From contig NZ_CP119968.1 of the NCBI RefSeq assembly GCF_032163395.1, forward strand, positions 543,501 to 607,500: a DNA stretch of 64,000 nucleotides. The letters run 5' to 3'. The DNA is from Gloeocapsopsis dulcis. GTDB taxonomy: Bacteria; Cyanobacteriota; Cyanobacteriia; Cyanobacteriales; Chroococcidiopsidaceae. Position numbers and translations under genes: made by a program. Position 1 is the first letter of the stretch, and each line of letters starts with the position of its first letter. Positions 1 through 64,000 of this stretch are shown piece after piece. The notes beneath the pieces are model-generated. The model ran no database searches and had not been told where the DNA came from. It saw only the letters and a list, made by a program, of their open reading frames with translations.

Positions 1-1
1 A

Positions 2-1723
2 GGAATTTTACCAGAATTTGACGATCCACTATCAAACAGTAGAACATCTTATAGTTCTAGTGTCTCGAATTCAGTAACACCACAAGTGGCACCCGATCCT
101 GGAAGTACTTTGAGTACTGCATATAATCTTGGTACTCTCAATCGTCCGTTTACCCTTACTGATTTTGTCGGCAACAACGATGTTTCTGATATCTATCGCT
201 TTAGTTTAGCGAGCAATAGTAGTTTCAACTTATCTCTAAATGGTTTAACAGCAGATGCTGATGTTGAGTTGCTCAATGGTAATGGTACACGAATTAGACT
301 TTCTAACGCTTCTGGCACAACCTCAGAATGGATAGATGGTAGCCTAAACGCAGGAACTTATTATCTTAATGTCTTTCGGTACACTGGTAACACAAATTAC
401 CGTCTTAGCTTATCTGCTACGCCAATTGTCAATGGCGTACGTACTGTCTTAGGCAACTTAGGCGCAGATACATTTATTTGGCAATCTGGCTTTAATCGCA
501 CAGTTATTTCTGGCAACGGTAATGTAGATTTTGGTAGTGGCGCACTAGATACACTTAATCTTACTAATATCTCCTCAACTACAGCTAGGTTAAATCTTGC
601 TAATGCTAGTGGAGGTGGTGTAGTTTATAACCCTGGAAATGGTGCGCGTGTATTTGATGCGATTACACTTAATAATGGTAATCAAATTCTCTTTGAAGGA
701 ATTGATCGCATTCGTTTTGCAGATCGAACAATTAATCGCTTTGTCAGACCTAATGATCCCTTGTTTAATCAACAATGGAATCTCCACATGATGGGCGTAC
801 ATAATGCTTGGAACTTTACTAAAGGTTCCACAAATGTAATGATTGGCGTTCAAGATACAGGGTTGGGAGTTAATAGCAATGGTAATATTCACCCTGAGTT
901 ACGCACCACACTTATTTTTAACAATAACTATCGCGATGAGTTTATAGGTGGAGATAATTACACTTCTCACGGTACTGCAGTTCAAGGCATTATTGCAGCG
1001 AGAAGTAATAATGGCATAGGAATGAGTGGCATTAACTGGAATTCTCCTGTTTTCAACATTGATGTATTGGGTGGAAACCAGGCAGATTATAACTTGGCTC
1101 AAGCGACACAAGCCATGATTAATCAAGCGAATAGTCAGGGGCAAAAGCTGATTGTTAATATGAGTTTAGGAGGGGGAGGTCGTGATTTTGCATTCGAGCG
1201 ACTTATTGCTAACAATCAGTCAAAGGCTTTGTTTGTTATTGCCTCTGGTAACAGCAATACTAATAGTATTTCTTACCCTGCCAACCTAGCTTCAGTTTAT
1301 AGCAATGTCATTGCAGTAGGTGCTTCCTGGGGAACTCGTAATGCCAACAATGGTGCAACTACACCAGGCGATCGCATCTCATATGCAGGCTGGTGGGGTT
1401 CTCAGTATGGCACTGGACTGACTTTAGTGGGACCATCAGAGGTAATTGCTCCTTATGCTAATCGCAATGGACAATTTGGTTATTGGGGAGGAAGCACTTC
1501 TGGATTTAATGGTACCTCAGCCGCAACACCAAATGTTGCAGGTGTCGCATCTTTAGTTTGGAGTGCTAATCGCAATCTTTCTGCTACCCGAATCAAGCAA
1601 ATATTTTCACAAACAGCTTTTGATTTAGGTGCAAGAGGCTACGATACAACTTATGGTCATGGATTTGTGAATGCTGATGCTGCTGTTCGCCGCGCAATGG
1701 CAATCGGACGAGGTGTTGCATAG
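2..1723 (+). CDS. Subtilisin-like (S8) serine protease with N-terminal pre-peptidase domain, 5'-partial
   Basis: Secreted or surface serine endopeptidase of the subtilase family. Counting from the GTG at 86, the catalytic triad is visible as Asp257 (VQDTG), His295 (SHGTA) and Ser478 (GTSAATP). Residues about 10-110 look like a bacterial pre-peptidase (PPC) beta-sandwich; residues 120-230 are a glycine/asparagine-rich linker with an FADRT stretch like those in calcium-binding repeat proteins. The frame is open from base 2 with no stop, so the true start and any signal peptide lie left of the window, and the GTG at 86 is probably internal. A PrcB-like lipoprotein gene follows after 19 bp, suggesting an operon. 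Family is certain; the substrate is unknown. Confidence 0.9.
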   Translation, partial: GILPEFDDPLSNSRTSYSSSVSNSVTPQVAPDPGSTLSTAYNLGTLNRPFTLTDFVGNNDVSDIYRFSLASNSSFNLSLNGLTADADVELLNGNGTRIRLSNASGTTSEWIDGSLNAGTYYLNVFRYTGNTNYRLSLSATPIVNGVRTVLGNLGADTFIWQSGFNRTVISGNGNVDFGSGALDTLNLTNISSTTARLNLANASGGGVVYNPGNGARVFDAITLNNGNQILFEGIDRIRFADRTINRFVRPNDPLFNQQWNLHMMGVHNAWNFTKGSTNVMIGVQDTGLGVNSNGNIHPELRTTLIFNNNYRDEFIGGDNYTSHGTAVQGIIAARSNNGIGMSGINWNSPVFNIDVLGGNQADYNLAQATQAMINQANSQGQKLIVNMSLGGGGRDFAFERLIANNQSKALFVIASGNSNTNSISYPANLASVYSNVIAVGASWGTRNANNGATTPGDRISYAGWWGSQYGTGLTLVGPSEVIAPYANRNGQFGYWGGSTSGFNGTSAATPNVAGVASLVWSANRNLSATRIKQIFSQTAFDLGARGYDTTYGHGFVNADAAVRRAMAIGRGVA

Positions 1724-1742
1724 AATATAGAATCGGAAGCTT

Positions 1743-2291
1743 GTGACAATGTTAAGTTTAGGAATAGCGATCGTACTTATTAGTAGTTGCCTCTTCGTTC
1801 CATCTAGCAATCCTCATTTACTATCTTCACAATCTATTTCTACGCCACAAACTAATAATATGGACAATTCTATTGACTTTGAACTGATTGACGTTGGGTA
1901 TAATCCCTTAACAGCGGGATTTGAACCTGAACCCAAAATTATTGTTTTTAGAAATCAGCAAGAATGGAAAAATTTTTGGAGTAGCTTTTCTTTTTTAGAT
2001 GTCAACTTAAATGAACAAAAGTTTCCTGTTCCGGCAGTTAACTTTGAACAAAAGATGGTTATTGGTTTAACAAGTGGTTCTCGCTCAACTGGAGGATACA
2101 GCGTTCAAATTGATCGCATTGAACAAGTGCAAACTCCAACTCCTCAGTGGCTTATTCACTACACTGAAATTATCCCTGGTGAGAACTGTATTGTAACGCA
2201 GCAACCAACAACGCCTACTGTTTTCATTCTTACTAAAAACACAAGTGCTGGCATTCAATTAAGTAAACAAAAACTTACTTCCAGGTGTTAA
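1743..2291 (+). CDS. PrcB C-terminal-domain-like lipoprotein, probable partner of the upstream protease
   Basis: The protein begins with a hydrophobic signal ending in an ISSC lipobox (Cys16 from the GTG start), so it is probably a lipoprotein. The C-terminal half carries the pattern of the PrcB_C family: VIGLTSGSRSTGGYSVQI, then a cysteine in GENCIVTQ. In Treponema PrcB is needed for a stable, active dentilisin (subtilisin-like) complex. Here the gene sits 19 bp after a subtilase, so the same partnership is a fair inference. GGAAG at 1735-1739 is better spaced for the ATG at 1749 (9 nt) than for the GTG at 1743 (3 nt), so the protein may be two residues shorter. Assignment rests on motif resemblance only. 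Confidence 0.7.
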   Translation: MTMLSLGIAIVLISSCLFVPSSNPHLLSSQSISTPQTNNMDNSIDFELIDVGYNPLTAGFEPEPKIIVFRNQQEWKNFWSSFSFLDVNLNEQKFPVPAVNFEQKMVIGLTSGSRSTGGYSVQIDRIEQVQTPTPQWLIHYTEIIPGENCIVTQQPTTPTVFILTKNTSAGIQLSKQKLTSRC

Positions 2292-2352
2292 ATAAACTAA
2301 CTTAATTAAAAATAAAATGTGCGATAAACATCCTCTTCAGCAACGTCCACCA

Positions 2353-3120
2353 CTAGCTACGCCGATGAACTAAAGTTGCACTAGACTGATCTGTTGTTAA
2401 AACTACCAATTCGCTAATATTAACGTGCGGTGGGCGGCTGGCACAGAAGAAGACAATATCAGCAATATCTTCGGCAGTGAGAGGGGTTATTCCTTGGTAG
2501 ACTTTCTTTGCTCGCTCGATATCTCCATGAAAGCGAACTTGACTAAACTCGGTTTCCACCATACCAGGATCTACCGAAGTGACACGTACAGGAGTAGCGA
2601 GTAAATCCATCTTTAAACCTTCCGAGAGTGCTCTTACCGCTGCTTTGGTAGCACAATAGACGTTGCCACCTGGATAAGTTTGATGTCCAGCAATTGAACC
2701 AATATTGATGATATGTCCTCGTTCGCGATGAACCATTCCTGGTACAAGGAAGCGTGTCATGTAGAGCAAACCCTTGATGTTAGTATCAATCATCTCCTCC
2801 CAATCTTGAATGTTGGCTTCATAAAGCTTGTCTAAACCTCGGCTTAAGCCTGCGTTGTTAATCAAAATATCAACATTTGTCCAAGACTCAGGAAGAGATT
2901 TCAGGGCTGATTCTACTGAGAAGCGATCGCACACATCTAATGACAAGCAATGAACCTGAGTAGTATGCTTGAGTTCATTAGCTAGTTCCTCTAAGCGCTC
3001 TAAACGACGGGCTACAAGTATCAATTTTGCTTTTCCTTGAGCAAAAGCTTTAGCACAAGCTGCCCCAATTCCACTACTTGCTCCTGTAATCAGAACAATT
3101 TTGTCTTGAATTGAAGCCAT
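2353..3120 (-). CDS. Short-chain dehydrogenase/reductase (YdfG-like)
   Basis: Classical cytosolic NAD(P)-dependent SDR of 255 residues, the usual length. Seen directly: cofactor motif TGASSGIG at 12-19, NNAG at 88-91, and the catalytic Ser142, Tyr155 and Lys159 (YCATK). The basic residues after the second strand (ARRLER, about 37-42) favour NADP. Closest general resemblance is to the YdfG group of 3-hydroxy acid/serine dehydrogenases, but the substrate cannot be read from the sequence. It stands alone; a 53-bp double-hairpin repeat lies just upstream at 3152-3204. Confidence 0.85.
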   Translation of the reverse strand: MASIQDKIVLITGASSGIGAACAKAFAQGKAKLILVARRLERLEELANELKHTTQVHCLSLDVCDRFSVESALKSLPESWTNVDILINNAGLSRGLDKLYEANIQDWEEMIDTNIKGLLYMTRFLVPGMVHRERGHIINIGSIAGHQTYPGGNVYCATKAAVRALSEGLKMDLLATPVRVTSVDPGMVETEFSQVRFHGDIERAKKVYQGITPLTAEDIADIVFFCASRPPHVNISELVVLTTDQSSATLVHRRS

Positions 3121-3151
3121 ATTATGTCAGTTCCATGTTGTAGTAACTAAA

Positions 3152-3204
3152 GACACCCTTTGACTAAAGTCAGGGCTACATAAGCAAAGTGTACCTTCGT
3201 ACAC
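3152..3204 (-). repeat. Double-hairpin interspersed repeat, copy A
   Basis: Read on the minus strand, this 53-bp unit begins with GTGTAC-GAAG-GTACAC, continues with a 15-16 nt spacer, and carries a second small stem (TGACT-TT-AGTCA). The same unit occurs in the opposite orientation at 14171-14223 with only a few changes, one of which is compensatory in the second stem. The hairpin ends recall imperfect-palindrome termini of IS200/IS605-type elements, so it may be a small non-autonomous relic. No transposase is nearby. Confidence 0.7.
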
Positions 3205-3276
3205 TAGTACAAAAAAAATTTTAATAAATCCACGGAGGTGGACTTTGTTTGTTTAGCTGCGAATTTATTTGCCAAG

Positions 3277-3993
3277 CTAAGCGACAAACTGATTTTGACC
3301 GATATAAACTTGCTGTACGTATTCTATGTCTAAATCGCACAAGTAATCTACAACCCAGTTAGCTTGACGTTGCAACATATGAAATGGATAAGTATTGGCA
3401 ACTCCCACGACAGGAATTCTAGCGCGTTTAGCTGCGGTGATTCCCGCTGGGGTATCTTCAATCGCGAGACATTCTGTTGGCTGTAAGTTTAAATCGGGTT
3501 CTAGTTCGTTTAGTCTTTCTATGGCGAGGAGATAACCATCTGGTTCGGGTTTACTTGTAGTAATATCATCGCCTGCAACGATCGCACAGAAGTATTCAGT
3601 TAAAGCAAGACGATCTAAGACAAGTTCTACTTCAGAACGTAATGCGCCACTGACAATTGCTAATTTGAGATGCTGCGATCGCACTTGAAAAATGAGATCT
3701 TCTAATCCTGGATAGGTTGGCAACTTTTCTAGTTTTGCTAGTTCCTGCTGATATGCTTCGGCTTTCTGTTTAATAATTCGAGTTAAATATTCATCGCTGA
3801 CAACCCGACCTCGACGCTGTAATAATTCTCTAATACAAGCGCGATCGCTACGTCCTAAGCAGACTTGGCGATACTCTCCTAGCTTAGGGCGCAGATTTTC
3901 TGCAATTAAGACTTGATCGATGAGTTGCTGGTGAATTGGTTCATCATTAATAATCACACCATTGAAGTCAAACAAAATCGCTTTTAACGTCAT
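3277..3993 (-). CDS. HAD-superfamily hydrolase, beta-phosphoglucomutase-like, with DxN motif
   Basis: Cytosolic haloacid dehalogenase-type phosphohydrolase or phosphomutase with an alpha-helical cap (subfamily I). Motif I is FDFNGVI near residue 8, motif II is IVSGA, and motif III/IV is SKPEPDGYLLA followed by CLAIEDTPAG. The usual second Asp of motif I (DxD) is Asn here, which is unusual because that residue is normally the acid/base catalyst. The ATG at 3993 was chosen over the TTG at 4008 because GAGG lies 9 nt upstream of it, and the TTG would overlap the preceding stop codon. It follows the methyltransferase closely on the same strand, so the two are probably cotranscribed. Substrate unknown. 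Confidence 0.8.
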   Translation of the reverse strand: MTLKAILFDFNGVIINDEPIHQQLIDQVLIAENLRPKLGEYRQVCLGRSDRACIRELLQRRGRVVSDEYLTRIIKQKAEAYQQELAKLEKLPTYPGLEDLIFQVRSQHLKLAIVSGALRSEVELVLDRLALTEYFCAIVAGDDITTSKPEPDGYLLAIERLNELEPDLNLQPTECLAIEDTPAGITAAKRARIPVVGVANTYPFHMLQRQANWVVDYLCDLDIEYVQQVYIGQNQFVA

Positions 3994-4008
3994 ACTGTAC
4001 TGCCTCAA

Positions 4009-4872
4009 TTAAGCTGGGGAAGGCATCCAACCTTCAAGCGGAATATCTTCAGTGCGATTGCTAACTCTTGCTTTCTGTGTGAGGGGTTTCACCCCGCGAG
4101 TGACTTGATGAATGAACCATAGATCTTTTGTCTGCACAGCCCCAAACCCTGCTGCACCCATCCAAGCGTCAACACTTTCTGCTGCAAAATCACGGATGTA
4201 GGGTTCTTCAAATACATTATTAAGCCAATCAAGTTGACGGAGTGTTTTTTGATTTCCGTCGAGAATTAACACTTCACCGCCAGTGGTTAGTAAGCGGAAA
4301 CTTTCTTGCAAAATGGCTTGAGAAACATCTGGTGGTGTCTCGTGGAATAGTAAAGAAGCTGTCACCACATCAAAACTAGCATCAGGAAATCCTGTACATT
4401 CCGCATTACCATGTCGCCATTGAATATCTAGATTTGCAGTTTTTGCCTTATACTCCGCCATCACTAACATATACGGCGATAAATCTAAACCAATCACTTC
4501 AGAGGAAGGAAACGCCTGTTTGAGCATTAGTGTTGTTGAGCCAGTACCACAGCCTAAATCAAGAATTCGTCGTGGATGACTTTGAATTGTATCAATTAAT
4601 CCCTGACGTATCAGAGTTTCGTTCGGTGGCAACACATATTGCGTAATCGGATCGTAGGATACAGCTGCGCCAGGATTGAGGTAGCCCCGCTCAATACCGT
4701 GGAAGTTTTGACTGCTGTAGTATGAGGGTGTTTCTACATCCCCTCGCTGAAATCTTGTCGCTTCTTGCTGCCAATCAATACTCTCATAAAACTGCCGCAA
4801 CTCTTTTTCGTTAATCAAGGAACGGACAATAGGTGAGAGAAAACGTTCCCAAATGGTGTCTTGCCTTGGCAT
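4009..4872 (-). CDS. Class I SAM-dependent methyltransferase
   Basis: A 287-residue protein with the Rossmann-type methyltransferase core in the middle: ILDLGCGTGSTT (motif I, SAM glycine loop), VIGLDLSPYML (acidic residue for the ribose) and RHGNAECTGFPDASFDVVTAS (motifs II/III). The first 90 residues form an extra N-terminal region found in cyanobacterial relatives. The substrate is not evident; the layout resembles small-molecule (UbiE/quinone-like) enzymes rather than RNA methylases. First gene of a probable two-gene transcript with the HAD hydrolase 15 bp downstream. Confidence 0.8.
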   Translation of the reverse strand: MPRQDTIWERFLSPIVRSLINEKELRQFYESIDWQQEATRFQRGDVETPSYYSSQNFHGIERGYLNPGAAVSYDPITQYVLPPNETLIRQGLIDTIQSHPRRILDLGCGTGSTTLMLKQAFPSSEVIGLDLSPYMLVMAEYKAKTANLDIQWRHGNAECTGFPDASFDVVTASLLFHETPPDVSQAILQESFRLLTTGGEVLILDGNQKTLRQLDWLNNVFEEPYIRDFAAESVDAWMGAAGFGAVQTKDLWFIHQVTRGVKPLTQKARVSNRTEDIPLEGWMPSPA

Positions 4873-5190
4873 AGGAGTTGATCTAAATAAGCGTGGATGG
4901 CGATCGCATTAAGGTTTATACCCTTTCTTCACAAATTGTAATATATAACTGCAAAGAACTGATCTAATTTTCAGCGTGATTTTTAGCACTAGTTAAAGTT
5001 TTAAATTTTTACATGAAATATTCAACCCAATCATAAAAGTTGCATTTCCTTCTTTTGGGTGATGCACTTTTTTATTAACTCTGCCTAACAAAATTGATAG
5101 CGATACTAACTGAAATTAAACTAGAAAACTACAAATATTATGGCTATCTAATCCGACAATAAGTTTATGGTCTACTCATAGGAGCGAATC
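4873..5190. other. AT-rich divergent intergenic region
   Basis: A 318-bp AT-rich stretch between the methyltransferase (leftward) and DUF3891 gene (rightward), presumably holding both promoters. One HIP1 palindrome sits near 4902. AGGAG at about 5180 is a clear ribosome-binding site for the gene at 5191. No gene or stable hairpin was seen. Confidence 0.5.
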
Positions 5191-5967
5191 ATGCTACATC
5201 GCCAAGAATCAGCAAGACTTGTTGTGATTACTCAACCTACACATTCTTGGATTGCAGGTTGCATAGCAAGAGTATGGGGAGAACAATTTGGTTTTTTTGC
5301 TCCTAGAGAAGAAGTTTGTCTTGCTGCTGAACAACATGATATCGGTTGGGTAGTGTGGGAAAATGCACCCACTTTGAATTTTAAAACAGGCTACCCCCAC
5401 AACTTTACGGAATTGCCAACTGAGATACATACGCAAATTTGGACAGGTGCAAAACAGTTAGCTTTACCATTTGGTAGGTATGCAACCCTTCTTGTCTCAC
5501 TTCATGGCACTGGACTATTTGAGCGTTTCCGTAATTGGCAAGAGTCACCTGAATCTTCTCGGTTAGTTAAAGCCTATTTAGAGCAAGAATATGCTTTTCA
5601 AGAACAGTTGATCGCTAACTTAAAAAGCGACTCACATTATGCATCTTACGCTACTCCAGAAATTATTGATCGTAACCGTTCTCTAGTTGCCACCTGGGAT
5701 ATGCTTTCGCTGACTTTGTGTATGGGGCTACGCGAAGAAAGGCAATTTCATCAAGTTCCTACAGCATCGGGTGAAATTACACTAACTTTAACTCCTGCAG
5801 ATAATGACATAATAAAAGTGTCTCCTTGGGTATTTGAACAAAAGGAAGTAACACTTGTCTATGAAGGACGACTGTTACAAGAAAAATTTGCAGATGAAAC
5901 TGCAATGCGTCGTGCATTAGAAAATGCAACGTGGGTAAGTATTACTAATAGATTAATTCCCGCTTGA
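5191..5967 (+). CDS. DUF3891 family protein
   Basis: A 258-residue soluble protein of the DUF3891 family, function unknown. Family signs are the N-terminal block with THSWIAGCIAR and EQHDIGWVVWE, plus a later SLHGTGLF; the conserved histidines (HS, QHDIGW, LHG) suggest a metal-binding, HD-like all-alpha fold, but that is inference. AGGAG lies about 7 nt before the ATG, which supports this start. A Uma2 gene follows 27 bp downstream and may be cotranscribed. Confidence 0.75.
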   Translation: MLHRQESARLVVITQPTHSWIAGCIARVWGEQFGFFAPREEVCLAAEQHDIGWVVWENAPTLNFKTGYPHNFTELPTEIHTQIWTGAKQLALPFGRYATLLVSLHGTGLFERFRNWQESPESSRLVKAYLEQEYAFQEQLIANLKSDSHYASYATPEIIDRNRSLVATWDMLSLTLCMGLREERQFHQVPTASGEITLTLTPADNDIIKVSPWVFEQKEVTLVYEGRLLQEKFADETAMRRALENATWVSITNRLIPA

Positions 5968-5994
5968 TCAAATTTTGAATAAAAGCGATCGCTC

Positions 5995-6555
5995 ATGGTA
6001 AAACTATCAAAACAAAACCTAACTTTAGAAGAGTTCCTGAGGCTACCTGAAACTAAACCAGCTAGCGAATATATTAATGGTCAAATCATTCAGAAACCCA
6101 TGCCACAAGGAAAGCATAGTACGATTCAAGGAGAATTAGTCACAAGTATCAATACTATTGCTAAGGAGAAGAAAATAGCTAAAGCCTTTCCAGAATTACG
6201 CTGTACTTTTGGTGGACGGTCAATAGTACCTGATATTGCCGTATTTAGTTGGGAACGTATACCTGTTGATGAAAACGGAGATGTTGCTAATGTATTTGCT
6301 GCTGCTCCAGATTGGACAATTGAAATTCTTTCTCCCGACCAAAGCCCAACTAAAGTAATTGGCAATATTTTACATTGTCTAACGCATAATTGTAAATTCG
6401 GTTGGCTGATTACTCCTGATGAGAGATCAGTTATAGTCTATCCGCTAGGAAAACAACCAATTTATTTTGAGAAGGCAAGTGATTTGCTTCCTGTGCCTGA
6501 GTTTTTAGAACTGCAACTTAAAGTAGAAGATTTATTTAATTGGTTAAAAATATAG
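5995..6555 (+). CDS. Uma2-family (DUF820) restriction-endonuclease-fold protein
   Basis: A 186-residue member of the Uma2/DUF820 family, abundant in cyanobacteria and carrying a PD-(D/E)xK nuclease fold. Visible landmarks are LTLEEFLRLPE at the N-terminus, the acidic PDIAVFSWE, the EILSPDQSPTKV block and the GWLITPDERSVIVY strand. The biological role is unsettled; many are single genes without a methylase partner, as here. It is the first of three Uma2 genes in this window (others at 12150 and 26121); they are clearly divergent from each other, so not recent duplicates. Confidence 0.8.
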   Translation: MVKLSKQNLTLEEFLRLPETKPASEYINGQIIQKPMPQGKHSTIQGELVTSINTIAKEKKIAKAFPELRCTFGGRSIVPDIAVFSWERIPVDENGDVANVFAAAPDWTIEILSPDQSPTKVIGNILHCLTHNCKFGWLITPDERSVIVYPLGKQPIYFEKASDLLPVPEFLELQLKVEDLFNWLKI

Positions 6556-6814
6556 AAAATAGTTTTGACTTTAATTAATTGATGAGCAATAAAATACATA
6601 ATCTTGTTTATTTTTTTTTGGAAATATGCACTTTATATATTCTAAATTTAAGAATAGCAAAAATTTAACAACTTTTTGATTTGTGTTAGTTTATATCTAT
6701 TTTAATATTAATTAAAGTTCTAAGTAATTTTTCAGTAGTATTTACTAGGATAGATGAGCTAGGACGTTATATCAGTTAAAAAGACAAGTAAATAGGTATA
6801 ACGGAATACAAACA
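6556..6814. other. AT-rich promoter region of the barrel protein gene
   Basis: About 260 bp of very AT-rich sequence with runs such as TTATTTTTTTTTGG and several TTAATT blocks. It probably contains the promoter for the gene at 6815, but no single -35/-10 pair stands out. No open frame of note. Confidence 0.4.
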
Positions 6815-8023
6815 ATGGTAGATAGTCAAAATATCGCACAGATAGGACTTTTCAGTGTAGGTATTTTAACATTCTTTTGTGCTAATGCATTGCCACAAAA
6901 AGTACTAGCTGAACATAGTGTAATGACAAGCAACTTGACTGATTTAGAGACAGGCAATCGCCAAGATAGTAGAAATTTACATCATCCCCAAGACTTGAAA
7001 TTAGCAGGGAATATCACATCAGCATTGACAACTCAGTCTATTGAGGAAAGCAACTTTACGAATACAAAACTAGACCAACTACCAAATGTTAGTAACAATA
7101 ATGTCAATAATGAATACCAAACTGCATCTATTACGAATTCTCAGCAGATAGAAGTGTCTCACAGTGCGGTAGATTTATTAGCAGAAAATAGCTTGGAAAA
7201 ACAGTTCTTGATAGGCGAAGTTGATTTAGACACACTTTGTCGTACTTTTCCGTTAAATTCACGCTGCGCTGGCTACCAACGAACGTCCGAACAGCAAAGT
7301 CAACAACAGCTAATACAACGACTATCGCAATCAGAACGGCAAAACTTAGAAACACGCTTATTAGAAAGATTAGCACTCACACCAGAAGCACCTGTGCGCA
7401 GTGGTTTTGCACTAGGAGGTAAAGTTAGTACTTTAGGTGTTGGTATTGAGGGTGTTGGTGCAATTTCACCCAATTTTAATGGCAGATTAGGATTTAACTA
7501 CTTGGGATTTGGGAGCGGTTTTACAGAAAATAACATTGATTATGATGGTGATTTACAATTACTAAACGCTACTGGAATGCTTGACTGGTTTCCTTCAAGT
7601 ACAAGTGGTTTTCGGGTGACTGGCGGTGTAGTATATCAGAACAATCGAGTTGATGCGATCGCACGTCCGGCTGAAGTATTAGAAATTGGTGGAATTGAAT
7701 TTCCCTTAGCTGCAGTTGGTCAACTTGAGGGTTCTTTGACATTTCCTAATACTATTGCGCCTTATATTGGCATTGGTTATGGTAATCCGGTGAGACGCGG
7801 TAGTGCATTTAGCTTTAATATCGACTTAGGTGTTTTATTTCCAGGTTCACCGCAAGCTAACTTACAAGCAACAGGCCCAGGTGTAGATCTTATTGGGGGA
7901 ATTCCCGTAGTCAATAACTTGTTAGAGGATGCGATCGCGCAGGAAGAAGAGCAAATTGAAGATAATGTCAGCTGGCTTGGCGTGTATCCAGTTCTTTTTA
8001 TTGGAGTATCTTATCAGTTTTAA
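6815..8023 (+). CDS. Predicted outer-membrane beta-barrel protein
   Basis: Not a recognised named family. The first 30 residues contain a hydrophobic export signal (IGLFSVGILTFFCANALP with ALP-Q-K-V-LAE afterwards). Residues 35-190 are polar, low-complexity and glutamine/asparagine-rich. From about 195 to the end there are alternating hydrophobic/glycine strands (GFALGGKVSTLGVGIEGVG, GRLGFNYLGFG, FRVTGGVVYQNNR, YIGIGYGNP), and the last residue is Phe after SYQ, the usual signature of a barrel inserted by the BAM machinery. It ends convergent with the rhodopsin gene. The role could be a porin-like or structural surface protein. Confidence 0.6.
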   Translation: MVDSQNIAQIGLFSVGILTFFCANALPQKVLAEHSVMTSNLTDLETGNRQDSRNLHHPQDLKLAGNITSALTTQSIEESNFTNTKLDQLPNVSNNNVNNEYQTASITNSQQIEVSHSAVDLLAENSLEKQFLIGEVDLDTLCRTFPLNSRCAGYQRTSEQQSQQQLIQRLSQSERQNLETRLLERLALTPEAPVRSGFALGGKVSTLGVGIEGVGAISPNFNGRLGFNYLGFGSGFTENNIDYDGDLQLLNATGMLDWFPSSTSGFRVTGGVVYQNNRVDAIARPAEVLEIGGIEFPLAAVGQLEGSLTFPNTIAPYIGIGYGNPVRRGSAFSFNIDLGVLFPGSPQANLQATGPGVDLIGGIPVVNNLLEDAIAQEEEQIEDNVSWLGVYPVLFIGVSYQF

Positions 8024-8070
8024 CTTCAACAGGTAGGAATGGCTCAGCAAGATGTAGACTAGAGTGCTTG

Positions 8071-8103
8071 AGATTGCTCTACTATAGATAAATTGAGCAA
8101 TCT
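8071..8103. terminator. Candidate bidirectional hairpin terminator
   Basis: Perfect 9-bp inverted repeat AGATTGCTC (8071-8079) and GAGCAATCT (8095-8103), loop of 15 nt, lying between two convergent genes (barrel protein ending 8023 and rhodopsin ending 8113). There is no long T tract on either side, so the terminator call is moderate. Confidence 0.55.
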
Positions 8104-8112
8104 TAGCGTAAT

Positions 8113-9084
8113 TTAATCGAGTTTGGTTGACTCAGTGTGAGCATTCCGCTCAATAAACTCCCGACTAGCAGCGCCACCATCAATTTGTACTTGAATTGCT
8201 GGTTCATAGCCTTCTGCAGCACTACGGGTTTGTGCCACACTCGATAGCAGTACACCATAAACCACTTTAGAGAAAATGTCTGCCATTGTGTAGAGAAATT
8301 GTCGCGTTACAGCCGCCCATGCGCCCCATGCAGGAAAAGCTTTCCAAGCCCAAGGAACTAAGTATGCTAAGGGATAAAGCGTCCAAGAAATCAAGATTAG
8401 CCACCAAATTGTACCCATTGTTTTATAGGCTTGGCGAGGCAGATTTTCACGCGATTTGAAGATCAAATTCCCCATCATATAGAGAATATAAACGTAGAAA
8501 ACTGTACTTACCGCACCCCAGAACAGAAACCAACCAGTGTTTGTAATCTCAAAGTACTGCCCGATGTATCCGGTATAAATCATTAACAAGCCAGCGGTGA
8601 TAAAGCGAAACCGCAGCTTACGGAAACGTCCTGGCGTTACATCAATCACAAATAACATTTGAGCAAGCAAACACGGCACATCAATTGACCAATTTAGGTA
8701 ACGATAGCCATTCGAGAAGGTGCTTTCAGTAAATCTACCTGCTGTACCAACGCCCAATCCCCAAACTGTACCATCAAAGGCAAAAGCTGATAGCCACTCC
8801 AATAGTTGCAAGCCTAAGATTAAAAAAGCTGATACCATCACAACGGCAGACAGCGTTGATGATGGCTGAAAACGTGGTGAGGATTGTTTATTGGTTGTAA
8901 TGAAATAAACAAAGCCTACAGCCATTGCACTAACACCAAGTGTTAATAAATGCGATATCAATTGGTGCTGTACTGGTGAATAAGTCAGTAAATTTTCCAT
9001 AATTGTACCTTCTGGTACAACTACAGTTTGTGCTATTAAATTGTGCGAATTTGGTACAGCTCTTAATAATTCCCAACTGAACAC
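8113..9084 (-). CDS. NDQ-type microbial rhodopsin, predicted light-driven sodium pump
   Basis: Seven-helix retinal protein of the inner membrane. Helix C reads RYLNWSIDVPCLLAQ: Arg128, Asn131, Asp135 and Gln142 sit at the positions of KR2 Arg109, Asn112, Asp116 and Gln123, giving the NDQ motif of sodium-pumping rhodopsins rather than the DTD/DTE of proton pumps or TSA/TSD of chloride pumps. In helix G, Asp269 and Lys273 (DIFSK) are the counter-charge and the retinal Schiff-base lysine. His45 matches the interprotomer His30 of KR2; KR2 Asp102 is Ser121 here. Helices are roughly 44-64, 77-100, 126-147, 158-177, 185-206, 222-244 and 258-283. The GTG start has GGAAGG about 6 nt upstream; Met29 (ATG at 9000) also has AGAAGG at 7 nt, so a protein 28 residues shorter is possible. 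No retinal-forming oxygenase gene is adjacent. Transport activity is inferred from the motif. Confidence 0.93.
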   Translation of the reverse strand: MFSWELLRAVPNSHNLIAQTVVVPEGTIMENLLTYSPVQHQLISHLLTLGVSAMAVGFVYFITTNKQSSPRFQPSSTLSAVVMVSAFLILGLQLLEWLSAFAFDGTVWGLGVGTAGRFTESTFSNGYRYLNWSIDVPCLLAQMLFVIDVTPGRFRKLRFRFITAGLLMIYTGYIGQYFEITNTGWFLFWGAVSTVFYVYILYMMGNLIFKSRENLPRQAYKTMGTIWWLILISWTLYPLAYLVPWAWKAFPAWGAWAAVTRQFLYTMADIFSKVVYGVLLSSVAQTRSAAEGYEPAIQVQIDGGAASREFIERNAHTESTKLD

Positions 9085-9416
9085 TAGTTACCTTCCTTAC
9101 TTAACAGTTTTTGGCGAAAAAGTAAGTCGAAAATAAATTGATATAGCTTTTGATTGGAATATTACCTTGATTAACTATATCTGTAAACCCCTATTGATAA
9201 GCTAACTTTTAAGCTACTTACTATTCATTTTCAAACTGTAATAATTGGTAAAAATACCACAACAATCAACGAGATCAAGTTTTTTGAGCAGATTTTATCT
9301 AGTAAAAATATTACTGTATCTATCTTTAGACAGATTCTACTAAGCATATTAATTTTGGGAGAATCCAAAATCTCGACAAATACTAATTTGTAATTGGCAT
9401 CAAGTGATTAACTTAA
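9085..9416. other. Intergenic region upstream of the rhodopsin gene
   Basis: A 332-bp AT-rich gap between the rhodopsin start and the csaB stop. It must hold the rhodopsin promoter (leftward); the only feature I can support is the GGAAGG ribosome site at about 9090-9097. No gene, hairpin or repeat was recognised. Confidence 0.45.
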
Positions 9417-10466
9417 TTAGTAAACTAAAACTTGCTGTAGTAAATCTTGATGCATCAATGCTCGATCTACTAAAGATTGAATTTGATCTGGAGTGAGAGA
9501 ATTGCCATTGGCATAATGTTCTAGAAATGTAGTGCAAATTACACGATGATCTTCTGGAATTTGAGTTACATCCCATCCTGACAAATCAAGTTCTGTCATC
9601 AATCTACTAACTTTAGGATCGTAACTGAGCGCAAAACAGCGACAACCTTCCGCCGCAGCCATAATTAAACTATGAAGGCGCATTCCGATGACCATTTCGA
9701 CACCACGAAAAACACCTTTTAAAGCTTTCGGATCTTGCAAATTTAAAATTTTGTTGGCACCAGGAAGTTGTGATGCAATAGCTTCAGCGATCGCTAAATC
9801 TTGACTTTGCTGAAATGGCACCAGCAAAATACAAGTTTGTGTTGCTTTTTGGAAATCAATTAAAGCACGAGTGAGATTATTTAGACGAGTTGCGGTTAAT
9901 TGGGGATGCGATCGCAATGTTACCGCGACTCTGGGAGCAGGTAAATCCCACAGCCCAGGTACAGGCGAAACTGCCAACGCCCAAACCGGATCGGGGGCGA
10001 GAGTCCATGGAATTCCCCATTCGGATAATAAAGCCGCGCTGCTCTGATCGCGGACACTGACTGCAGTACAATTGCTAAACGCCCGCCGCGCCAACTTAAG
10101 TGTAGTATCGCGCTTTAACGGACCAATTCCCTGCGCCCAAGCGATCGTTTTTAATCCAAGTTGTTGTGCGAGTATCATCAATCCGCCGTAATACAAAGGA
10201 CTAATTGCACTCGTCACATCTTGCATCAAACTGCCACCACCCCAAATGAACGCATCTGATTTGCGTAGAGATTGAATTACACTCAACAACCCCATGCGAT
10301 CGCACGCTTCCACATGATAGCGATCGCGCGTTTGCTGCGGATTGCCCGAAAGCACAATTGGCGTTACATGATCTGGTAGCATTTGCAATAAGGATGCGAG
10401 CAAAGCCTCATCGCCACCATTGCCCTTACCATAGTACCCACACAAAACCGCCCGCATCTTTCCCAC
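9417..10466 (-). CDS. csaB: CsaB polysaccharide pyruvyl transferase
   Basis: A 349-residue enzyme of the polysaccharide pyruvyl transferase family, which transfers pyruvate ketals from phosphoenolpyruvate to cell-wall or surface polysaccharide, allowing SLH-domain proteins to anchor. Landmarks are the N-terminal LCGYYGKGNGGDEALL, the FIWGGGSLMQD loop, AWAQGIGPL, and the C-terminal VIGMRLHSLIMAAAEG motif with the conserved Arg-Leu-His. The start is either GTG at 10466 or ATG at 10457 (MRAVLCGYYG); the latter fits most relatives. A stand-alone gene with DUF2499/DUF3593 divergent on the other side. Confidence 0.88.
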   Translation of the reverse strand: MGKMRAVLCGYYGKGNGGDEALLASLLQMLPDHVTPIVLSGNPQQTRDRYHVEACDRMGLLSVIQSLRKSDAFIWGGGSLMQDVTSAISPLYYGGLMILAQQLGLKTIAWAQGIGPLKRDTTLKLARRAFSNCTAVSVRDQSSAALLSEWGIPWTLAPDPVWALAVSPVPGLWDLPAPRVAVTLRSHPQLTATRLNNLTRALIDFQKATQTCILLVPFQQSQDLAIAEAIASQLPGANKILNLQDPKALKGVFRGVEMVIGMRLHSLIMAAAEGCRCFALSYDPKVSRLMTELDLSGWDVTQIPEDHRVICTTFLEHYANGNSLTPDQIQSLVDRALMHQDLLQQVLVY

Positions 10467-10625
10467 GTTATTACCTCAGATGACCTAACAAAACTCTATC
10501 CGAGATTGTCATCCCTCAAAAAATTCAAAGTAGTAGCATAATAAAGCACTGAAGTATCTATTTTTTCACCCTCACCCCTCGCCCCGGACTTCGTCCCACT
10601 TCGCTAACACTCCTCACCCCTCATT

Positions 10626-10970
10626 ATGCACACCCTCTCAATTCCAACTTGGATTATTCACGTCTCTAGTGTGATTGAATGGATTGCCGCCATTTGGTTA
10701 ATCTGGACATACGGTGAAGTGACTCGTAATCATAGCTGGTGGGCTTTGTCTCTGGCTATGTTACCCGCACTTGTCAGCGCGATGTGTGCGTGTACGTGGC
10801 ACTTTTTCGATAATGCAGAATCGCTAGAGTGGTTAGTGACACTTCAAGCTACGATGACTGTTGTTGGTAATTTCACGCTGTTAATTGCTGCATGGTTAAT
10901 TTGGCGTTCTACAACAGAAAAGAAAAGTTCTGAAGTGACTTCCAGTGTTAACCAAAAGGCTAACTTATGA
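10626..10970 (+). CDS. DUF2499 membrane protein
   Basis: A 114-residue integral membrane protein of the DUF2499 family, found in cyanobacteria and in plastids of plants. Three predicted membrane segments (about 10-30, 38-62 and 72-96) with conserved tryptophans (WIIHVSSVIEW, ACTWHFFDN). Function unknown. Its stop overlaps the start of the DUF3593 gene (ATGA, 4 bp), so translation of the two is probably coupled. The sequence just upstream (10565-10625) is a CCCTCACCCCTC-type repeat seen elsewhere in this window. Confidence 0.85.
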   Translation: MHTLSIPTWIIHVSSVIEWIAAIWLIWTYGEVTRNHSWWALSLAMLPALVSAMCACTWHFFDNAESLEWLVTLQATMTVVGNFTLLIAAWLIWRSTTEKKSSEVTSSVNQKANL

Positions 10971-11290
10971 TTCAAGATGTCTCGTTCCTTCTGCATCCTT
11001 CTAAAGAAACCCTATTTGCGTTATCGTTATTTCCCTACTTGGGTTTTTTATGGTTTCTCACTCGCACTCCCCAAATGCCACGCTTAGCATTGATTGGCTT
11101 CTATTGCACTTTAGTGTTTGTCGGTGTTACCATTCCCGCCGGAATTTATGCTCAAGTTCACTATGGTGAATCACTAGCAAACGTTGATTGGTTACACGGA
11201 GGTGCCGAATTTTTCTTAACGCTATCTAATATTTTGGTCGTGCTAGGCTTCAGACAAGCGGTGATAGGAGCGAGGAATGAAGAAGGTTAG
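10967..11290 (+). CDS. DUF3593 membrane protein
   Basis: A 107-residue membrane protein of the DUF3593 family, function unknown, with about three hydrophobic segments (20-34, 42-62, 86-100) and the conserved LFPYLGFLWFL and WLHGGAEFFLTLSN blocks. DUF2499 and DUF3593 proteins co-occur in cyanobacteria and plastid-bearing eukaryotes, and here they overlap by 4 bp, which argues that they form a heteromeric membrane complex. hisA begins 32 bp downstream on the same strand. Confidence 0.85.
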   Translation: MIQDVSFLLHPSKETLFALSLFPYLGFLWFLTRTPQMPRLALIGFYCTLVFVGVTIPAGIYAQVHYGESLANVDWLHGGAEFFLTLSNILVVLGFRQAVIGARNEEG

Positions 11291-11322
11291 AGTGTAGGAT
11301 TACATAATTATATTTTAGTTTT

Positions 11323-12120
11323 ATGGAAGTTATACCAGCGATAGATTTACTTGCAGGCAAATGTGTGAGGTTGTATCAGGGAGACTATACGCGATCGCAA
11401 GTTTTTAACGATAACCCTGCAGATATGGCGCAGCAATGGGTAGAACAAGGTGCAACGCGACTGCATGTCGTCGATCTGGATGGGGCAAAGCAAGGTAAGG
11501 TTGTCAATTTAGCCGCAATTGAGGCAATTACTTCAGCCGTATCAGTACCAATTCAAGTCGGTGGAGGGTTGCGCGATGCCTGCGGCAAGGGTAAAGCCCT
11601 ACGCACTACCGTTGCACAGTTATTAGATTTAGGCGTACAGCGCGTTATTTTAGGCACCGTTGCCGTCGAACAACCGCAATTAGTCGCCGATTTATGTCAA
11701 GAGTTTCCTGGGCAAATCGTTGTTGGGATTGATGCGCGCAATGGCAAAGTCGCAACGCGCGGTTGGTTAGAAACATCTGAAGTTTTGGCAACGCAACTCG
11801 CAACGCAGATGCAAGAATTGGGCGCTGCTGCAATTATTTATACTGATATTTACCGTGATGGTACGCTGTCAGGACCCAATTTAGAAGAGCTAAGAGAACT
11901 AGCAACACAAATTTCGATTCCGGTTATTGCTTCTGGTGGTGTGAGTTCCGTGACAGATTTATTGAGTCTACTCGCACTCGAACCGTTGGGCGTTACTGGT
12001 GCAATTGTCGGTCGTGCATTATACACTGGAGATATTTTGCTCAAAAGTGCTTTGCAAGCGGTTGGACAAGGGAGGCTACAAGATATACCACCCGATTTAG
12101 GATCTTCAACATTTGCTTGA
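11323..12120 (+). CDS. hisA: HisA, phosphoribosylformimino-AICAR phosphate isomerase, with an internal insertion
   Basis: Fourth-step isomerase of histidine biosynthesis, a (beta/alpha)8 barrel that opens the aminoaldose ring of ProFAR to PRFAR. Catalytic Asp8 (IPAIDLLAG) and Asp137 (VVGIDARNG) are both present, as are the phosphate-binding loops VGGGL (79-83) and ASGGVSS. Odd feature: after GGLRD85 there are eight extra residues (ACGKGKAL, 86-93) before [11 protein letters not shown], which in other HisA proteins follows directly. They are coded by 24 bp that look like an inserted interspersed repeat (see separate entry). The frame is kept and the rest of the barrel is intact, so the enzyme is probably active. 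A Uma2 gene follows 29 bp later. Confidence 0.93.
11578..11601 (+). repeat. 24-bp in-frame repeat insertion inside hisA
   Basis: The segment GCCTGCGGCAAGGG...GCCCTA lies exactly between the codons for Asp85 and the Arg that normally follows. It is partly palindromic (TGCG...CGCA at its edges, GGG...CCC inside) and resembles the small GC-rich dispersed repeats with a GCCTACGGCA-like core that are common in filamentous and Chroococcidiopsis-type cyanobacteria. Its length is a multiple of three, so the reading frame is preserved. Confidence 0.6.
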
Positions 12121-12149
12121 GTGAGACTTGTTGTCTGTGAAAGCGGGTT

Positions 12150-12695
12150 ATGGAAACATTGGCAAAGTGGACAGTAGACGATTACCACCAGATGATTGCA
12201 TCTGGTATTTTAGATAATCGCCGCGTTGAACTGTTGGCGGGAGAAATTCACGAAATGACGCCAGAAGCACCACTACACACATTTTGTGGAGGAAGCTTAG
12301 CTGACTATTTTCGCGATCGCCTCAATCGTCAAGCCCTAGTTCGCGAAGCCCGCCCAATTACACTTACCAATTCTTCAGAACCAGAGCCAGATATTGCAAT
12401 TGTACGGGGTTCTTGGAGCGATTATCGAGATCGTCACCCTGGAGCAAATGACATCCTAGTGGTAGAAATTTCTAATTCGAGTTTAACTAAAGACTTAGAA
12501 CAGAAGCAGCCCATATATGCAGCAGCAGGAATTCAGGAGTATTGGATTTTAGATCTTACTACGCTACAGCTAATTGTGTTTCGTGATCCACAAGGAAATG
12601 TGTATCAATCGCGGCAAGACATTAAAACTGGGATAGTATCTCCACTAGGATTTCCAGAAATTACTATATCAGTCGAGCAATTATTTTCTGTCTAA
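12150..12695 (+). CDS. Uma2-family (DUF820) restriction-endonuclease-fold protein
   Basis: A 181-residue Uma2 protein. Landmarks are MIASGILDNRRVELLAGEIHEM at the N-terminus (the conserved acidic ELL-GEI strand), EPEPDIAIVRG with the PD of the nuclease core, VVEISNSSLTKD (E-x-S) and GIQEYWILDL. This is the more canonical of the three Uma2 genes in the window. It follows hisA by 29 bp, possibly by read-through, and its end overlaps the end of the small convergent gene at 12692 by 4 bp. Confidence 0.82.
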   Translation: METLAKWTVDDYHQMIASGILDNRRVELLAGEIHEMTPEAPLHTFCGGSLADYFRDRLNRQALVREARPITLTNSSEPEPDIAIVRGSWSDYRDRHPGANDILVVEISNSSLTKDLEQKQPIYAAAGIQEYWILDLTTLQLIVFRDPQGNVYQSRQDIKTGIVSPLGFPEITISVEQLFSV

Positions 12696-12970
12696 TCGCG
12701 ATCGCGCCGTTCAATCCAAGCTAGGATTTGTTCTTCAGAAACGTGATAAATTGAATGCTTGGTTGTGGGATCGTAGGCACTCCACCAAATGTTACCTTGG
12801 CGATCGCAAGTAGACCAAACTTGCAGTTCTGATGATGATATCAGATATTTGCGTAGCAATTGCCAAATGCTGTGGAGCCTGAACCAAAAAACTGGTTTGC
12901 TATATTTGTCTATTTTAGTTTGCCTCGGTTTCCCTCGTTGGGATTTTAGCCAATTCGCCGAAGATTTCAT
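12692..12970 (-). CDS. Small conserved-type hypothetical protein
   Basis: I do not recognise a named family. A longer frame runs to 13168, but GGAGG at 12981-12985 sits 8 nt before the ATG at 12970, so a 92-residue protein starting MKSSANWLKSQ is the likely product. It has a basic N-terminus (KSQRGKPRQTKIDKYSK), an aromatic middle (VFWFRLHSIWQLLRKYL) and a C-terminus with VWSTCDRQGNIWWSAYDP, ending in charged residues. It looks like a soluble, possibly nucleic-acid-binding small protein. Convergent with the Uma2 gene, 4-bp overlap. Confidence 0.6.
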   Translation of the reverse strand: MKSSANWLKSQRGKPRQTKIDKYSKPVFWFRLHSIWQLLRKYLISSSELQVWSTCDRQGNIWWSAYDPTTKHSIYHVSEEQILAWIERRDRD

Positions 12971-13144
12971 TGCATAAACCTCCAAATTTGTTGAGTTGAA
13001 GACAGTAAAATTTAACAAATGTCTTGCCATGATATTGCTTAGTTTGATAAACAAACAAATCACGAGTTGAATCACGTCTATCAGTAAATTTGATGGATAA
13101 TTTTTGCGTTTTTGCGACAATGCAGATAGTGCAATATCTTCGTT

Positions 13145-14056
13145 ATGGGTTTTGACTACCAAAGCCAACTCAAGTTATCTCAACTGCAAGCCTTAATTGC
13201 AGTAGCCGATTATGGTAGTTTTAGTGAGGCGGCGTTGCAACTGCAATTGTCTCAGTCAGCAGTAAGTTATGCGATCGCTACTTTAGAAGAAGAATTAGGA
13301 ATATCACTCTTGTCGCGAGGGCGTTATGGTGCGCATCTTACCCCAGTGGGAGAGCAAATTGTCGATCGTGCGCGTCAGATTTTGTACTTGATGGCAGATA
13401 TCGTTAAACAAGCCAACTTAGCAAAAGGATTACAAGGCGGCTTAGTGCGGATATCTGCATTTCGCAGTGCCGGAACACACATTTTACCAAGAATCATTGC
13501 TCAATTTTGCCATCGCTATCCGGCAATTGCGGTGAGTATTGCGGAGTATGACGATCGCTTTGATGTAGAAGAGGATTTACGTAAAGGACGCGCTGATATT
13601 GGTATTACGTATCTACCAACAAGCAATGAATTTGAAACTTGGGAATTGATGCGCGACGAGTTTGTGGTACTATTTCCTCCCAGCTTTGAGCCAAAAACTA
13701 CTCAGCTAAGTTGGGAAGACTTAAGAACTTATCCTTTAATTATGGCTCCTGATGGCGATGGCTGCGATGCTATGGTGTATGCTCATTGTGCTAAATATGG
13801 TACTACATTGCAGGCAACCTATAAAATTCGCTCTGATGCAACAATTGTTAACATGGTAGCGCAAGGATTGGGAACTGCTATCAGTCCTCGTCTTGCAGCT
13901 GAACCGATACCAGAAGGTGTACGCGTCTTTAGCTTACCAGTTCCTTTTTTTCGGACGATTAGTGCTGCTATAGTGGCAGATGCACTCATAACTCCTGCTG
14001 GATTTGCTTTGCTCGATCTCATCAAGAGTAGCTTTGTACCAATTTCTAATTCGTAG
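13145..14056 (+). CDS. LysR-family transcriptional regulator
   Basis: A 303-residue LysR-type regulator. The winged helix-turn-helix occupies about residues 10-70 (LSQLQALIAVADYGSFSEAALQLQLSQSAVSYAIATLEEELGISL read in part), followed by the linker helix and a two-lobed effector-binding domain (VRISAFRSAGTHILP; RADIGITYLP; GLGTAISPRLAAEP). The effector cannot be deduced. No target gene lies divergently next to it except the small gene at 12692-12970, which is about 175 bp away on the other strand and is the natural first candidate for regulation. Confidence 0.88.
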   Translation: MGFDYQSQLKLSQLQALIAVADYGSFSEAALQLQLSQSAVSYAIATLEEELGISLLSRGRYGAHLTPVGEQIVDRARQILYLMADIVKQANLAKGLQGGLVRISAFRSAGTHILPRIIAQFCHRYPAIAVSIAEYDDRFDVEEDLRKGRADIGITYLPTSNEFETWELMRDEFVVLFPPSFEPKTTQLSWEDLRTYPLIMAPDGDGCDAMVYAHCAKYGTTLQATYKIRSDATIVNMVAQGLGTAISPRLAAEPIPEGVRVFSLPVPFFRTISAAIVADALITPAGFALLDLIKSSFVPISNS

Positions 14057-14170
14057 TGATAGTAGTTGTGTTCAACTGTAAGCAAGCAGGAACTGAAGCT
14101 TGGCGAATGAATTCGCACCTAAACAAACCTTATCCACCACCGTGAACTCACTAATAAAGGTATTGTTTTA

Positions 14171-14223
14171 GTGTACGAAGGTACACTTTGCTTATGTAGC
14201 CCCGACTTCAGTCGGAGGGCATC
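14171..14223 (+). repeat. Double-hairpin interspersed repeat, copy B
   Basis: Starts with GTGTAC-GAAG-GTACAC (a perfect 6-bp stem with GAAG loop), then a 15-16 nt spacer containing TTGCTTATGTAG, then CCGACT-TC-AGTCGG (perfect 6-bp stem). The inverse-orientation partner is at 3152-3204. In the second stem one C-G pair here is T-A in the other copy, so base pairing has been kept. It lies in the gap between the LysR gene and the AI-2E transporter gene. Confidence 0.7.
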
Positions 14224-14294
14224 TCTGCTATGTAATTTGAACCTCTGATTCCGTAGCATAGGATAATGTCTGTATATTCAAAAATACTCTTATT

Positions 14295-15377
14295 ATGACT
14301 GATTCACATAAAACTAAAGTGCAGCAATGGTTATCAATCGGATTACCATTTCCTTTAGTTATCTTAAATGGTTGGTTACTGTTACGAGCTTTTGAATATT
14401 TTCAACCATTAGTGAGTATTTTTGTCTTGGCTGCTATATTAGCGTTTATTTTAAATTATCCTGTCGAATTTTTACAGCAACGCCAAATACAACGTAAATA
14501 TGCGGTCGGGATTGTTTTTATCACAGCTTTAGTCATTTTAGTTGGCTTAGGTATCACTTTAATCCCGATATTTTTAGAAGAATTAAATGAAAGTGCCAAA
14601 CTTTTACCACAATGGATCGATTCGGGAAGTGAAAAACTTCATACTGTCGATGATTGGGCAGCATCGCGGAACTTACCGATTAATTTCACAGAATTAGCAA
14701 GTCAAATTACCGCACGTCTACCCGATGAATTAAAATCTCTAGCGCAGCGTTTCTTGAGTGTTGCACTTGGGGCAATTGATAGCGTTTCTGAAGTGATTGT
14801 AACAGTTGTTATTAGTTTCTATTTTCTACTAGATGGCGAACGGATCTGGAAAGGTATTATTAAGCGATTTCCACCACGCTTTGGTATTGCTTTACAGCAA
14901 TCTTTAAAACAGAATTTTCAAAATTACTTTATCGGACAAGTTGCTCTAGCAGTCATTGTTGGTATCGCAATGACTTTAGTATTTCTATTTTTAGATGTTC
15001 CTTTTGGTTTTATTTTTGGTTTAGGTGTAGGATTTTTGACTTTAATTCCTTTTGGTGATGTTTTAAGTTTTAGTTTAGTAAGTTTGTTAGTCGCTTCACA
15101 CGATTTTTGGCTAGGAGTTAAAACCTTAGCAGTCGCGCTTGTTGTCGATCAAATTATCGACCAAATTATTGCACCTCGGCTACTCGGAAGTTTTACTGGA
15201 CTTAGTCCTGTAGGAATTATTGCAGCATTGGCCATAGGAACAAAACTCGCGGGACTTTTAGGATTACTCGTTGCAGTACCTTTAGCAAGTTGTTTGAAAG
15301 ATGTGTTAGACAATATGCAAGATGAGCCTGAAGAAGCTAATTCCGCAGTAACCGCAGACCGCTTAGTATCACAATAA
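14295..15377 (+). CDS. AI-2E family transporter
   Basis: A 360-residue polytopic inner-membrane protein of the AI-2E (PerM/UPF0118) family, whose members include AI-2 exporters and Na+/H+ or other antiporters. About eight membrane segments are visible: 17-33, 36-52, 69-92, then a long extramembrane stretch with LNESAKLLPQWIDSGSEKL, then 155-177, 211-232, 238-262, 269-290 and 308-330. The family hallmark PFGDVLSFSLVSL and the C-terminal PRLLGSFTGLSPVGIIAALAIG are present. The substrate is unknown. Its 3' end overlaps the 3' end of coaT by 41 bp on the opposite strand. Confidence 0.85.
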   Translation: MTDSHKTKVQQWLSIGLPFPLVILNGWLLLRAFEYFQPLVSIFVLAAILAFILNYPVEFLQQRQIQRKYAVGIVFITALVILVGLGITLIPIFLEELNESAKLLPQWIDSGSEKLHTVDDWAASRNLPINFTELASQITARLPDELKSLAQRFLSVALGAIDSVSEVIVTVVISFYFLLDGERIWKGIIKRFPPRFGIALQQSLKQNFQNYFIGQVALAVIVGIAMTLVFLFLDVPFGFIFGLGVGFLTLIPFGDVLSFSLVSLLVASHDFWLGVKTLAVALVVDQIIDQIIAPRLLGSFTGLSPVGIIAALAIGTKLAGLLGLLVAVPLASCLKDVLDNMQDEPEEANSAVTADRLVSQ

Positions 15378-17325
15378 CAGTAGAACCTTCATGCCCAATT
15401 ACACCTAAAGGCAAAGTAATATTACCCGCAAAATTAGCAATTAACAGTAAAACGATAAAACTTAACGCAAACACAATATTTTGTTTGACGATTGACTGCG
15501 ATCGCCTGCCTAATCGAATTGCTGCAACTAACTTATCTAATCGATCCGCCATTAATACAATATCCGCAGTTTCCAACGCCACATCACTGCCAGCCGCCCC
15601 CATCGCAATCCCCACTGATGCTTGGGCAAGTGCAGGTGCATCATTAATCCCATCACCCACCATTGCCACAGTTTGATATTGTTTCTGTAAGTCACGAATC
15701 GCATTTACTTTATCTTCCGGCAAAAGTCCTGCATAAACGCGATCAATACCAATATCTTGCGCAATATTACGCGCAGTACGTTCATTATCCCCTGTCAGCA
15801 TCACAATTTGCTGCACTCCCAGATGCTTCAAATGGGAAACAATTTGAAAAGCTTGCGATCGCACCGTATCCGCTACCGCAATAATTCCCAACACCTGATT
15901 TCGTCTCGCCACCCACACCACAGTTTTACCCTGGGCTTCTAACTGTTGACTAAATTCTCCCAACCCACTTTCACAAAAAGGACTTTGTTCGCAAACAAAC
16001 GACGCCTTCCCCACCAAAACTTCCTGATGATCTACTTCTCCACTAATCCCCAACCCAGGATGTGAAAGCACATTCTCTATTTTCTCTTCTCTGTGTTCGC
16101 GGACACTTTGCTCAACGGAGGAAACCTCCGCACCTTTCGCCTGGCTCCTCTGTGGTTCGTTTCCAGCCGCAACAATCGCCTCACCAATCGGATGTTCCGA
16201 ATAAGCCTCCAACGCCGCTGCTACCTGCAACACCTCCGATTCCAACACCCCATCCGCTGGAATCACTTCTACAACCTGCAACTTCCCCGTCGTCAAAGTA
16301 CCCGTTTTATCAAAAGCGATCGCTTTTACCCTCCCCATCATTTCCAACTGCGCGCCACTTTTAAACAAAATCCCCTGACGCGCCCCATTGGCGATTCCTG
16401 ACAATAATGTAGGCATAATCGCTGCCATCAATGCACATGGCGAAGCTACGACTAAAAATATCAAAGCCCGATAAATCGTCGTTTCCCAATTCCAACCCCA
16501 AATCAATGGTGGTAAAATTGCCAGTAAAATTCCACACACGACTATTACTCGTGCATACCCGCGTTCAAAGCGTTCGATAAATAACTGCGATGGTGGTGCT
16601 TCGGTTTGGGCTTGTTTGACAAGTTGAATCACGCGCTGAATTAAGCTACTTTCTGGTGGCTGATGGACTCGTAGTTGTAAAGCACCATAACCATTCAGCG
16701 TACCCGCAAAAACTTCATCCCCGACAGTCTTCTCTACTGGTAGCGATTCACCTGTAATTGCTGCTTCATTAAGAGTCGTGTAGCCTTCAACAATAATGCC
16801 ATCTGTGGGAATCAATTCTCCAGGTTTCACCAGAATGCGATCGCCGACTTGTAATTTTGCAACCGGAATCATTTGTTCTTGCCCATGCAACAATACTCGT
16901 GCGGTATCTGCACTCAAACTCATCAAACTACGAATATCGCGTTCAGTACGCTGCATTGCATAGCCTTCCAACGCACCGCTGATCGCAAAGATTAATATTA
17001 ATACTGCCCCATCAACAATTAAGTAATATTCTCGTCGCCACAAACCCAATCCTGCTGCTCCTAACGCGGCGACGATCATGAGTAAATCAACATCGAGTTC
17101 TTTTTCTTCCCATAAAGTTGTCAATCCTTCGCGGGCGCTTTCGTAACCGCCAATCACATACGCGGCGCATAGAAGTAACAACCCTAAGCCCAGCCAACCC
17201 CAGTACAACGATAACCAACCGCAGAATAAAAGAACGCCACAGGCAACGGCTGCCAGTGCATCAGGATGTTCTATTAACGTTTTGAGGCGAGGAATTGCCA
17301 GGGAATGAGCCATCATAGTAGTCAA
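15337..17325 (-). CDS. coaT: CoaT-type P1B-4 metal-transporting ATPase (cobalt exporter)
   Basis: Heavy-metal P-type ATPase of the inner membrane, 662 residues, without an N-terminal metal-binding domain. Phosphorylation site Asp339 in DKTGTLTTG, TGES at 191-194, HP at 378-379, and GDGINDAPALAQ are intact. The membrane motif SPC (295-297) with a C-terminal HEGST is the P1B-4 signature, which points to cobalt rather than the CPC-type zinc/cadmium or copper pumps. The presence of coaR 690 bp away supports CoaT. Odd: residues about 391-421 in the nucleotide-binding domain are an extra, charged, serine/glutamate-rich stretch (see repeat entry). The 3' end overlaps the AI-2E gene by 41 bp. A MerR-type promoter is proposed upstream. 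Confidence 0.87.
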   Translation of the reverse strand: MTTMMAHSLAIPRLKTLIEHPDALAAVACGVLLFCGWLSLYWGWLGLGLLLLCAAYVIGGYESAREGLTTLWEEKELDVDLLMIVAALGAAGLGLWRREYYLIVDGAVLILIFAISGALEGYAMQRTERDIRSLMSLSADTARVLLHGQEQMIPVAKLQVGDRILVKPGELIPTDGIIVEGYTTLNEAAITGESLPVEKTVGDEVFAGTLNGYGALQLRVHQPPESSLIQRVIQLVKQAQTEAPPSQLFIERFERGYARVIVVCGILLAILPPLIWGWNWETTIYRALIFLVVASPCALMAAIMPTLLSGIANGARQGILFKSGAQLEMMGRVKAIAFDKTGTLTTGKLQVVEVIPADGVLESEVLQVAAALEAYSEHPIGEAIVAAGNEPQRSQAKGAEVSSVEQSVREHREEKIENVLSHPGLGISGEVDHQEVLVGKASFVCEQSPFCESGLGEFSQQLEAQGKTVVWVARRNQVLGIIAVADTVRSQAFQIVSHLKHLGVQQIVMLTGDNERTARNIAQDIGIDRVYAGLLPEDKVNAIRDLQKQYQTVAMVGDGINDAPALAQASVGIAMGAAGSDVALETADIVLMADRLDKLVAAIRLGRRSQSIVKQNIVFALSFIVLLLIANFAGNITLPLGVIGHEGSTVIVILSGLRLLRN
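16063..16155 (-). repeat. Probable repeat-derived in-frame expansion inside coaT
   Basis: This segment codes for the extra residues about 391-421 between the HP helix and the GLGISGEV strand of the nucleotide-binding domain, a loop that is usually much shorter. The DNA contains a perfect stem CGGAGG-AAA-CCTCCG (16116-16130) and neighbouring CTCTGTGTTCGCGG and CTCCTCTGTGGTTCG strings that look like non-coding dispersed repeats rather than coding sequence. Exact insertion edges need alignment. Confidence 0.45.
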
Positions 17326-17345
17326 TCGAATTAGGCGACTACCCT

Positions 17346-17377
17346 ACGCTAAACCTTAACATTAATGTCAATGTCAA
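17346..17377 (-). promoter_or_regulatory. Candidate MerR-type (CoaR) promoter/operator of coaT
   Basis: On the minus strand TTGACA (17377-17372) is followed after 20 bp by TAGCGT (17351-17346), the long spacing typical of MerR-family activated promoters. Within the spacer region, 17353-17374 is a 22-bp palindrome centred on ATTAAT with two mismatches. It lies 21-52 bp upstream of the coaT start codon. CoaR binding is inferred from the CoaR/CoaT precedent in Synechocystis. Confidence 0.55.
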
Positions 17378-17431
17378 GCTTTTGATTTCATAATCGTAAT
17401 GTTGCTTATGTAAAAATATATAAAAAGCGGT

Positions 17432-17914
17432 ATGACGAAATCTAAGAAAAGAGTCTTGACTATGGATTCAGCGAAGTGTCAACGCTTAGAAGCAGTGGGC
17501 TGGAAAATTGGTACAACAGAGGAATTTTTAGAACTTTCTTCCATCTCTCCCAGCCTAGCCGATGAGCGAATGCAAGCCTACATTCGTACTGCTCAACAGC
17601 AAAAACAGCTATTGGCTGAGCAAATGATACAACGTTATCAACGTGGCTGGGAAGTAGCGCGGGAAGTGGCTGAGATTCTCAAGCGTGAGTTTGGGGCTGA
17701 TTGCGTAGTTGTGTTTGGCTCATTGTTAGATCAGCAACGCATTCATCTTCAATCTGATGTTGATTTAGCTGTTGGGGGATTAAACCCTAAATATTACTTT
17801 CAAGCTGTTGCTAGGTTACAAGAAATTGATTCTACTTTTGCTGTAGATTTGGTAGAAATTGATAATTCGTATTTGTATATTAAAAATGCGATCGCACAAG
17901 GAATCGAGCTATGA
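17432..17914 (+). CDS. MNT-type nucleotidyltransferase antitoxin
   Basis: Minimal nucleotidyltransferase of the MNT/HEPN toxin-antitoxin class, in which the MNT partner adenylylates and silences a HEPN ribonuclease. The C-terminal half shows VVFGSLLDQQRIHLQSDVDLAV, that is GS followed by D-x-D, and a third acidic position in VDLVEID. The N-terminal 60 residues (MDSAKCQRLEAVGWKIGTTEEFLEL) resemble the opening of antitoxins of the HTH/XRE type, so the protein may be a fusion. The internal ATG at 17462 starts at exactly that conserved MDSAK and may be the true start. It overlaps (ATGA) a short open frame that looks like a truncated HEPN toxin. It interrupts the coaT-coaR divergent pair. Confidence 0.75.
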   Translation: MTKSKKRVLTMDSAKCQRLEAVGWKIGTTEEFLELSSISPSLADERMQAYIRTAQQQKQLLAEQMIQRYQRGWEVAREVAEILKREFGADCVVVFGSLLDQQRIHLQSDVDLAVGGLNPKYYFQAVARLQEIDSTFAVDLVEIDNSYLYIKNAIAQGIEL

Positions 17915-18000
17915 GCAAGTACAGCTTATTAATTGCTCGTCTCAATCAGGAACTTACTAATATTGATCGTACAGTTCAAAAGTTATATGGCTATAATTAG
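17911..18000 (+). pseudogene. Truncated HEPN (HepT-like) toxin remnant
   Basis: An open frame of 29 codons, overlapping the nucleotidyltransferase stop by ATGA, which is how MNT/HEPN pairs are usually joined. The peptide begins MSKYSLLIARLNQELTNIDR, which resembles the N-terminal helix of HepT/DUF86-like toxins, and then stops. The RNase motif (RX4-6H) that defines HEPN toxins is missing. coaR begins 14 bp after its stop, so the toxin body has been deleted or replaced. Identification depends on a short stretch. Confidence 0.5.
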
Positions 18001-18013
18001 CATCTTTTAAAAA

Positions 18014-19111
18014 ATGGTGGATGAATATTTAACAATTAAAGAACTGACTGAAACTGTGGGTGGTAATATGACTCCGCGCATGGTACGCCATTATCATCAA
18101 GTGGGGTTATTGCCGCAACCTGTGCGATCGCACAGTAACTATCGTCTATACACGCAACAAGATGTCCAACAATTGCGGCGAATTGTTGCATTAAAACAAC
18201 AAGGCTTTCAACTGTCGCACATTCGTCAACTACTCGAAACCGATTCTGCTGCTGAAGTTAATACGCTAACAACGCAATTACAACAGCAATATCAGTCAGT
18301 AATGCAACAGTTAGCACGGTTGCGCCAAACCGCAGCAGCATTAGAAGGATTATTAGGGCGCGATCGCGCGTGTCAAAATTTACAAGCAGAGGCGATCGCC
18401 CAATTGCGACTTTTAGAAGTTGAAACCCAAGATGGATTAGGACAATTAGAACAGTTATGGGATAGTTGGGATGCCGCAACGCATAACCATCCTGAAGCTT
18501 TTGAGGAGTCGTTACAGCGGTTGTTACCCGATTTGTCGGATCGTTCCGAAATTGAAGCGGATTTACTCGCAAAGTTAGTGTTAGCGTGTGGTGATGTCAG
18601 TTTAGTAAACTTTGTAAGGTTGGGAAATCGGGCGATCGCTGCTGCTAGAAATGCCTTATTATCAAATTGCCAAGTTGTCGGTGATGTTCCCGCAGTAGTT
18701 GCAGCCCTCGATCAAACTCGGCTAAAACATCTTGGCTGTGAAGTAACAACACTCATCGACGATCCTCACATTACTAGTGCTGCTGAAGCGGAACAAGTAT
18801 TCTGGCATCAAAATCAACACAAATTACAACAACTTGAACATGGATGTGTATTAGTTGTGGGATACGCCCCATCAGTATTAATGGCGGCGTGTGACGCTGT
18901 AGAGAGTGGAATACAACCAGCTTTAATTATCGGCATGCCAATCGGTTTTAGTCATGCACCTGCAGCTAAACGCACTCTTATGCGATCGGGTATTCCCTTT
19001 ATTACGACTGAGGGAACGTTAGGCGGTGGTTTACTCGCGGCTGTCGCCCTCAATGCTTTAGCAGAATCGTTAATTGAAAAGCCAGACTGTCATTGTTATT
19101 TACAAGAATAA
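18014..19111 (+). CDS. coaR: CoaR cobalt-responsive MerR regulator with precorrin-isomerase-like domain
   Basis: A 365-residue two-domain activator. Residues 1-75 are a MerR winged helix (LTIKELTETVGGNMTPRMVRHYHQVGLLP), 76-125 a coiled-coil dimerisation helix, and about 175-350 a CobH/CbiC precorrin-8X methylmutase-like domain (LVNFVRLGNRAIAAARNAL; VLVVGYAPSVLMAA; GFSHAPAAKR). The protein ends with Cys359-His360-Cys361, the C-terminal CHC motif used for cobalt sensing in Synechocystis CoaR. It should activate coaT in response to cobalt, with the tetrapyrrole-like domain modulating. Unlike the usual immediately divergent arrangement, it is separated from coaT by a toxin-antitoxin remnant. Confidence 0.93.
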   Translation: MVDEYLTIKELTETVGGNMTPRMVRHYHQVGLLPQPVRSHSNYRLYTQQDVQQLRRIVALKQQGFQLSHIRQLLETDSAAEVNTLTTQLQQQYQSVMQQLARLRQTAAALEGLLGRDRACQNLQAEAIAQLRLLEVETQDGLGQLEQLWDSWDAATHNHPEAFEESLQRLLPDLSDRSEIEADLLAKLVLACGDVSLVNFVRLGNRAIAAARNALLSNCQVVGDVPAVVAALDQTRLKHLGCEVTTLIDDPHITSAAEAEQVFWHQNQHKLQQLEHGCVLVVGYAPSVLMAACDAVESGIQPALIIGMPIGFSHAPAAKRTLMRSGIPFITTEGTLGGGLLAAVALNALAESLIEKPDCHCYLQE

Positions 19112-19120
19112 CTAGAACTG

Positions 19121-19597
19121 ATGACGACAATTCGTATTGCTAACTTTGAGGATATAGCAACAATTCATGCTATGACTCAAGCAGCTTATGCCGAATATCG
19201 TACAATACTACCGCATAGTAGTGTTTGGCAGAAAACACCAGAACTTATAGCCGCAGAAATGAAACTTGGTTCAATTTTACTGTGTGTAATAAATGGCAAA
19301 ATTGTTGCTAGTGTACGCTGTCACATCAAGCAGGGATTTGTTTACGTCCATCGCTTAGCAGTGCTTCCTGCATATCGACGACAAGGGTTAGGTTCTTTGC
19401 TAATGCAAGCGGTAGAGGAATTAGCTTGCGAGTTGAATTTGTACCAAGTTCGCTTAGAACTCCGTGTCGCACAACCAGAGAATCGTCATTTTTATCAGAA
19501 GCTTGGCTACAAACTGGGTGAAATCAGTGCATACCTACCTGACGGCAAACCGCGTTCCTATTGGATGTCAAAAAAACTTACTGCGGTGAAGAACTAA
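19121..19597 (+). CDS. GNAT-family N-acetyltransferase
   Basis: A 158-residue acetyl-CoA-dependent acetyltransferase. The acetyl-CoA-binding motif is VHRLAVLPAYRRQGLGSLLMQAVEELA (Q/R-x-x-G-x-G/A), with the typical ELRVAQPENRHFYQKLGYK near the C-terminus. The substrate is unknown. It starts 9 bp after coaR, so it is probably cotranscribed with it. Its stop overlaps the end of a decayed short-chain dehydrogenase fragment on the other strand. Confidence 0.85.
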   Translation: MTTIRIANFEDIATIHAMTQAAYAEYRTILPHSSVWQKTPELIAAEMKLGSILLCVINGKIVASVRCHIKQGFVYVHRLAVLPAYRRQGLGSLLMQAVEELACELNLYQVRLELRVAQPENRHFYQKLGYKLGEISAYLPDGKPRSYWMSKKLTAVKN

Positions 19598-19722
19598 TTT
19601 AGCCTGAGTCGTGAAGAGTATTTACATAAGCAGAATGAAAGTGCGATCGCTTTACCTAATCCCCGTGCAGCACCAGTAATAATCGCTACTTTCCCAGTTA
19701 AATCAAATAGTTCTTTGCTCAT
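19594..19722 (-). pseudogene. N-terminal fragment of a short-chain dehydrogenase gene
   Basis: The minus-strand frame from the ATG at 19722 gives MSKELFDLTGKVAIITGAAR followed by GLGKAIAL, an unmistakable SDR start with the TGxxxGxG cofactor loop, and then unrelated residues to a stop at 19594. Only the first 28 codons (19639-19722) are homologous; about 90 percent of the gene is gone. It sits between the GNAT and nhaC genes and marks a deletion junction. Confidence 0.75.
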
Positions 19723-19736
19723 AAAATATTTGGTGT

Positions 19737-21074
19737 TTATTTAGCTGTAGAAAGCAGTTTTTTCACTAAGAAGTAGTTATTAAATTGCATTAAACTAAAC
19801 AGTGGTAGCAAATACAAGTAAAATGCGTAGGGAATAAATCCTAAGTCGGTCATTAAAATTGTTGCTGGTACAAGTCCAGCAATGTTCCAAGGAACTAATG
19901 GAGAAAGGACAACTACAGTATTTTCTAAGTCTACTGCCAACTGATAATTATCGAGTTTTTTATTCTGATAGCTTTCTTGTACGAGTTGTTGGGTTAGAAG
20001 AATGGCAATAGTTTGAGTACAACCAAACGCAGCTGCAGCAATACCGACAATGATTGTTCCTAGAAATAAACTAGATCTTGTCTTTGCTTTATTTAAGAAG
20101 ACCTCAACAAACTCTAATATTCTTGTACCAGCAATAATACCTGCTAAAGCTGTAGAAATAATCACAACTAAAGAAACTTTGAGCATAGAAATAATGCCAC
20201 CTCCTTTCAGGATTGGAGTCAAGGCAGTTGTGGTATCTAACTCGAAGCCAAATACAGCATAGTTAATAAGTTGAAATATAGAGTATTTTTGTAATGTTAT
20301 TCCTATTACTAAGCTAGTGACTATGCTCAATAGCAAAGTAAGTTTAACTTCAACTTGGAATAAGGAAAGAAATAGAATGACAAGTGCTGGTAGTAATACA
20401 TATAAGTTAATACTGAAAAATTGAGGAATTTCGTTGAGTAGAATATTGTCAGTAGCGCTGACTGGATTGCTAATTGATAAAACTAAATAAATAAAGCTAG
20501 CAGCGAGTAGAGGAAGCCAACCAGTTATCGCCATATTTTTTAGATTTACGTATAATTTAGTTCTGGTGATAGTGGCAACAAGATTAGCACTAGAAGACAT
20601 GGGAGATGCGCGATCGCCAACATATGCCCCTGCAATAATTGCTCCTGCAACTATATGAGAATTAACATTACTTTCTCTTGCCATAATTATCAAAGCAACG
20701 CCAATGGTGCTAACAGTTCCGAAGGAAGTACCAAGCAGCACTGAAACCATGCTAGTTAAGATAAAGGCTGATAAAATAAAGTAGCGTGGATTAAGAAATT
20801 GAATGCCATAGTAAACAAGTGCAGGTACAGTTCCCGCTGCCATCCAAACTGCTGTTACTGCACCAATTAATAAAAGAATGTTAATAACTGAAAAAGATTT
20901 TTGACTACTCTTAATAGCTAGAGTTAATAAGGTTTTTAAAGTAAAACCTCTACGCCAAAGGATGATAGTAAATATTGCTAGAGACAGAAAGAGTGGATAA
21001 CCTATAAAATAGCCTTTTGTAAGACTAATTATTATACAAAGAAACGAAACAAGTATCGTGACTATTAAATCCAT
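19737..21074 (-). CDS. NhaC-family Na+/H+ antiporter
   Basis: A 445-residue secondary transporter with about eleven membrane segments. Family marks are LLLIGAVTAVWMAAGTVPALVYYG, the SVLLGTSFGTVSTIGVALI segment, and the re-entrant-like GAIIAGAYVGDRASPMSSS, which is the conserved NhaC signature. It exchanges cytosolic Na+ for protons, supporting sodium and pH homeostasis. AT-rich codon use relative to neighbours hints at a different history. The upstream region carries a palindrome at 21131-21148. With an NDQ rhodopsin in the same window, it could be part of the same sodium economy, though they are 11 kb apart. Confidence 0.85.
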   Translation of the reverse strand: MDLIVTILVSFLCIIISLTKGYFIGYPLFLSLAIFTIILWRRGFTLKTLLTLAIKSSQKSFSVINILLLIGAVTAVWMAAGTVPALVYYGIQFLNPRYFILSAFILTSMVSVLLGTSFGTVSTIGVALIIMARESNVNSHIVAGAIIAGAYVGDRASPMSSSANLVATITRTKLYVNLKNMAITGWLPLLAASFIYLVLSISNPVSATDNILLNEIPQFFSINLYVLLPALVILFLSLFQVEVKLTLLLSIVTSLVIGITLQKYSIFQLINYAVFGFELDTTTALTPILKGGGIISMLKVSLVVIISTALAGIIAGTRILEFVEVFLNKAKTRSSLFLGTIIVGIAAAAFGCTQTIAILLTQQLVQESYQNKKLDNYQLAVDLENTVVVLSPLVPWNIAGLVPATILMTDLGFIPYAFYLYLLPLFSLMQFNNYFLVKKLLSTAK

Positions 21075-21130
21075 TATTTGTTGATATTTCGTTATTTAAC
21101 AGCATATCAACTTGTGTTTTAGTGGGCAAA

Positions 21131-21148
21131 AGACTATTTGAATAGTCT
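21131..21148. promoter_or_regulatory. Palindrome upstream of nhaC
   Basis: Perfect inverted repeat AGACTATT-TG-AATAGTCT, 57 bp upstream of the nhaC start codon. The two-base centre suits a dimeric protein operator better than an RNA hairpin. The protein that binds is unknown. Confidence 0.45.
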
Positions 21149-21311
21149 CTATGAATAAAAAAGATAGTTGCTACTGTGATCGCCTATCCCAGTCTAGATG
21201 TTGGATAATGAAAGTTTTGGCGATTTAAATATTGCAATAAGAAAGCAAAACAGTATCCTTTTTTACCTCACTTCGCACTGCGTTAACAAAATTTGATGCT
21301 ATTTTGGATAC

Positions 21312-21330
21312 TGTAATGATAGACATTCTC
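21312..21330. promoter_or_regulatory. Candidate Fur box upstream of the AraC-type regulator
   Basis: The 19-bp stretch TGTAATGATAGACATTCTC matches 14 of 19 positions of the classical Fur consensus (GATAATGATAATCATTATC). It ends 41 bp before the ATG at 21372, where repression of an iron-uptake regulator would be expected. Confidence 0.5.
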
Positions 21331-21371
21331 ATTTAATCATAAAGCTGATATCTCTGGCACTAAAGTAACTG

Positions 21372-22373
21372 ATGAAAACGATTACAGACGCAGAATACAC
21401 GGAACAGTGGGAAGCAAGCTTGCAAAAGCACTATCTGGCTTACAATACGGACGGTTTTGACAGAGTTGGCAAGTGCCAGCATCAATATAGCCAAGATTAC
21501 TTTTGGGAAATCCAGCTACGCCCTGGACTTATGGTGGAGTTTATCGAAGATGACTATCACCGATGTTTGTGCAAGGAGACTTATCACGATGACTCAGTGA
21601 CATTGGTATCAAAGTTCTATCTCTCAGGAGTGCATCGGGTACTAACTCCGAGTGTCAAAGGTGTTAAAGAAGACTATGAAGAAAAGGCTGGCTACAGTTA
21701 TCTGTTTTTTCTACCAGATATTAGGGAAATAGAGATTTCACCAGCTAACCAACGGTTGCAATTCCTCAGAATTATTCTAGAACTTGACCTGTTTCGCTCT
21801 TTCAGTACCGATTTTGATATTTTGCCAGCTGAACTACAGCTATTGAAAGAAAGTAACTCAGCACCACGTTTTCATCAAGCCATGGGTAAGATAACCGCTA
21901 AAATGCACAATACCCTTTGGGACATTCTCAACTGTCCCTATCACGGAATGACGAAAAGAATGTATCTCGAAAGCAAAACTTTGGAATTGCTCGTTTTACA
22001 ACTCAATCAATGGAGCGACGATCGCAACTCTACTTTAACCTGCACCCTACAGCGTGAGGACATTGAGCGAGTATACCATGCTAGAGAAATTTTAAGCCGT
22101 AGTTTAAATAATCCACCATCATTGATGAACTTAGCTCGCCAAGTGGGATTGAACGATTACAAATTAAAGATGGGTTTTCGGCAACTTTTTGGCACAACAG
22201 TATTTGGCTATTTACAAGCTTGTCGGATGGAACAAGCAAAACAACTTTTGAATGAACGCAGTTTAAGTGTTGCAGGAGTAGCTCACACAGTTGGTTACGC
22301 CAGCCAGAGTCGATTTTGTCACGCCTTCAAGCGCCAATTTGGGATGACTCCTAGTACCTATCGTCGAGCCTAG
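21372..22373 (+). CDS. AraC-family regulator of siderophore uptake (PchR-like)
   Basis: A 333-residue regulator with a long N-terminal sensor part (1-225) and a C-terminal AraC double helix-turn-helix (about 230-333: SLMNLARQVGLNDYKLKMGFRQLFGTTVFGYLQ, then LSVAGVAHTVGYASQSRFCHAFKRQFGMTPSTYR, cited in part). PchR-type regulators sense the ferric-siderophore and activate the cognate TonB receptor gene. That fits here, because the receptor gene starts 143 bp downstream and a direct repeat suited to AraC proteins lies between. A Fur box upstream suggests iron repression. Confidence 0.87.
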   Translation: MKTITDAEYTEQWEASLQKHYLAYNTDGFDRVGKCQHQYSQDYFWEIQLRPGLMVEFIEDDYHRCLCKETYHDDSVTLVSKFYLSGVHRVLTPSVKGVKEDYEEKAGYSYLFFLPDIREIEISPANQRLQFLRIILELDLFRSFSTDFDILPAELQLLKESNSAPRFHQAMGKITAKMHNTLWDILNCPYHGMTKRMYLESKTLELLVLQLNQWSDDRNSTLTCTLQREDIERVYHAREILSRSLNNPPSLMNLARQVGLNDYKLKMGFRQLFGTTVFGYLQACRMEQAKQLLNERSLSVAGVAHTVGYASQSRFCHAFKRQFGMTPSTYRRA

Positions 22374-22389
22374 TAAATACCAAAAGATC

Positions 22390-22424
22390 CGGATCGGACA
22401 AAAAAAAATCCGTTTGCGACAAAA
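22390..22424 (+). promoter_or_regulatory. Direct-repeat operator candidate for the AraC regulator
   Basis: CGGATCGGACAAAA (22390-22403) and CGTTTGCGACAAAA (22411-22424) form a direct repeat with a period of exactly 21 bp, two helical turns, as in AraC half-sites. It lies about 95-125 bp before the TonB receptor start. Binding is inferred. Confidence 0.5.
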
Positions 22425-22516
22425 TGCGATCGCCCAAACCGCATATTCTCAATACTAATTGCGAAAGTCTCTTAAGAACTTTGCACATTAACTGTATCCG
22501 TGTGGTGTAGGAGGAT

Positions 22517-25018
22517 ATGCAACAGCAAATATCAATATCAATTGCAGCGATCATTACTGTACTGATGACTCAAGCGGTACAAGCGAACGAGATAGCCGAA
22601 TTAGAAAAACCACTGCGTTTGGGTGAGATAAATCGTCCTGCGACTACCGTTAAGGAATGGCTAGCGCAATCTTCAGATCCCATTCAAGTGACTGGAGTAC
22701 GACTAAATGCTACCGCGACTGGGTTAGAGGTGATTTTAGATACAGAACAACTCGTGTCACCTGTAACTTCGGTAGTTGGTAATGCGCTGATTATAGATAT
22801 TCCTAATGCAGTACTGGTATCACCTGATGGTCAACTCCAGACAGCGAATCCAGCACAAGGAATTGCCTTCACATCTGTTATTAACTTACCAAATCGGGTT
22901 CGAGTTACCGTTACAGGCATGAATGCACCACCGACTGCTAGCGTCCAATCAAAAGAAGCAGGAATTGTCCTCAGCGTAACGCCAGGAGTAGCAGAAACTG
23001 AAACGGTTGAGGACGATACGATTCAAATTACCGTCACAGGAACGCAAGACGAAGGATACAATCCCTCAGCAGCAACCACCGGAACGCGAATTGAAGCACC
23101 CCTGCGTGATGTGCCCCTTACCCTCCAGGTGATTCCGCGCCAGGTTATCGAAGATCGTCAGATTATCCGTTTGACTGAAGTGGCTGATAACGTTCCAGGT
23201 GTAGAAACTTCTTCAGGGTATGGCGGACTCGCTTCTAATGATTATTACATCCGAGGATTTAAAACTGGGGAAAGCTTTCGGAATGGATTTCGAGATTTTA
23301 CATTCATCAGCCCACGCGATCCTGCCAATGTCGAGCAAGTCGAATTCCTGAGAGGTCCCGCCTCCGTGCTGTATGGCGGTGGATCTAACCTCAGTGGCGC
23401 TGTTAATACTATTACAAAACGTCCTTTAGCTGATCCCCGCTATGAAGTAAATGGCACAATTGGTAACTACGGATTCTACCGATCAGCAATTGACTTGACA
23501 GGACCACTTGTAGATGACGGTTCCTTATTATACCGACTTAACCTTGCTTATACTAACGCGGATAGTTTTCGTGATTTTAATGAGAGTCAGAGCATCTTTG
23601 TTGCGCCTGTGCTGACGTGGAATATTGGACCGCGAACGACGCTCACAACTGAGTTTGAGTATCAAAATTACGACTACGTATTCGATCGCGGCTTTCCACC
23701 AGGGGAAGTGTTTTTACAGTTACCACGCGATCGCTTTTTGTTTGAACCTGATGTTAATCGGGCGCAGTTTAATTCTTACTACTTTGGCTACAACCTTGAA
23801 CATGAATTGAACGATCAATGGAAAGTTCGCCAAGGATTTGGTGGGCTGATTATCAACGGAGAAACAGAAGCCGCTGTTCTTGGTAATTACTCTTCACCGT
23901 TTGTCGATGACGATGGTAGGACATTACAACGCGACGCACAAAGAAGTGATGAGCAGCAAGAAAACTTTTCACTACAAACGGAAGTTATTGGTGAGTTTAG
24001 TACAGGTTCGATCAATCACAATCTCCTGTTTGGACTTGAATATGCCCGCTATCGCTTTGCCTACGATTTCTTTGATGCCACACTAGGACCAATCGATATT
24101 TTTAATCCAGTTTACGGTGCTAGACCTGGTACATATGTTCCTAGCTCTTTTGAAGAATATGGCACGCGAAACATTGGTATTTATCTACAGGATTTAGTCT
24201 ATCTCACACCAAACCTGATTGTTCTAGCTGGAGGACGGCTCGATTTTAATAACTCGTTTTACCGCGACACACTCAACAATACAACCAACAGCGAGCGATC
24301 GGAAACATCCTTCTCTCCGCGATTGGGAATTGTTTACCAACCTGGTGAAAATACATCGCTATATTTTAATTGGGCAAATGCATTTACACCAACTGTTTTG
24401 GGTGGCATAACACGGGCTGGACAACCTTTTGAGCCTGAACGCGGACAACAATTCGAGATTGGACTCAAACAAGATTTTAGCGATCGCCTCTCGGCTAACT
24501 TAGCGTTTTACCATCTCACCCGTCAAAACGTTTCCACCCCTGACCCAGAAGACCCCGATTTCAGCATTCAAACTGGAGAACAAACCAGCCGAGGAATTGA
24601 ATTAGATGTCAGAGGGGAAATCTTGCCTGGTTGGAATATGATTGCAACCTATGCCCTTACCGATGCCTTTGTCAGCGAAGACAACGATCTTCCAGTAGGC
24701 GATCGCCTGGCAGGAATTCCCAAAAACACTGCCAGTTTATGGAGCACTTACGAGATTCAAAGCGGTGATTGGCAAGGCTTGGGGTTTGGTCTAGGTTTAG
24801 TCTACGTCGATGAACGAGAAGCCCAACTGCCAAATACCACCGTTACATTACCGTCCTACTTCCGCACCGATGCCAGCCTTTTCTACCGACGTGATAATTG
24901 GCGTGCTGCTGTAAATTTCAAAAATCTGTTCAGTGTGGAGTACTTCAACACGCAAGGCTTTTTCATGACGCCTCAAGCTTCCTTTACGGTATTAGCAAAT
25001 ATTTCTGTAGAGTTCTGA
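22517..25018 (+). CDS. TonB-dependent siderophore receptor with N-terminal AMIN domain
   Basis: An 833-residue outer-membrane receptor that imports ferric siderophores using TonB energy. Signal peptide about 1-23 (cut near VQA-N), AMIN domain about 50-155 (VTGVRLNATATGLEVILDT), a TonB-box-like stretch, plug domain about 185-300 (EAPLRDVPLTLQVIPRQVI; YYIRGFKTGES; VEFLRGPASVLYGGG), and a 22-strand barrel ending in Phe (SVEF). The AMIN domain before the plug is a cyanobacterial trait. AGGAGG is 4-5 nt before the ATG. The substrate-binding lipoprotein gene follows by 25 bp; permease and ATPase genes are not in this window. Confidence 0.95.
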   Translation: MQQQISISIAAIITVLMTQAVQANEIAELEKPLRLGEINRPATTVKEWLAQSSDPIQVTGVRLNATATGLEVILDTEQLVSPVTSVVGNALIIDIPNAVLVSPDGQLQTANPAQGIAFTSVINLPNRVRVTVTGMNAPPTASVQSKEAGIVLSVTPGVAETETVEDDTIQITVTGTQDEGYNPSAATTGTRIEAPLRDVPLTLQVIPRQVIEDRQIIRLTEVADNVPGVETSSGYGGLASNDYYIRGFKTGESFRNGFRDFTFISPRDPANVEQVEFLRGPASVLYGGGSNLSGAVNTITKRPLADPRYEVNGTIGNYGFYRSAIDLTGPLVDDGSLLYRLNLAYTNADSFRDFNESQSIFVAPVLTWNIGPRTTLTTEFEYQNYDYVFDRGFPPGEVFLQLPRDRFLFEPDVNRAQFNSYYFGYNLEHELNDQWKVRQGFGGLIINGETEAAVLGNYSSPFVDDDGRTLQRDAQRSDEQQENFSLQTEVIGEFSTGSINHNLLFGLEYARYRFAYDFFDATLGPIDIFNPVYGARPGTYVPSSFEEYGTRNIGIYLQDLVYLTPNLIVLAGGRLDFNNSFYRDTLNNTTNSERSETSFSPRLGIVYQPGENTSLYFNWANAFTPTVLGGITRAGQPFEPERGQQFEIGLKQDFSDRLSANLAFYHLTRQNVSTPDPEDPDFSIQTGEQTSRGIELDVRGEILPGWNMIATYALTDAFVSEDNDLPVGDRLAGIPKNTASLWSTYEIQSGDWQGLGFGLGLVYVDEREAQLPNTTVTLPSYFRTDASLFYRRDNWRAAVNFKNLFSVEYFNTQGFFMTPQASFTVLANISVEF

Positions 25019-25043
25019 TGTCAGCAACACCATCCACGACACT

Positions 25044-25997
25044 ATGAACATCATCCGTTGGCTGCGCTTCATTTTGTTGATCATCATGTCCTTCAGCATT
25101 GTGTCAGCTTGCGGTAGCCGCTCAGCTCAAATTGTCCCTTCGCTGGATGCAGCTTCTAATTGCCGAATAATTCAGCACGCATTAGGAGAAACCTGCGTTC
25201 CGGCTCAGCCTCAACGTGTCATTGTTTTAGGTGTTCCCACGCTGGGTGATGCACTAGCATTAGGCGTCAAGCCAATTGGTTCAATTTTATACTTTGACAA
25301 CCCTCCTCCCTATCTTGCACAGACAAGAGAAGATATTGAGGTCATCGGTAAAGAAGAGCAACCGAACATCGAAAAAATACTGACGTTGAAACCTGATCTG
25401 ATTATTGGTTTCAAATATTCTGCTGAAGCAATCTACAATCAACTTTCTCAAGTTGCGCCCACTGTTCTGGATGATTGGGAGGGATATCCGTCGTGGAGAA
25501 ATCACTTTAATTTCGTTGCCGAAGTTCTGGGTAAAACTGAGGAAGCTAAGCAAGTTTGGGCAAATTATGAGCAACGCATTCAATCTTTAAAAGTAGCATT
25601 AGGGAATCGCATTCAAGCTCTGGAAATCTCATTTGTGTATATTTGCTGCGGCACAATCGATATTGATTTACAAAATTCTTTCAGTGGCAGCATTCTCGCA
25701 GACGTGGGATTGCGTCGTCCAGCTGCTCAAGCCACTCCAATAGAAGGAGGAATTACTCTGCTTTCTGAAGAACGGTTGATGGATATTGATGGTGATATCC
25801 TCTTTGTTGCAACAGACGGCAAAGAATCTGCGCAAAAATTGGCACAACTCAAACAAAACCCATTGTGGCAGAACCTGAAAGCCGTTCAACACAATCGAGT
25901 GTATCCAGTTAACTATCCAACTTGGAGAGGGGGTAATCCTCTCGCCGCTGATGCAGTCATTGACGATTTATTCAAGTATTTAGTTGAAGGAAGTTAG
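25044..25997 (+). CDS. Iron-siderophore ABC transporter substrate-binding lipoprotein
   Basis: A 317-residue periplasmic binding protein of the FecB/BtuF (helical backbone) family. Lipobox VSAC at residue 23 makes it membrane-anchored. PQRVIVLGVPTLGDALALGVKPIG and NIEKILTLKPDLIIGFKYSAEAIYNQLSQVAP (in part) are typical; the C-terminal half has VYPVNYPTWRGGNPLAADAVIDDL. It receives ferric-siderophore from the TonB receptor encoded 25 bp upstream and hands it to an inner-membrane permease that must be encoded elsewhere. Part of the same regulated operon. Confidence 0.9.
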   Translation: MNIIRWLRFILLIIMSFSIVSACGSRSAQIVPSLDAASNCRIIQHALGETCVPAQPQRVIVLGVPTLGDALALGVKPIGSILYFDNPPPYLAQTREDIEVIGKEEQPNIEKILTLKPDLIIGFKYSAEAIYNQLSQVAPTVLDDWEGYPSWRNHFNFVAEVLGKTEEAKQVWANYEQRIQSLKVALGNRIQALEISFVYICCGTIDIDLQNSFSGSILADVGLRRPAAQATPIEGGITLLSEERLMDIDGDILFVATDGKESAQKLAQLKQNPLWQNLKAVQHNRVYPVNYPTWRGGNPLAADAVIDDLFKYLVEGS

Positions 25998-26120
25998 TCT
26001 TCAGGAATTATGAGTTATGAGTTTTGTTCGCGCAGCGTGCCGGAGGCAATTATTCTGAGTTAACCCCATCGATAAATCTGGAGTTATAAGTTTTAAATTA
26101 AAAATTGCATTCTCTAGCCC

Positions 26121-26816
26121 TTAAATTCCTGACAACCGCTGAACGAACTCCGTGTGTTCTACTGAATTCAATCCTGCTTGCAAAACTGCCAACACTTGCA
26201 CCATATCTCCCTGTAATAATGCTGGAACTGCTAACCATAACCCTGGAAAAACCTGACTGCGGATTACTCCATCAGCATCGGGTGCTAGCGATATGTATTC
26301 TCCTTCTTGTAGACAAAACCAATCAAGTTTATTCTCAAAAATCTGCCAGACAATGTACTCTTGCACTCGATTGCGGCGATAGGCATTTTTCTTATCATAC
26401 AAATCATTGGCAGCGCTACTTGCTGCAACTTCTACTACCAATTCGGGCGCACCTTCGACATAATCATCTTCTGTCAGTCGCGCTTGTCCTCCAGCGCTTT
26501 GCTCAATCAACAAAATCACATCGGGCTGGGGTTCATTATCTAAGTCTAGACGTACTGTAGCGTTATCACCCAACCTCACCCCAGGAGTCATAACTTTATA
26601 CATACCTGCCCAAACAATTAACAAACCATGTGGTTCTGCATGACTTCTAAAGCGTAACGGCGATGCCACGTACACAACTCCCTCAATTAATTCCGCCTTC
26701 TTAGTATGCGGCATGGTTCGATAGCGGCGTTCAAACTCAAATCGCGACAGGCGATCGCCACTTTCTAAAGGAGGAGTAGCCATTTGACTCGCAGGCTGTT
26801 GCGTCACCATTATCAA
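26121..26816 (-). CDS. Uma2-family (DUF820) restriction-endonuclease-fold protein
   Basis: A 231-residue Uma2 protein, the longest in this window. Landmarks are GDRLSRFEFERRYRTMP, KAELIEGVVYVASP (acidic ELIEG), NEPQPDVILLI (PD of the nuclease core), APELVVEVAASSAANDLYDK (E-x-A/S) and VQEYIVWQIFENKLDWF. It sits between the siderophore-binding protein and the MFS transporter on the opposite strand and so interrupts the presumed iron island. Function uncertain, as for the family. Confidence 0.83.
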   Translation of the reverse strand: MIMVTQQPASQMATPPLESGDRLSRFEFERRYRTMPHTKKAELIEGVVYVASPLRFRSHAEPHGLLIVWAGMYKVMTPGVRLGDNATVRLDLDNEPQPDVILLIEQSAGGQARLTEDDYVEGAPELVVEVAASSAANDLYDKKNAYRRNRVQEYIVWQIFENKLDWFCLQEGEYISLAPDADGVIRSQVFPGLWLAVPALLQGDMVQVLAVLQAGLNSVEHTEFVQRLSGI

Positions 26817-26841
26817 TTTCTCTCCAACATAGTATTACTCT

Positions 26842-28122
26842 GTGCGTACCTTTACTATTATCTGGCTTGGTCAACTTGTCTCTACCATCGGCAGTTATAT
26901 GACCGAATTTGCCATAACAATTTGGGCTTGGGAACTAACAGGTTCAGCGACAGCTTTGGCACTTGTAGGCTTTTTTTCCCAATTACCGCGCATTCCCATT
27001 ACTCTGTTTGCAGGTATCATTGTCGATCGCTTTAACCGCAAACGTTTGATGATCTTAGGAGATACAGTTGCTGCGCTTTCTACTATAGCTATCTTGCTAC
27101 TGTATCTTACTGATAACTTACAAATTTGGCATCTTTACTTAACAAGTGCTGCTAATGGTAGTTTTGGGCAAATTCAGCAGCTTGCCTACTCAACCTCGAT
27201 TGCGATGATTGTGCCACCACAGCACTATACCCGCGCTAGCAGCATGGGTTCGATGGTACACTATGGCTCTGCGATCTTTGCTCCGGCGTTTGCTGGTAGT
27301 CTTTATCCTGTAGTTGGACTGTTAGGTATTCTCTTAATTGATTTAACAACTTTTACCGTAGCGATCGCCACGTTGGTTACTATTTACATCCCCCAACCAC
27401 CGCGTCCCGATAGTCAGCAAGTTCCAGATACTCTCGCTTTTGGATTTCGCTATATTTGGAATCACCAAGGCTTACGTGCTTTATTAGTCACAACTGCACT
27501 CTTTTGGTTTGCGCATGACCTCGGAGGAGCAGTTTACGAACCGATGATTCTCGCGCGTACCGATGGTAGTGCTCAAGTTTTAGGTAGTATTGCGGCGTCT
27601 GCTGGGATCGGAGGCGTGACAGGCGCGGTTATTGTTAGTATTTGGGGTGGTCCTAAGCGGCGTATTGATGGGATGCTGCTAGGATTTATTGGGGCGGGCT
27701 TGAGTAAAACAATCTTTGGCTTAGGACGTACAACGTTAGTGTGGATTCCCGCACAATTTTGCTCCTCTTTAAATTTTCCGCTGCTGGCTAGCGCTGAAAC
27801 TGCAATTTGGATGGCAAAAGTGGTTCCAGAGATGCAAGGGCGGGTATTTGCCGCGAATGCTTTGATTTTACAAATTGTGTCGGCGATCGCTGCTTTTATT
27901 GCTGGTCCTTTAGCAGATCGAGTATTTGAACCCGCAATGTCACCTGGAGGGAAACTAGTAACTATTCTGGGTGGTATCTTTGGCAGCGATTTTGGGGCTG
28001 GGATGGCAGTTTTGTATGTTATTACTGCCATCGGTTTATTACTAGTCGGCTGTGGAGGCTTCACCTACCGAGAATTGCAAGAGATAGAAGACATAGAACC
28101 AAATCGCAATCCTGATACATAG
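26842..28122 (+). CDS. MFS transporter, EntS-like (possible siderophore exporter)
   Basis: A 426-residue major facilitator with about twelve membrane segments. The conserved loop 2-3 motif is ITLFAGIIVDRFNRKRLMILGD, as in the MFS_3/EntS group, where several members export siderophores. The GTG at 26842 is the only possible upstream start because a TAG lies 12 nt before. Its place beside a siderophore receptor, a binding protein and an AraC regulator makes siderophore export a reasonable guess, though drug efflux cannot be excluded. No siderophore synthesis gene is nearby. Confidence 0.82.
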   Translation: MRTFTIIWLGQLVSTIGSYMTEFAITIWAWELTGSATALALVGFFSQLPRIPITLFAGIIVDRFNRKRLMILGDTVAALSTIAILLLYLTDNLQIWHLYLTSAANGSFGQIQQLAYSTSIAMIVPPQHYTRASSMGSMVHYGSAIFAPAFAGSLYPVVGLLGILLIDLTTFTVAIATLVTIYIPQPPRPDSQQVPDTLAFGFRYIWNHQGLRALLVTTALFWFAHDLGGAVYEPMILARTDGSAQVLGSIAASAGIGGVTGAVIVSIWGGPKRRIDGMLLGFIGAGLSKTIFGLGRTTLVWIPAQFCSSLNFPLLASAETAIWMAKVVPEMQGRVFAANALILQIVSAIAAFIAGPLADRVFEPAMSPGGKLVTILGGIFGSDFGAGMAVLYVITAIGLLLVGCGGFTYRELQEIEDIEPNRNPDT

Positions 28123-28145
28123 ATAGATTGCAATCAAGTGTTACT

Positions 28146-29492
28146 TTACTCCCCAGTAATTGAAAGGTTATCAACCCAAATTCTTGGACAAACGCCTGCT
28201 GGTGTCAATTCTGGTTCTTTCTCAACAAAAATAATTGACTGCAACAGTTCCAGAAAATCTCCCGCAACAGTTGCAGATTCAATACTTGTTTTTTTACCGT
28301 TGTTTACCATCCAGCCATCAAACGGAAGTGAAAATGAACCTTGTAACGCTTTAACTCCTGCATGAAGCGCTTGCACGTCATCGATGAAAATGACGTTCTC
28401 CGCACTATCTAAACTATATTCCTGTTGTGCAGTTTCTCCAGGAAATACGTGATAAAAGTGTGAGCTAACGCTAACTTTCGCACCAATATTTGCGTGTCCT
28501 GTAGGTTGAGTATTGAACCTTTTCGCTGTACCAGCACTGTGGATAAAATTGCTCAAAACTCCATTAGTAATTAATGAAATGCGTCGCGTTGGTGTCCCTT
28601 CACCATCAAAGGTTTCTGCCGCAATATTCTCAGGATGCAGCGCATCATCACAGACTGAAAGTAGAGGAGAAGCGATCGCTTTCCCTATCGATTCTGGTGT
28701 GGAAAGGCTTTGCTTATCTAAGATATTTTGAGCATTGAAAAGATTAGAAAAAGCTCCTAATAAACTTAAAAAAGCTTCTGGTGAAAAAACGACGCGGTAT
28801 TTCCCTGATTTAACTTTTTCGTAGTCAAGATGACTGATTGTTTTCTCGGCTGCTTCGTGCAAGCAACCCTGTAAATCGAGTTGTTCTAAACTACGATTGA
28901 TCCGAAAAGCGCCCGCACTACGGGGTTTTTTGCCTTCTTGTTCGGTCTTGCTGTAAAGATAAATCGATGTATAAGAACGCGCCTCATTTCGCACCGCACC
29001 TTCACTATTGAGATAGAAGCGGCTGAGATCTCTTTGCGATAAACCGTTATACGGTACGCCTTTGATTGCAGGGTGCGCTTGTAAGAGTTCTTTTTCAGCT
29101 GTAATTAGAGTGTCAATCAGTTTTGTAACTGGTGCTTGTGGCGCTGTTGCCTCGGTATTAGCTGTCAGTTCAGCCGTGGCTTCGGGGCTAAAATCAGGGA
29201 CATTTTCTTTTACCCCAAAGAAACTTGCTTCGTAGGCTGTTTTTAAAGCTAAGTCGATGCCATTAGGATCGACATCAGTAGTGCTAGTAACTCCAACCGT
29301 ATTATCTTTATTCCAGACACGCACAATCACGCTGGAACGATTGGATGCTTTGACTTGTTTTGGTTCTCCGCTATCAACTTGAACGCTGGTTTCGTCAACA
29401 GATGATCCGTAAATATCAAATTTTTCTATCCCAAGGTGTTCAGCACTCGCTTGCGTGTAACCTGCAAGTTCATCAATATTTGGCATAATCAA
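28146..29492 (-). CDS. pmbA: PmbA/TldE metallopeptidase-system subunit
   Basis: A 448-residue member of the TldD/PmbA family, equivalent to TldE. With TldD it forms a heterodimeric protease that degrades unfolded peptides and, in several bacteria, trims modified peptides such as microcins and CcdA. PmbA lacks the zinc-binding HExxxH, and no such motif is present here. Typical strings are VQVDSGEPKQVKASNRSSV, GHANIGAKVSV and the C-terminal TIESATVAGDFLELL-like end. It lies 20 bp after tldD on the same strand, a clear operon. Confidence 0.92.
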   Translation of the reverse strand: MIMPNIDELAGYTQASAEHLGIEKFDIYGSSVDETSVQVDSGEPKQVKASNRSSVIVRVWNKDNTVGVTSTTDVDPNGIDLALKTAYEASFFGVKENVPDFSPEATAELTANTEATAPQAPVTKLIDTLITAEKELLQAHPAIKGVPYNGLSQRDLSRFYLNSEGAVRNEARSYTSIYLYSKTEQEGKKPRSAGAFRINRSLEQLDLQGCLHEAAEKTISHLDYEKVKSGKYRVVFSPEAFLSLLGAFSNLFNAQNILDKQSLSTPESIGKAIASPLLSVCDDALHPENIAAETFDGEGTPTRRISLITNGVLSNFIHSAGTAKRFNTQPTGHANIGAKVSVSSHFYHVFPGETAQQEYSLDSAENVIFIDDVQALHAGVKALQGSFSLPFDGWMVNNGKKTSIESATVAGDFLELLQSIIFVEKEPELTPAGVCPRIWVDNLSITGE

Positions 29493-29512
29493 TTTTGAAT
29501 TTTAAATTAACA

Positions 29513-30997
29513 CTATCTTCCGCCGACAGTAATTGAATCAACTTTGATGTGAGGTTGACCTACGGTAACGTAGACACTACCGCTAACCGAACCACAGAAT
29601 CCTGCTGCGAGTCCTAAGTCTTGCGAACACATCGAAATTTTGTTCATGATTTCTTTCGCATCACCGATTAGAGTAGCGCCTTTGAGGGGTTTGGTAATTT
29701 TACCGTTCTCAATTAGGTAAGCTTCATCGACAGCGAAGTTGAATTGTCCTGTAGGACCAACGCTACCACCACCCATTTTCTTACAGTAGATGCCTTTGTC
29801 GATCGAGGCGAATAAGTCTTCGTTGGTGTAGTTACCAGGAGCGATGTAAGTGTTACGCATCCGCGAAGCTGCGGCGAAGGTGTAGTTTTGGCGACGTCCG
29901 CTACCTGTTCTGGGCTGTCCGGTACGAATTGAACCAGTGCGATCGCTAATAAAATTCTTCAAAATGCCATTTTCGATTAATAATGTTCTTTGCGCTGGCA
30001 TTCCTTCATCGTCCATGTCAATTGTTCCAAAGGCATCTTGAGAAAGTCCTTCATCCCATGCAGTTAAGCTTTCATGGGCAATTTTCTCGCCTTTCTTATC
30101 CGCAAATGGAGTTGTTTTACGCTCAATTTGGGTTGTTTCTAGCAAGTGTCCGCAGGCTTCGTGGAAGATCACACCCCCAAACTCGTTTGCCATGATAATT
30201 GGGTAATTACCAGATTCTACATATTCGGCGTAGAGCATTTTTCCGGCGGAGTCGGCAACTTCTTCAGCATCAGGTTGATAGTTCCAACTTCTTAAAAAGT
30301 CTGGTTCGCTAGTGCTACCAACGCGCTTGCTGATCGAGGAACGATTTGCCCCATCGGCACACAGAAGGTTATAACCAACAGATTGCGTCAGGCGAATGTC
30401 TCTAGCAAAAGTACCATCACTTGCTGCGACTAAAACTTCTTGCCAATCACGGAAATACACTGCTCGTCTCGATTGTACGTGAGTTGCTTTTTGTTTTAAC
30501 TGCGCATTAGCATCGAGGAGAATTTCGCCCATTTCCCGCATCGAACTGCATCCTGCTAGCCAAGACTCCTTACCTTTTTTAATAGCATAGTCTCGCAAGA
30601 GTTCGAGGTTAATTTCTGGCACATAACCGTTAGGTGCGGGCAGTTGCAAGCCTAAAATTGACAAACCTTTTTCCAGGGCGGCTTTGAGTCCTGTAAACGA
30701 TAAATCGTTGGTGCTGACGTAGCAATCGGCTTTACCACGAAAAACTCGGACTCCTGCACCTGTAGATAGTCGTGGCGAAATACTAGTGATTGTGTCGTCT
30801 TCAGCTAGACAGTTGATATAGTTGACTCGCTCTAAGAAGAATTCAACAAAATCAGCCCCTGCTGCACGTCCTAAGCCTAAAAGAGTGGATAATGGCGCTT
30901 CCCAGGTTTCATCGAAGCGATCGCGTGTCGAGCTATATTGCAGGTTTGGTAATTCCCTCGTTAGCAGTAAGGTACTAGGATGCATGGAGAGCGTCAT
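29513..30997 (-). CDS. tldD: TldD metallopeptidase subunit
   Basis: A 494-residue TldD protein, catalytic half of the TldD/TldE protease. The zinc site is [14 protein letters not shown] (HExxxH), followed by the family-typical [21 protein letters not shown] and [13 protein letters not shown] with the C-terminal [14 protein letters not shown]. The first gene of the tldD-pmbA operon; the start has no strong ribosome site, and MHPS (Met5) is an alternative. Acts in the cytosol. Confidence 0.93.
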
Positions 30998-31197
30998 CGG
31001 TGCAGCGTCCTTCAGTGGGTTGATTGACTACTCTAAAGTCTAGCAAATTCTTTTTTTATTCTAATTCAGTTGAGGGGTAGAGCTTTTTGAATATTTATGT
31101 CTTAAGTTAAGTGGGTAAAAATAAACGTCTCAAAAGTTTTGAGTTTTGAATTGAGGAATCTTAAGTTTTTGATACTTCCAATACTTGCTATATAAAT

Positions 31198-31650
31198 TTA
31201 ATGATGAATTCGACATTCTCGTTGCGTCACTTCATGGCGGTAGCGAAATATTGGATCGAGTTGCATCATCACTAACCAACTAGCAAAGAAGTCTGATAAG
31301 AAACCACCAGGTAAACTAAAATCTATATCATCGGTAAGCAAAGTTTTATGATTTTCTGCTGTAAACTGATGGCAATGTCTCCAATATTCAAATGGTCCTT
31401 CGCGCTGTTCGTCTGTAAAGAAATGGTATTTATGATATTCAGTATGGACAGCCAACCATTTTAGAGGAACAGGACCCACAAAAATTTTGACTTCAGAAAT
31501 TGCTCCTACCTCTAATCCTCCTTCGCGACGTATAACTTGAATTGGTTGCCAAGGGGGTGCTAGAAGATTGAGTATATCAGGACGCTCGTGAAAATTCCAA
31601 ACTACTTCTACAGGTGCATTAATTAGGGAAGAATATTTAAATTTAACCAT
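31198..31650 (-). CDS. SRPBCC (START-like) ligand-binding protein
   Basis: A 150-residue single-domain protein with the SRPBCC/Coq10-cyclase pattern: MVKFKYSSLINAPVEVVWNFHERPD at the N-terminus, a central GPVPLKWLAVHTEYHKYHFFTDEQREGPFEYWRHCHQF (in part) and an amphipathic C-terminal helix (FASWLVMMQLDPIFRYRHEV). It probably binds a hydrophobic ligand; nothing in the sequence shows which. It precedes no obvious partner; the ferredoxin gene lies 63 bp to its right on the same strand and may be cotranscribed. Confidence 0.75.
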   Translation of the reverse strand: MVKFKYSSLINAPVEVVWNFHERPDILNLLAPPWQPIQVIRREGGLEVGAISEVKIFVGPVPLKWLAVHTEYHKYHFFTDEQREGPFEYWRHCHQFTAENHKTLLTDDIDFSLPGGFLSDFFASWLVMMQLDPIFRYRHEVTQRECRIHH

Positions 31651-31713
31651 TAATCATTATTGAATTGCTCGAATATTTAACCCTTGATTACTATTACCAA
31701 TTACCCCTCAAAA

Positions 31714-32046
31714 TTAGCTACTTTTATCACTAGAGTAATACAAAGAAGAATGATATAAAACCTGTTCTTGATGCGTTTGTAAAGTACAATTTGATAGTGG
31801 ATAAGCCACGCAAATAATAGCGTAACCTGCCGCAATTTCTGCGGGTTGCAAAAATTTCTGTTCGCTTTGATCAACTTCTCCGCTAATAATTTTGGCAACG
31901 CAGGCGGAACAGTTTCCTTGACGACACCCTGCAGGTAAACGAATACCTGCTTCTTCTGCTATATCAAGAATGTATTGATCTCCAGAAACCAAAATCGTGC
32001 GGTCAAGTGCCATGTCAGGATTCACTAGTCGAACCTGATAGACCAT
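31714..32046 (-). CDS. Plant-type [2Fe-2S] ferredoxin
   Basis: A 110-residue soluble electron carrier. The cluster ligands are Cys41, Cys46, Cys49 and Cys79 (CRQGNCSAC ... IIC), the classic Cx4Cx2C...C arrangement. The frame extends to 32097, but MVYQVRLVNPDMALD at 32046 is where related ferredoxins begin. The acidic/Ser-rich C-terminal tail beyond the cluster domain is longer than in PetF. It is not the main photosynthetic ferredoxin by sequence (lacks the PetF-type EEAY and CAYP strings); possibly a specialised one. Confidence 0.85.
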   Translation of the reverse strand: MVYQVRLVNPDMALDRTILVSGDQYILDIAEEAGIRLPAGCRQGNCSACVAKIISGEVDQSEQKFLQPAEIAAGYAIICVAYPLSNCTLQTHQEQVLYHSSLYYSSDKSS

Positions 32047-32147
32047 TATTGAAAGATTAAGAGTAAATGAATAGTGGTTAATATACCATATTCCCAATTA
32101 CCACTGCGCAAAATCAAGAATAATGAGATTAATTCAAAACTAATCAC

Positions 32148-33176
32148 TCACTCCTCACCCCTTTTACTAGCCACTTGTGGAGGAGTGTAGTTACCGCCTA
32201 GTCCTTCTACAATAGTGCGAGTATTCGCAATGAGCTTGTTTTGGTAGGTATCAGCATCGGTTCCTGGTTCTCCTAAACCATCTGCAAAAAGCTTACGGTC
32301 TGAAACTTGAACATTAGCTTCTCTGGCGACAGTTTCAATCAATCTTGGATTGATCGTTGCTTCAGCAAAGATTGTTGGTACACTCGATTGTCGAATATCT
32401 TTGACTAGTTCACTGACTCTAGCGGCAGTAGGTGCTTCTTCAGTACTAATTCCTTTTAGCGCTCCTTCAACAGGAATATTATATGCCTGAGAATAGTAAT
32501 TCATCGCATCATGAGTTGTAACTAACTTGCGCTGCTGGGGTGGAATTGTAGCAATTTGTGATTTAATCCAGGCATCGATTTGAGTTAGTTCGCTAGCGAT
32601 CTGTTGGGCATTGCTGTTGTAGAGTGATGCGTGATTTGGTGCTATTCGCTCTAGGTTATCGCGAATAGTTTCAACCATAGCGATACCATTTTGGACGCTA
32701 TGCCATACGTGTGGATCGGGTGCGGTTTCCTCTGCTGCACTGGTTTCTTCATGAGAGTGATCGTGTCCATGACTGTGAGATTCTGCCATAATTGGTTGCG
32801 AAACTGCAACTTCGTGTACTGCAACTTTTGGTGCAGGATTGCTAGTAGCTTCAACTAATTTGATTAAAGCTGGTTCAAAATCGTAACCACCGTATAGAAT
32901 TAAATCTGCTTGTTCGATCGCTTTGCGGTCTTCAGGTGTAGGTTGATACAAATGGGGGTCTTCTCCTGGTGCAACCATGCATGTTAGATCAATAGTCTCG
33001 GCAGCCACCTGTTGTGTCATATCACACAAAACACTTGTGGTTGCAATCACCGATGGGCGATCGCCCACAGGTGGTGACGCTGTTGTATCTTGTCCTGTCG
33101 GAGTTGGAGTTGGATTACAGCCGATTAACCCTAAGGTTATGGTTAGTACAATTTGCTTGTAGCGCTTGTGTAACAT
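32148..33176 (-). CDS. Zinc-type (ZnuA-like) ABC transporter substrate-binding lipoprotein
   Basis: A 342-residue metal-binding periplasmic protein of the cluster A-I family. Lipobox LIGC (Cys20). Metal ligands include His75 (EDPHLY) and His156 (DPHVWHS), with a histidine-rich loop at 134-142 (HSHGHDHSH) between them, a feature of ZnuA proteins and absent from MntC. Divergent from the ATPase and permease genes, with a Zur-like box in the 38-bp gap. Zinc is therefore favoured over manganese, which in cyanobacteria is usually controlled by ManR rather than a Fur-type box. Confidence 0.85.
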   Translation of the reverse strand: MLHKRYKQIVLTITLGLIGCNPTPTPTGQDTTASPPVGDRPSVIATTSVLCDMTQQVAAETIDLTCMVAPGEDPHLYQPTPEDRKAIEQADLILYGGYDFEPALIKLVEATSNPAPKVAVHEVAVSQPIMAESHSHGHDHSHEETSAAEETAPDPHVWHSVQNGIAMVETIRDNLERIAPNHASLYNSNAQQIASELTQIDAWIKSQIATIPPQQRKLVTTHDAMNYYSQAYNIPVEGALKGISTEEAPTAARVSELVKDIRQSSVPTIFAEATINPRLIETVAREANVQVSDRKLFADGLGEPGTDADTYQNKLIANTRTIVEGLGGNYTPPQVASKRGEE

Positions 33177-33186
33177 TTTATTTTTT

Positions 33187-33201
33187 TGATTATCATTATC
33201 A
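33187..33201. promoter_or_regulatory. Zur/Fur-type box between divergent zinc importer genes
   Basis: TGATTAT-C-ATTATCA is a 7-1-7 dyad with one mismatched pair, typical of Zur and Fur sites. It lies in the 38-bp space between the binding-protein start (33176) and the ATPase start (33215), so one bound dimer could control both. Confidence 0.65.
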
Positions 33202-33214
33202 TTCTAAAATTGTC

Positions 33215-33943
33215 ATGTTAGAGGTTCAGCACTTAGCTGTCAACTACCAAGGAATTTCCGCGGTTGAGGATGTAAGTTTCTGCTTGCACCCAGGGCAAAT
33301 TGTGGGTGTGATTGGTCCAAATGGGGCAGGGAAAAGTACGCTAGTCAAGGGCATTTTGGGTTTAGTACCAACGGCGAGTGGTAGAGTGAGGTATAGGGCG
33401 CGATCGCTGAAACAGCAATTACACTCAGTTGCCTATGTGCCACAAAGATCGGCGATTGATTGGGACTATCCGATTACTGTAGAACGTGTTGTCTTAATGG
33501 GACGTACAGTTCATACTGGTTGGTTGCGCGAACATAGCCGTCGTTCGCAAGAAATTGCTAAAGCTGCGATGGAACGTGTAGGAATTTATGATTTACGGCG
33601 ACGTTCCATTGGGGAACTATCAGGAGGACAGCAACAGCGCGTATTTTTAGCCCGTACTCTAGCCCAAGAGGCTGAACTGTTCTTTTTTGATGAACCCTTT
33701 GTGGGAATTGATAAAAAGACTGAATCGATTATGTTTGAAGTCTTTGAGGAATTGAAAGTTCAGGGGAAAATTCTTTTACTGATTACACACGATTTAGGAA
33801 ATACATTAACGCAATGCGATCGCCTCTTACTTTTGAATCGTAAAATTATTGCTAATGGATCGCTCAAAGAAGTTTTTACAACCGAAAATATCCAACGTGC
33901 TTACGGAGATGGTGTACTACTTTTAAGTAAACAAATTACTTAA
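33215..33943 (+). CDS. Metal ABC transporter ATP-binding protein (ZnuC/MntA-like)
   Basis: A 242-residue ABC ATPase. Walker A GPNGAGKST, Q-loop VPQRSAIDWDYP, signature LSGGQQQR, Walker B LFFFDEP and the switch histidine in LITHDLG are all visible. The frame stays open upstream to 33014, inside the divergent binding-protein gene, but MLEVQHLAVNYQG at 33215 is where the ABC fold begins and avoids overlap. It works with the permease 33 bp downstream to energise zinc uptake. Confidence 0.9.
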   Translation: MLEVQHLAVNYQGISAVEDVSFCLHPGQIVGVIGPNGAGKSTLVKGILGLVPTASGRVRYRARSLKQQLHSVAYVPQRSAIDWDYPITVERVVLMGRTVHTGWLREHSRRSQEIAKAAMERVGIYDLRRRSIGELSGGQQQRVFLARTLAQEAELFFFDEPFVGIDKKTESIMFEVFEELKVQGKILLLITHDLGNTLTQCDRLLLLNRKIIANGSLKEVFTTENIQRAYGDGVLLLSKQIT

Positions 33944-33976
33944 TAGAAATATGTAGGCTAGATATGCTGCCTGCTC

Positions 33977-34831
33977 ATGTTATTTTACACTGAATTAAAT
34001 AATATGGATTGGTTAATTGAACCTTTAACTTTTGAATTTATGCGTCACGCGATCGCTACAGCAGTTTTGCTGGGAATTTTATGTGCGGTTGTGGGATCAT
34101 ATTTGATTGTGCAACGGATGGGGTTATTAGGAGATGTCATTGCCCATGCGGTGTTACCAGGACTTGCGATCGCTTTTTTCTTTGGTTTAGATATTTATCT
34201 AGGTGCATTTGTTTCTGGAACGCTCAGTACCTTTGTTATTACCTGGATAGAATCTCAATCTCGCATTAAAGTTGATGTAGCTATGGCATTAGTTTTTTCT
34301 GGATTTTTAGCATTAGGAATTACATTAATTACTGTATTGCGGAGCAAACTTGACTTACATCAATTTCTGTTTGGTGATATTTTAGGCGTAACTATCACAG
34401 ATGTTTGGCAGACTTTATTTATCACTATCTTTGTCCTTTTATTAGTAAGGCTTTTCTATAAAGAATTATTGTTTTATACTTTTGATCCTTTAGGGGCGCA
34501 AGCAATAGGTTTACCTGTAAAGTTGATCCATTTTGGGCTAAATGCTGCAATTACTTTAACTATTATTGCTAGTATGCAAGCTGTGGGAGTTGTCCTTGTT
34601 GTTTCTCTATTAGTTGGTCCAGGAATTACAGCTTATATGCTTGTAAAAGAACTCCATCAAATGATGGTAATAGGTGCATTTTTTGGTATTATAAGTAGCG
34701 TAAGTGGAATGTATCTTAGTTATTACTTGAATATTCCTTCAGGTGCAGCCATCGTTCTTGTTGTTTCAGGATTGTTTTTGCTTGCTTTATTGTTTAGTCC
34801 TCATCAGGGAATTTTAACGCAACGCTTTTAG
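33977..34831 (+). CDS. Metal ABC transporter permease (ZnuB/MntB-like)
   Basis: A 284-residue ABC-3 family permease with about eight membrane helices. Typical blocks are MRHAIATAVLLGILCAVVGSYLIVQRMGLLGDVIAHAVLPGLA (in part), SGFLALGITLITVLRSKLDLHQFLFGDILG and the EAA-like QAVGVVLVVSLLVGPGITAYML. The second Met (34004, MDWLIEPL) is an equally good start. Second gene of the operon with the ATPase. Metal specificity comes from the binding protein; zinc is favoured. Confidence 0.9.
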   Translation: MLFYTELNNMDWLIEPLTFEFMRHAIATAVLLGILCAVVGSYLIVQRMGLLGDVIAHAVLPGLAIAFFFGLDIYLGAFVSGTLSTFVITWIESQSRIKVDVAMALVFSGFLALGITLITVLRSKLDLHQFLFGDILGVTITDVWQTLFITIFVLLLVRLFYKELLFYTFDPLGAQAIGLPVKLIHFGLNAAITLTIIASMQAVGVVLVVSLLVGPGITAYMLVKELHQMMVIGAFFGIISSVSGMYLSYYLNIPSGAAIVLVVSGLFLLALLFSPHQGILTQRF

Positions 34832-34875
34832 CAAGTAGCTACAATATAGAATATCTAGCCGTAGGTAATTGATAC

Positions 34876-34891
34876 GGTTGTGTTGCAAAAA
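34876..34891 (+). mobile_element. Solo IS6-type terminal inverted repeat
   Basis: GGTTGTGTTGCAAAAA is identical to the left end of the IS6-type remnant at 35941 and in the same orientation. No transposase is attached. It marks an older insertion or deletion endpoint 44 bp after the zinc permease gene. Confidence 0.6.
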
Positions 34892-34973
34892 CAGGTGGTC
34901 TGGTAGAAGTAGCATTTGTTCCTACTGGTCCGTACTATAATCTTATTAATTGATACGCTATGATTTGGCTGCT

Positions 34974-35144
34974 TTAATCTTCTTCTTCAACTTCACGCTC
35001 TTCGAGAGCTTCTCTTTCTATGCCGCCTTCGCCCTCGATGACACCTTCTCGTTCTTCATATTCGGGAGCGCAAGCAACAGCACCCACTAACACCATACCC
35101 ACCAAAGTAATCTGAGTTAAGTTTTTTACAAGCTTGTTTGGCAT
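34974..35144 (-). CDS. Small acidic lipoprotein
   Basis: A 56-residue protein: a basic N-terminus (MPNKLVKNL), a hydrophobic stretch ending in GAVAC, where Cys25 fits a lipobox, and then an almost entirely charged tail rich in glutamate (EEREG, EREALEEREVEEED). AGGTGG about 5 nt before the ATG is a good ribosome site. No family is recognised. The codon pattern and lipobox argue that it is real. A surface- or periplasm-exposed anionic tether, possibly metal-binding, is a guess. Confidence 0.6.
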   Translation of the reverse strand: MPNKLVKNLTQITLVGMVLVGAVACAPEYEEREGVIEGEGGIEREALEEREVEEED

Positions 35145-35394
35145 ATCCACCACCTACTCACTTAATATAATTGCTTTTTATCAATCTTTCACCTCCATGC
35201 TATGGAAAATCTGCAATATCGCCCTCTTCTTTTGGTTTGATATAGTTTCCGAGATAACTCAGTCTTTTTGAGCTGCTATTTTTTAGCGTCACACAATAGA
35301 AGCGTGACTGATTTGTATAAACCCTTATACTCCTTGAAAGAAAGTCACTAATTTAAGTTGGTCTGCAAAGCTAGCTTTCAACATCTACCTGCGG
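35145..35394. other. Non-coding stretch near IS remnants
   Basis: 250 bp with no credible gene. GTCAC (35289-35293) and GTGAC (35303-35307) can form a weak 5-bp hairpin; otherwise nothing was recognised. Confidence 0.4.
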
Positions 35395-35538
35395 TTAGAA
35401 ATTTGTCGTTAGCTTGAAAGCAGTTGACGTATCCAGGAATGCCAAGCAAGCCTCAACCGAGGCAATATCAATTTCTGGATAGCGACTTGCCATGCGTTGA
35501 ATGCTCTGCTGGTCAGGGAGGGAGCGGGAACTTGCCAT
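35395..35538 (-). pseudogene. Fragment resembling the start of a MarR-family regulator
   Basis: An open frame of 47 codons reading MASSRSLPDQQSIQRMASRY then PEIDIASVEACLAFLDTS. The RYPEID-x-x-x-VEACLAFL part resembles the N-terminal dimerisation helix of MarR-type regulators; the DNA-binding winged helix that should follow is absent. Located in the IS-scarred zone, so probably a truncated gene. Identification is by eye on a short stretch. Confidence 0.4.
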
Positions 35539-35940
35539 AGGACATGAGATATAGTTAGAAACCTTGTTATAAGATGGTTAAACTGAATAACCATCTGCAT
35601 GACTGATTGCCAGAGTTCTTAGCTCAAGTGTTTACTTGTTTTGAGAAAGTGTCTTAGTCATGCCAGAAGGCTTAATTGAAGATTATTATAGCTGGAGCGC
35701 GATTTAACCAAGGCAACGTTTTGCGATCGCATTTGTATTACACCACTCACTCTTGTAGTAAAGAGTACTATCCATAATCTTTGCCTTAAGTAGTAATGCT
35801 GTATATAAAAACTTTGGCAATGAGTTCTTTTTACGCATCTGCACGTATCCTTGCATTAAACAATCTAGACCCAAAAGTAGCATATTCATCCTTCAGTCCT
35901 AACGCCCCTACAAAAGCTAAGTGAGGAGTAAGCGAACAAA
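35539..35940. other. Gene-free stretch left of the IS6 remnant
   Basis: About 400 bp containing only spurious short frames (for example a 61-codon minus frame with no homologous look). Probably eroded coding sequence left after insertions and deletions; I see no feature in it. Confidence 0.4.
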
Positions 35941-36302
35941 GGTTGTGTTGCAAAAATTGGGGGAGACGATAAGCTGAGAAGCTCGTGCCCCTGTCTCACC
36001 TCTCTCCATGCCCCAATCAAAACCGTTTAAGTGGCGTTGGTACGAACCCGAAATCATCCCACTGTGTGTTTGCTGGTATCTCGCCTACCCCCTATCCTAT
36101 CGACAAGTGGTAGAAATGGTGAATGAGCGGGGCTTGAATGTTCACCATACAAGCGTTTTCTGTTGGGTTCAACGGTATGGACTAGAATTAGACAAACGCT
36201 GCCGACCACATCTGCGCTCCACCAACAACTTTAGAGTTGTTGCATAGACAGTCCTGCTTTTAGAGTTCTTTATCACTTCAAATATTTTTTGCAACAGAAC
36301 CC
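35941..36302 (+). mobile_element. IS6-family insertion sequence remnant (internally deleted)
   Basis: Left end GGTTGTGTTGCAAAAA (35941-35956) and right end, read inwards, GGTTCTGTTGCAAAAAATAT (36302-36283) form a terminal inverted repeat with one mismatch in 16. The whole is 362 bp, under half the usual IS6 length of about 800 bp. It carries only the N-terminal third of the transposase. The flanking octamers (CGAACAAA and CCGATAGA) do not match, so no target duplication is left, which suggests a rearranged rather than a fresh insertion. Confidence 0.8.
36008..36247 (+). pseudogene. Truncated IS6-family transposase
   Basis: A 79-residue frame beginning MPQSKPFKWRWYEPEIIPLC, with YPLSYRQVVEMVNERGLNVHHTSVFCWVQRYGLEL (in part), the helix-turn-helix region of IS6/IS240-type transposases. 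It stops at RSTNNFRVVA, just where the sequence should continue into the DDE catalytic domain (W-R-V-D-E-T-Y). All catalytic acidic residues are absent, so it cannot transpose. Confidence 0.85.
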
Positions 36303-36406
36303 CCGATAGATTATCGAAATATTTACAATAGTTACCGTAATTTCTACAGCATGGAAAAGCAAAAAATATACTACCTTTAGATTGTGGGCTTACCTGATAT
36401 ACTCAT

Positions 36407-36835
36407 ATGGCTGTGATAATGACAAGCTTCGACACAACACCGATGAATAGTTACCAAATCTGGTTTGCTAGAGGTGCAGCGTTAGCTAACTCAGGTCACT
36501 ACTTAGAAGCGCTAGCAAACATTAACAAAGCTGTGGCAATCCGAGATGACGATCCCAGCAGTTGGGTGTTAAGAGGAGTTGTACTGGTGCATCTACAACG
36601 GTACTCAGAAGCCCTTCTCAGTTGCGAGAAAGCTTTGAAAATTGACTCTGATCATCAAGAAGCATGGCTGATTCGCGGTGCAACTCTACATTACTTAGGG
36701 CGCTATCAACAGTCATACATGAGTTACAACAAGGCACTAGGAATTAATCGTCAATCGTGGTGGCAAAAAATTACCCAGGTATGGAACAAGCTACTGGGTA
36801 TCCAAAATACCGAAAGTATGAACAATGTAGCTTAA
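36407..36835 (+). CDS. Tetratricopeptide-repeat protein
   Basis: A 142-residue protein with about three TPR units: YQIWFARGAALANSGHYLEALANINKAVAI, SSWVLRGVVLVHLQRYSEALLSCEKALKI and EAWLIRGATLHYLGRYQQSYMSYNKALGI (each quoted in part), spaced 34 residues apart as expected. A short basic/tryptophan C-terminal tail follows. It should act as a protein-protein scaffold; the partner is unknown. It stands alone, convergent with the repeat protein gene at 36947. Confidence 0.8.
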   Translation: MAVIMTSFDTTPMNSYQIWFARGAALANSGHYLEALANINKAVAIRDDDPSSWVLRGVVLVHLQRYSEALLSCEKALKIDSDHQEAWLIRGATLHYLGRYQQSYMSYNKALGINRQSWWQKITQVWNKLLGIQNTESMNNVA

Positions 36836-36946
36836 ACCTATTTAGTATCTATAGTTGATTTTTTCTTTTGGGTAAGCCAAGATAGCTTACAATAGCTACC
36901 CTGGCAATGAATAACAGTTTTACTTGTTATCCTGATTTAATTCAAG

Positions 36947-37201
36947 CTAGGTCTGAGAAGACTTATCCTTAGACAAACCTACTTCAGCAGCTGAACGACT
37001 CCGCATTGACTGTTGTAACTGCTCTTCTTGCTGGCGTTGCTCAATCATTGATTCCCTAGCCTCTTCTGCGGTGTGACTACCAGGTGGCGTGTCAACTTCC
37101 GCCTGCGAACGGCTCAACATTGATTTGTGCAAATGTTCCTCATGCTGGCGTTGTTGTGCCATTGCATCACGAGCTTCTTGTTCAATATGATCGGTATTCA
37201 T
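36947..37201 (-). CDS. Small protein with two tandem 28-residue helical repeats
   Basis: An 84-residue, highly charged protein with no recognised family. It consists of two near-copies of one unit: residues 9-36 and 47-74, both following the pattern EAR-x-x-M-x-x-QRQ-x-EE-x-L-x-x-SM-x-SRS-x-AEV, 38 residues apart. The units are glutamine/glutamate-rich and should be helical, possibly coiled coil. The AGGGAG before the ATG (37206-37212) is a good ribosome site. Could be an RNA- or protein-binding accessory protein; function unknown. Confidence 0.65.
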   Translation of the reverse strand: MNTDHIEQEARDAMAQQRQHEEHLHKSMLSRSQAEVDTPPGSHTAEEARESMIEQRQQEEQLQQSMRSRSAAEVGLSKDKSSQT

Positions 37202-37304
37202 ACTGAAACTCCCTCCGTTGACTTCACCTTAAGTTTAAGAAATTATGGTAAGCTTGGAGCAAAATATAGGTTTTTGCTGATGGGGTGACAGGGGTTTCAA
37301 CCGC

Positions 37305-39344
37305 CTAAGCACCTACCAAAACAAGTTGATCTTTAGCGTACCAACCGCGTTCTTTAGCGCGATCGCGGGCTGCTGTAGGAATATTGTTGCCGATGAAATG
37401 CTTGTGAAGCATTTGCACGCTGAGCATATGATTAATAATTGCATCTAGTTGCACGCGGTCTGAAACGGGTGTATTTGCGTCGCCGTGACGCTGAAGAATC
37501 TTTTGTACTCCTGCGGCGTCGAGTAAGTCTGCTTCCTCAATTGCTTGTTTTGATAAATATGTTGCAGATAACGCCTGCATGGCGCGTTGTTTGATCGGAT
37601 CGGTGTGCGATGGTGGAGCCATAAAGGCAAACTTTTGCCTTTCATAAAGTGCTTTTGGTAAAAGCGATCGCATTGTTTCGCGCAGAATATATTTATCTTT
37701 GCGTCCCCGCAAGCGCATATTTTGCGGTAGAGTAACGGCGAATTCTACTAAGGGATGATCGAGAAACGGCGGACGTGCTTCCATCGAGTTTGCCATATCG
37801 ACGCGATCGCCTGCCCAGCCGAGGACTTGTGACTCAAACTGAGTTTTTATCCATATATATTGCACTTTGTCAAGGGGGTGACGACCTTCGAGTTGATCTC
37901 CATCAAGTACATTTGCGATCGCTTGTCCTGGCGAGTAATTTTGCATTGCAGCGCGGCGATCGGGATGGAGTAATCCTGGAACATAAGCAGATGCAGATAA
38001 CCACGATTGCAGACAACTTGGTGTAAAGCCTACTAAACTTGTGAGTGCTTGATCGTCTAAGGCTTTTTCTGCCAAGAGATTACCTTTAAACAGGCGATTA
38101 CTTGCTGCCAACCAATCTTCTAAATCAGCACGTTCTTCAGGTGAGGCATCATCCATGCCGTGCAAAATCATATCAAGTCGCAGTTGTGGATATCCAGCAA
38201 AGAGTTCATCTGATCCTTCTCCTGTAACTACCACTTTGTAACCAGCTTTGTTGACGTGTTCGCTCATCAACAACTTGGCAACGGTAAAAGTGTTATAAAT
38301 ACTGCGTTCTGTATGCCATATGGTACGAGCAAAGTGATCGTAAAGCTGATTGCCATCGACCATCAAGACATCTTGATCTGCACCTGTTGCTTGCGCCATT
38401 TCCCGCGCGATCGCCGTTTCGTCGTAGTCGCGATCGTCAAATCCAATCGTAAAGGCTTTTACAGGTGATTGCTGACTTGCGGCGGCAATACCCATAATCG
38501 TACACGAGTCAATCCCACCAGAGAGATAACAAGCTACAGGGACATCAGCTTCGAGTCGCAATTGTACAGCTTCAATAAAGCGGCTGCGTAACTCTTCGAT
38601 GTACTTTTCATCTGCTAAGCGCGATCCGCGTTCAGATTGACGTGGAAAGTTCAAATCCCAGTATTGTTTTGTTTTAACGCGTAGTTGCCCATCTTGACGC
38701 TCGACAATGACCATTTGCCCAGGTTCAACGGCATAAATTCCCTCAAACGCTGATGTTCCTGGTACAATTAGCTGCATTAGCTGATGATAAAGTCCTTCCG
38801 AGGAAAAGCGGCGTTGCACTGCTGGGTGCGCGAACAAGACTTTAATTTCCGAACCAAAGACTAAACCTTCGGGTGTCATCGTCCAGTACAAGGGTTTGAC
38901 ACCAAAGCGATCGCGTACTAATGTCAGTCGATCTTTGGAACGTTCGTAGAGTGCAAAGGCAAATTCGCCGCGTAGATGTGGTAACGCACCTTCTAAACCA
39001 TAGCGATCTGTCAAATGCATCGTTAGTTCGGTATCGCTCTTGCTGCGAAAGCGATAACCTAGCGAAGTTAGTTCAGCGCGGATGCGTTTGTAGTCGTAAA
39101 ACTCCCCATTGTGGGCAATCATGTACTGTCCATCAGCAGAAACAAACGGCTGTCGTCCGCGTTCGGGGTTGAGGTCGATGATTGATAATCGCGCATGGGT
39201 GAAGCCAACACCGCGACCGCTCATAACTTTGACACCGAAGCCATCTGGACCGCGATGATACTGAATTGCCGCCATTGTCACCAGGACATCTGGATTCACA
39301 GGACGAGCCGGATCGTGGTGCATGACGCCACCAATACCGCACAT
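37305..39344 (-). CDS. asnB: Asparagine synthase (glutamine-hydrolysing) family protein
   Basis: A 679-residue two-domain enzyme. Cys2 (MCGIGGV) is the nucleophile of the N-terminal glutaminase, with HRGPDG, NGEFYD and the SDTE loop following. The C-terminal synthetase domain has the PPi loop YLSGGIDS near residue 270 and the GEGSDELFAGY motif. It uses glutamine and ATP to amidate a carboxylate, normally aspartate to asparagine. It is longer than E. coli AsnB (554) but typical for the AsnB3-like group, some of which act in specialised metabolism. The gene is divergent from DUF1028 across 195 bp. Confidence 0.88.
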   Translation of the reverse strand: MCGIGGVMHHDPARPVNPDVLVTMAAIQYHRGPDGFGVKVMSGRGVGFTHARLSIIDLNPERGRQPFVSADGQYMIAHNGEFYDYKRIRAELTSLGYRFRSKSDTELTMHLTDRYGLEGALPHLRGEFAFALYERSKDRLTLVRDRFGVKPLYWTMTPEGLVFGSEIKVLFAHPAVQRRFSSEGLYHQLMQLIVPGTSAFEGIYAVEPGQMVIVERQDGQLRVKTKQYWDLNFPRQSERGSRLADEKYIEELRSRFIEAVQLRLEADVPVACYLSGGIDSCTIMGIAAASQQSPVKAFTIGFDDRDYDETAIAREMAQATGADQDVLMVDGNQLYDHFARTIWHTERSIYNTFTVAKLLMSEHVNKAGYKVVVTGEGSDELFAGYPQLRLDMILHGMDDASPEERADLEDWLAASNRLFKGNLLAEKALDDQALTSLVGFTPSCLQSWLSASAYVPGLLHPDRRAAMQNYSPGQAIANVLDGDQLEGRHPLDKVQYIWIKTQFESQVLGWAGDRVDMANSMEARPPFLDHPLVEFAVTLPQNMRLRGRKDKYILRETMRSLLPKALYERQKFAFMAPPSHTDPIKQRAMQALSATYLSKQAIEEADLLDAAGVQKILQRHGDANTPVSDRVQLDAIINHMLSVQMLHKHFIGNNIPTAARDRAKERGWYAKDQLVLVGA

Positions 39345-39539
39345 AACAATACCTTTGCTTACAACAAACTGAGATAACTGCTAAGTCATTCAGCGACAAC
39401 TGTTTAATCAGATTGCAGCTGATGTTAGCAATGCAAGATTCTGGGGAATAGTTAAATACACGACAGTACACACCAGTACATAAATGATATAGAAAAATAA
39501 TGTTTCTACACATGATCCATTAGGTAAATACAGGGAATC

Positions 39540-40259
39540 ATGACATTCTCAATTGTGGCTTGGGATTCTACAACACAAATGACAGGGGTTGCAGTCGCAA
39601 CAAAGCATCTAGCAGTAGGGGCATTAGTGCCTCATGCCAAAGCAACAATTGGGGCGATCGCAACTCAAGCACAAACCAATCCGCTGTTGGGAATTTGGGG
39701 TATTCAATTACTAGAGCAACGGGCAATTAGCGAAGGTACTCTTGACGAAATTTCTGTCGAAGATATTATTTACCTCTTGCTCAAAGATGACAAAGACCGC
39801 GACCATCGGCAACTACACCTTGTCGATCACAATGGACACACTGCGGCTTGGACAGGTAAAGAGTGCATTGATTGGGCAGGACATTTCACCTTCCCCTATT
39901 TCTCTGTAGCTGGCAATATGCTTGTCGGCGAACAAACCTTGCTGGCAATGGCAGAAGCGTATCAAGCAAAAGAGGGGATGGAGTTTTCCGAACGGTTACT
40001 GCAAGCGTTGGAAGCTGGGGAAGCAGCTGGCGGTGATAAGCGGGGTCGTCAATCGGCAGCAATTTATGTTGTCAATCAAGATGTCTATCCCTATCTCGAT
40101 CTGCGCGTCGATCACCATAACAATCCTATTGCAGAACTGCGCTATTTATTTGAAGAATCCCGCAAGGACTACTATCAAATGTTTCGTCGCACGATGCCCA
40201 CACGACACCCCCGCACCATGGAAACCATGGTTGTATTAGAAAAATCGGTGACAGTGTAG
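39540..40259 (+). CDS. DUF1028 Ntn-hydrolase-fold protein
   Basis: A 239-residue member of DUF1028, an Ntn-hydrolase-like family of uncertain activity. The N-terminal FSIVAWDSTTQMTGVAVATKHLAVGALVPHAKATIGAIATQAQ (in part) and the central AGNMLVGEQTLLAMAEAY and GGDKRGRQSAAIYV are diagnostic. Some family members are linked to amino acid or peptide amidohydrolysis; the adjacent divergent asnB may be a functional hint but not proof. Confidence 0.87.
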   Translation: MTFSIVAWDSTTQMTGVAVATKHLAVGALVPHAKATIGAIATQAQTNPLLGIWGIQLLEQRAISEGTLDEISVEDIIYLLLKDDKDRDHRQLHLVDHNGHTAAWTGKECIDWAGHFTFPYFSVAGNMLVGEQTLLAMAEAYQAKEGMEFSERLLQALEAGEAAGGDKRGRQSAAIYVVNQDVYPYLDLRVDHHNNPIAELRYLFEESRKDYYQMFRRTMPTRHPRTMETMVVLEKSVTV

Positions 40260-40334
40260 TAGAAAAGGTGGTATTTTAGTTCGCAGCCAATTCGTGTCTC
40301 AAATTTTTGGAGTAGCTGCTTAACTTGAGCTAAA

Positions 40335-40631
40335 TTGATACAGGTTATTCATTCTCACGAAGTTTTTGCAACACAACGCCTTTGTACGCTTTGGCATTCC
40401 TATACAGTAAATTCTGCTGCTATTAGTCCAGATAACACTATTCTTGTTAGTGGTAGTAGTGACAGCAAAATTCGGTTATGGAACCCACTAACTGGGGAAT
40501 TGCGTTCTACTCTAACAGGACATTCAGATGAAGTAAAATCCGTTGCGATTAGTCCAGATGGACAAACTTTAATCAGTAGTAGTGCGGATACAACAATCAA
40601 AATTTGGCGGGTAGTAATGAATGATGAATGA
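40335..40631 (+). CDS. WD40-repeat protein fragment
   Basis: A 98-residue frame with two WD40 units (VNSAAISPDNTILVSGSSDSKIRLWNPLTG and DEVKSVAISPDGQTLISSSADTTIKIWR, in part), each with the SPD-x-x-x-L-V/I-S-x-S-x-D-x-x-I-K/R-x-W pattern. Two blades cannot close a propeller, the only start is TTG, and a TGA lies just upstream, so this is probably the 3' end of a larger decayed gene. It could still be expressed as a short peptide. Confidence 0.55.
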   Translation: MIQVIHSHEVFATQRLCTLWHSYTVNSAAISPDNTILVSGSSDSKIRLWNPLTGELRSTLTGHSDEVKSVAISPDGQTLISSSADTTIKIWRVVMNDE

Positions 40632-40937
40632 TGAATCTATTGAGTCGCCGTTTCCTGTTAGTTTTGATTATAGACTTAACATCATCCTTGCCATGGGAAC
40701 ACCAAAAGTTGGGAAGGTTACTAACAATTAGTCAATCGACATCGATTCAAAAAGGAATATTAGCATAGCTTGGCTCCACAGCTATAGGAGTTTTTTGAAT
40801 AGCTAAAAAGTTGAAATTTATATTTCTTCTGGGAATCAACCCGTTGTCACCAGTAAGCAGATTTTCCGTAATAACTGTTGGCTGTGTCAGGAATGAACGA
40901 AAGTTATAAGCTCCGGTTGTGTAACTGCGGATAATTT
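40632..40937. other. Gene-free stretch after the WD40 fragment
   Basis: 306 bp without a supported gene. It begins with a short ATGAATGATGAATGATGAAT-type tract. The rest shows no clear hairpin or promoter. Confidence 0.4.
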
Positions 40938-41087
40938 TTAAGTTAGCTCGGCTGCTTCATCAAATAAAGTACGGTAGAGGAGCACATCGCCCTCTAGCAT
41001 TGATAAAGATTCTGCTATCGGCTGACTTTGTTCTTCTGTAGGATCTGAATTTTCTGGAGTGTCCCAAAGACTAATCTGCTTATACAT
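40938..41087 (-). CDS. Possible 49-residue acidic hypothetical protein
   Basis: Open frame MYKQISLWDTPENSDPTEEQ continuing through a serine/leucine stretch (PIAESLSMLEGDVLLYRTLF) to a stop. Its composition (helical C-terminal half, acidic) and position in an otherwise gene-free zone make it a candidate. No ribosome site was seen, and no family is recognised, so this is a weak call. Confidence 0.35.
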   Translation of the reverse strand: MYKQISLWDTPENSDPTEEQSQPIAESLSMLEGDVLLYRTLFDEAAELT

Positions 41088-41276
41088 AACTGTTTTAAAT
41101 AACTTATTGGTGTAAAGCTAGAGAAGCTGTCATTTTATAACAACTAGCTTCCCGTGGTACGATGTTCCAATACAGATGGTGTATTGAGTTAAATTTCCAG
41201 AAAACAAGGCTTCTAAAATCTCCAATACTCATTACTATTGATTGAATTTCCGATTCAATTGAGCGCTCTTATTTTT

Positions 41277-41477
41277 TTAGTAAATTCTTCCTATAGCATC
41301 CCCGATTGTTCGGGGTTCATCATCATAAAACCATCCATCTCTAGAGCGAATTAATGCTTCAGCATACTCATTATTTTCTTGAGTTAAATCATAATAGTCT
41401 GACTCGTAGTATTCCTCATATTCTTCATCCTCATAATCATCATACCCTTTTCCATTATCTTGGCCATAATTAAACAT
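41277..41477 (-). CDS. Tyrosine/aspartate-rich small acidic protein
   Basis: A 66-residue protein of extreme composition: the first 33 residues are mostly Asp, Glu and Tyr (GYDDYEDEEYEEYYESDYYD), followed by a more ordinary NEYAEALIRSRDGWFYDDEPR and IGDAIGRIY. AAGGAG lies 6-7 nt before the ATG, so translation is plausible. No family recognised. Such runs may bind calcium or act as flexible linkers; function unknown. Confidence 0.6.
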   Translation of the reverse strand: MFNYGQDNGKGYDDYEDEEYEEYYESDYYDLTQENNEYAEALIRSRDGWFYDDEPRTIGDAIGRIY

Positions 41478-41743
41478 CTTTACTCCTTACTCATGAGCAA
41501 CGAATTGAAAAGTTATTAAGCACATTCTCTCATAGTAAATATGCTGGCTTTTTTAGTTACAAATAAGGTGTAGGAATGATGAAGAGTTGCATGAAAAGTT
41601 TGCAAACACCTACTTATTTAGACATACTACTTGTATCAGCTTATCTACGCAAGAATCAGTAATATATAGCTTCCATATATTGATTAAAATTGTTACTTAA
41701 TACCTGAGTAATCAGTTAAATGAGTAATTCTATGTTCGGTAGT

Positions 41744-41962
41744 TTATTCCTTGAGGCAACGCAGGCAAATCGGAAATACTAAGATCAGCACAAGCGCCTC
41801 TATTGGCAGTTGAAACTGCAAGGGGGTTAGGGCAAACCCCCACACAATAAAAATTGCGCCAGATATTGCTGTTGCTAGGCGATAAACATCGTCTTTGAAT
41901 TTTAGACTTACCCAGACGAGTCCCATGCCTGCTGCTAAAAAAAGTAAGTGAGTTAAGGGCAT
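41744..41962 (-). CDS. Small membrane protein
   Basis: A 72-residue hydrophobic protein with three likely membrane segments (about 4-20, 28-46 and 52-66), including HLLFLAAGMGLVWVSLKF and ISGAIFIVWGFALTP. It ends in CLRCLKE. No family recognised, though short proteins like this are common in cyanobacteria. GAGGAG lies about 21 nt upstream, too far for a normal ribosome site, so the start is uncertain. Confidence 0.55.
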   Translation of the reverse strand: MPLTHLLFLAAGMGLVWVSLKFKDDVYRLATAISGAIFIVWGFALTPLQFQLPIEALVLILVFPICLRCLKE

Positions 41963-42055
41963 ATTGTCATTAATATTTAAAATCTCCTCGTCAGGATACT
42001 TAGAACCTAGTTAAGTACACTAACAAAGAACAGTACAATCGTCTTTGGTTAAATT

Positions 42056-42616
42056 ATGCTGAGTGCGACAAGGGTTGAAATAATGTCAACAGTTGAGACA
42101 AAACAAAATTCTGTATTCCAACGAGTTCTTTTTACCTTCATAGCATTACTTGTAGTTACTATCTGCGCATTAGGGACAAAAATAGCCTTTTCTGGAGAAC
42201 CGCAGTTATTTGCTGGAACGCGACCTGATAACCTTGGGGTTCGTGCAGGTCAACTCGCACCCTGTCCTAGTACTCCTAAGTGTGTCAATAGTCAAAGCCA
42301 GCATACTGTGCATCAGATCCCACCTCTAACTTATAATTCAACAGATCAAGCCGCAATGGTTAACCTAAAAACAGTACTGCAATCTTTTCGACGCGCAAAA
42401 GCGATCGCTCAAAGTGACAATTACATTTATAGCGAATTTACAATTCCTGTTGTCGGATTTGTTGATGATGTCGAATTTCTGCTCGATCAAGATGCCAAAG
42501 TAATTCACGTTCGTTCTGCTTCGCGTTTAGGAGAGGGTGATTTGGGAGTAAATCGGCGTAGAATCGAAAATATAAGAGCTAAATTCAGTGAACTTGACGC
42601 TCTAAAACTGTCTTGA
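42056..42616 (+). CDS. DUF1499 family protein
   Basis: A 186-residue DUF1499 protein. A transmembrane or export segment ([21 protein letters not shown]) occupies residues 24-44, so the C-terminal domain probably lies outside the inner membrane. Family hallmarks are [13 protein letters not shown] (Cys pair), [23 protein letters not shown] and [21 protein letters not shown]. Function unknown. MSTVETKQ at 42083 is an alternative start. Its end overlaps the end of mmsA by 15 bp on the opposite strand. Confidence 0.82.
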
Positions 42617-44089
42617 CCAATCTTGAAACCAGCGCTCAACAACAACTTTGGTTTGGGTAAAGAATTCAACGGCATGATGTCCTTGTCCGTGCAGATCGCC
42701 AAAGAAACTTTCCTTCCAACCGCTAAAGGGAAAGAAAGCCATTGGTGCAGCAACACCAATGTTGATGCCAATATTACCGACTTCCGCTTCATAGCGAAAT
42801 TTCCGTGCAGCAGCGCCACTAGAGGTAAATAAGCACGCCATGTTACCGTATTGACCGCTGTTAACGAAGGCGATCGCATCATCAACCGTATTGAGATGAA
42901 TTAAACCTAATACAGGACCAAAAACCTCTGTTTGAGCAATTGTACTTGTCGGCTCGATATTCTGGAGTAGCGTTGGTCGAATAAAATAACCTTGAGGGTA
43001 GTCCGCAATGTTTGTCTGCCGACCATCAACTAGTGGCTTTGCACCTTCGGCAATTCCCTGCTGAATCAATTGCTCAATTCGAGAGCGACTTTCAGCAGTA
43101 ATTACAGGTCCCATTTGTATCCCGTCATCCAATCCGTAACCAACAACGCGAGTAGACGCCGCATCGGTGATCGCTTCGGTAAATGTGTGACGTGCTTCTC
43201 CAACTGTTATTGCGAGTGAAGCTGCTAAGCAACGTTGTCCAGCGCAACCAAAGGCACTATCGGCAACAATACGAGTTGTCATTTCCATATCAGCATCGGG
43301 TAGCACAATTACCGGATTTTTAGCCCCACCCTGACATTGAGCGCGTTTACCATTTGCTGATGCCCGACTGTAAACATAACGCGCCACGGGAGTCGAACCG
43401 ACAAAGCTAATTGCACGAATTGCTGGATGAGCGAGAATTGCATCAACAACTTCTTTAGCGCCATTAACGAGATTAACAACTCCTTTGGGTAATCCTGTCT
43501 GTGCTAGAAGCTGCATGACTTTTTGCATTGTCAGCGGCACTTTTTCTGAGGGCTTGATGATGTACGTGTTACCGCAGGCGATCGCATACGGCATAAACCA
43601 AAAGGGAATCATCCCAGGAAAGTTAAACGGCGCAATAACTGCTGCGACTCCTAAAGGTTGTCGAATTAAAATTTCATCAATACCTTTGGCAATATCTTCT
43701 GAGTTGTAGCCTTGCATCAAAATCGGAATTCCGCAAGCAACTTCTACATTTTCAATCGCCCGTTGCAATTCTCCTTTTGACTCTGCTAAAGTCTTGCCGC
43801 ACTCTTGTGTAATTGTTGTTGCTAAATCTTCAAAATGCTCCTCTAACAGCGCTTTAAGTTTAAACAAATACTGCACCCGTTCCCCAGGTGGAGTGCGCCG
43901 CCAGGTGTTAAATGCTGTGGCTGCGGCGTTTGCTGCTTGATCTACGTCTGTTGCTATTCCTAATGGAACCTTAGCTAGTATTTCCGCTGTTGCCGGATTA
44001 GTTACATCTAAATACGCAGTAGCACTGGAGTCACACCATTCGCCGTTAATATAGTTTTGGAGAACAGTGGCACAACTCATAAGATTCAC
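42602..44089 (-). CDS. mmsA: CoA-acylating methylmalonate-semialdehyde dehydrogenase
   Basis: A 495-residue aldehyde dehydrogenase of the MMSDH type, which converts methylmalonate or malonate semialdehyde plus CoA and NAD to propionyl- or acetyl-CoA (valine, inositol and beta-alanine breakdown). Family marks are QNYINGEW at the N-terminus, [29 protein letters not shown] (in part), and the catalytic cysteine in [10 protein letters not shown]. Instead of a conserved Glu, MMSDH enzymes carry Asn/Gly in the QGGAKNP loop, as here. No other catabolic genes are adjacent. Confidence 0.9.
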
Positions 44090-44227
44090 TCTAATACTAA
44101 ATATCCATTATCAGGTTAATGTATTTGTAAGCTAGCTAAGACAACAGATTGGTATAAGAAATTTTTCAATTTTGTCTTAGTTGTTAAAAACAAATAGTTT
44201 ATCGAAAATTTTGAGTTTAAACTAAAT

Positions 44228-44251
44228 AGGGATGCTAATTATGGCATCCCT
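44228..44251 (-). terminator. Candidate hairpin terminator of the RemA-like gene
   Basis: AGGGATGC (44228-44235) and GCATCCCT (44244-44251) form a perfect 8-bp stem with an 8-nt loop, starting 8 bp after the stop of the minus-strand gene at 44259. On the minus strand it is followed by ATTTAGTTTAAA, a weak U-rich tract. Confidence 0.6.
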
Positions 44252-44258
44252 CGTATGG

Positions 44259-44615
44259 CTACTCTTCTACAACCTCGCGAATTCTCTGTTCCAAGCGTTC
44301 TAAGTCAAGTCCACCCTCATCACGAGCAATTCTACGTACAGTTGGATTAATATTGCTTAAATCCATAAGTAGATCGTGTAGAATCTCTTGCTGTTGACGT
44401 GATTGAGTAACTTCACGCGGTTCTTGCACTAAGTCGCGGACGATCGAATCTTCAGCACGAGAAGCAACAATAGGATCTGTTTGTCCTTGGAGATGCACAA
44501 AGGTACGTCGTCCTGGTCCGCGTTCTTCTTCGATAGGAATAACTGCTGTTACTTGATCTGATCGCACGTATTTTCCAAAACCGAGATGCACTAATACTGA
44601 TGATTGTATTCTCAT
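44259..44615 (-). CDS. RemA/DUF370-like small regulator (tentative)
   Basis: A 118-residue protein. The N-terminal part (VLVHLGFGKYVRSDQVTAVIPIE and RRTFVHLQGQTDPIVASRAEDSIVRDLV) resembles the RemA/DUF370 fold, where LINIGFGNIV-x-A-D-R-I-I-A-I is the conserved opening. RemA proteins are DNA-binding ring-forming biofilm regulators. The charged C-terminal half (SRQQQEILHDLLMDL; LERLEQRIREVVEE) is extra and probably coiled coil. Resemblance is by eye, so treat the family as likely, not certain. A hairpin terminator follows. Confidence 0.55.
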   Translation of the reverse strand: MRIQSSVLVHLGFGKYVRSDQVTAVIPIEEERGPGRRTFVHLQGQTDPIVASRAEDSIVRDLVQEPREVTQSRQQQEILHDLLMDLSNINPTVRRIARDEGGLDLERLEQRIREVVEE

Positions 44616-44914
44616 TTATTTTAATCAAATAATCTTTCTTTCACATATATCTATTATCCTTCACTGAAACTTAACGTAGCAGTAAGAATTAGAGCGGTTT
44701 TTACTCATATTTTTAGTGTGTTTTCCCTACGGAATTTTAAATAATATTCTTGCGTAAAAAGAAAGTTTTGTTTAATTTATTTGCGACTAAATATCAATCT
44801 TTAAATCAAAGCTAACTTTTGCAAAAATTAGTTTTATATACATTATTTTATCTTTGCTGTTTATCGTTGACGATGATTAATTGTGCTGAACAAAAAGCGT
44901 CTATAGCAGCATTA
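44616..44914. other. AT-rich gap
   Basis: 299 bp of AT-rich sequence with no supported gene, hairpin or repeat; it must carry the promoter for the RemA-like gene. Confidence 0.4.
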
Positions 44915-45409
44915 TTAACTAGATATCAGTAAAACCTGAGTTACAAATCTTTCTGGATATTCTGGAGTCACGACAATTGTGCGATCGCGCAATTTCAGAA
45001 CCACTGCTTTATGCGGATCTGTTGCATAAGCTTCGTAATTTCCTAGTTTCCGGTTGTAGAATTTCCCAGAGAAACTAAATAAACCACCATTTCCCCACTT
45101 GCGTAGTGAGTTTCGCATTGCTTGTGGATCTACATCAGCAGTCATTAAATTCTCTAAATCAATTTTTGTATTCCACCCAATGCGCTGAACATACAGTGTC
45201 TTGTCGGCGATCGCATAACCGCGAATGCTGAAAAATACAGATGTCAACAGAATCACCAAAGGAATCACAACCATCGCCACTATCCACGCAATATCATAAC
45301 GAGGACCAGTCAACAGCCCAACTAGAACAATTCCCAGCAGTAGTACAGAAACTACAGTAGTAATAGCAATAAGTGATATGGTCCAAGGAGCCTTAAATAC
45401 TTCCTTCAT
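44915..45409 (-). CDS. Membrane protein with bacterial PH-like domain
   Basis: A 164-residue protein. Two membrane segments (about 8-35 and 44-65: ISLIAITTVVSVLLLGIVLVGLL and YDIAWIVAMVVIPLVILLTSVFF, in part) precede a soluble domain with RGYAIADKTLYVQRIGWNTKIDLENL and KAVVLKLRDRTIVVTPEYPERFV, the pattern of bacterial PH (bPH) domains. AGGAG 7 nt before the ATG at 45409 fixes the start; the frame upstream to 45445 would overlap mobA. It follows mobA by 13 bp. Confidence 0.75.
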   Translation of the reverse strand: MKEVFKAPWTISLIAITTVVSVLLLGIVLVGLLTGPRYDIAWIVAMVVIPLVILLTSVFFSIRGYAIADKTLYVQRIGWNTKIDLENLMTADVDPQAMRNSLRKWGNGGLFSFSGKFYNRKLGNYEAYATDPHKAVVLKLRDRTIVVTPEYPERFVTQVLLISS

Positions 45410-45422
45410 GCTTCTACTCCTA

Positions 45423-46094
45423 TTACTGTTTGTCATCGATAACAAAAGCTAAATCATCGGGTGTATTGCAGTTAAAGAGCATATCTGCTGCTGGTAAAGG
45501 TAAAATGTGTACGGAGTTTTGCGCTAACCAAGCTTGAAACGATCGCCCTCCTTGCGCAATAAAATCATTTAATACAGGTAAACAACTACGGCGGTAGAAA
45601 CCACATAAAGGTTCCCAACCTTTTGCATGACGAGGTAAAGCAGCGATCGCATCTTGAGGAATATTTTCTAACTCTCTTACCCAATCTTGTAACACTTCTG
45701 CTTGCAGTTTTGGTAAGTCGCAAGCAAGTAACAAAACCCAATCAGTTTGCACGACAGCAAGCCCTTGGGCGAAACCAACTAATGGACCATGCGGTAGTGG
45801 TAAAGTTATTTTAGTCGAAGCTGGGTTACTCAAATTTTCTTGAGGAAGTGGTACTTCACGAACAAATTGGCAATGTTTTAGGGATAGATGCTGATATTTT
45901 TCTGGTGTTGGTGTGACAACATAGACTGTGTTGCATAGAGTACCAGCAATATTGCAGATTAATTGCAACAACGGGACACCATGAATGAGTATCAGGGCTT
46001 TATCTTGACCCATTCGCGAACTTTTGCCACCTGCTAAGACAATTGCACTGAGCGAGTGCGGCGATTTTAAGTTGGAATTAGAATTATACGCCAT
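45423..46094 (-). CDS. mobA: Molybdenum cofactor guanylyltransferase MobA
   Basis: A 223-residue nucleotidyltransferase that joins GMP to molybdopterin to form the MGD cofactor of nitrate reductase and other molybdoenzymes. The GTP-binding loop LAGGKSSRMGQDKALI starts near residue 20, and LLACDLPKL is the metal-binding Asp region. The first 15 residues are extra to the family. Probably cotranscribed with the PH-like gene downstream and the SDR gene 17 bp upstream. Confidence 0.9.
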   Translation of the reverse strand: MAYNSNSNLKSPHSLSAIVLAGGKSSRMGQDKALILIHGVPLLQLICNIAGTLCNTVYVVTPTPEKYQHLSLKHCQFVREVPLPQENLSNPASTKITLPLPHGPLVGFAQGLAVVQTDWVLLLACDLPKLQAEVLQDWVRELENIPQDAIAALPRHAKGWEPLCGFYRRSCLPVLNDFIAQGGRSFQAWLAQNSVHILPLPAADMLFNCNTPDDLAFVIDDKQ

Positions 46095-46111
46095 CGATCT
46101 AATCGATTATT

Positions 46112-46987
46112 TCAAACGGCTAAATAGCGCCTTAAAAAACTTTCTAAAGTTTCTAGTTTCAAATTAAACACTGATTCCAAGTGGGCAATTTCGTCTGGCG
46201 TACAGAAAAACTCATTTGCAAGTAGAGTGCGAAAAGTACCTAGAGTTTTTTGCACTGAAGGATTTAACAACCCTAATACTGTTCGTAAACCATCAACGAC
46301 AAATAAGGGTGGATTAATAATAACAGGTTCCTGATTAAAAACGCGACTAAAAATGCGGGGAATATCTTCTCGTTGTAAAATTTCTGGTCCTCCCACTGGT
46401 AAAACTTGGTTTTTTGCTCCAAAAACCGAAATTGAATTCACCACCATTTGCGCTAAATCATCTGTACTAACAATTGAGGTGCGGTTTTTGGGATCGCCAA
46501 TTAATAAATACATTCTTGTTTGGCGAAATCGTTCGGCAAGTGATAGCAAATTTGAGGATAATCCGGCAGGGCGAAAGATTGTATAATTTAAACCACTGTT
46601 TTGGAGATATTGTTCTACTGCTCGTTTGGCTTTAAATGTAGGAGCATCTTCATAGCCTCGATCTGCACCTAACACAGAAATAAACACAAAATGCCTGACC
46701 TGTTGTGCTTGAGCGTGGTCAATTAACTCAATATTGGCACGATAATCAAGCGCTAGCGGATCGCCATCTGAACCATGAGTGCTGATGATGTACTGCACTC
46801 CTTGACAAGCTTTTTGAATATCTTTTTCTTGGCGCAAGTCACCAATAAAAATTTCTGCACCTCGGTGTTCTAACTCAGCGTAGCGAGAGTTGAGACGGAC
46901 AAAAGCACGTACAGGTAGTTCTTGTTGTCGCAGCAATCGTACCACTCTTCGCCCAATTTGTCCTGTTGCTCCTGTGACTAGAAACAT
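46112..46987 (-). CDS. Atypical NAD(P)-binding SDR (Ycf39/NmrA-like)
   Basis: A 291-residue atypical short-chain dehydrogenase. The cofactor loop is FLVTGATGQIGRRVVRLL (TGATGxxG) at the very start, then DLRQEKDI and ISVLGADRG, with FRPAGL later. No YxxxK catalytic pair in the classical place is evident. The frame is open to 47047, but MFLVTGATG at 46987 is where related proteins begin. Relatives include Ycf39, a photosystem II assembly factor, and NmrA-like regulators; which applies here is not clear. Lies in a run with mobA on the same strand. Confidence 0.75.
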   Translation of the reverse strand: MFLVTGATGQIGRRVVRLLRQQELPVRAFVRLNSRYAELEHRGAEIFIGDLRQEKDIQKACQGVQYIISTHGSDGDPLALDYRANIELIDHAQAQQVRHFVFISVLGADRGYEDAPTFKAKRAVEQYLQNSGLNYTIFRPAGLSSNLLSLAERFRQTRMYLLIGDPKNRTSIVSTDDLAQMVVNSISVFGAKNQVLPVGGPEILQREDIPRIFSRVFNQEPVIINPPLFVVDGLRTVLGLLNPSVQKTLGTFRTLLANEFFCTPDEIAHLESVFNLKLETLESFLRRYLAV

Positions 46988-47055
46988 AGCCGCATTTTTC
47001 CTGAAAATTTTGGATAATAGATATTCACCTGCAAGCCCTAATCTCAAATCTAAAG

Positions 47056-47847
47056 CTAAAATTCAACAACTACAGGAGCATGATCGCTCGGTTTGGGTAA
47101 CTTTCGTGGCGTGATATCAATAAAGCAGCTTTTTGCTTGTTTGTATAGGTCAGGAGTGAGATAGTGATGGTCGATTCTCCAACCTAAGTTACGCCGAAAA
47201 GCTCCACTACGATAGTCCCACCAACTATAGTGTCCTGCTTCAGAAGTAAACTTGCGAAAAGCATCACTAAAACCTAGTGCTAAGATTTCACGCAGTGCTT
47301 GTCGCTCAAGTTCTGATGCCATAATATGTCCTGTGATAGCGGGATCGTGCAGGTCGCAGTCTTCGAGTGCAATATTGAAGTCACCACAAATACAAATGTT
47401 AGCTGATTCAACCAAAAGTGACTGCAAGTATTCGCGCAACGCTTGTAGCCACCGCAGTTTATATGTATACTTCTCACTACCTACAGCTGCACCATTTGGT
47501 ACATAGAGATTAACAATGCGAATGCCCGCTATTGAACCAGTAATGAGTCGTTTTTGCGTATCAATTTCTGAAAGTGATTCGGCGATCGCCTCACCCAAAA
47601 TCGGTGTGAAGCCTGTACTAACATCTGTTAACGGCGCACGGCTGAGAATCGCTACGCCATTATAAGATTTTTGTCCAGAAACATAAACGTGATAGTTGAG
47701 TTGCTCAAAAGGCGATCGCGGAAAATCTACATCGACAACTTTAGTTTCTTGCAAACACAACACATCAACAGGGTTTTGCTGCAACCAAGCAGTAACGTGT
47801 TCTTGGCGAGTCCGAATTGAATTAACGTTCCAAGTGGCAATTTGCAT
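47056..47847 (-). CDS. xth: Exodeoxyribonuclease III
   Basis: A 263-residue Mg-dependent DNA repair nuclease (AP endonuclease and 3' exonuclease). Motifs are MQIATWNVNSIR (Asn), LCLQETKV (catalytic Glu), NLYVPNG, ICGDFNIALEDCDL (Asp/Asn), FRKF, YSWWDYR and the C-terminal SDHAPVVVEF (Asp-His). The frame reaches 47865, but MQIATWNVN at 47847 is the family start. Expected to act on abasic sites in the chromosome. Confidence 0.93.
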   Translation of the reverse strand: MQIATWNVNSIRTRQEHVTAWLQQNPVDVLCLQETKVVDVDFPRSPFEQLNYHVYVSGQKSYNGVAILSRAPLTDVSTGFTPILGEAIAESLSEIDTQKRLITGSIAGIRIVNLYVPNGAAVGSEKYTYKLRWLQALREYLQSLLVESANICICGDFNIALEDCDLHDPAITGHIMASELERQALREILALGFSDAFRKFTSEAGHYSWWDYRSGAFRRNLGWRIDHHYLTPDLYKQAKSCFIDITPRKLPKPSDHAPVVVEF

Positions 47848-47898
47848 GAAGTTGACACCAAACATAGCTATTTACTGCAAAAAGTCTCTAAAAACTTG

Positions 47899-48207
47899 CT
47901 ATTCTAACTCTTGTTTTCTCCGTAGTAGAATAGGAGGCTCTGTAATTAGACCTACTAAATGGTCACTAGTAAAACAGAGACTCGATTTATTTTCCTGAAT
48001 GGGAATTTGAAATAAAAAACTATCTTTTTTGCCTTGAGTTCGTGCTAGAAAAGCTGCTATCAAGCTACGCAGCAATGGGTTATCTGATTTAATTTTAATT
48101 TGATACCGGAAGCCACCATTAAGTAAAATTTCGACTAACACTTCTCGATTGCTATCGCTTGTAGGTGCAGCCCCATCAATAATATCTAGTTCTTGGTTGT
48201 CAGACAC
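47899..48207 (-). CDS. Hypothetical protein
   Basis: A 102-residue soluble protein, family not recognised. It has an acidic N-terminus (MSDNQELDIIDGAAPTSDSN), a strand-rich middle (REVLVEILLNGGFRYQIKIK) and a block SDNPLLRSLIAAFLARTQGK, then SSLCFTSDHLVGLITEPPIL. Similar strings occur near the start of some cyanobacterial oxygenase-like proteins as I recall, but I cannot confirm this. GGAGAC precedes the ATG. Confidence 0.5.
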   Translation of the reverse strand: MSDNQELDIIDGAAPTSDSNREVLVEILLNGGFRYQIKIKSDNPLLRSLIAAFLARTQGKKDSFLFQIPIQENKSSLCFTSDHLVGLITEPPILLRRKQELE

Positions 48208-48316
48208 TTGTAGTCTCCTTACAACAGTCTCAAAAAAATATCCAAAAAATCACACCTCTAGTTTATGACTGGGAGTATAAACTACTGTTCAAGCTAACAA
48301 ATAAGTTAGCTGACAT

Positions 48317-48346
48317 AAAAAAATAGAGTGGACAACACCCACTCTA
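48317..48346 (-). terminator. Intrinsic terminator of the gamma-glutamyltransferase gene
   Basis: TAGAGTGG (48324-48331) and CCACTCTA (48339-48346) form a perfect 8-bp stem with a 7-nt loop. On the minus strand the stem is followed at once by seven Ts (48323-48317). It lies 42 bp past the stop of the gene at 48388. Confidence 0.85.
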
Positions 48347-48387
48347 CATTACTATTTCTAGAATTCTTGACAACAAATATGCCTACA

Positions 48388-50139
48388 TTAATATCCTACC
48401 GCTGAACCATCACCCCTAGGGTCAGCTCCTCCATGCAGCACGTTAGTTTCAGGGTCAATCAGAATAGCACCAGCGTGTCCCATTGTGTCAGTATAATTAG
48501 CAACGACATTTACCGGATGCCCGCGTTTAGCTAATTCTGCAGTTACGTTTTCTGGGACTCGTCCTTCAATTTTCAAGTCATTAGAAGATGCTCCCCACGT
48601 ACGACCATGTAACCATCTTGGTGCTGCAATTGCTTCTTGCACGCTAAAGCCATAATCAACAATACGAGTGACTATCGCAGCTTGGGTTTGTGGTTGTCCT
48701 TCACCACCCATTGTCCCATAGATGAGGTATGGTTTTCCAGCTCGAAATAGCATTGCTGGATTCAATGTGTGGAAAGTTCGCTTTCTTGGTTCCAAACGAT
48801 TAATATGATTCTTGTCTAAAGAAAAGAAACTACCGCGATTTTGCAGTAAAACTCCTGTATTACCAGCAACAATTCCTGAGCCAAAGTCATGGTAAATACT
48901 CTGAATTAAAGATACCGCGTTGCCATCTTTATCGACAACTCCTAACCATACAGTATCGCCTTTAGGATCGAGCGGCTTTGCTTCTTTTTTAGTTTGATTC
49001 ATGCTGATGCGTGCGGCTAATTGTCTACCGTGTGTTTCTGATAACAACGAATCAACAGGAATCTTGACAAATTCAGGATCGCTAACAAATTTATCGCGAT
49101 CGGCAAAAGCTTGTTTAGTAGCTTCAACAATCAGATGATAATAGTCTGCTGTTCCTTCTCTAATTTTTGTTAAATCAAAGTTATTGAGGATGTTGAGAAT
49201 TGACAGTGATGCTATTCCTTGGGTATTTGGTGGAAAATTATAGGCTTGATATCCGCGATAATTTGCCGAAATTGGTTCTACCCAATTAGCAGTATGTTGT
49301 GCAAAATCTTGCAGCGTTAAAAGTCCACCATTCTTTTGAACATCTGTAACAATTCGCTGAGCAATTTCACCTCGATAAAATGCAGTTGCTCCTTGACTTG
49401 CAATAACTTTTAATGTCTGGGCAAGTTCTGGTTGTTTAAAAATTTCACCAACTGTATAAGGTTCTCCATTAGCTTTGAGATACGTTTGACGGAAAGCTGG
49501 AAAACGTTGTAATGCGCGGAATTCTTGGTCTTTTTCGTCAATATTTGTCTTTGTCCAGGTTTCTTGACTAGGTGTGACTGGAACACCTATTTCAGCATAA
49601 CGGATAGCAGAGGTGAGTAATTGATTCCAGGGTAGAGAATTCCCTATTGTTTTTTGAGCATAGTTATATGCTTGTTCCCACCCTGAAACAACTCCAGGTA
49701 CAGTGTTTGCGGCTAAGTATCCTCTAGAAGGAATCTTTTCATAACCCTGCTTTTGATAAAATTCAATTGTTGCTCTTTCTCCAGCACGACCGCTAGCATT
49801 CAACGCTCTAAGTTCATTAGTTTTTGCGTTGTAAATCAGCCAGAAGTTATCGCCGCCAATACTATTCATGTGGGGATAAACCGCTGCTAAAGTAGAAGCT
49901 GCTGCGATCGCAGCATCGACAGCATTACCACCACCTTTAAGAATCTCAAGTGCTGCTTGCGAGGCATGGTAGTGAGGAGTAGTTACCATACCATTAGTAG
50001 ACATTGTTGTTGGGCTAGCAGCATTCGCTACAGAACTAACAGAGAGACTTGACAAGTTTGCCACTAGGGGAGTAAAAACAGCTGAAAAGCTAAATGTACT
50101 AGACACTACAGCTGTTATTTTTTTACTCAGTAAATTCAA
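48388..50139 (-). CDS. Gamma-glutamyltransferase-family protein
   Basis: A 583-residue exported Ntn-hydrolase that hydrolyses or transfers gamma-glutamyl groups, for example from glutathione. A signal peptide (about 1-42, ending SVANAAS) precedes MVTTPHYHASQAALEILKGGGNAVDAAIAAA (in part), the family N-terminus. The autoprocessing Thr is expected in GDTVWLGVVDKDGNAVSLIQS, and GGEGQPQTQ is the later oxyanion loop. The usual TTH is DTV-W here, so the nucleophile context is slightly unusual. Substrate not known. An intrinsic terminator follows. It lies 108 bp after the decarboxylase gene. Confidence 0.88.
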   Translation of the reverse strand: MNLLSKKITAVVSSTFSFSAVFTPLVANLSSLSVSSVANAASPTTMSTNGMVTTPHYHASQAALEILKGGGNAVDAAIAAASTLAAVYPHMNSIGGDNFWLIYNAKTNELRALNASGRAGERATIEFYQKQGYEKIPSRGYLAANTVPGVVSGWEQAYNYAQKTIGNSLPWNQLLTSAIRYAEIGVPVTPSQETWTKTNIDEKDQEFRALQRFPAFRQTYLKANGEPYTVGEIFKQPELAQTLKVIASQGATAFYRGEIAQRIVTDVQKNGGLLTLQDFAQHTANWVEPISANYRGYQAYNFPPNTQGIASLSILNILNNFDLTKIREGTADYYHLIVEATKQAFADRDKFVSDPEFVKIPVDSLLSETHGRQLAARISMNQTKKEAKPLDPKGDTVWLGVVDKDGNAVSLIQSIYHDFGSGIVAGNTGVLLQNRGSFFSLDKNHINRLEPRKRTFHTLNPAMLFRAGKPYLIYGTMGGEGQPQTQAAIVTRIVDYGFSVQEAIAAPRWLHGRTWGASSNDLKIEGRVPENVTAELAKRGHPVNVVANYTDTMGHAGAILIDPETNVLHGGADPRGDGSAVGY

Positions 50140-50247
50140 TGGAGTCTCCTTTCTCAGATCGTTACTTGTACTCTTTTCTGATTAAGGCATCTGAATTACA
50201 TAATCAGTAGCAAACTTAACTTTTTACTATGGAAAGTGAAATTCAGT

Positions 50248-51885
50248 TTACACAATACAATTCAAATCACCTGACCGTTGCGTAAACCGATAGTTTTCTT
50301 GATAGTCAACTGGACAATCAATCACTGTAGGTACATCCTGAGCTAAAGCTGTTTTCAAAATAGGAATAAAATCGGTTGTTGATTCAACACGATAGCCTTT
50401 TAGTCCCATACTTTCAGCTAATTTCACAAAATCAGGATTACCAAAATGGACAAAAGAAGATGTTCCAAACTGGTTACGTTGCTTCCACTCAATTAAGCCA
50501 TAACCGCCATCATTAAAAATTAACGTAACGAATGGCGTACCAACCCGCAATGCAGTTTCTAATTCCTGGCAATTCATCATAAAACCGCCATCACCAGTTG
50601 CAGCAACAACTTTCCGGTTAGGATAAACTAATTTTGCCGCTACTGCCCCAGGAATGGCAATTCCCATTGCGGCAAAGCCATTAGAAATTAAACAAGTATT
50701 TGGGCGATCGCAATGATAATGTCGGGCAATCCACATTTTATGCGCTCCGACATCAGAAATCACAATATCTTCAGGTCCCATTACCTGTCGCAAGTCATAA
50801 ATCAGTTTTTGTGGTTTAATGGGAAACCCATCATCAGTAGCATATTGCTCATAATCTGCGCGAATATCTGAGCGTAATTCCAAAGCATAAGGATCGGGCT
50901 GTTCGTCGCGATCTGCTCTTTTTAAAATTTCGTATAACGAATCCGAAATATCACCAACAACTTCAACAACAGGAATATAACTACTATCAATTTCTGAGGG
51001 AGTTTCTCCAATATGAATAATGGGAATTTTACCATCAGGATTCCATTTTTTTGGGGAATACTCAATTAAGTCATAACCAATTGCAATAACTAAATCAGTA
51101 TTATCAAAACCACAATTAATATAATCGCGTTGTTGCAATCCAACTGACCATAAAGCCAATGGATGTTTATAAGGAATCACACCTTTTCCCATAAATGTAT
51201 TGGCAACAGGAATATTCAGTTGTGTTGCAAATTCAGTTACAGCTTCACTCGCATCTGCCCGAATTGCCCCATTACCAACAAGAATAATTGGGTTCTTGGC
51301 TTGTGAAATCACGGTTGCTGCTTCAGTAATGCTGTGAAACGCCGCATACGTCCTTTCTAACTTATCGGTTTTTAAAGGATTACCTGTAGCGGACATTGCG
51401 GCAATATTTTCGGGTAAATCAATATGAACCGCACCAGGTTTTTCACTTTGCGATCGCTTAAAAGCTTTTCTGACAATTTCTGGGGTATTACTAGGACGGA
51501 CAATTTGAGTATTCCACTTTGTCACAGGAGCAAACATTGCCACCAAATCTAAATACTGGTGGGCTTCGATGTGCATTTGATCTGTTCCCACTTGTCCGGT
51601 AATTGCTACTAATGGCGCACCGTCTAAGTTTGCATCGGCGACTCCAGTCATCAGATTTGTCGCCCCAGGACCTAATGTCGAAAGACACACCCCCGCTTTT
51701 CCCGTTAGGCGTCCGTAGACGTCTGCCATGAACGCTGCACCTTGTTCGTGCCGCGTGGTAATAAATTGAATCGAAGAATTTTTGAGTGCTTCAAGGACGT
51801 GTAAATTTTCTTCTCCTGGCAAGCCAAAAACGTAGCGCACGCCTTCATTTTCTAGGCATTGCACTAATAATTCTGCTGTGTTCAT
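50248..51885 (-). CDS. Thiamine-diphosphate decarboxylase: 2-oxoglutarate decarboxylase of the cyanobacterial TCA cycle
   Basis: A 545-residue ThDP-dependent enzyme. FGLPGEENLHVLEALK, the catalytic glutamate in TTRHEQGAAFMADVYGR, and the metal/ThDP loop GDGGFMMNCQELETALRVG...FND are all present. By general sequence it would be called acetolactate synthase large subunit. However, the partner gene is a succinic-semialdehyde dehydrogenase, the arrangement found in Synechococcus PCC 7002 (A2770/A2771), where this protein decarboxylates 2-oxoglutarate to succinic semialdehyde. I therefore favour 2-oxoglutarate decarboxylase. AAGGAGG lies upstream of the ATG. Second gene of the operon. Confidence 0.82.
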   Translation of the reverse strand: MNTAELLVQCLENEGVRYVFGLPGEENLHVLEALKNSSIQFITTRHEQGAAFMADVYGRLTGKAGVCLSTLGPGATNLMTGVADANLDGAPLVAITGQVGTDQMHIEAHQYLDLVAMFAPVTKWNTQIVRPSNTPEIVRKAFKRSQSEKPGAVHIDLPENIAAMSATGNPLKTDKLERTYAAFHSITEAATVISQAKNPIILVGNGAIRADASEAVTEFATQLNIPVANTFMGKGVIPYKHPLALWSVGLQQRDYINCGFDNTDLVIAIGYDLIEYSPKKWNPDGKIPIIHIGETPSEIDSSYIPVVEVVGDISDSLYEILKRADRDEQPDPYALELRSDIRADYEQYATDDGFPIKPQKLIYDLRQVMGPEDIVISDVGAHKMWIARHYHCDRPNTCLISNGFAAMGIAIPGAVAAKLVYPNRKVVAATGDGGFMMNCQELETALRVGTPFVTLIFNDGGYGLIEWKQRNQFGTSSFVHFGNPDFVKLAESMGLKGYRVESTTDFIPILKTALAQDVPTVIDCPVDYQENYRFTQRSGDLNCIV

Positions 51886-51924
51886 GGAAATTTCCTCCTT
51901 AACAGGTATGGCACTGCCATACCT

Positions 51925-53289
51925 CTACTTCACCCACACTGTTTTAACATTGACGAACTCATGTATGCCTTGAATTCCTAATTCCCTGCCATAGCCAGAA
52001 CGCTTAATTCCGCCAAAAGGCATACGCGGATCAGATTTAACTAAACCGTTGATGAAAACTGCTCCAGCTTCTAGTTCTGAAATTAACCGATCGCGCTGGT
52101 GTTCGTCTGTAGTCCATGCACTTGCACCTAACCCAAAAGGTGTGCTATTCGCTAACTCAATTGCGGCATCGATATCAGGAACGCGAAATAACAGTGCTAC
52201 AGGACCAAAAAATTCTTCGTTGTATGCTGCTGAACCTGCAGGAATCTCACTCAAAATCGTTGGGGGATAGTAGTTTCCATGGCGTGATAATGGTTTGCCA
52301 CCCACTAGCACTTTCGCCCCACTGGCGATGCAATTTTGGACTTGCTGATCTAAATCTTGCAGAATTCCTGGTGTTGCTAATGGTCCAATATTTGTGTTGA
52401 GATCCATCGGATCGCCTACTTTCAGCGCTTGGAACTTTTCTATGAACAGTTTCTCAAATTTGTCAGCGATCGCTTCTTCAACAATGAAGCGTTTGGCAGC
52501 AATACACGATTGACCATTATTAAGCATTCGGGCTGTTGTTGCTGTTTTAGCAGCTGTCTCAATGTCAGCACTTGCTAACACAATAAATGGATCGCTTCCG
52601 CCTAACTCGAGTACTGTTTTTTTGATCTGTTTTCCAGCAGCTACTGCTAAACTTGCGCCTGCGGGTTCGCTTCCCGTTAAAGTTGCTGCTTTGACTCGTT
52701 CATCGGCAATTAACGCGGGTACTTTGTCAGCACCTACTAACAAAGTTTGAAAGACTCCTGTGGGGAAACCCGCTCTTTGGATAATTTCTTGAATTGCTAA
52801 CGCGCATTGCGGTACATTAGAAGCGTGCTTGAGTAAGCCAACGTTGCCTGCCATGAGGGCAGGTGCAGCAAATCGAAAAACCTGCCAAAAGGGAAAATTC
52901 CACGGCATAACTGCTAGAATAATCCCTAATGGTTGATAGCGGATGAAACTGCGACTTGCATCAGTTTTAACGCCGACATCTGTGAGAAAATCCGCTGCGT
53001 GTTCTGCATAGTAACGACATACTAAAGCACACTTTTCAACTTCGGCGATGGCACCTTGTAATGGTTTCCCCATTTCTAGGGTCATTAATTTAGCATATTC
53101 GGCTTTTTGTTGGTCGAGAATATCTGCTGCAGCTTGCATAAAATGCGATCGCTCTGCAATTGATAACCAACGATATTGTGCAAATGCTGTTTGTGCTTGT
53201 TCCAGTTTGGCTGCAATTTCGGCATCGGTCAGCGGCTGAAACGTTTTCAGCGTTTCCCCTGTTGCGGGATTAATTGTAGCGATACCCAT
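51925..53289 (-). CDS. Succinate-semialdehyde dehydrogenase
   Basis: A 454-residue NAD(P)-dependent aldehyde dehydrogenase, slightly short for the family. It oxidises succinic semialdehyde to succinate. Catalytic Cys in NNGQSCIAAKRF, catalytic Glu in LELGGSDPF, and the starting ATINPATGE are seen. Together with the downstream decarboxylase it bypasses 2-oxoglutarate dehydrogenase and succinyl-CoA synthetase, closing the TCA cycle. The gap to the decarboxylase gene is 39 bp with a strong ribosome site, so the two are an operon. Confidence 0.85.
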   Translation of the reverse strand: MGIATINPATGETLKTFQPLTDAEIAAKLEQAQTAFAQYRWLSIAERSHFMQAAADILDQQKAEYAKLMTLEMGKPLQGAIAEVEKCALVCRYYAEHAADFLTDVGVKTDASRSFIRYQPLGIILAVMPWNFPFWQVFRFAAPALMAGNVGLLKHASNVPQCALAIQEIIQRAGFPTGVFQTLLVGADKVPALIADERVKAATLTGSEPAGASLAVAAGKQIKKTVLELGGSDPFIVLASADIETAAKTATTARMLNNGQSCIAAKRFIVEEAIADKFEKLFIEKFQALKVGDPMDLNTNIGPLATPGILQDLDQQVQNCIASGAKVLVGGKPLSRHGNYYPPTILSEIPAGSAAYNEEFFGPVALLFRVPDIDAAIELANSTPFGLGASAWTTDEHQRDRLISELEAGAVFINGLVKSDPRMPFGGIKRSGYGRELGIQGIHEFVNVKTVWVK

Positions 53290-53785
53290 TACCTGACCTC
53301 TTTAATAAATTCATCGCGGGATGTTTTTTTAATTTTGCTCCCGTAATTATTGCTTTTCTTACTTCAATTATCTCTTCTTTTTACAGCTTGAATTATAAAA
53401 ATATCTTGTAAAGGAGTGTTGCACATTTTTAAGTATTTTTGCTTATGAGGTTGCGGACAACTCTGATACCTTGGCGATCGCGGCTGACACAACATATTTT
53501 TTATATGCTTGTGCGGTTGCAAAAAGATTAGAGAAAATGTAATATGTTAAATAATTATTAAATACAGTAACAAGATGTAAAGAAAAAGACTTATGTAATT
53601 ACTAAAAAGTGCTTAAATATACGATTTATCAGAGTTTTGATGTTGCAGTAGAATATATTGAGTTAGTTTACGGTCTTCTCATTTTAGCTATAAGTTTAGT
53701 TTAAACTGAACTTACGAGGACAAAACTATAGAGTCGTGTTAGCTTGTCCCGTTTTTCCTCAACTCATAGCACAGAAGAAAACCTA
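53290..53785. other. Long AT-rich upstream region
   Basis: About 500 bp with no supported gene. It holds the leftward promoter of the TCA operon and the rightward promoter of the first response-regulator cassette. Apart from A/T-rich runs such as TTAAATAATTATTAAAT I see no specific signal. Confidence 0.4.
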
Positions 53786-53850
53786 GTGGGTTAGTTATCT
53801 ACGAGCCAGTCCGCTGTAAGCGCCGTTATTCGCCGCTTGGGGAGTGCCTC
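53786..53850 (+). ncRNA. Structured 5' leader element, copy 1
   Basis: A 65-nt segment that is repeated, with changes, ahead of the paralogous gene at 55163. Shared parts are GTGGRTTA, CGAGCCAGTCC, a hairpin and CTTGGGGA...GCCTC. The hairpin is TAAGCG/CGCTTG here and CAAGTG/CACTTG in copy 2: one wobble pair becomes C-G and one C-G becomes T-A, so pairing is conserved while sequence changes. This is the usual sign of a functional RNA. It lies 63 nt before the chosen start codon. It matches no riboswitch family that I recognise. Confidence 0.6.
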
Positions 53851-53864
53851 AATCTTACATATTG

Positions 53865-53882
53865 TGTGAGGAAGTCCTCACA
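53865..53882 (+). promoter_or_regulatory. Stable hairpin between leader and response-regulator gene
   Basis: TGTGAGG-AAGT-CCTCACA, a perfect 7-bp stem with a tetraloop, lies between the structured leader and the Shine-Dalgarno sequence (GGAG, 53903-53906). The CCTCA at the end of the leader (53847-53851) could instead pair with the TGAGG half of this hairpin, giving two alternative structures. Confidence 0.5.
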
Positions 53883-53913
53883 AATTGAAGACCTTCCTAG
53901 ATGGAGTAGAAAG

Positions 53914-54333
53914 TTGGAAGTACTCTTAGCAAGTAACAAGCAGGCAATTACCCAGCCGCTGATCCTCGCAGTAGATGATGACGAAGATAGCTTACTTTTG
54001 TTGACAGAAGTAGTGAGAGGAAACAATTTTGCATGTATCACAGCACAAAATGGTAAAAGTGCTTTATCATTAGCCCAGCGATACCAACCAGATTTGGTTT
54101 TGCTAGACATACTGCTGCCCGATTTAAATGGCATAGAAGTCGTACATCACTTGAGAAAAAGCCCTCAAACGCAGTTAATTCCTATTATTGCAGTAACAGC
54201 ATTAGCGAAAAAAGAAGATTACCAGCGGATAATGATGGCTGGCTGTGATGGTTACATCACCAAACCTTATATGCTGGACGATCTAGAAAGTGTGATTTTT
54301 AATCATTTGTGCCATACGGTAGCTACAGCGTAG
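53914..54333 (+). CDS. Single-domain (CheY-like) response regulator, copy 1
   Basis: Receiver-domain-only protein. The acidic pocket is AVDDDEDSLLLL, the phospho-accepting Asp is in LVLLDILLPD, the switch Thr in AVTALAKKED, and the conserved Lys in YITKPY. There is no output domain, so it must act on a partner. The frame reaches a GTG at 53866, but that codon sits in the hairpin. GGAG 7 nt before the TTG at 53914 gives a 139-residue protein, nearly the same length as the paralogue at 55163 (137). First gene of a duplicated leader/regulator/DUF2294 cassette. Confidence 0.8.
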   Translation: MEVLLASNKQAITQPLILAVDDDEDSLLLLTEVVRGNNFACITAQNGKSALSLAQRYQPDLVLLDILLPDLNGIEVVHHLRKSPQTQLIPIIAVTALAKKEDYQRIMMAGCDGYITKPYMLDDLESVIFNHLCHTVATA

Positions 54334-54355
54334 CTGGGGCTAAGATAATTTATCT

Positions 54356-54718
54356 CTACTGAGGTTTGGCAGCTAAGACTGCAGTTATACTAGTACGGTC
54401 TGAATCAATATTTGAGGTTCCGATTAAATCTACCACGGGTACTTTAACTACTGCCTCAATGATTGCTTTCAGATGTGGCTCAATAGCTTTGCACAAGTTC
54501 CATCTGACTTCCTCCACTAAATCATGTTTACCACTTTCGATTAAAAGTCGTTCGGGCGGAGTCATTGCGTGTTCAACTAAAATTGTTAAGGTCTTATCTA
54601 ATAAATTGCATATAACCTTTTGTGGTGAGTGCCCCAGCTGACTAGTATATAATGCACGAATCTGTTGTGACAGAGTCTCTTCTAACAAGGTAAAACTAGC
54701 TGGTATTTTTTCCTCCAT
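54356..54718 (-). CDS. DUF2294 (MpsC-like) family protein, copy 1
   Basis: A 120-residue protein of the DUF2294 family. Landmarks are EETLSQQIRALYTSQLGHSPQKVIC, LVEHAMTPPERLLIESGKHDLVEEVRW (in part) and the hydrophobic VVDLIGTSNIDSDRTSITAVL. In staphylococci a related protein, MpsC, belongs to the MpsABC cation/bicarbonate system, but no mpsA or mpsB is in this window. It is convergent with the response-regulator gene, ends 22 bp apart, and the pair is repeated at 55163-56106. Confidence 0.75.
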   Translation of the reverse strand: MEEKIPASFTLLEETLSQQIRALYTSQLGHSPQKVICNLLDKTLTILVEHAMTPPERLLIESGKHDLVEEVRWNLCKAIEPHLKAIIEAVVKVPVVDLIGTSNIDSDRTSITAVLAAKPQ

Positions 54719-55047
54719 AAACTTATCAATAAATCAAGATATATCAATGTACAGAGTACAAAAATAAGCTATCAGGTTCTTTTATCACATTCAAACACTC
54801 TAAAGGCAGATAATTAATTCGAGTGTAGTCATTTGACAATCTATCTGTAGACTGAGAAATTTAAGCACTGTTTCTAAAAACAAAATTAAAATAAAACTAT
54901 AAATTGATGTCAATCCTACCCTAGGAATATTTTTTTTATATCTAAAGATGTATTTATTGATAATAATATTGTAAACTTGAGGAGATCAGAGTTTCTTTGC
55001 TAACTTGCGATGTTCTCTGCTAACCACGAACAAAAATCAACAAATTG
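54719..55047. other. Spacer between the two cassettes
   Basis: A 329-bp AT-rich stretch. It must contain the promoters for the leftward DUF2294 copy 1 and the rightward leader/regulator copy 2. No gene or obvious hairpin was found. Confidence 0.4.
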
Positions 55048-55110
55048 GTGGATTAACTGCGAGCCAGTCCACTGCAAGTGCTGTCGTCTACACCACTTGG
55101 GGAAAGCCTC
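55048..55110 (+). ncRNA. Structured 5' leader element, copy 2
   Basis: The second copy of the leader motif, 63 nt, ending 52 nt before the start codon of the second response regulator. It has GTGGATTAACT, GCGAGCCAGTCCACTG, the CAAGTG/CACTTG hairpin and CTTGGGGAAAGCCTC. GTGG at its start can also pair with CCAC in the middle. The region just downstream carries a HIP1 palindrome and AAGCG/CGCTT, but no hairpin as clear as in copy 1. Confidence 0.6.
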
Positions 55111-55162
55111 GTTCAAGCGATCGCATAAATTGGTTATACGCTTTTGCGACTTTTTCTAAGCT

Positions 55163-55576
55163 ATGAATATGAATTTGCAAAGTTCTAATAGTCCTTATCA
55201 AGATAGGCTTAGACAACCTTTAGTTTTAGCTGTAGACGATAATGAAGACAACTTACAGCTATTGGCTCAACTACTAGTGTTGCTTGAATGTTCTCACATC
55301 ACTGCAACTGATGGTCATACAGCAGTACTTATGGCGCAAAATTATCAACCAAATTTAATTTTGTTAGATATGATGCTGCCAGATTTAGATGGAATTGAGG
55401 TTGTCTCTCGCTTAAAACAAGATCCAGAAACAATGGATATCCCTATCATTGCTGTAACTGCCATGGCAAGATTAGAAGATCAGCAACGGTTTTTGCTAGC
55501 AGGATGTAAGGAATATATAAAAAAACCATACATTATCGAAGAGTTAGAAGCAACAATTCGCCGCTGTCTTGCTTAA
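55163..55576 (+). CDS. Single-domain (CheY-like) response regulator, copy 2
   Basis: A 137-residue receiver-only protein, clearly paralogous to copy 1 (about half of the residues identical by eye, for example AVDDNEDNL, LLDMMLPDLDGIEVV, IPIIAVTAMARLED, AGCKEYIKKPY). Phospho-acceptor Asp69, switch Thr and Lys are present. No output domain. It is preceded by the same structured leader and followed by a convergent DUF2294 gene. Confidence 0.85.
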   Translation: MNMNLQSSNSPYQDRLRQPLVLAVDDNEDNLQLLAQLLVLLECSHITATDGHTAVLMAQNYQPNLILLDMMLPDLDGIEVVSRLKQDPETMDIPIIAVTAMARLEDQQRFLLAGCKEYIKKPYIIEELEATIRRCLA

Positions 55577-55722
55577 TTTTTCTAATATCAAGATTGAGTT
55601 AAGGACTCACAATTAGAGTAGCTAGTGATTAGTAACTAGTAATTCAACTAAAGATGATGTAACAACAAGAAGCTAAAGATCTAATTTCAAACAACAAATT
55701 AAATATTTCAGATATCAGCGGT

Positions 55723-56106
55723 TCAAGCCATATTTCGGAACTTTGGTGTTTCTGCCAAAATAGCTATAGTGGCAGTACGACCTGTATCCAGTTTTGCGTT
55801 ACTCAATAAATCTATTACATTGACTCCCACAATTTCCTCTATAATTGATTTAATTTGCGGTTTTAATGCCTCATCAATCTCAGAACGTACTTCTTGGGCT
55901 AGCTCTTCTTGACCAGTACTAACTAGAAGTTGCTCAGGTTGCGTAATCGAATCTTCTAAAATAATTGCGACTTTTTCGTCAAAAATCTGACAAGATATTC
56001 GGCTTGGTTGATGTTCCAATTGATGACGATATAAAGCTTGAATTCGCTGTGACAAAGTACGTTCAATTTGCCCACGCGTAGGAATAGAAGAATCCATGGT
56101 TATCAA
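55723..56106 (-). CDS. DUF2294 (MpsC-like) family protein, copy 2
   Basis: A 127-residue paralogue of the protein at 54356. It shares TLSQRIQALYRHQLEHQPSR, the LEDSITQPEQLLVSTGQEELAQEVR block (in part), GVNVIDLLSNAKLDTGRTATIAIL and the same length and topology. The ends of this gene and the second response-regulator gene face each other across 146 bp. Met4 is an alternative start. The duplicate arrangement argues that DUF2294 protein and regulator work together. Confidence 0.77.
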   Translation of the reverse strand: MITMDSSIPTRGQIERTLSQRIQALYRHQLEHQPSRISCQIFDEKVAIILEDSITQPEQLLVSTGQEELAQEVRSEIDEALKPQIKSIIEEIVGVNVIDLLSNAKLDTGRTATIAILAETPKFRNMA

Positions 56107-56232
56107 ATGAAGAAAGAAGTTAATTGAATAAAAAATCTGCCCACAGGGGGTCGATATTACCTAATAAGATAATCGCACAAATTCAACTATACTCCTAATG
56201 GTAGAGCTTTGGGTGAAAAATTAGTGTAATAC

Positions 56233-57291
56233 TTAGTAATCAGGTGAGGGATAAATCAAGATCTTGTAAGTTTCTTGAGTAGGAGCGATCGCGCGTTCTA
56301 CTGCTGCAGATAACTCGTGTAAAGGGTAGCGATCGCTAATCAGGGTTTCTACGTTAATTCGGTGATTGAAAACAATATCCGCAGCCAGACTTTGCAACCG
56401 AAACGAAGAACTGTAGCTACCGATCAAATCGATTTCACGACGGTAAAGAACATTAGGGTTAAGTGGAATTTCGACTTCATCGGGAAACTCTGCAAAAAAT
56501 AAAATCTTACCACCTTTGCGCGTACAGTTTAAGGCTTGAAAAAAGGCTTTATCGCTAGGAACTGCAAGTAATGTCGTATCAACCCCCATGCCATTTGTCA
56601 TTGCGTGAATCTTGGCTACTAATTCTGCATCCCGCGCATCAAACGCTGCTTCTGCACCAACACTCAAAGCTTTGGCAATTCTGGAAGGAAGTAAATCGGT
56701 AGCGATCGCTCTTGCACCAAAATATTTCACCAACATAATAAACATTAACCCAATTGGTCCTGCACCTGTCACTAATACAGTTTGTCCTGGTGCAATTTGG
56801 GCTTTTTTCACGGCTTTAAGACAACAATTCGTCGGTTCGACAAAACTTGCTATTTCAAAACTCACATCGTCTGGAATCGAGATTAACCCACCGTTACGGA
56901 CAATATGACTAGGAACCTTAACAAACTCTGCAAAACCACCGCCGCTGGGTGCAAATCCAGCCGTTGTGCAGATATTCTTGTACACATCACACATTGAGAA
57001 ATTGTCATTGAGACAGTAGCCACAGCGCATACAAGGAATGTGGTGCATCACAACCACGCGATCGCCAACTTGCCAGTTTTTAACATCTTCTCCAACTGCT
57101 GCAATTACTCCTGCTGTTTCATGTCCAAAAATTCGCGGTGGTTCGTATAAAGGATAGAGAATCTTTTTGATATCCGACTGACACAAGCCCACAACACGCA
57201 CTTGTACCAATACCTCATCAGCTTCTAGAGTAGGTACTGGCAATTCCTCATAACTTAGCTGCTTAACGCCGCGATATACCTGTGCTTTCAT
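56233..57291 (-). CDS. Zinc-dependent alcohol/polyol dehydrogenase (MDR superfamily)
   Basis: A 352-residue medium-chain dehydrogenase. Catalytic zinc region VGLCQSDIKK and GHETAG; structural zinc cysteines in CMRCGYCLNDNFSMC; NAD-binding VTGAGPIGLMF. It resembles the threonine/sorbitol dehydrogenase branch. Substrate unclear. The gene begins 57 bp after a degraded PIN gene on the same strand and probably uses its own promoter. Confidence 0.85.
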   Translation of the reverse strand: MKAQVYRGVKQLSYEELPVPTLEADEVLVQVRVVGLCQSDIKKILYPLYEPPRIFGHETAGVIAAVGEDVKNWQVGDRVVVMHHIPCMRCGYCLNDNFSMCDVYKNICTTAGFAPSGGGFAEFVKVPSHIVRNGGLISIPDDVSFEIASFVEPTNCCLKAVKKAQIAPGQTVLVTGAGPIGLMFIMLVKYFGARAIATDLLPSRIAKALSVGAEAAFDARDAELVAKIHAMTNGMGVDTTLLAVPSDKAFFQALNCTRKGGKILFFAEFPDEVEIPLNPNVLYRREIDLIGSYSSSFRLQSLAADIVFNHRINVETLISDRYPLHELSAAVERAIAPTQETYKILIYPSPDY

Positions 57292-57347
57292 GCCGCTTCA
57301 CCGCTCAACGATCTTAGATTTAACACTATTGAGCAGCGTACAACCAA

Positions 57348-57916
57348 TCAATCAATACTTTGTAGTGTTAATTGCACTTGGCTAACAAATTCAGGTACTT
57401 GCTTGTTTAGCTTCGTCAGAAGTTCATCAACACTAACTGGCGGATTCTTCAAATCTTGAGATTGCTGCTGAATAAGCTGAAGCATCAACGCTGGAAATTG
57501 CTTTTGTAGATTTGTGAGAAACACATCTGGGTGTTGAGCTTCAATACCAAAAGGAGCAAGTATCTCTTGTGGAAAGTGCTTGAGATTTGTAGTTACAATT
57601 ATCTTAACTTTAGCAACCATAGCAGCAGCGACAACATGACGATCATTTGGATGATTTGTCATTACTGCAACTAGTTCATCAGGTACTTCCACAATTGCTT
57701 CAGGAAAATGTGATTTGATCATTGCCTGATAGCGTACTGCCTTACTATCGGTCATTCTTCCTTTGTTTACAAGGTTACGAGTTGCACCATCAAGAATTTC
57801 TTGGGAAAGTTGACTTGATACAATTCAACTTCAGCAGCACGTAGTAGAGTATCGCATAAAGGCATAGGAAATAGTACGCAAGAGTCCAGAATAACGGAAA
57901 TTGGTATTCTATTCAG
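57348..57916 (-). pseudogene. Decayed PIN-domain toxin gene (frameshift and lost start)
   Basis: Read on the minus strand, frame one gives VILDSCVLFPMPLCDTLLRA through EVELYQV, which is a PIN-domain N-terminus with the first catalytic Asp. After about 57812 the protein continues only in another frame: LSQEILDGATRNLVNKGRM then TDSKAVRYQAM and VVAAAMVAKVKIIVTTN. A single base is probably missing at about 57810-57818. The position expected for ATG (by overlap with the antitoxin stop) reads CTG. The longest intact frame covers only 57348-57755. PIN toxins are Mg-dependent RNases. The partner antitoxin-like gene upstream is intact. Confidence 0.75.
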
Positions 57917-58343
57917 GTTTACCTATCTCTTCGTTATAGAATCCCTCTTCTTGTAGAAATTGAGTGAGTTCTTTCATTGCTTTCCTGCGTTTCCTATCTC
58001 GTTGTTCCTTATATTGCATTAAATCTTGGAAACGTACCCGACGATGCGTTCCTACTTTGATATGTGGGATTTCTCCTTGTTCTAATAGTTTGATTAAATA
58101 TGGGCGGGAAACATTGAGCAGATCTGCAGCTTGTTGTGTTGTCAATTCTTGATCTTGAGACACTACAGTGATCGATTGCCCTGCTTTGATCGCTTGCACA
58201 ACTTGATGCAATACTTGATAAATCGATTCGGAAATGAGAGTTGCTTCTCCATCACTACCTACGAGCTTTGCGCTGGAACCTTCAGTGTCATTTAACTGCT
58301 GAGAATGTACAATTACATCTCTTTGGGCGTTGTGGCTTAACAT
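57909..58343 (-). CDS. Excisionase/HTH-type antitoxin of a PIN toxin pair
   Basis: A 144-residue protein. The C-terminal half is a MerR-like excisionase helix-turn-helix (LTTQQAADLLNVSRPYLIKLLEQGEIPHIKVGTHRRVRFQDLMQY, in part), and the N-terminal half (HSQQLNDTEGSSAKLVGSDG ... ISESIYQVLHQVVQAIKAG) resembles an antitoxin N-terminus. It should bind its own promoter and neutralise the PIN toxin encoded next. Its stop overlaps the former toxin start. The toxin is broken, so the antitoxin may now act alone as a regulator. Confidence 0.8.
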   Translation of the reverse strand: MLSHNAQRDVIVHSQQLNDTEGSSAKLVGSDGEATLISESIYQVLHQVVQAIKAGQSITVVSQDQELTTQQAADLLNVSRPYLIKLLEQGEIPHIKVGTHRRVRFQDLMQYKEQRDRKRRKAMKELTQFLQEEGFYNEEIGKPE

Positions 58344-58413
58344 GATAATTTGAGTGCGATCGCGTGTGAATCATTTTCGCATATCGTAATACATAAACGC
58401 AATATCCGAAACA

Positions 58414-60126
58414 ATGATGCAAACATTGACAGCTGATGTGTTGGTGGTTGGGGGTGGTACTGGTGGAACTGCTGCGGCTATTCAAGCAGCGCGGCGTGGT
58501 GCAAAGACAATTTTAGTTAGTGAATTTCCTTGGTTAGGCGGAATGCTGACAGCGGCTGGAGTATCCGCGCCAGATGGTAATGAGTTAGAAGCTTTTCAAA
58601 CAGGACTTTGGGGTGCGTTCTTACAAGAACTACAGCAGCGACAAGCCGGAGGATTAGACAATAGTTGGGTGAGCTTTTTCAGTTACGATCCGCGTGTAGG
58701 AGCGCAAATATTTGCACAATGGGTGCAAGAATTACCAAATCTGCATTGGATTATTGGCAAAGTACCACTCGAAGTTTACTGTCAAGATAGTTGTATTACT
58801 AGCGTTCGATTTAGTGAGTTTACGGTGACAGCAAAAATAACTCTCGATGCTACCGAATTGGGAGATCTTCTTGCCTTGGTAGATGTTCCCTTTCGCTGGG
58901 GTTGGGAATTTCAATCTGAGTGGCAAGAACCAAGTGCGCCTGTAAAACCTAACACCTTAACTGCACAATACCCAGTACAAGCACCTACATGGGTTGTCGT
59001 TATGCAGGATTTTGGTGCAGACGTTGCGCCAGAAATATCACCTGCACCCAACTATGATGCATCAAAGTTTACTAGTGCGTGGGATAACTGTGGTGTAGAG
59101 CAATTTTTAAATTACGGGCGCTTACCAGAAAATCGGTTTATGATTAATTGGCCCATACATGGTAATGACTATGGAGTAGGAGTAGAACGTTTAATTGCCT
59201 CAAAGACAGAGCAAAATGAATTTCTGCAAGAATGTCTTTGGCATAGTCGAAATTTTGCTTACTTTATTCAATCGCAAATTGGTCGTCGCTATGGCTTGGC
59301 GGATGTTTTTGGTACAGGTTTTGCGATGCATCCTTACTACCGAGAAAGTCGCCGTGTAGTCGGGTTAGATACCGTATGCGAACAGGATATTTTACCGATA
59401 TCAACAGGACAAGTCGCAGCTTTAAAACCTGATAGTATTGCGTTTGGTAACTACCCTAACGATCATCATTATCCTGGCTTTGAGTTTCCGCTTGCACCTA
59501 AATCGCTACGTTGGGGCGGACGTTGGACAGGAACACCGTTTACAATTCCTTATGGTTGCTTAGTTCCAGCTACAATCGATGGGTTATTGGTTTGTGAAAA
59601 GAATATTTCGGTATCGCATATTGCTAATGGGGCGACTCGGTTGCAACCCATTGTGATGGGAATTGGACAAGCGGCAGGTATGGCGGCTGCTTTGTGTGTG
59701 GAGTTGATGTGTCAACCTCGGAATTTACCTGTGAGAACTTTACAGCAAGCATTGCTCGTAGAGAAAGCGGCAATTGTCCCCTTATTTAATCTACCACCGC
59801 AGCATCCTGATTGGTTATTGTGGCAAAAATATTACTTAGATAATCCAAAAAAATACCCAGTTGATGGCAACTGTCCTTGTTCTTTATACCCAGATATGCC
59901 TTCTGGTATCACCACGTTTTCTGGGATTTTTCATAAAAATGATGTACAAAATTATACTATTATAATTAATTTTCCTACGGAATTTCGCGGAAATTGGATA
60001 TTGGTAACATTGCGATCGCATATCAACCACCAGCTAGAAACCTATCCTCACGCTGCACCAATAACGGTTTCTGGAAAAATAAACCATGCAGGTAAATGGC
60101 TATTACTTGAAACAATTTATACCTGA
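58414..60126 (+). CDS. FAD-dependent oxidoreductase
   Basis: A 570-residue flavoprotein. The FAD-binding motif is VLVVGGGTGGTAAAIQAARRGAKTILVSE at the N-terminus, followed by PWLGGMLTAAGVSAPDG, as in the FAD_oxidored (PF12831) family. GFAMHPYYRESRRV and GATRLQPIVMGIGQAAGMAAAL are the distal FAD-binding blocks. Substrate unknown. Met2 is an alternative start. It is divergent from the antitoxin gene and overlaps the DUF92 gene end by 10 bp. Confidence 0.82.
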   Translation: MMQTLTADVLVVGGGTGGTAAAIQAARRGAKTILVSEFPWLGGMLTAAGVSAPDGNELEAFQTGLWGAFLQELQQRQAGGLDNSWVSFFSYDPRVGAQIFAQWVQELPNLHWIIGKVPLEVYCQDSCITSVRFSEFTVTAKITLDATELGDLLALVDVPFRWGWEFQSEWQEPSAPVKPNTLTAQYPVQAPTWVVVMQDFGADVAPEISPAPNYDASKFTSAWDNCGVEQFLNYGRLPENRFMINWPIHGNDYGVGVERLIASKTEQNEFLQECLWHSRNFAYFIQSQIGRRYGLADVFGTGFAMHPYYRESRRVVGLDTVCEQDILPISTGQVAALKPDSIAFGNYPNDHHYPGFEFPLAPKSLRWGGRWTGTPFTIPYGCLVPATIDGLLVCEKNISVSHIANGATRLQPIVMGIGQAAGMAAALCVELMCQPRNLPVRTLQQALLVEKAAIVPLFNLPPQHPDWLLWQKYYLDNPKKYPVDGNCPCSLYPDMPSGITTFSGIFHKNDVQNYTIIINFPTEFRGNWILVTLRSHINHQLETYPHAAPITVSGKINHAGKWLLLETIYT

Positions 60127-60884
60127 TACCACAGTAGTGCTAGTAAAATAGCAGCGATCGCACCAATTAACGTATTCAAAACATTGACAAGTTCATTTGT
60201 TAGCCAATCAAATTTCGTTTGTAATGTTGCTCCAATTACACTTTCTAAATTTGTGGCAATGAATGCAGCAATAATACAAAATAGGATTCCGAGTAAGTCA
60301 ATTAAACCAACACCCCAACCAATAAAAGCGATCGCACTGGAAGCGACTACCCCAGCTAATGTTCCTTCTAAAGATACTGCACCTTCAGTACCGCGTGGTA
60401 CAGGTTGAAGATTCGTAATCAAAAATGTCCGTTTACCATAAACTTTGCCAACTTCACTCGCACAGGTATCAGAAAGCTTAGTACTGAAACTCGCAACGTA
60501 GCCGAGTAGCAGGAGGGATACGATCAACTGATCTCCTCTTAAAGCAGAGACTATCAGAGTTCCTAACGCACACAATGTTCCAGTTAAAGCCGAACCCCAG
60601 ACATTTTCTGGTCCTCGCGCACCCGATCGCTTTTCTGCAATTCCTGCGGCTTCTTTTTGTGCTATGCCGAGGCGCGTCACCGCAGAACCAACAAGAAAAT
60701 AAAACATGACCACAATGTAGCCCTGCAAACCTAAAGTTCCCCAAATGAGTACACCAAGTAACCACGCATGGAACAATCCCGCAGGCGTTAACAGCTTTTT
60801 CGGCACAGTCCAAGCAATTGCTAGTAAAACTGTGTTTAAACCCACTGCAATGAGCCAGGGATTAAGCGAATAAGTATATAGCAT
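60117..60884 (-). CDS. DUF92/TIGR00297 membrane protein (VTE6-like phytyl-phosphate kinase)
   Basis: A 255-residue integral membrane protein with about seven membrane segments. Typical family blocks are KRSGARGPENVWGSALTGTLCAL, the SFSTKLSDTCASEVGKVYGKRTFLIT stretch (in part) and PRGTEGAVSLEGTLAGV. In plants VTE6 of this family phosphorylates phytyl phosphate to the diphosphate for tocopherol synthesis, and cyanobacterial homologues may do likewise. A reasonable but not proven assignment. Confidence 0.8.
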   Translation of the reverse strand: MLYTYSLNPWLIAVGLNTVLLAIAWTVPKKLLTPAGLFHAWLLGVLIWGTLGLQGYIVVMFYFLVGSAVTRLGIAQKEAAGIAEKRSGARGPENVWGSALTGTLCALGTLIVSALRGDQLIVSLLLLGYVASFSTKLSDTCASEVGKVYGKRTFLITNLQPVPRGTEGAVSLEGTLAGVVASSAIAFIGWGVGLIDLLGILFCIIAAFIATNLESVIGATLQTKFDWLTNELVNVLNTLIGAIAAILLALLWYQV

Positions 60885-60905
60885 CTACTTTTGTGAATCT
60901 CCAAT

Positions 60906-61349
60906 ATGCCAGCCATGAACCAAACTTTGTTTCATCTTGCCTTTCCTATCACCGATATTGTGCAAGCAAAAGCATACTATGTCGATGGCTTAGGGTGTAT
61001 TCCTGGTCGTGAAAATAAGCACGCTTTGATCCTAAATTTATACGGTCATCAGTTAGTTGCACACTTAACTAAAGAGAAACTAGAACCACAGCGAGGTATT
61101 TACCCAAGACATTTTGGTATCATTTTTACATCAGAACACGATTGGAAAGATTTGTTACAACGCGCACAACAAAAAGAATTAGTTTTTCGTGAAGAAGCTA
61201 AACACCGTTTTCCCGACTCTCCTTTAGAACATCGCACATTCTTTTTAGAAGATCCGTTTTACAACTTAATGGAATACAAGTATTACCGTTACCCTGAAGC
61301 AGTTTTCGGCGGTTCTGATTATGTTTCCATTGGTGATACTCCAGCGTAG
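60906..61349 (+). CDS. VOC-family (glyoxalase/dioxygenase-fold) protein
   Basis: A 147-residue metalloenzyme of the vicinal-oxygen-chelate superfamily. FHLAFPITDIVQAKAYYVDGLG is the first half with the metal-binding His, and YPRHFGIIF, HRTFFLEDPFYNLMEYKYY gives the later His and Glu ligands. ATG at 60906 or Met4 (60915) may be the start. Substrate not known. It is followed by heptamer repeats at the purQ end. Confidence 0.8.
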   Translation: MPAMNQTLFHLAFPITDIVQAKAYYVDGLGCIPGRENKHALILNLYGHQLVAHLTKEKLEPQRGIYPRHFGIIFTSEHDWKDLLQRAQQKELVFREEAKHRFPDSPLEHRTFFLEDPFYNLMEYKYYRYPEAVFGGSDYVSIGDTPA

Positions 61350-61371
61350 TAGAAAGCTGGGGAGCTTAAGA

Positions 61372-61520
61372 GAGTTATGAGTTATGAGTGTTGAGTGTTG
61401 AGTTATTTTCTTCAATTCAAAACTCAAAATTCAAAATTCAAAACTCTTTAGGACTCAAAATTCAAAATTTAAAACTAACCACTAACCACTAACCACTAAC
61501 TCCTCGCTCCTCGCTCCTAT
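61372..61520. repeat. Short tandemly repeated heptamer cluster
   Basis: A run of degenerate 7-bp tandem repeats: GAGTTAT/GAGTGTT-type units (about 61372-61404), AATTCAAA-type units (about 61413-61446), ACTAACC repeated almost four times (61474-61500) and TCCTCGC about 2.6 times (61501-61518). Such short tandem repeats are a known cyanobacterial feature. The last two tracts run into the 3' end of purQ and code for its tail. Confidence 0.85.
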
Positions 61521-62162
61521 CCCCTTAAACAGCCCTAAACCATCGGTACTACCCAGTATGGGGTCAGCGGCGCGTTCGGGGTGCGGCATCATGCCGATTA
61601 CGTTACCTGTGACGTTGCAAATACCAGCAATGTTGTTAACTGAGCCATTCGGATTGTCACCGTAGTAGCGAAAGATAACTTGACTGTTATCTTCAAGTTG
61701 TTTTATAGTGTCCTCATCAGCATAAAATTGCCCCTCGCCGTGCGCGATAGGTAGAGTAATGATTTCTCCAGGTGTATAGCTTTGCGTCCACGGTAGGTCA
61801 GTGCGTTCGACTTTCAAAGGGATGCGATCGCAAATAAAATGCAAATCGCGGTTGCGAATCAGCGCACCAGGTAATAATCCAGCTTCAGTCAATACTTGAA
61901 AACCGTTGCAAATCCCCAAAACAAACTTACCTTGCTTGGCGTGTTTGACAACTTGTTGCATCACGGGAGAAAACCGTGCGATCGCACCACAGCGGAGATA
62001 ATCGCCATAGCTAAAGCCACCAGGAACGATAACTACGTCAAGGTCGCTAATATCCGTTTCTTCGTGCCATACCATCCGCGTTGGTTGCTGCAATAATCGC
62101 GTGACATACGCAACATCGCGATCGCAATTTGAGCCTGGAAACACGACAATTCCAAATTTCAC
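61482..62162 (-). CDS. purQ: Phosphoribosylformylglycinamidine synthase glutaminase subunit PurQ
   Basis: A 226-residue class-I glutamine amidotransferase that feeds ammonia to PurL in purine synthesis. Catalytic Cys85 (LGICNGFQ), the oxyanion [14 protein letters not shown], and the His/Glu of [11 protein letters not shown] are all present. The last 11 residues ([11 protein letters not shown]) are coded by heptamer repeats, so the native C-terminus seems replaced by repeat sequence. It overlaps purS by 4 bp. Confidence 0.95.
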
Positions 62163-62431
62163 GCTGACACTCCATCTCGTTGTTCAATTAAATCAAAGCG
62201 ATAGTTTTCAATTACTGGGTTAGCTAATAATTGATCGCAAATGAGGTCTAACTGCTGCCGTGCGATATCCTCATCCTGAGCAGTTAAACTCAGTTCAATG
62301 TACTTGCCAATTCGTATCTGCTCAACAGTATCGTAACCCATATGCTGCAAACCCGACATGACAGCTGTACCAGCAGGATCAAGAACCGAGGGTCGCAGAG
62401 TAACATAGATATGAGCTTGATATTTTCGCAT
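62159..62431 (-). CDS. purS: Phosphoribosylformylglycinamidine synthase subunit PurS
   Basis: A 90-residue PurS, the small subunit that holds PurL and PurQ together. It shows the family pattern: [22 protein letters not shown], then [17 protein letters not shown] and [14 protein letters not shown]. The 3' end overlaps the purQ start by 4 bp, so the two are translationally coupled. PurL itself is not in the window. Confidence 0.95.
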
Positions 62432-62646
62432 CGCCTTTTTTAATTTATTGATGAAACAGAAGACGATCCTACCCTTTTCCTGATACCTCTGGTGTCAACA
62501 GTTAGCTCCTCGCGACTGCACTACCAAGCCGCCAAAACACTGCCTCTATACTTCTAGTAAAGTAGAATTATGACTCGCGTATCGGTTTGAGCTAGCTTAT
62601 GAACAATTTAGTAGTTTGATTTTTACACATAGGAAAAATGCCATAA

Positions 62647-63060
62647 GTGTCTATGAAAGCCGAACGCACTCGCAGTCAGGAACGCATTCTGAAATTGCTC
62701 AAAAGTCTTAACAAAGCAATTTCTGCTCAAGATATCTATGTAGAGTTACGCAACCGCAACCAAAGTGTAGGACTCGCTACAGTATACCGAGCATTAGAAG
62801 CCTTAAAACTTGAAGGTGCAGTTCAAGTGCGGACATTGGCTTCTGGCGAATCACTTTACAGTTCTGTACAGCAAGATAAGCACCATTTAACTTGTTTACA
62901 GTGTGGCAGATCAATTGTTATCAATCAATGCCCTGTCCACGAGCTAGAAACTCAGTTGCATCAAGCGCATCGTTTTAAAATTTTCTACCACACTTTAGAA
63001 TTTTTTGGATTATGTAACCAATGTCAAATGGCTCAAACTGCTAATGTTGGTGCGGAGTAA
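62647..63060 (+). CDS. Fur-family metal regulator (Zur/FurB-like)
   Basis: A 137-residue metalloregulator. The DNA-binding part is ISAQDIYVELRNRNQSVGLATVYRALEAL, and the dimerisation part begins HHLTCLQCGRSI. Two CxxC pairs (CLQC, CNQC) hold structural zinc. GLATVYRALEALK and HTLEFFGLCNQC resemble the cyanobacterial Zur group more than the iron Fur or PerR, though this is from memory. It is a good candidate for binding the Zur-type box at 33187. Confidence 0.83.
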   Translation: MSMKAERTRSQERILKLLKSLNKAISAQDIYVELRNRNQSVGLATVYRALEALKLEGAVQVRTLASGESLYSSVQQDKHHLTCLQCGRSIVINQCPVHELETQLHQAHRFKIFYHTLEFFGLCNQCQMAQTANVGAE

Positions 63061-63123
63061 TAAGAGAGTTTTGAGTTAAGAAAATTCTTCATTACTCAAA
63101 ACTAGCCGCTCTTGCCCTCACCC

Positions 63124-63999
63124 CTAGTTAGCGCGATCGCTATTTACATGAGGTAAGTTGTGACCATCAGATATAATTGAACGCATTCCTTCGATGGTTG
63201 CGGGGATGCTACGTGGGTCCATAAACATTACTTTACTACTATCGCTACTACCAATTTTTGTTCCCATATCGAGATAGTTCTGTGCAATCAAAAATTGCAG
63301 TGCTTCACGGGCTTCAGGATTTGTTTGCAGGATTTTTGTGATGATTTGCAATGCTTCTGCAGTTGCTTGAGCTTTGAGAACTTGTTGCTGGCGTTCGGCT
63401 TGGGCTTGCAAGACTATTGTTTTCTGATGTGCTTCCGCTTCGAGAATTTGGGCTTCTGCTCTACCTTTGGCGCTATTCACCGCAGATTCGCGATCGCCTT
63501 CAGATGTCAAAATTGCCGCCCGTTTGCGCCGTTCGGCGGACATTTGCAATTCCATCGATTCTTGAACTGCACGGGAAGGAACAATATCTCGTAGTTCTAC
63601 TCGCGTGACTTTTACTCCCCAAGGATCAGTAGCAATATCCAAATCTCGTAGTAAAATTTCGTTAATCTGCGATCTCGCCGTAAAAGTTTCATCGAGTTCC
63701 AGTTTGCCCATTTCGGAACGAATTTGCGTGAGTACCAAATTCACCATTGCTGACTGGAGATTTTCTACCTTGTACCAGGCTTTCTCCATATCGACAATGC
63801 GCCAGTAAACTACTGCATCTACTTCGATAGAAACGTTGTCGCGGGTAATGCCTTTTTGTGGCGGAATGTCTAGAACTTTTTCCCGAATTGTTTCGCGGAA
63901 AACAACTTTATCGATAAAGGGAAAAACAAAGCTCAACCCTGGCTCTAACTTTTTGTTGTAACTACCTAGTCTTTCTACCAAGGCTTCATTACCCTGATT
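63124..63999 (-). CDS. Band-7/SPFH (stomatin-like) protein, 5'-partial
   Basis: At least 291 residues of a stomatin/prohibitin family membrane-associated scaffold. The SPFH core is [50 protein letters not shown] (in part), followed by the coiled coil rich in Ala/Glu/Gln. The frame remains open past the first TTG (63981) to the right window edge ([12 protein letters not shown]), so the N-terminal anchor lies outside. Such proteins organise membrane microdomains and often control FtsH-type proteases. Confidence 0.88.
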
Positions 64000-64000
64000 G

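Follow-up and report, generated by a model that had tools for sequence, protein, structure and literature searches.

A conserved structured leader upstream of receiver-only response regulator genes in cyanobacteria, usually with a convergent PF10057 gene

The window studied here, a 64,000-nt stretch of the Gloeocapsopsis dulcis genome (contig NZ_CP119968.1, positions 543,501 to 607,500), contains two tandem units, each of which consists of a leader, a gene encoding a receiver-only response regulator, and a convergent gene encoding a PF10057 protein (MpsC, formerly DUF2294) (Table 1). The two units are flanked by an aldehyde dehydrogenase gene and a zinc alcohol dehydrogenase gene. A sequence-only reading of this DNA had proposed that the order of leader, receiver gene, and opposite-strand DUF2294 gene occurs twice in tandem, with protein copies diverged to roughly half identity and a leader core that remained alike. 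All of this was borne out: matches to our covariance model R2, to PF00072, and to PF10057 place both copies, and “roughly half” is correct, with identity at 54% for the receivers (117 aa) and 41% for the PF10057 proteins (109 aa). The leader core forms a direct repeat, 81% alike over 32 nt between the copies. A 22-nt core pattern, allowing up to 3 mismatches, had four matches genome-wide; the window copies showed 0 and 1 mismatch, the other two 3. With E up to 10, R2 matched only the two P2 hairpins in the window, both of which belong to its training set. The leader is longer than was first marked, as a second hairpin lies upstream, starting at about 53736 and about 55016. One of the proteins in the window is 95% identical to its counterpart in G. 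crepidinum LEGE 06123.

Table 1. Features of the two tandem units, with positions counted from the first letter of the window.
Feature	Position	Strand	Evidence and remarks
Leader 1, upstream hairpin P1	53736..53789	+	Inferred by hand from the sequence and the motif of relatives
Leader 1, P1 arms: 5' GTGTTAG-CTTG, 3' AAAC-CTAGTGG	53736..53789	+	Cross-species arm test; RNAalifold, on a set largely picked for pairing in which leader 1 is misaligned
Leader 1, conserved hairpin P2	53798..53853	+	R2, 67.0 bits (training-set member); covariation
Receiver-only response regulator 1	53914..54333	+	PF00072, E 1.1e-24; start probably TTG 53914, judged from relatives (longest ORF from GTG 53866)
PF10057 (MpsC, formerly DUF2294) protein 1, convergent	54356..54718	-	99.7 bits, cut-off 23
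Leader 2, upstream hairpin, arms TCTGCTAA / TTGGTGGA	55016..55052	+	Inferred by hand
Leader 2, conserved hairpin P2	55056..55113	+	R2, 67.8 bits (training-set member); covariation
Receiver-only response regulator 2	55163..55576	+	PF00072, E 2.9e-23
PF10057 protein 2, convergent	55723..56106	-	129 bits, cut-off 23; start TTG 56106 or ATG 56097

Divergent from leader 1, positions 50248-53289 of the minus strand encode a TPP enzyme, which carries the NCBIfam name acetolactate synthase, followed by the aldehyde dehydrogenase. The latter is nearest to the NADP-type succinic semialdehyde dehydrogenase, with a score of 684 bits that lies below the cut-off of 730 for that model. This gene pair may represent the OgdA/SsaD bypass in the TCA cycle of cyanobacteria (PMC5160925). 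On the other side, also on the minus strand, a gene encoding a PIN-like protein, whose score of 71 bits is below the NCBIfam cut-off (170), lies beside one encoding an excisionase-type HTH protein (57348-58343), and the two look like a toxin-antitoxin pair.

The case for a structure in the leader is comparative: single-sequence folds were unimpressive, and the covariation lies far beyond chance. Thermodynamic folding of the single copies was ordinary, with z-scores of -1.76 and 0.40 for the two cores. A first model, R1, was built from 16 distinct leaders aligned from pattern matches in relatives, and the second, R2, from 52 matches. Statistics for P2 were taken from 122 R2 matches in 100 stretches (118 distinct sequences), in an alignment fitted to the model. 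Across these 118 sequences, 92.1% of the cells were paired, and both-side changes occurred in 13 of the 16 pairs. The observed values were reached by none of 500 shuffles, and slid controls paired in 32-58%. The first MAFFT alignment of 16 sequences gave 96.9% paired cells, both-side changes in 5 of 16 pairs, and 38-48% for its slid versions. The earlier view of the leader as a structured element is therefore supported. No family of Rfam (release 15) matched the window at its gathering score, and a search of 53600-55200 with E up to 10 returned only two snoRNA matches off the leaders, which were taken as chance. Six pattern matches with 2-3 mismatches (L003, L004, L021, L022, L024, and L025) had none of the genes, and were regarded as chance and dropped before model building; eight viral contigs that matched a leader pattern likewise did not score as leaders (best E 0.15).

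Within P2, C·C mismatches are near-invariant at two sites (109/118 and 106/118 sequences), and a third site has a purine opposite a purine in 102/118. P2 has an asymmetric internal loop, and G-U pairs are among its compensatory changes. The loop of P2 admits long insertions, with a model match of 192 nt in L199. Insertions of about 50 to 140 nt were seen in this copy (L199:521-712, genome G049) and in L167, L183, and L195, all belonging to family f32. The copy at L199:521-712 had been excluded from the first alignment (A2, as L005) because the loop insertion hid its 3' strand; R2 later matched it, and it is not counted among the 136 leaders described below. In the minimum-energy fold of leader 2, the upstream GGUGGAUU (55016-55052) pairs with the 5' strand of P2 (55061-55075), which is a possible alternative state of that copy. 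Pairing of the 3' strand of P2 with the stretch downstream exceeded its 40 shuffles in an alternative-helix test that failed its positive control.

The upstream hairpin, P1, is laid out as six variable bases, CUUG, a loop, CAAC, and another six variable bases. In a cross-species test on 37 distinct arm pairs, chosen by motif position and not by pairing, the arms matched at 3.86 of 6 positions within sequences versus 3.23 across sequences (sd 0.15), a score that none of 2000 shuffles equaled (highest 3.73). Both strict P1 motifs are present in just 42 of 116 distinct upstream stretches. RNAalifold, when given no structure, recovered P1 in 31 leaders (alignment A5) and missed P2, which we attribute to gappy loops. 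As A5 was mostly selected for P1 pairing (it comprises 27 of the 31 best-scoring leaders, two picked by eye, and the two window copies), the P1 counts that it gives are biased. Motif counts in 120 distinct upstream stretches were 52 for [AG]CTTG, 39 for CAAC[CT], and 22 for TTTCC...GCA[AT]AG, against shuffled means of 10, 6.6, and 0.1, respectively, where the shuffles preserve base content only and the related sequences are not independent. A -10-like box was seen by eye upstream of P1. The upstream hairpin of leader 2 is remodelled relative to the other P1 hairpins, and its arms covary with those of two relatives (G004 and G010; loci L015 and L013).

A strictly filtered R1 search of 386 genomes across the phylum, which will have lost some places, gave 20 places. 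These lie in 16 genomes, 14 of which belong to the same order as G. dulcis. The covariance-model search of cyanobacterial genomes that the sequence-only reading had called for was run with R2, blind to gene position, on 388 genomes of the order; it yielded 130 places, spread over 99 of them. These places, five more leaders (in G081, G332, G210, G164, and G341), and a second one in G032 make up a set of 136 leaders in 104 genomes. Directly downstream of every one of the 136, on the same strand, lies a receiver gene of one family, and none of the leaders in this set lies away from a receiver. The end of the leader is separated from the receiver domain by a median of 98 nt (10-90%: 72-129, n = 122). 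In one scan, three of 122 receivers were fragmentary, one being apparently frame-broken (G011) and two cut by the end of the locus; the receiver of G002, cut in one scan, is whole in L030. The conserved, structured leader lies on the receiver strand at a near-fixed distance from the receiver, and its position and orientation upstream of one gene class are constant (136/136).

Leaders also occur outside tandem pairs. In many near relatives, the block between the aldehyde dehydrogenase and alcohol dehydrogenase genes is conserved as a whole. The unit is also retained between other flanking genes, at two unlinked loci of G007, and in other orders of the class (G081 and G332). Two MAG records titled Tatlockia sp. 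MGR_bin123 (L112 and L130) contain PF10057 genes 77% and 45% identical to those of the window; L112 has the whole cyanobacterial unit, and the record is probably mistitled or a mixed bin.

A convergent PF10057 gene was found at 121 of the 136 leaders: 105 in one scan, two that were cut in that scan and seen in L030 and L115 (the latter taken as the same contig from its length), and 14 further ones. In 61 of 105 pairs, the convergent receiver and PF10057 genes have overlapping ends. Among the 15 leaders without such a gene, two are cut by contig ends (G574 and G537), and four are second tandem copies of which the first copy has PF10057 (G527, G487, G433, and G032). Three genomes, reported as 100, 96, and 99% complete (G084, G615, and G537), have the leader and the receiver and no PF10057 match anywhere. 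As leader-receiver loci can lack PF10057, and three genomes are without any match, PF10057 is not indispensable.

Viewed from the side of PF10057, the phylum sample contained 41 PF10057 places in 31 of 386 genomes, and 31 of these places had a convergent receiver-only gene. A leader match is carried by 25 of the 31 pairs, with five of the 25 being weak (R2 E 2e-8 to 0.003). Five pairs had no leader match (G137, G166, G252, G325, and G021, the last with a visible remnant), and in G213 the PF10057 gene lies beside a more distant receiver, again with no leader match. One of the 41 places was a tandem second copy, and none of the nine places without such a receiver had a leader match. When 21 named loci were retrieved through the PF10057 protein alone, the 17 that contained the receiver were the same 17 that contained the leader. 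Given the three genomes without PF10057 and the nine PF10057 places without a leader, the leader goes with the receiver and not with PF10057: it is bound to the receiver, and PF10057 is a usual, not obligate, companion. With a receiver at 136/136 leaders, a convergent PF10057 gene at 121/136, and a leader at 25/31 PF10057-receiver pairs, most homologous loci have retained all parts, in agreement with the proposal that the three form one unit and do not lie together by coincidence.

Both receivers in the window contain PF00072 only. Throughout the receiver family, the residues required for phosphorylation are kept (D in 110/117, T in 115/117, and K in 116/117), suggesting that most of these receivers can be phosphorylated. 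In a receiver tree, copies from several genera that lie on the alcohol dehydrogenase side group together in one clade (12 rows, 98/93), separate from those on the other side, so that the duplication looks older than these genera; the deep forks of the tree are weakly placed.

We know of no settled function for PF10057 proteins. An AlphaFold2 model of PF10057 protein 2 (mean pLDDT 90.2) consists of a helix, two strands, two helices, and two strands. A Foldseek search with this model returned no significant structural relative (best E 0.011); the list of weak matches was full of large-subunit ribosomal chains, presumably L23, none of them significant. A phmmer search against solved structures gave as its best match 48 residues of a “circular tendon repeat protein” (E 1.7e-05), which was taken as spurious. 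The family is acidic, with a median pI of 4.76 over 103 domain sequences, and a search of a plasmid collection with one PF10057 protein gave no match at E 1e-5. In staphylococci, mpsC is dispensable for MpsAB activity and its deletion gave no growth defect, while outside staphylococci it is not collocated with mpsAB according to the authors (PMC6689103). For these reasons, the Pfam name MpsC gives no function here, and should not be taken to mean bicarbonate transport.

The sequence-only reading had also noted that no histidine kinase lies beside the unit. This holds for the window, where no kinase gene adjoins the unit, but not for all relatives: of 140 loci scanned (some of them overlapping, and one the query's own), 9 have in the vicinity of the unit the gene for a REC-HisKA-HATPase kinase with an identity of 53% or more to that of Iningainema. 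This count is a lower bound because the lengths of the flanks differ. The best match to this kinase in the present genome (G000:C1:1027355-1028440) is 62% identical and lies about 0.43 Mb from the unit. Among 60 relatives searched at E 1e-85, the kinase was present in 29/29 genomes with an R2 leader versus 16/31 others. A relative of the kinase is widespread (45/60), and its co-occurrence with the leader could be explained by relatedness. We infer the assignment of this kinase to the receiver from few loci. In L208, which belongs to one of the genomes without a PF10057 match (G084), a REC-HK gene directly faces the leader and receiver in convergent orientation. Where PF10057 genes occur without this receiver, two-component kinases or regulators were found in the same 5-kb stretch at 4 of 8 loci; these comprise hybrid or PAS kinases and NarL- or OmpR-type regulators (L084, L095, L099, and L101).

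Several other explanations of the leader were weighed. The confinement of the leader to sites upstream of the receiver gene would also be expected of a DNA element such as an operator or inverted repeat. The G-U pairs among the compensatory changes, the asymmetric internal loop with its retained R·R and C·C mismatches, the tolerance of the P2 loop for long insertions (the 192-nt match), and the fact that the leader is always on the receiver strand speak against this, however, and make it highly improbable. Self-contained tandem hairpins would suit an RNA that is cut from the mRNA and acts in trans as a small RNA, but in 136/136 cases the leader stays with the receiver, at a near-constant spacing, and we regard this possibility as improbable. 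It is likewise with little confidence that we consider the leader an autoregulatory binding site through which the PF10057 protein would repress or activate translation of the receiver, in the way of a ribosomal-protein leader. While the presence of PF10057 at 121 of the 136 leaders and the ribosomal chains in the Foldseek list (none significant, best E 0.011) are in line with such a role, it is disfavoured by the persistence of leader and receiver in the three genomes without a PF10057 match and by the acidic nature of the family; the lack of leader matches at the nine PF10057 places without this receiver argues against it as well.

A further explanation concerns the PF10057 gene and not the leader: the leader may regulate the receiver, with PF10057 being unrelated to the receiver and adjacent to it through chance synteny. 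The 15 leaders at which PF10057 is missing (two of them cut by contig ends) and the conservation of the whole dehydrogenase-flanked block in many near relatives would be consistent with this. Yet the pair persists with other flanks, at the two unlinked loci of G007 and in other orders, and at 4 of 8 PF10057 loci that lack this receiver, other two-component genes lie in the same stretch, which renders chance synteny rather unlikely. Most likely, the leader is an undescribed cis-regulatory RNA of a phosphorylatable receiver, with the PF10057 protein as its probable partner; for the cis-regulatory role of the leader itself, we estimate a probability of about 90%.

In the mechanism that we propose, the leader would be transcribed as a structured 5' RNA (P1 and P2) in the receiver mRNA and would set the amount of receiver, probably at the level of translation and in response to a signal or factor read by the RNA. 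A scan of 53200-56400 detected no terminator-like site, against 1.7 that chance would give; this is mild evidence for translation. The receiver would be phosphorylated by a kinase usually encoded elsewhere, for which the best candidate is the REC-HisKA-HATPase kinase encoded near the unit in some relatives. It may then act by binding another protein, most likely the convergent PF10057 product, as a predicted contact. We lean towards the view that the receiver and the PF10057 protein are a working pair, while the full chain, from leader RNA through receiver level and phosphorylation by the kinase to contact with PF10057, has about even odds. A more speculative, and on balance doubtful, extension is that the two tandem hairpins represent a new, signal-sensing class of leader RNA that determines how much phosphorylatable receiver is present and in this way couples an intracellular cue to two-component signalling via PF10057. 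In this signal-sensing reading, both hairpins would bear two near-invariant C·C mismatches (of which the two in P2 were counted and those in P1 were read by eye), and these would serve for recognition of a ligand, of a protein, or, in the form of protonated C·C+, of pH.

The receivers of the window resemble single-domain receivers of the CheY/DivK type (PF00072), as they consist of a receiver only, with canonical D/T/K residues; they differ from these by their structured leader and, usually, a convergent PF10057 gene. The PF10057 proteins of the window are clear members of the MpsC family by its curated cut-off. Dual-hairpin targets are a feature of ANTAR-type response regulators, and the present unit is alike in that two tandem leader hairpins are tied to two-component signalling. 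Both window receivers, however, lack an ANTAR domain, with PF00072 being the only domain found. Among cyanobacterial orphan riboswitch-like leaders, glnA, Downstream-peptide, psaA, and PhotoRC are likewise conserved structured 5' leaders of one gene class (PMC2864571), whereas the leader in the window matches no Rfam model. In the open-licence literature, no paper was found on DUF2294 together with cyanobacteria, and DUF2294 alone returned only fungal secretome work; titles and the first parts of abstracts in that literature likewise yielded no publication on a unit of leader, receiver, and PF10057.

The leader constitutes an RNA family that is absent from Rfam and has a single, fixed target gene. 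About one in four of the genomes sampled from the order contain this leader (99/388). To our knowledge, few leader RNAs control response regulators. The strict link between leader and receiver, together with the retained internal mismatches, makes searches for a ligand or protein directly feasible. If the signal-sensing reading is true, it would provide a first role for the little-studied PF10057 family, as partner of a receiver. The combination of leader, receiver, and PF10057 protein points to an RNA-controlled signalling unit that has hitherto been unstudied.
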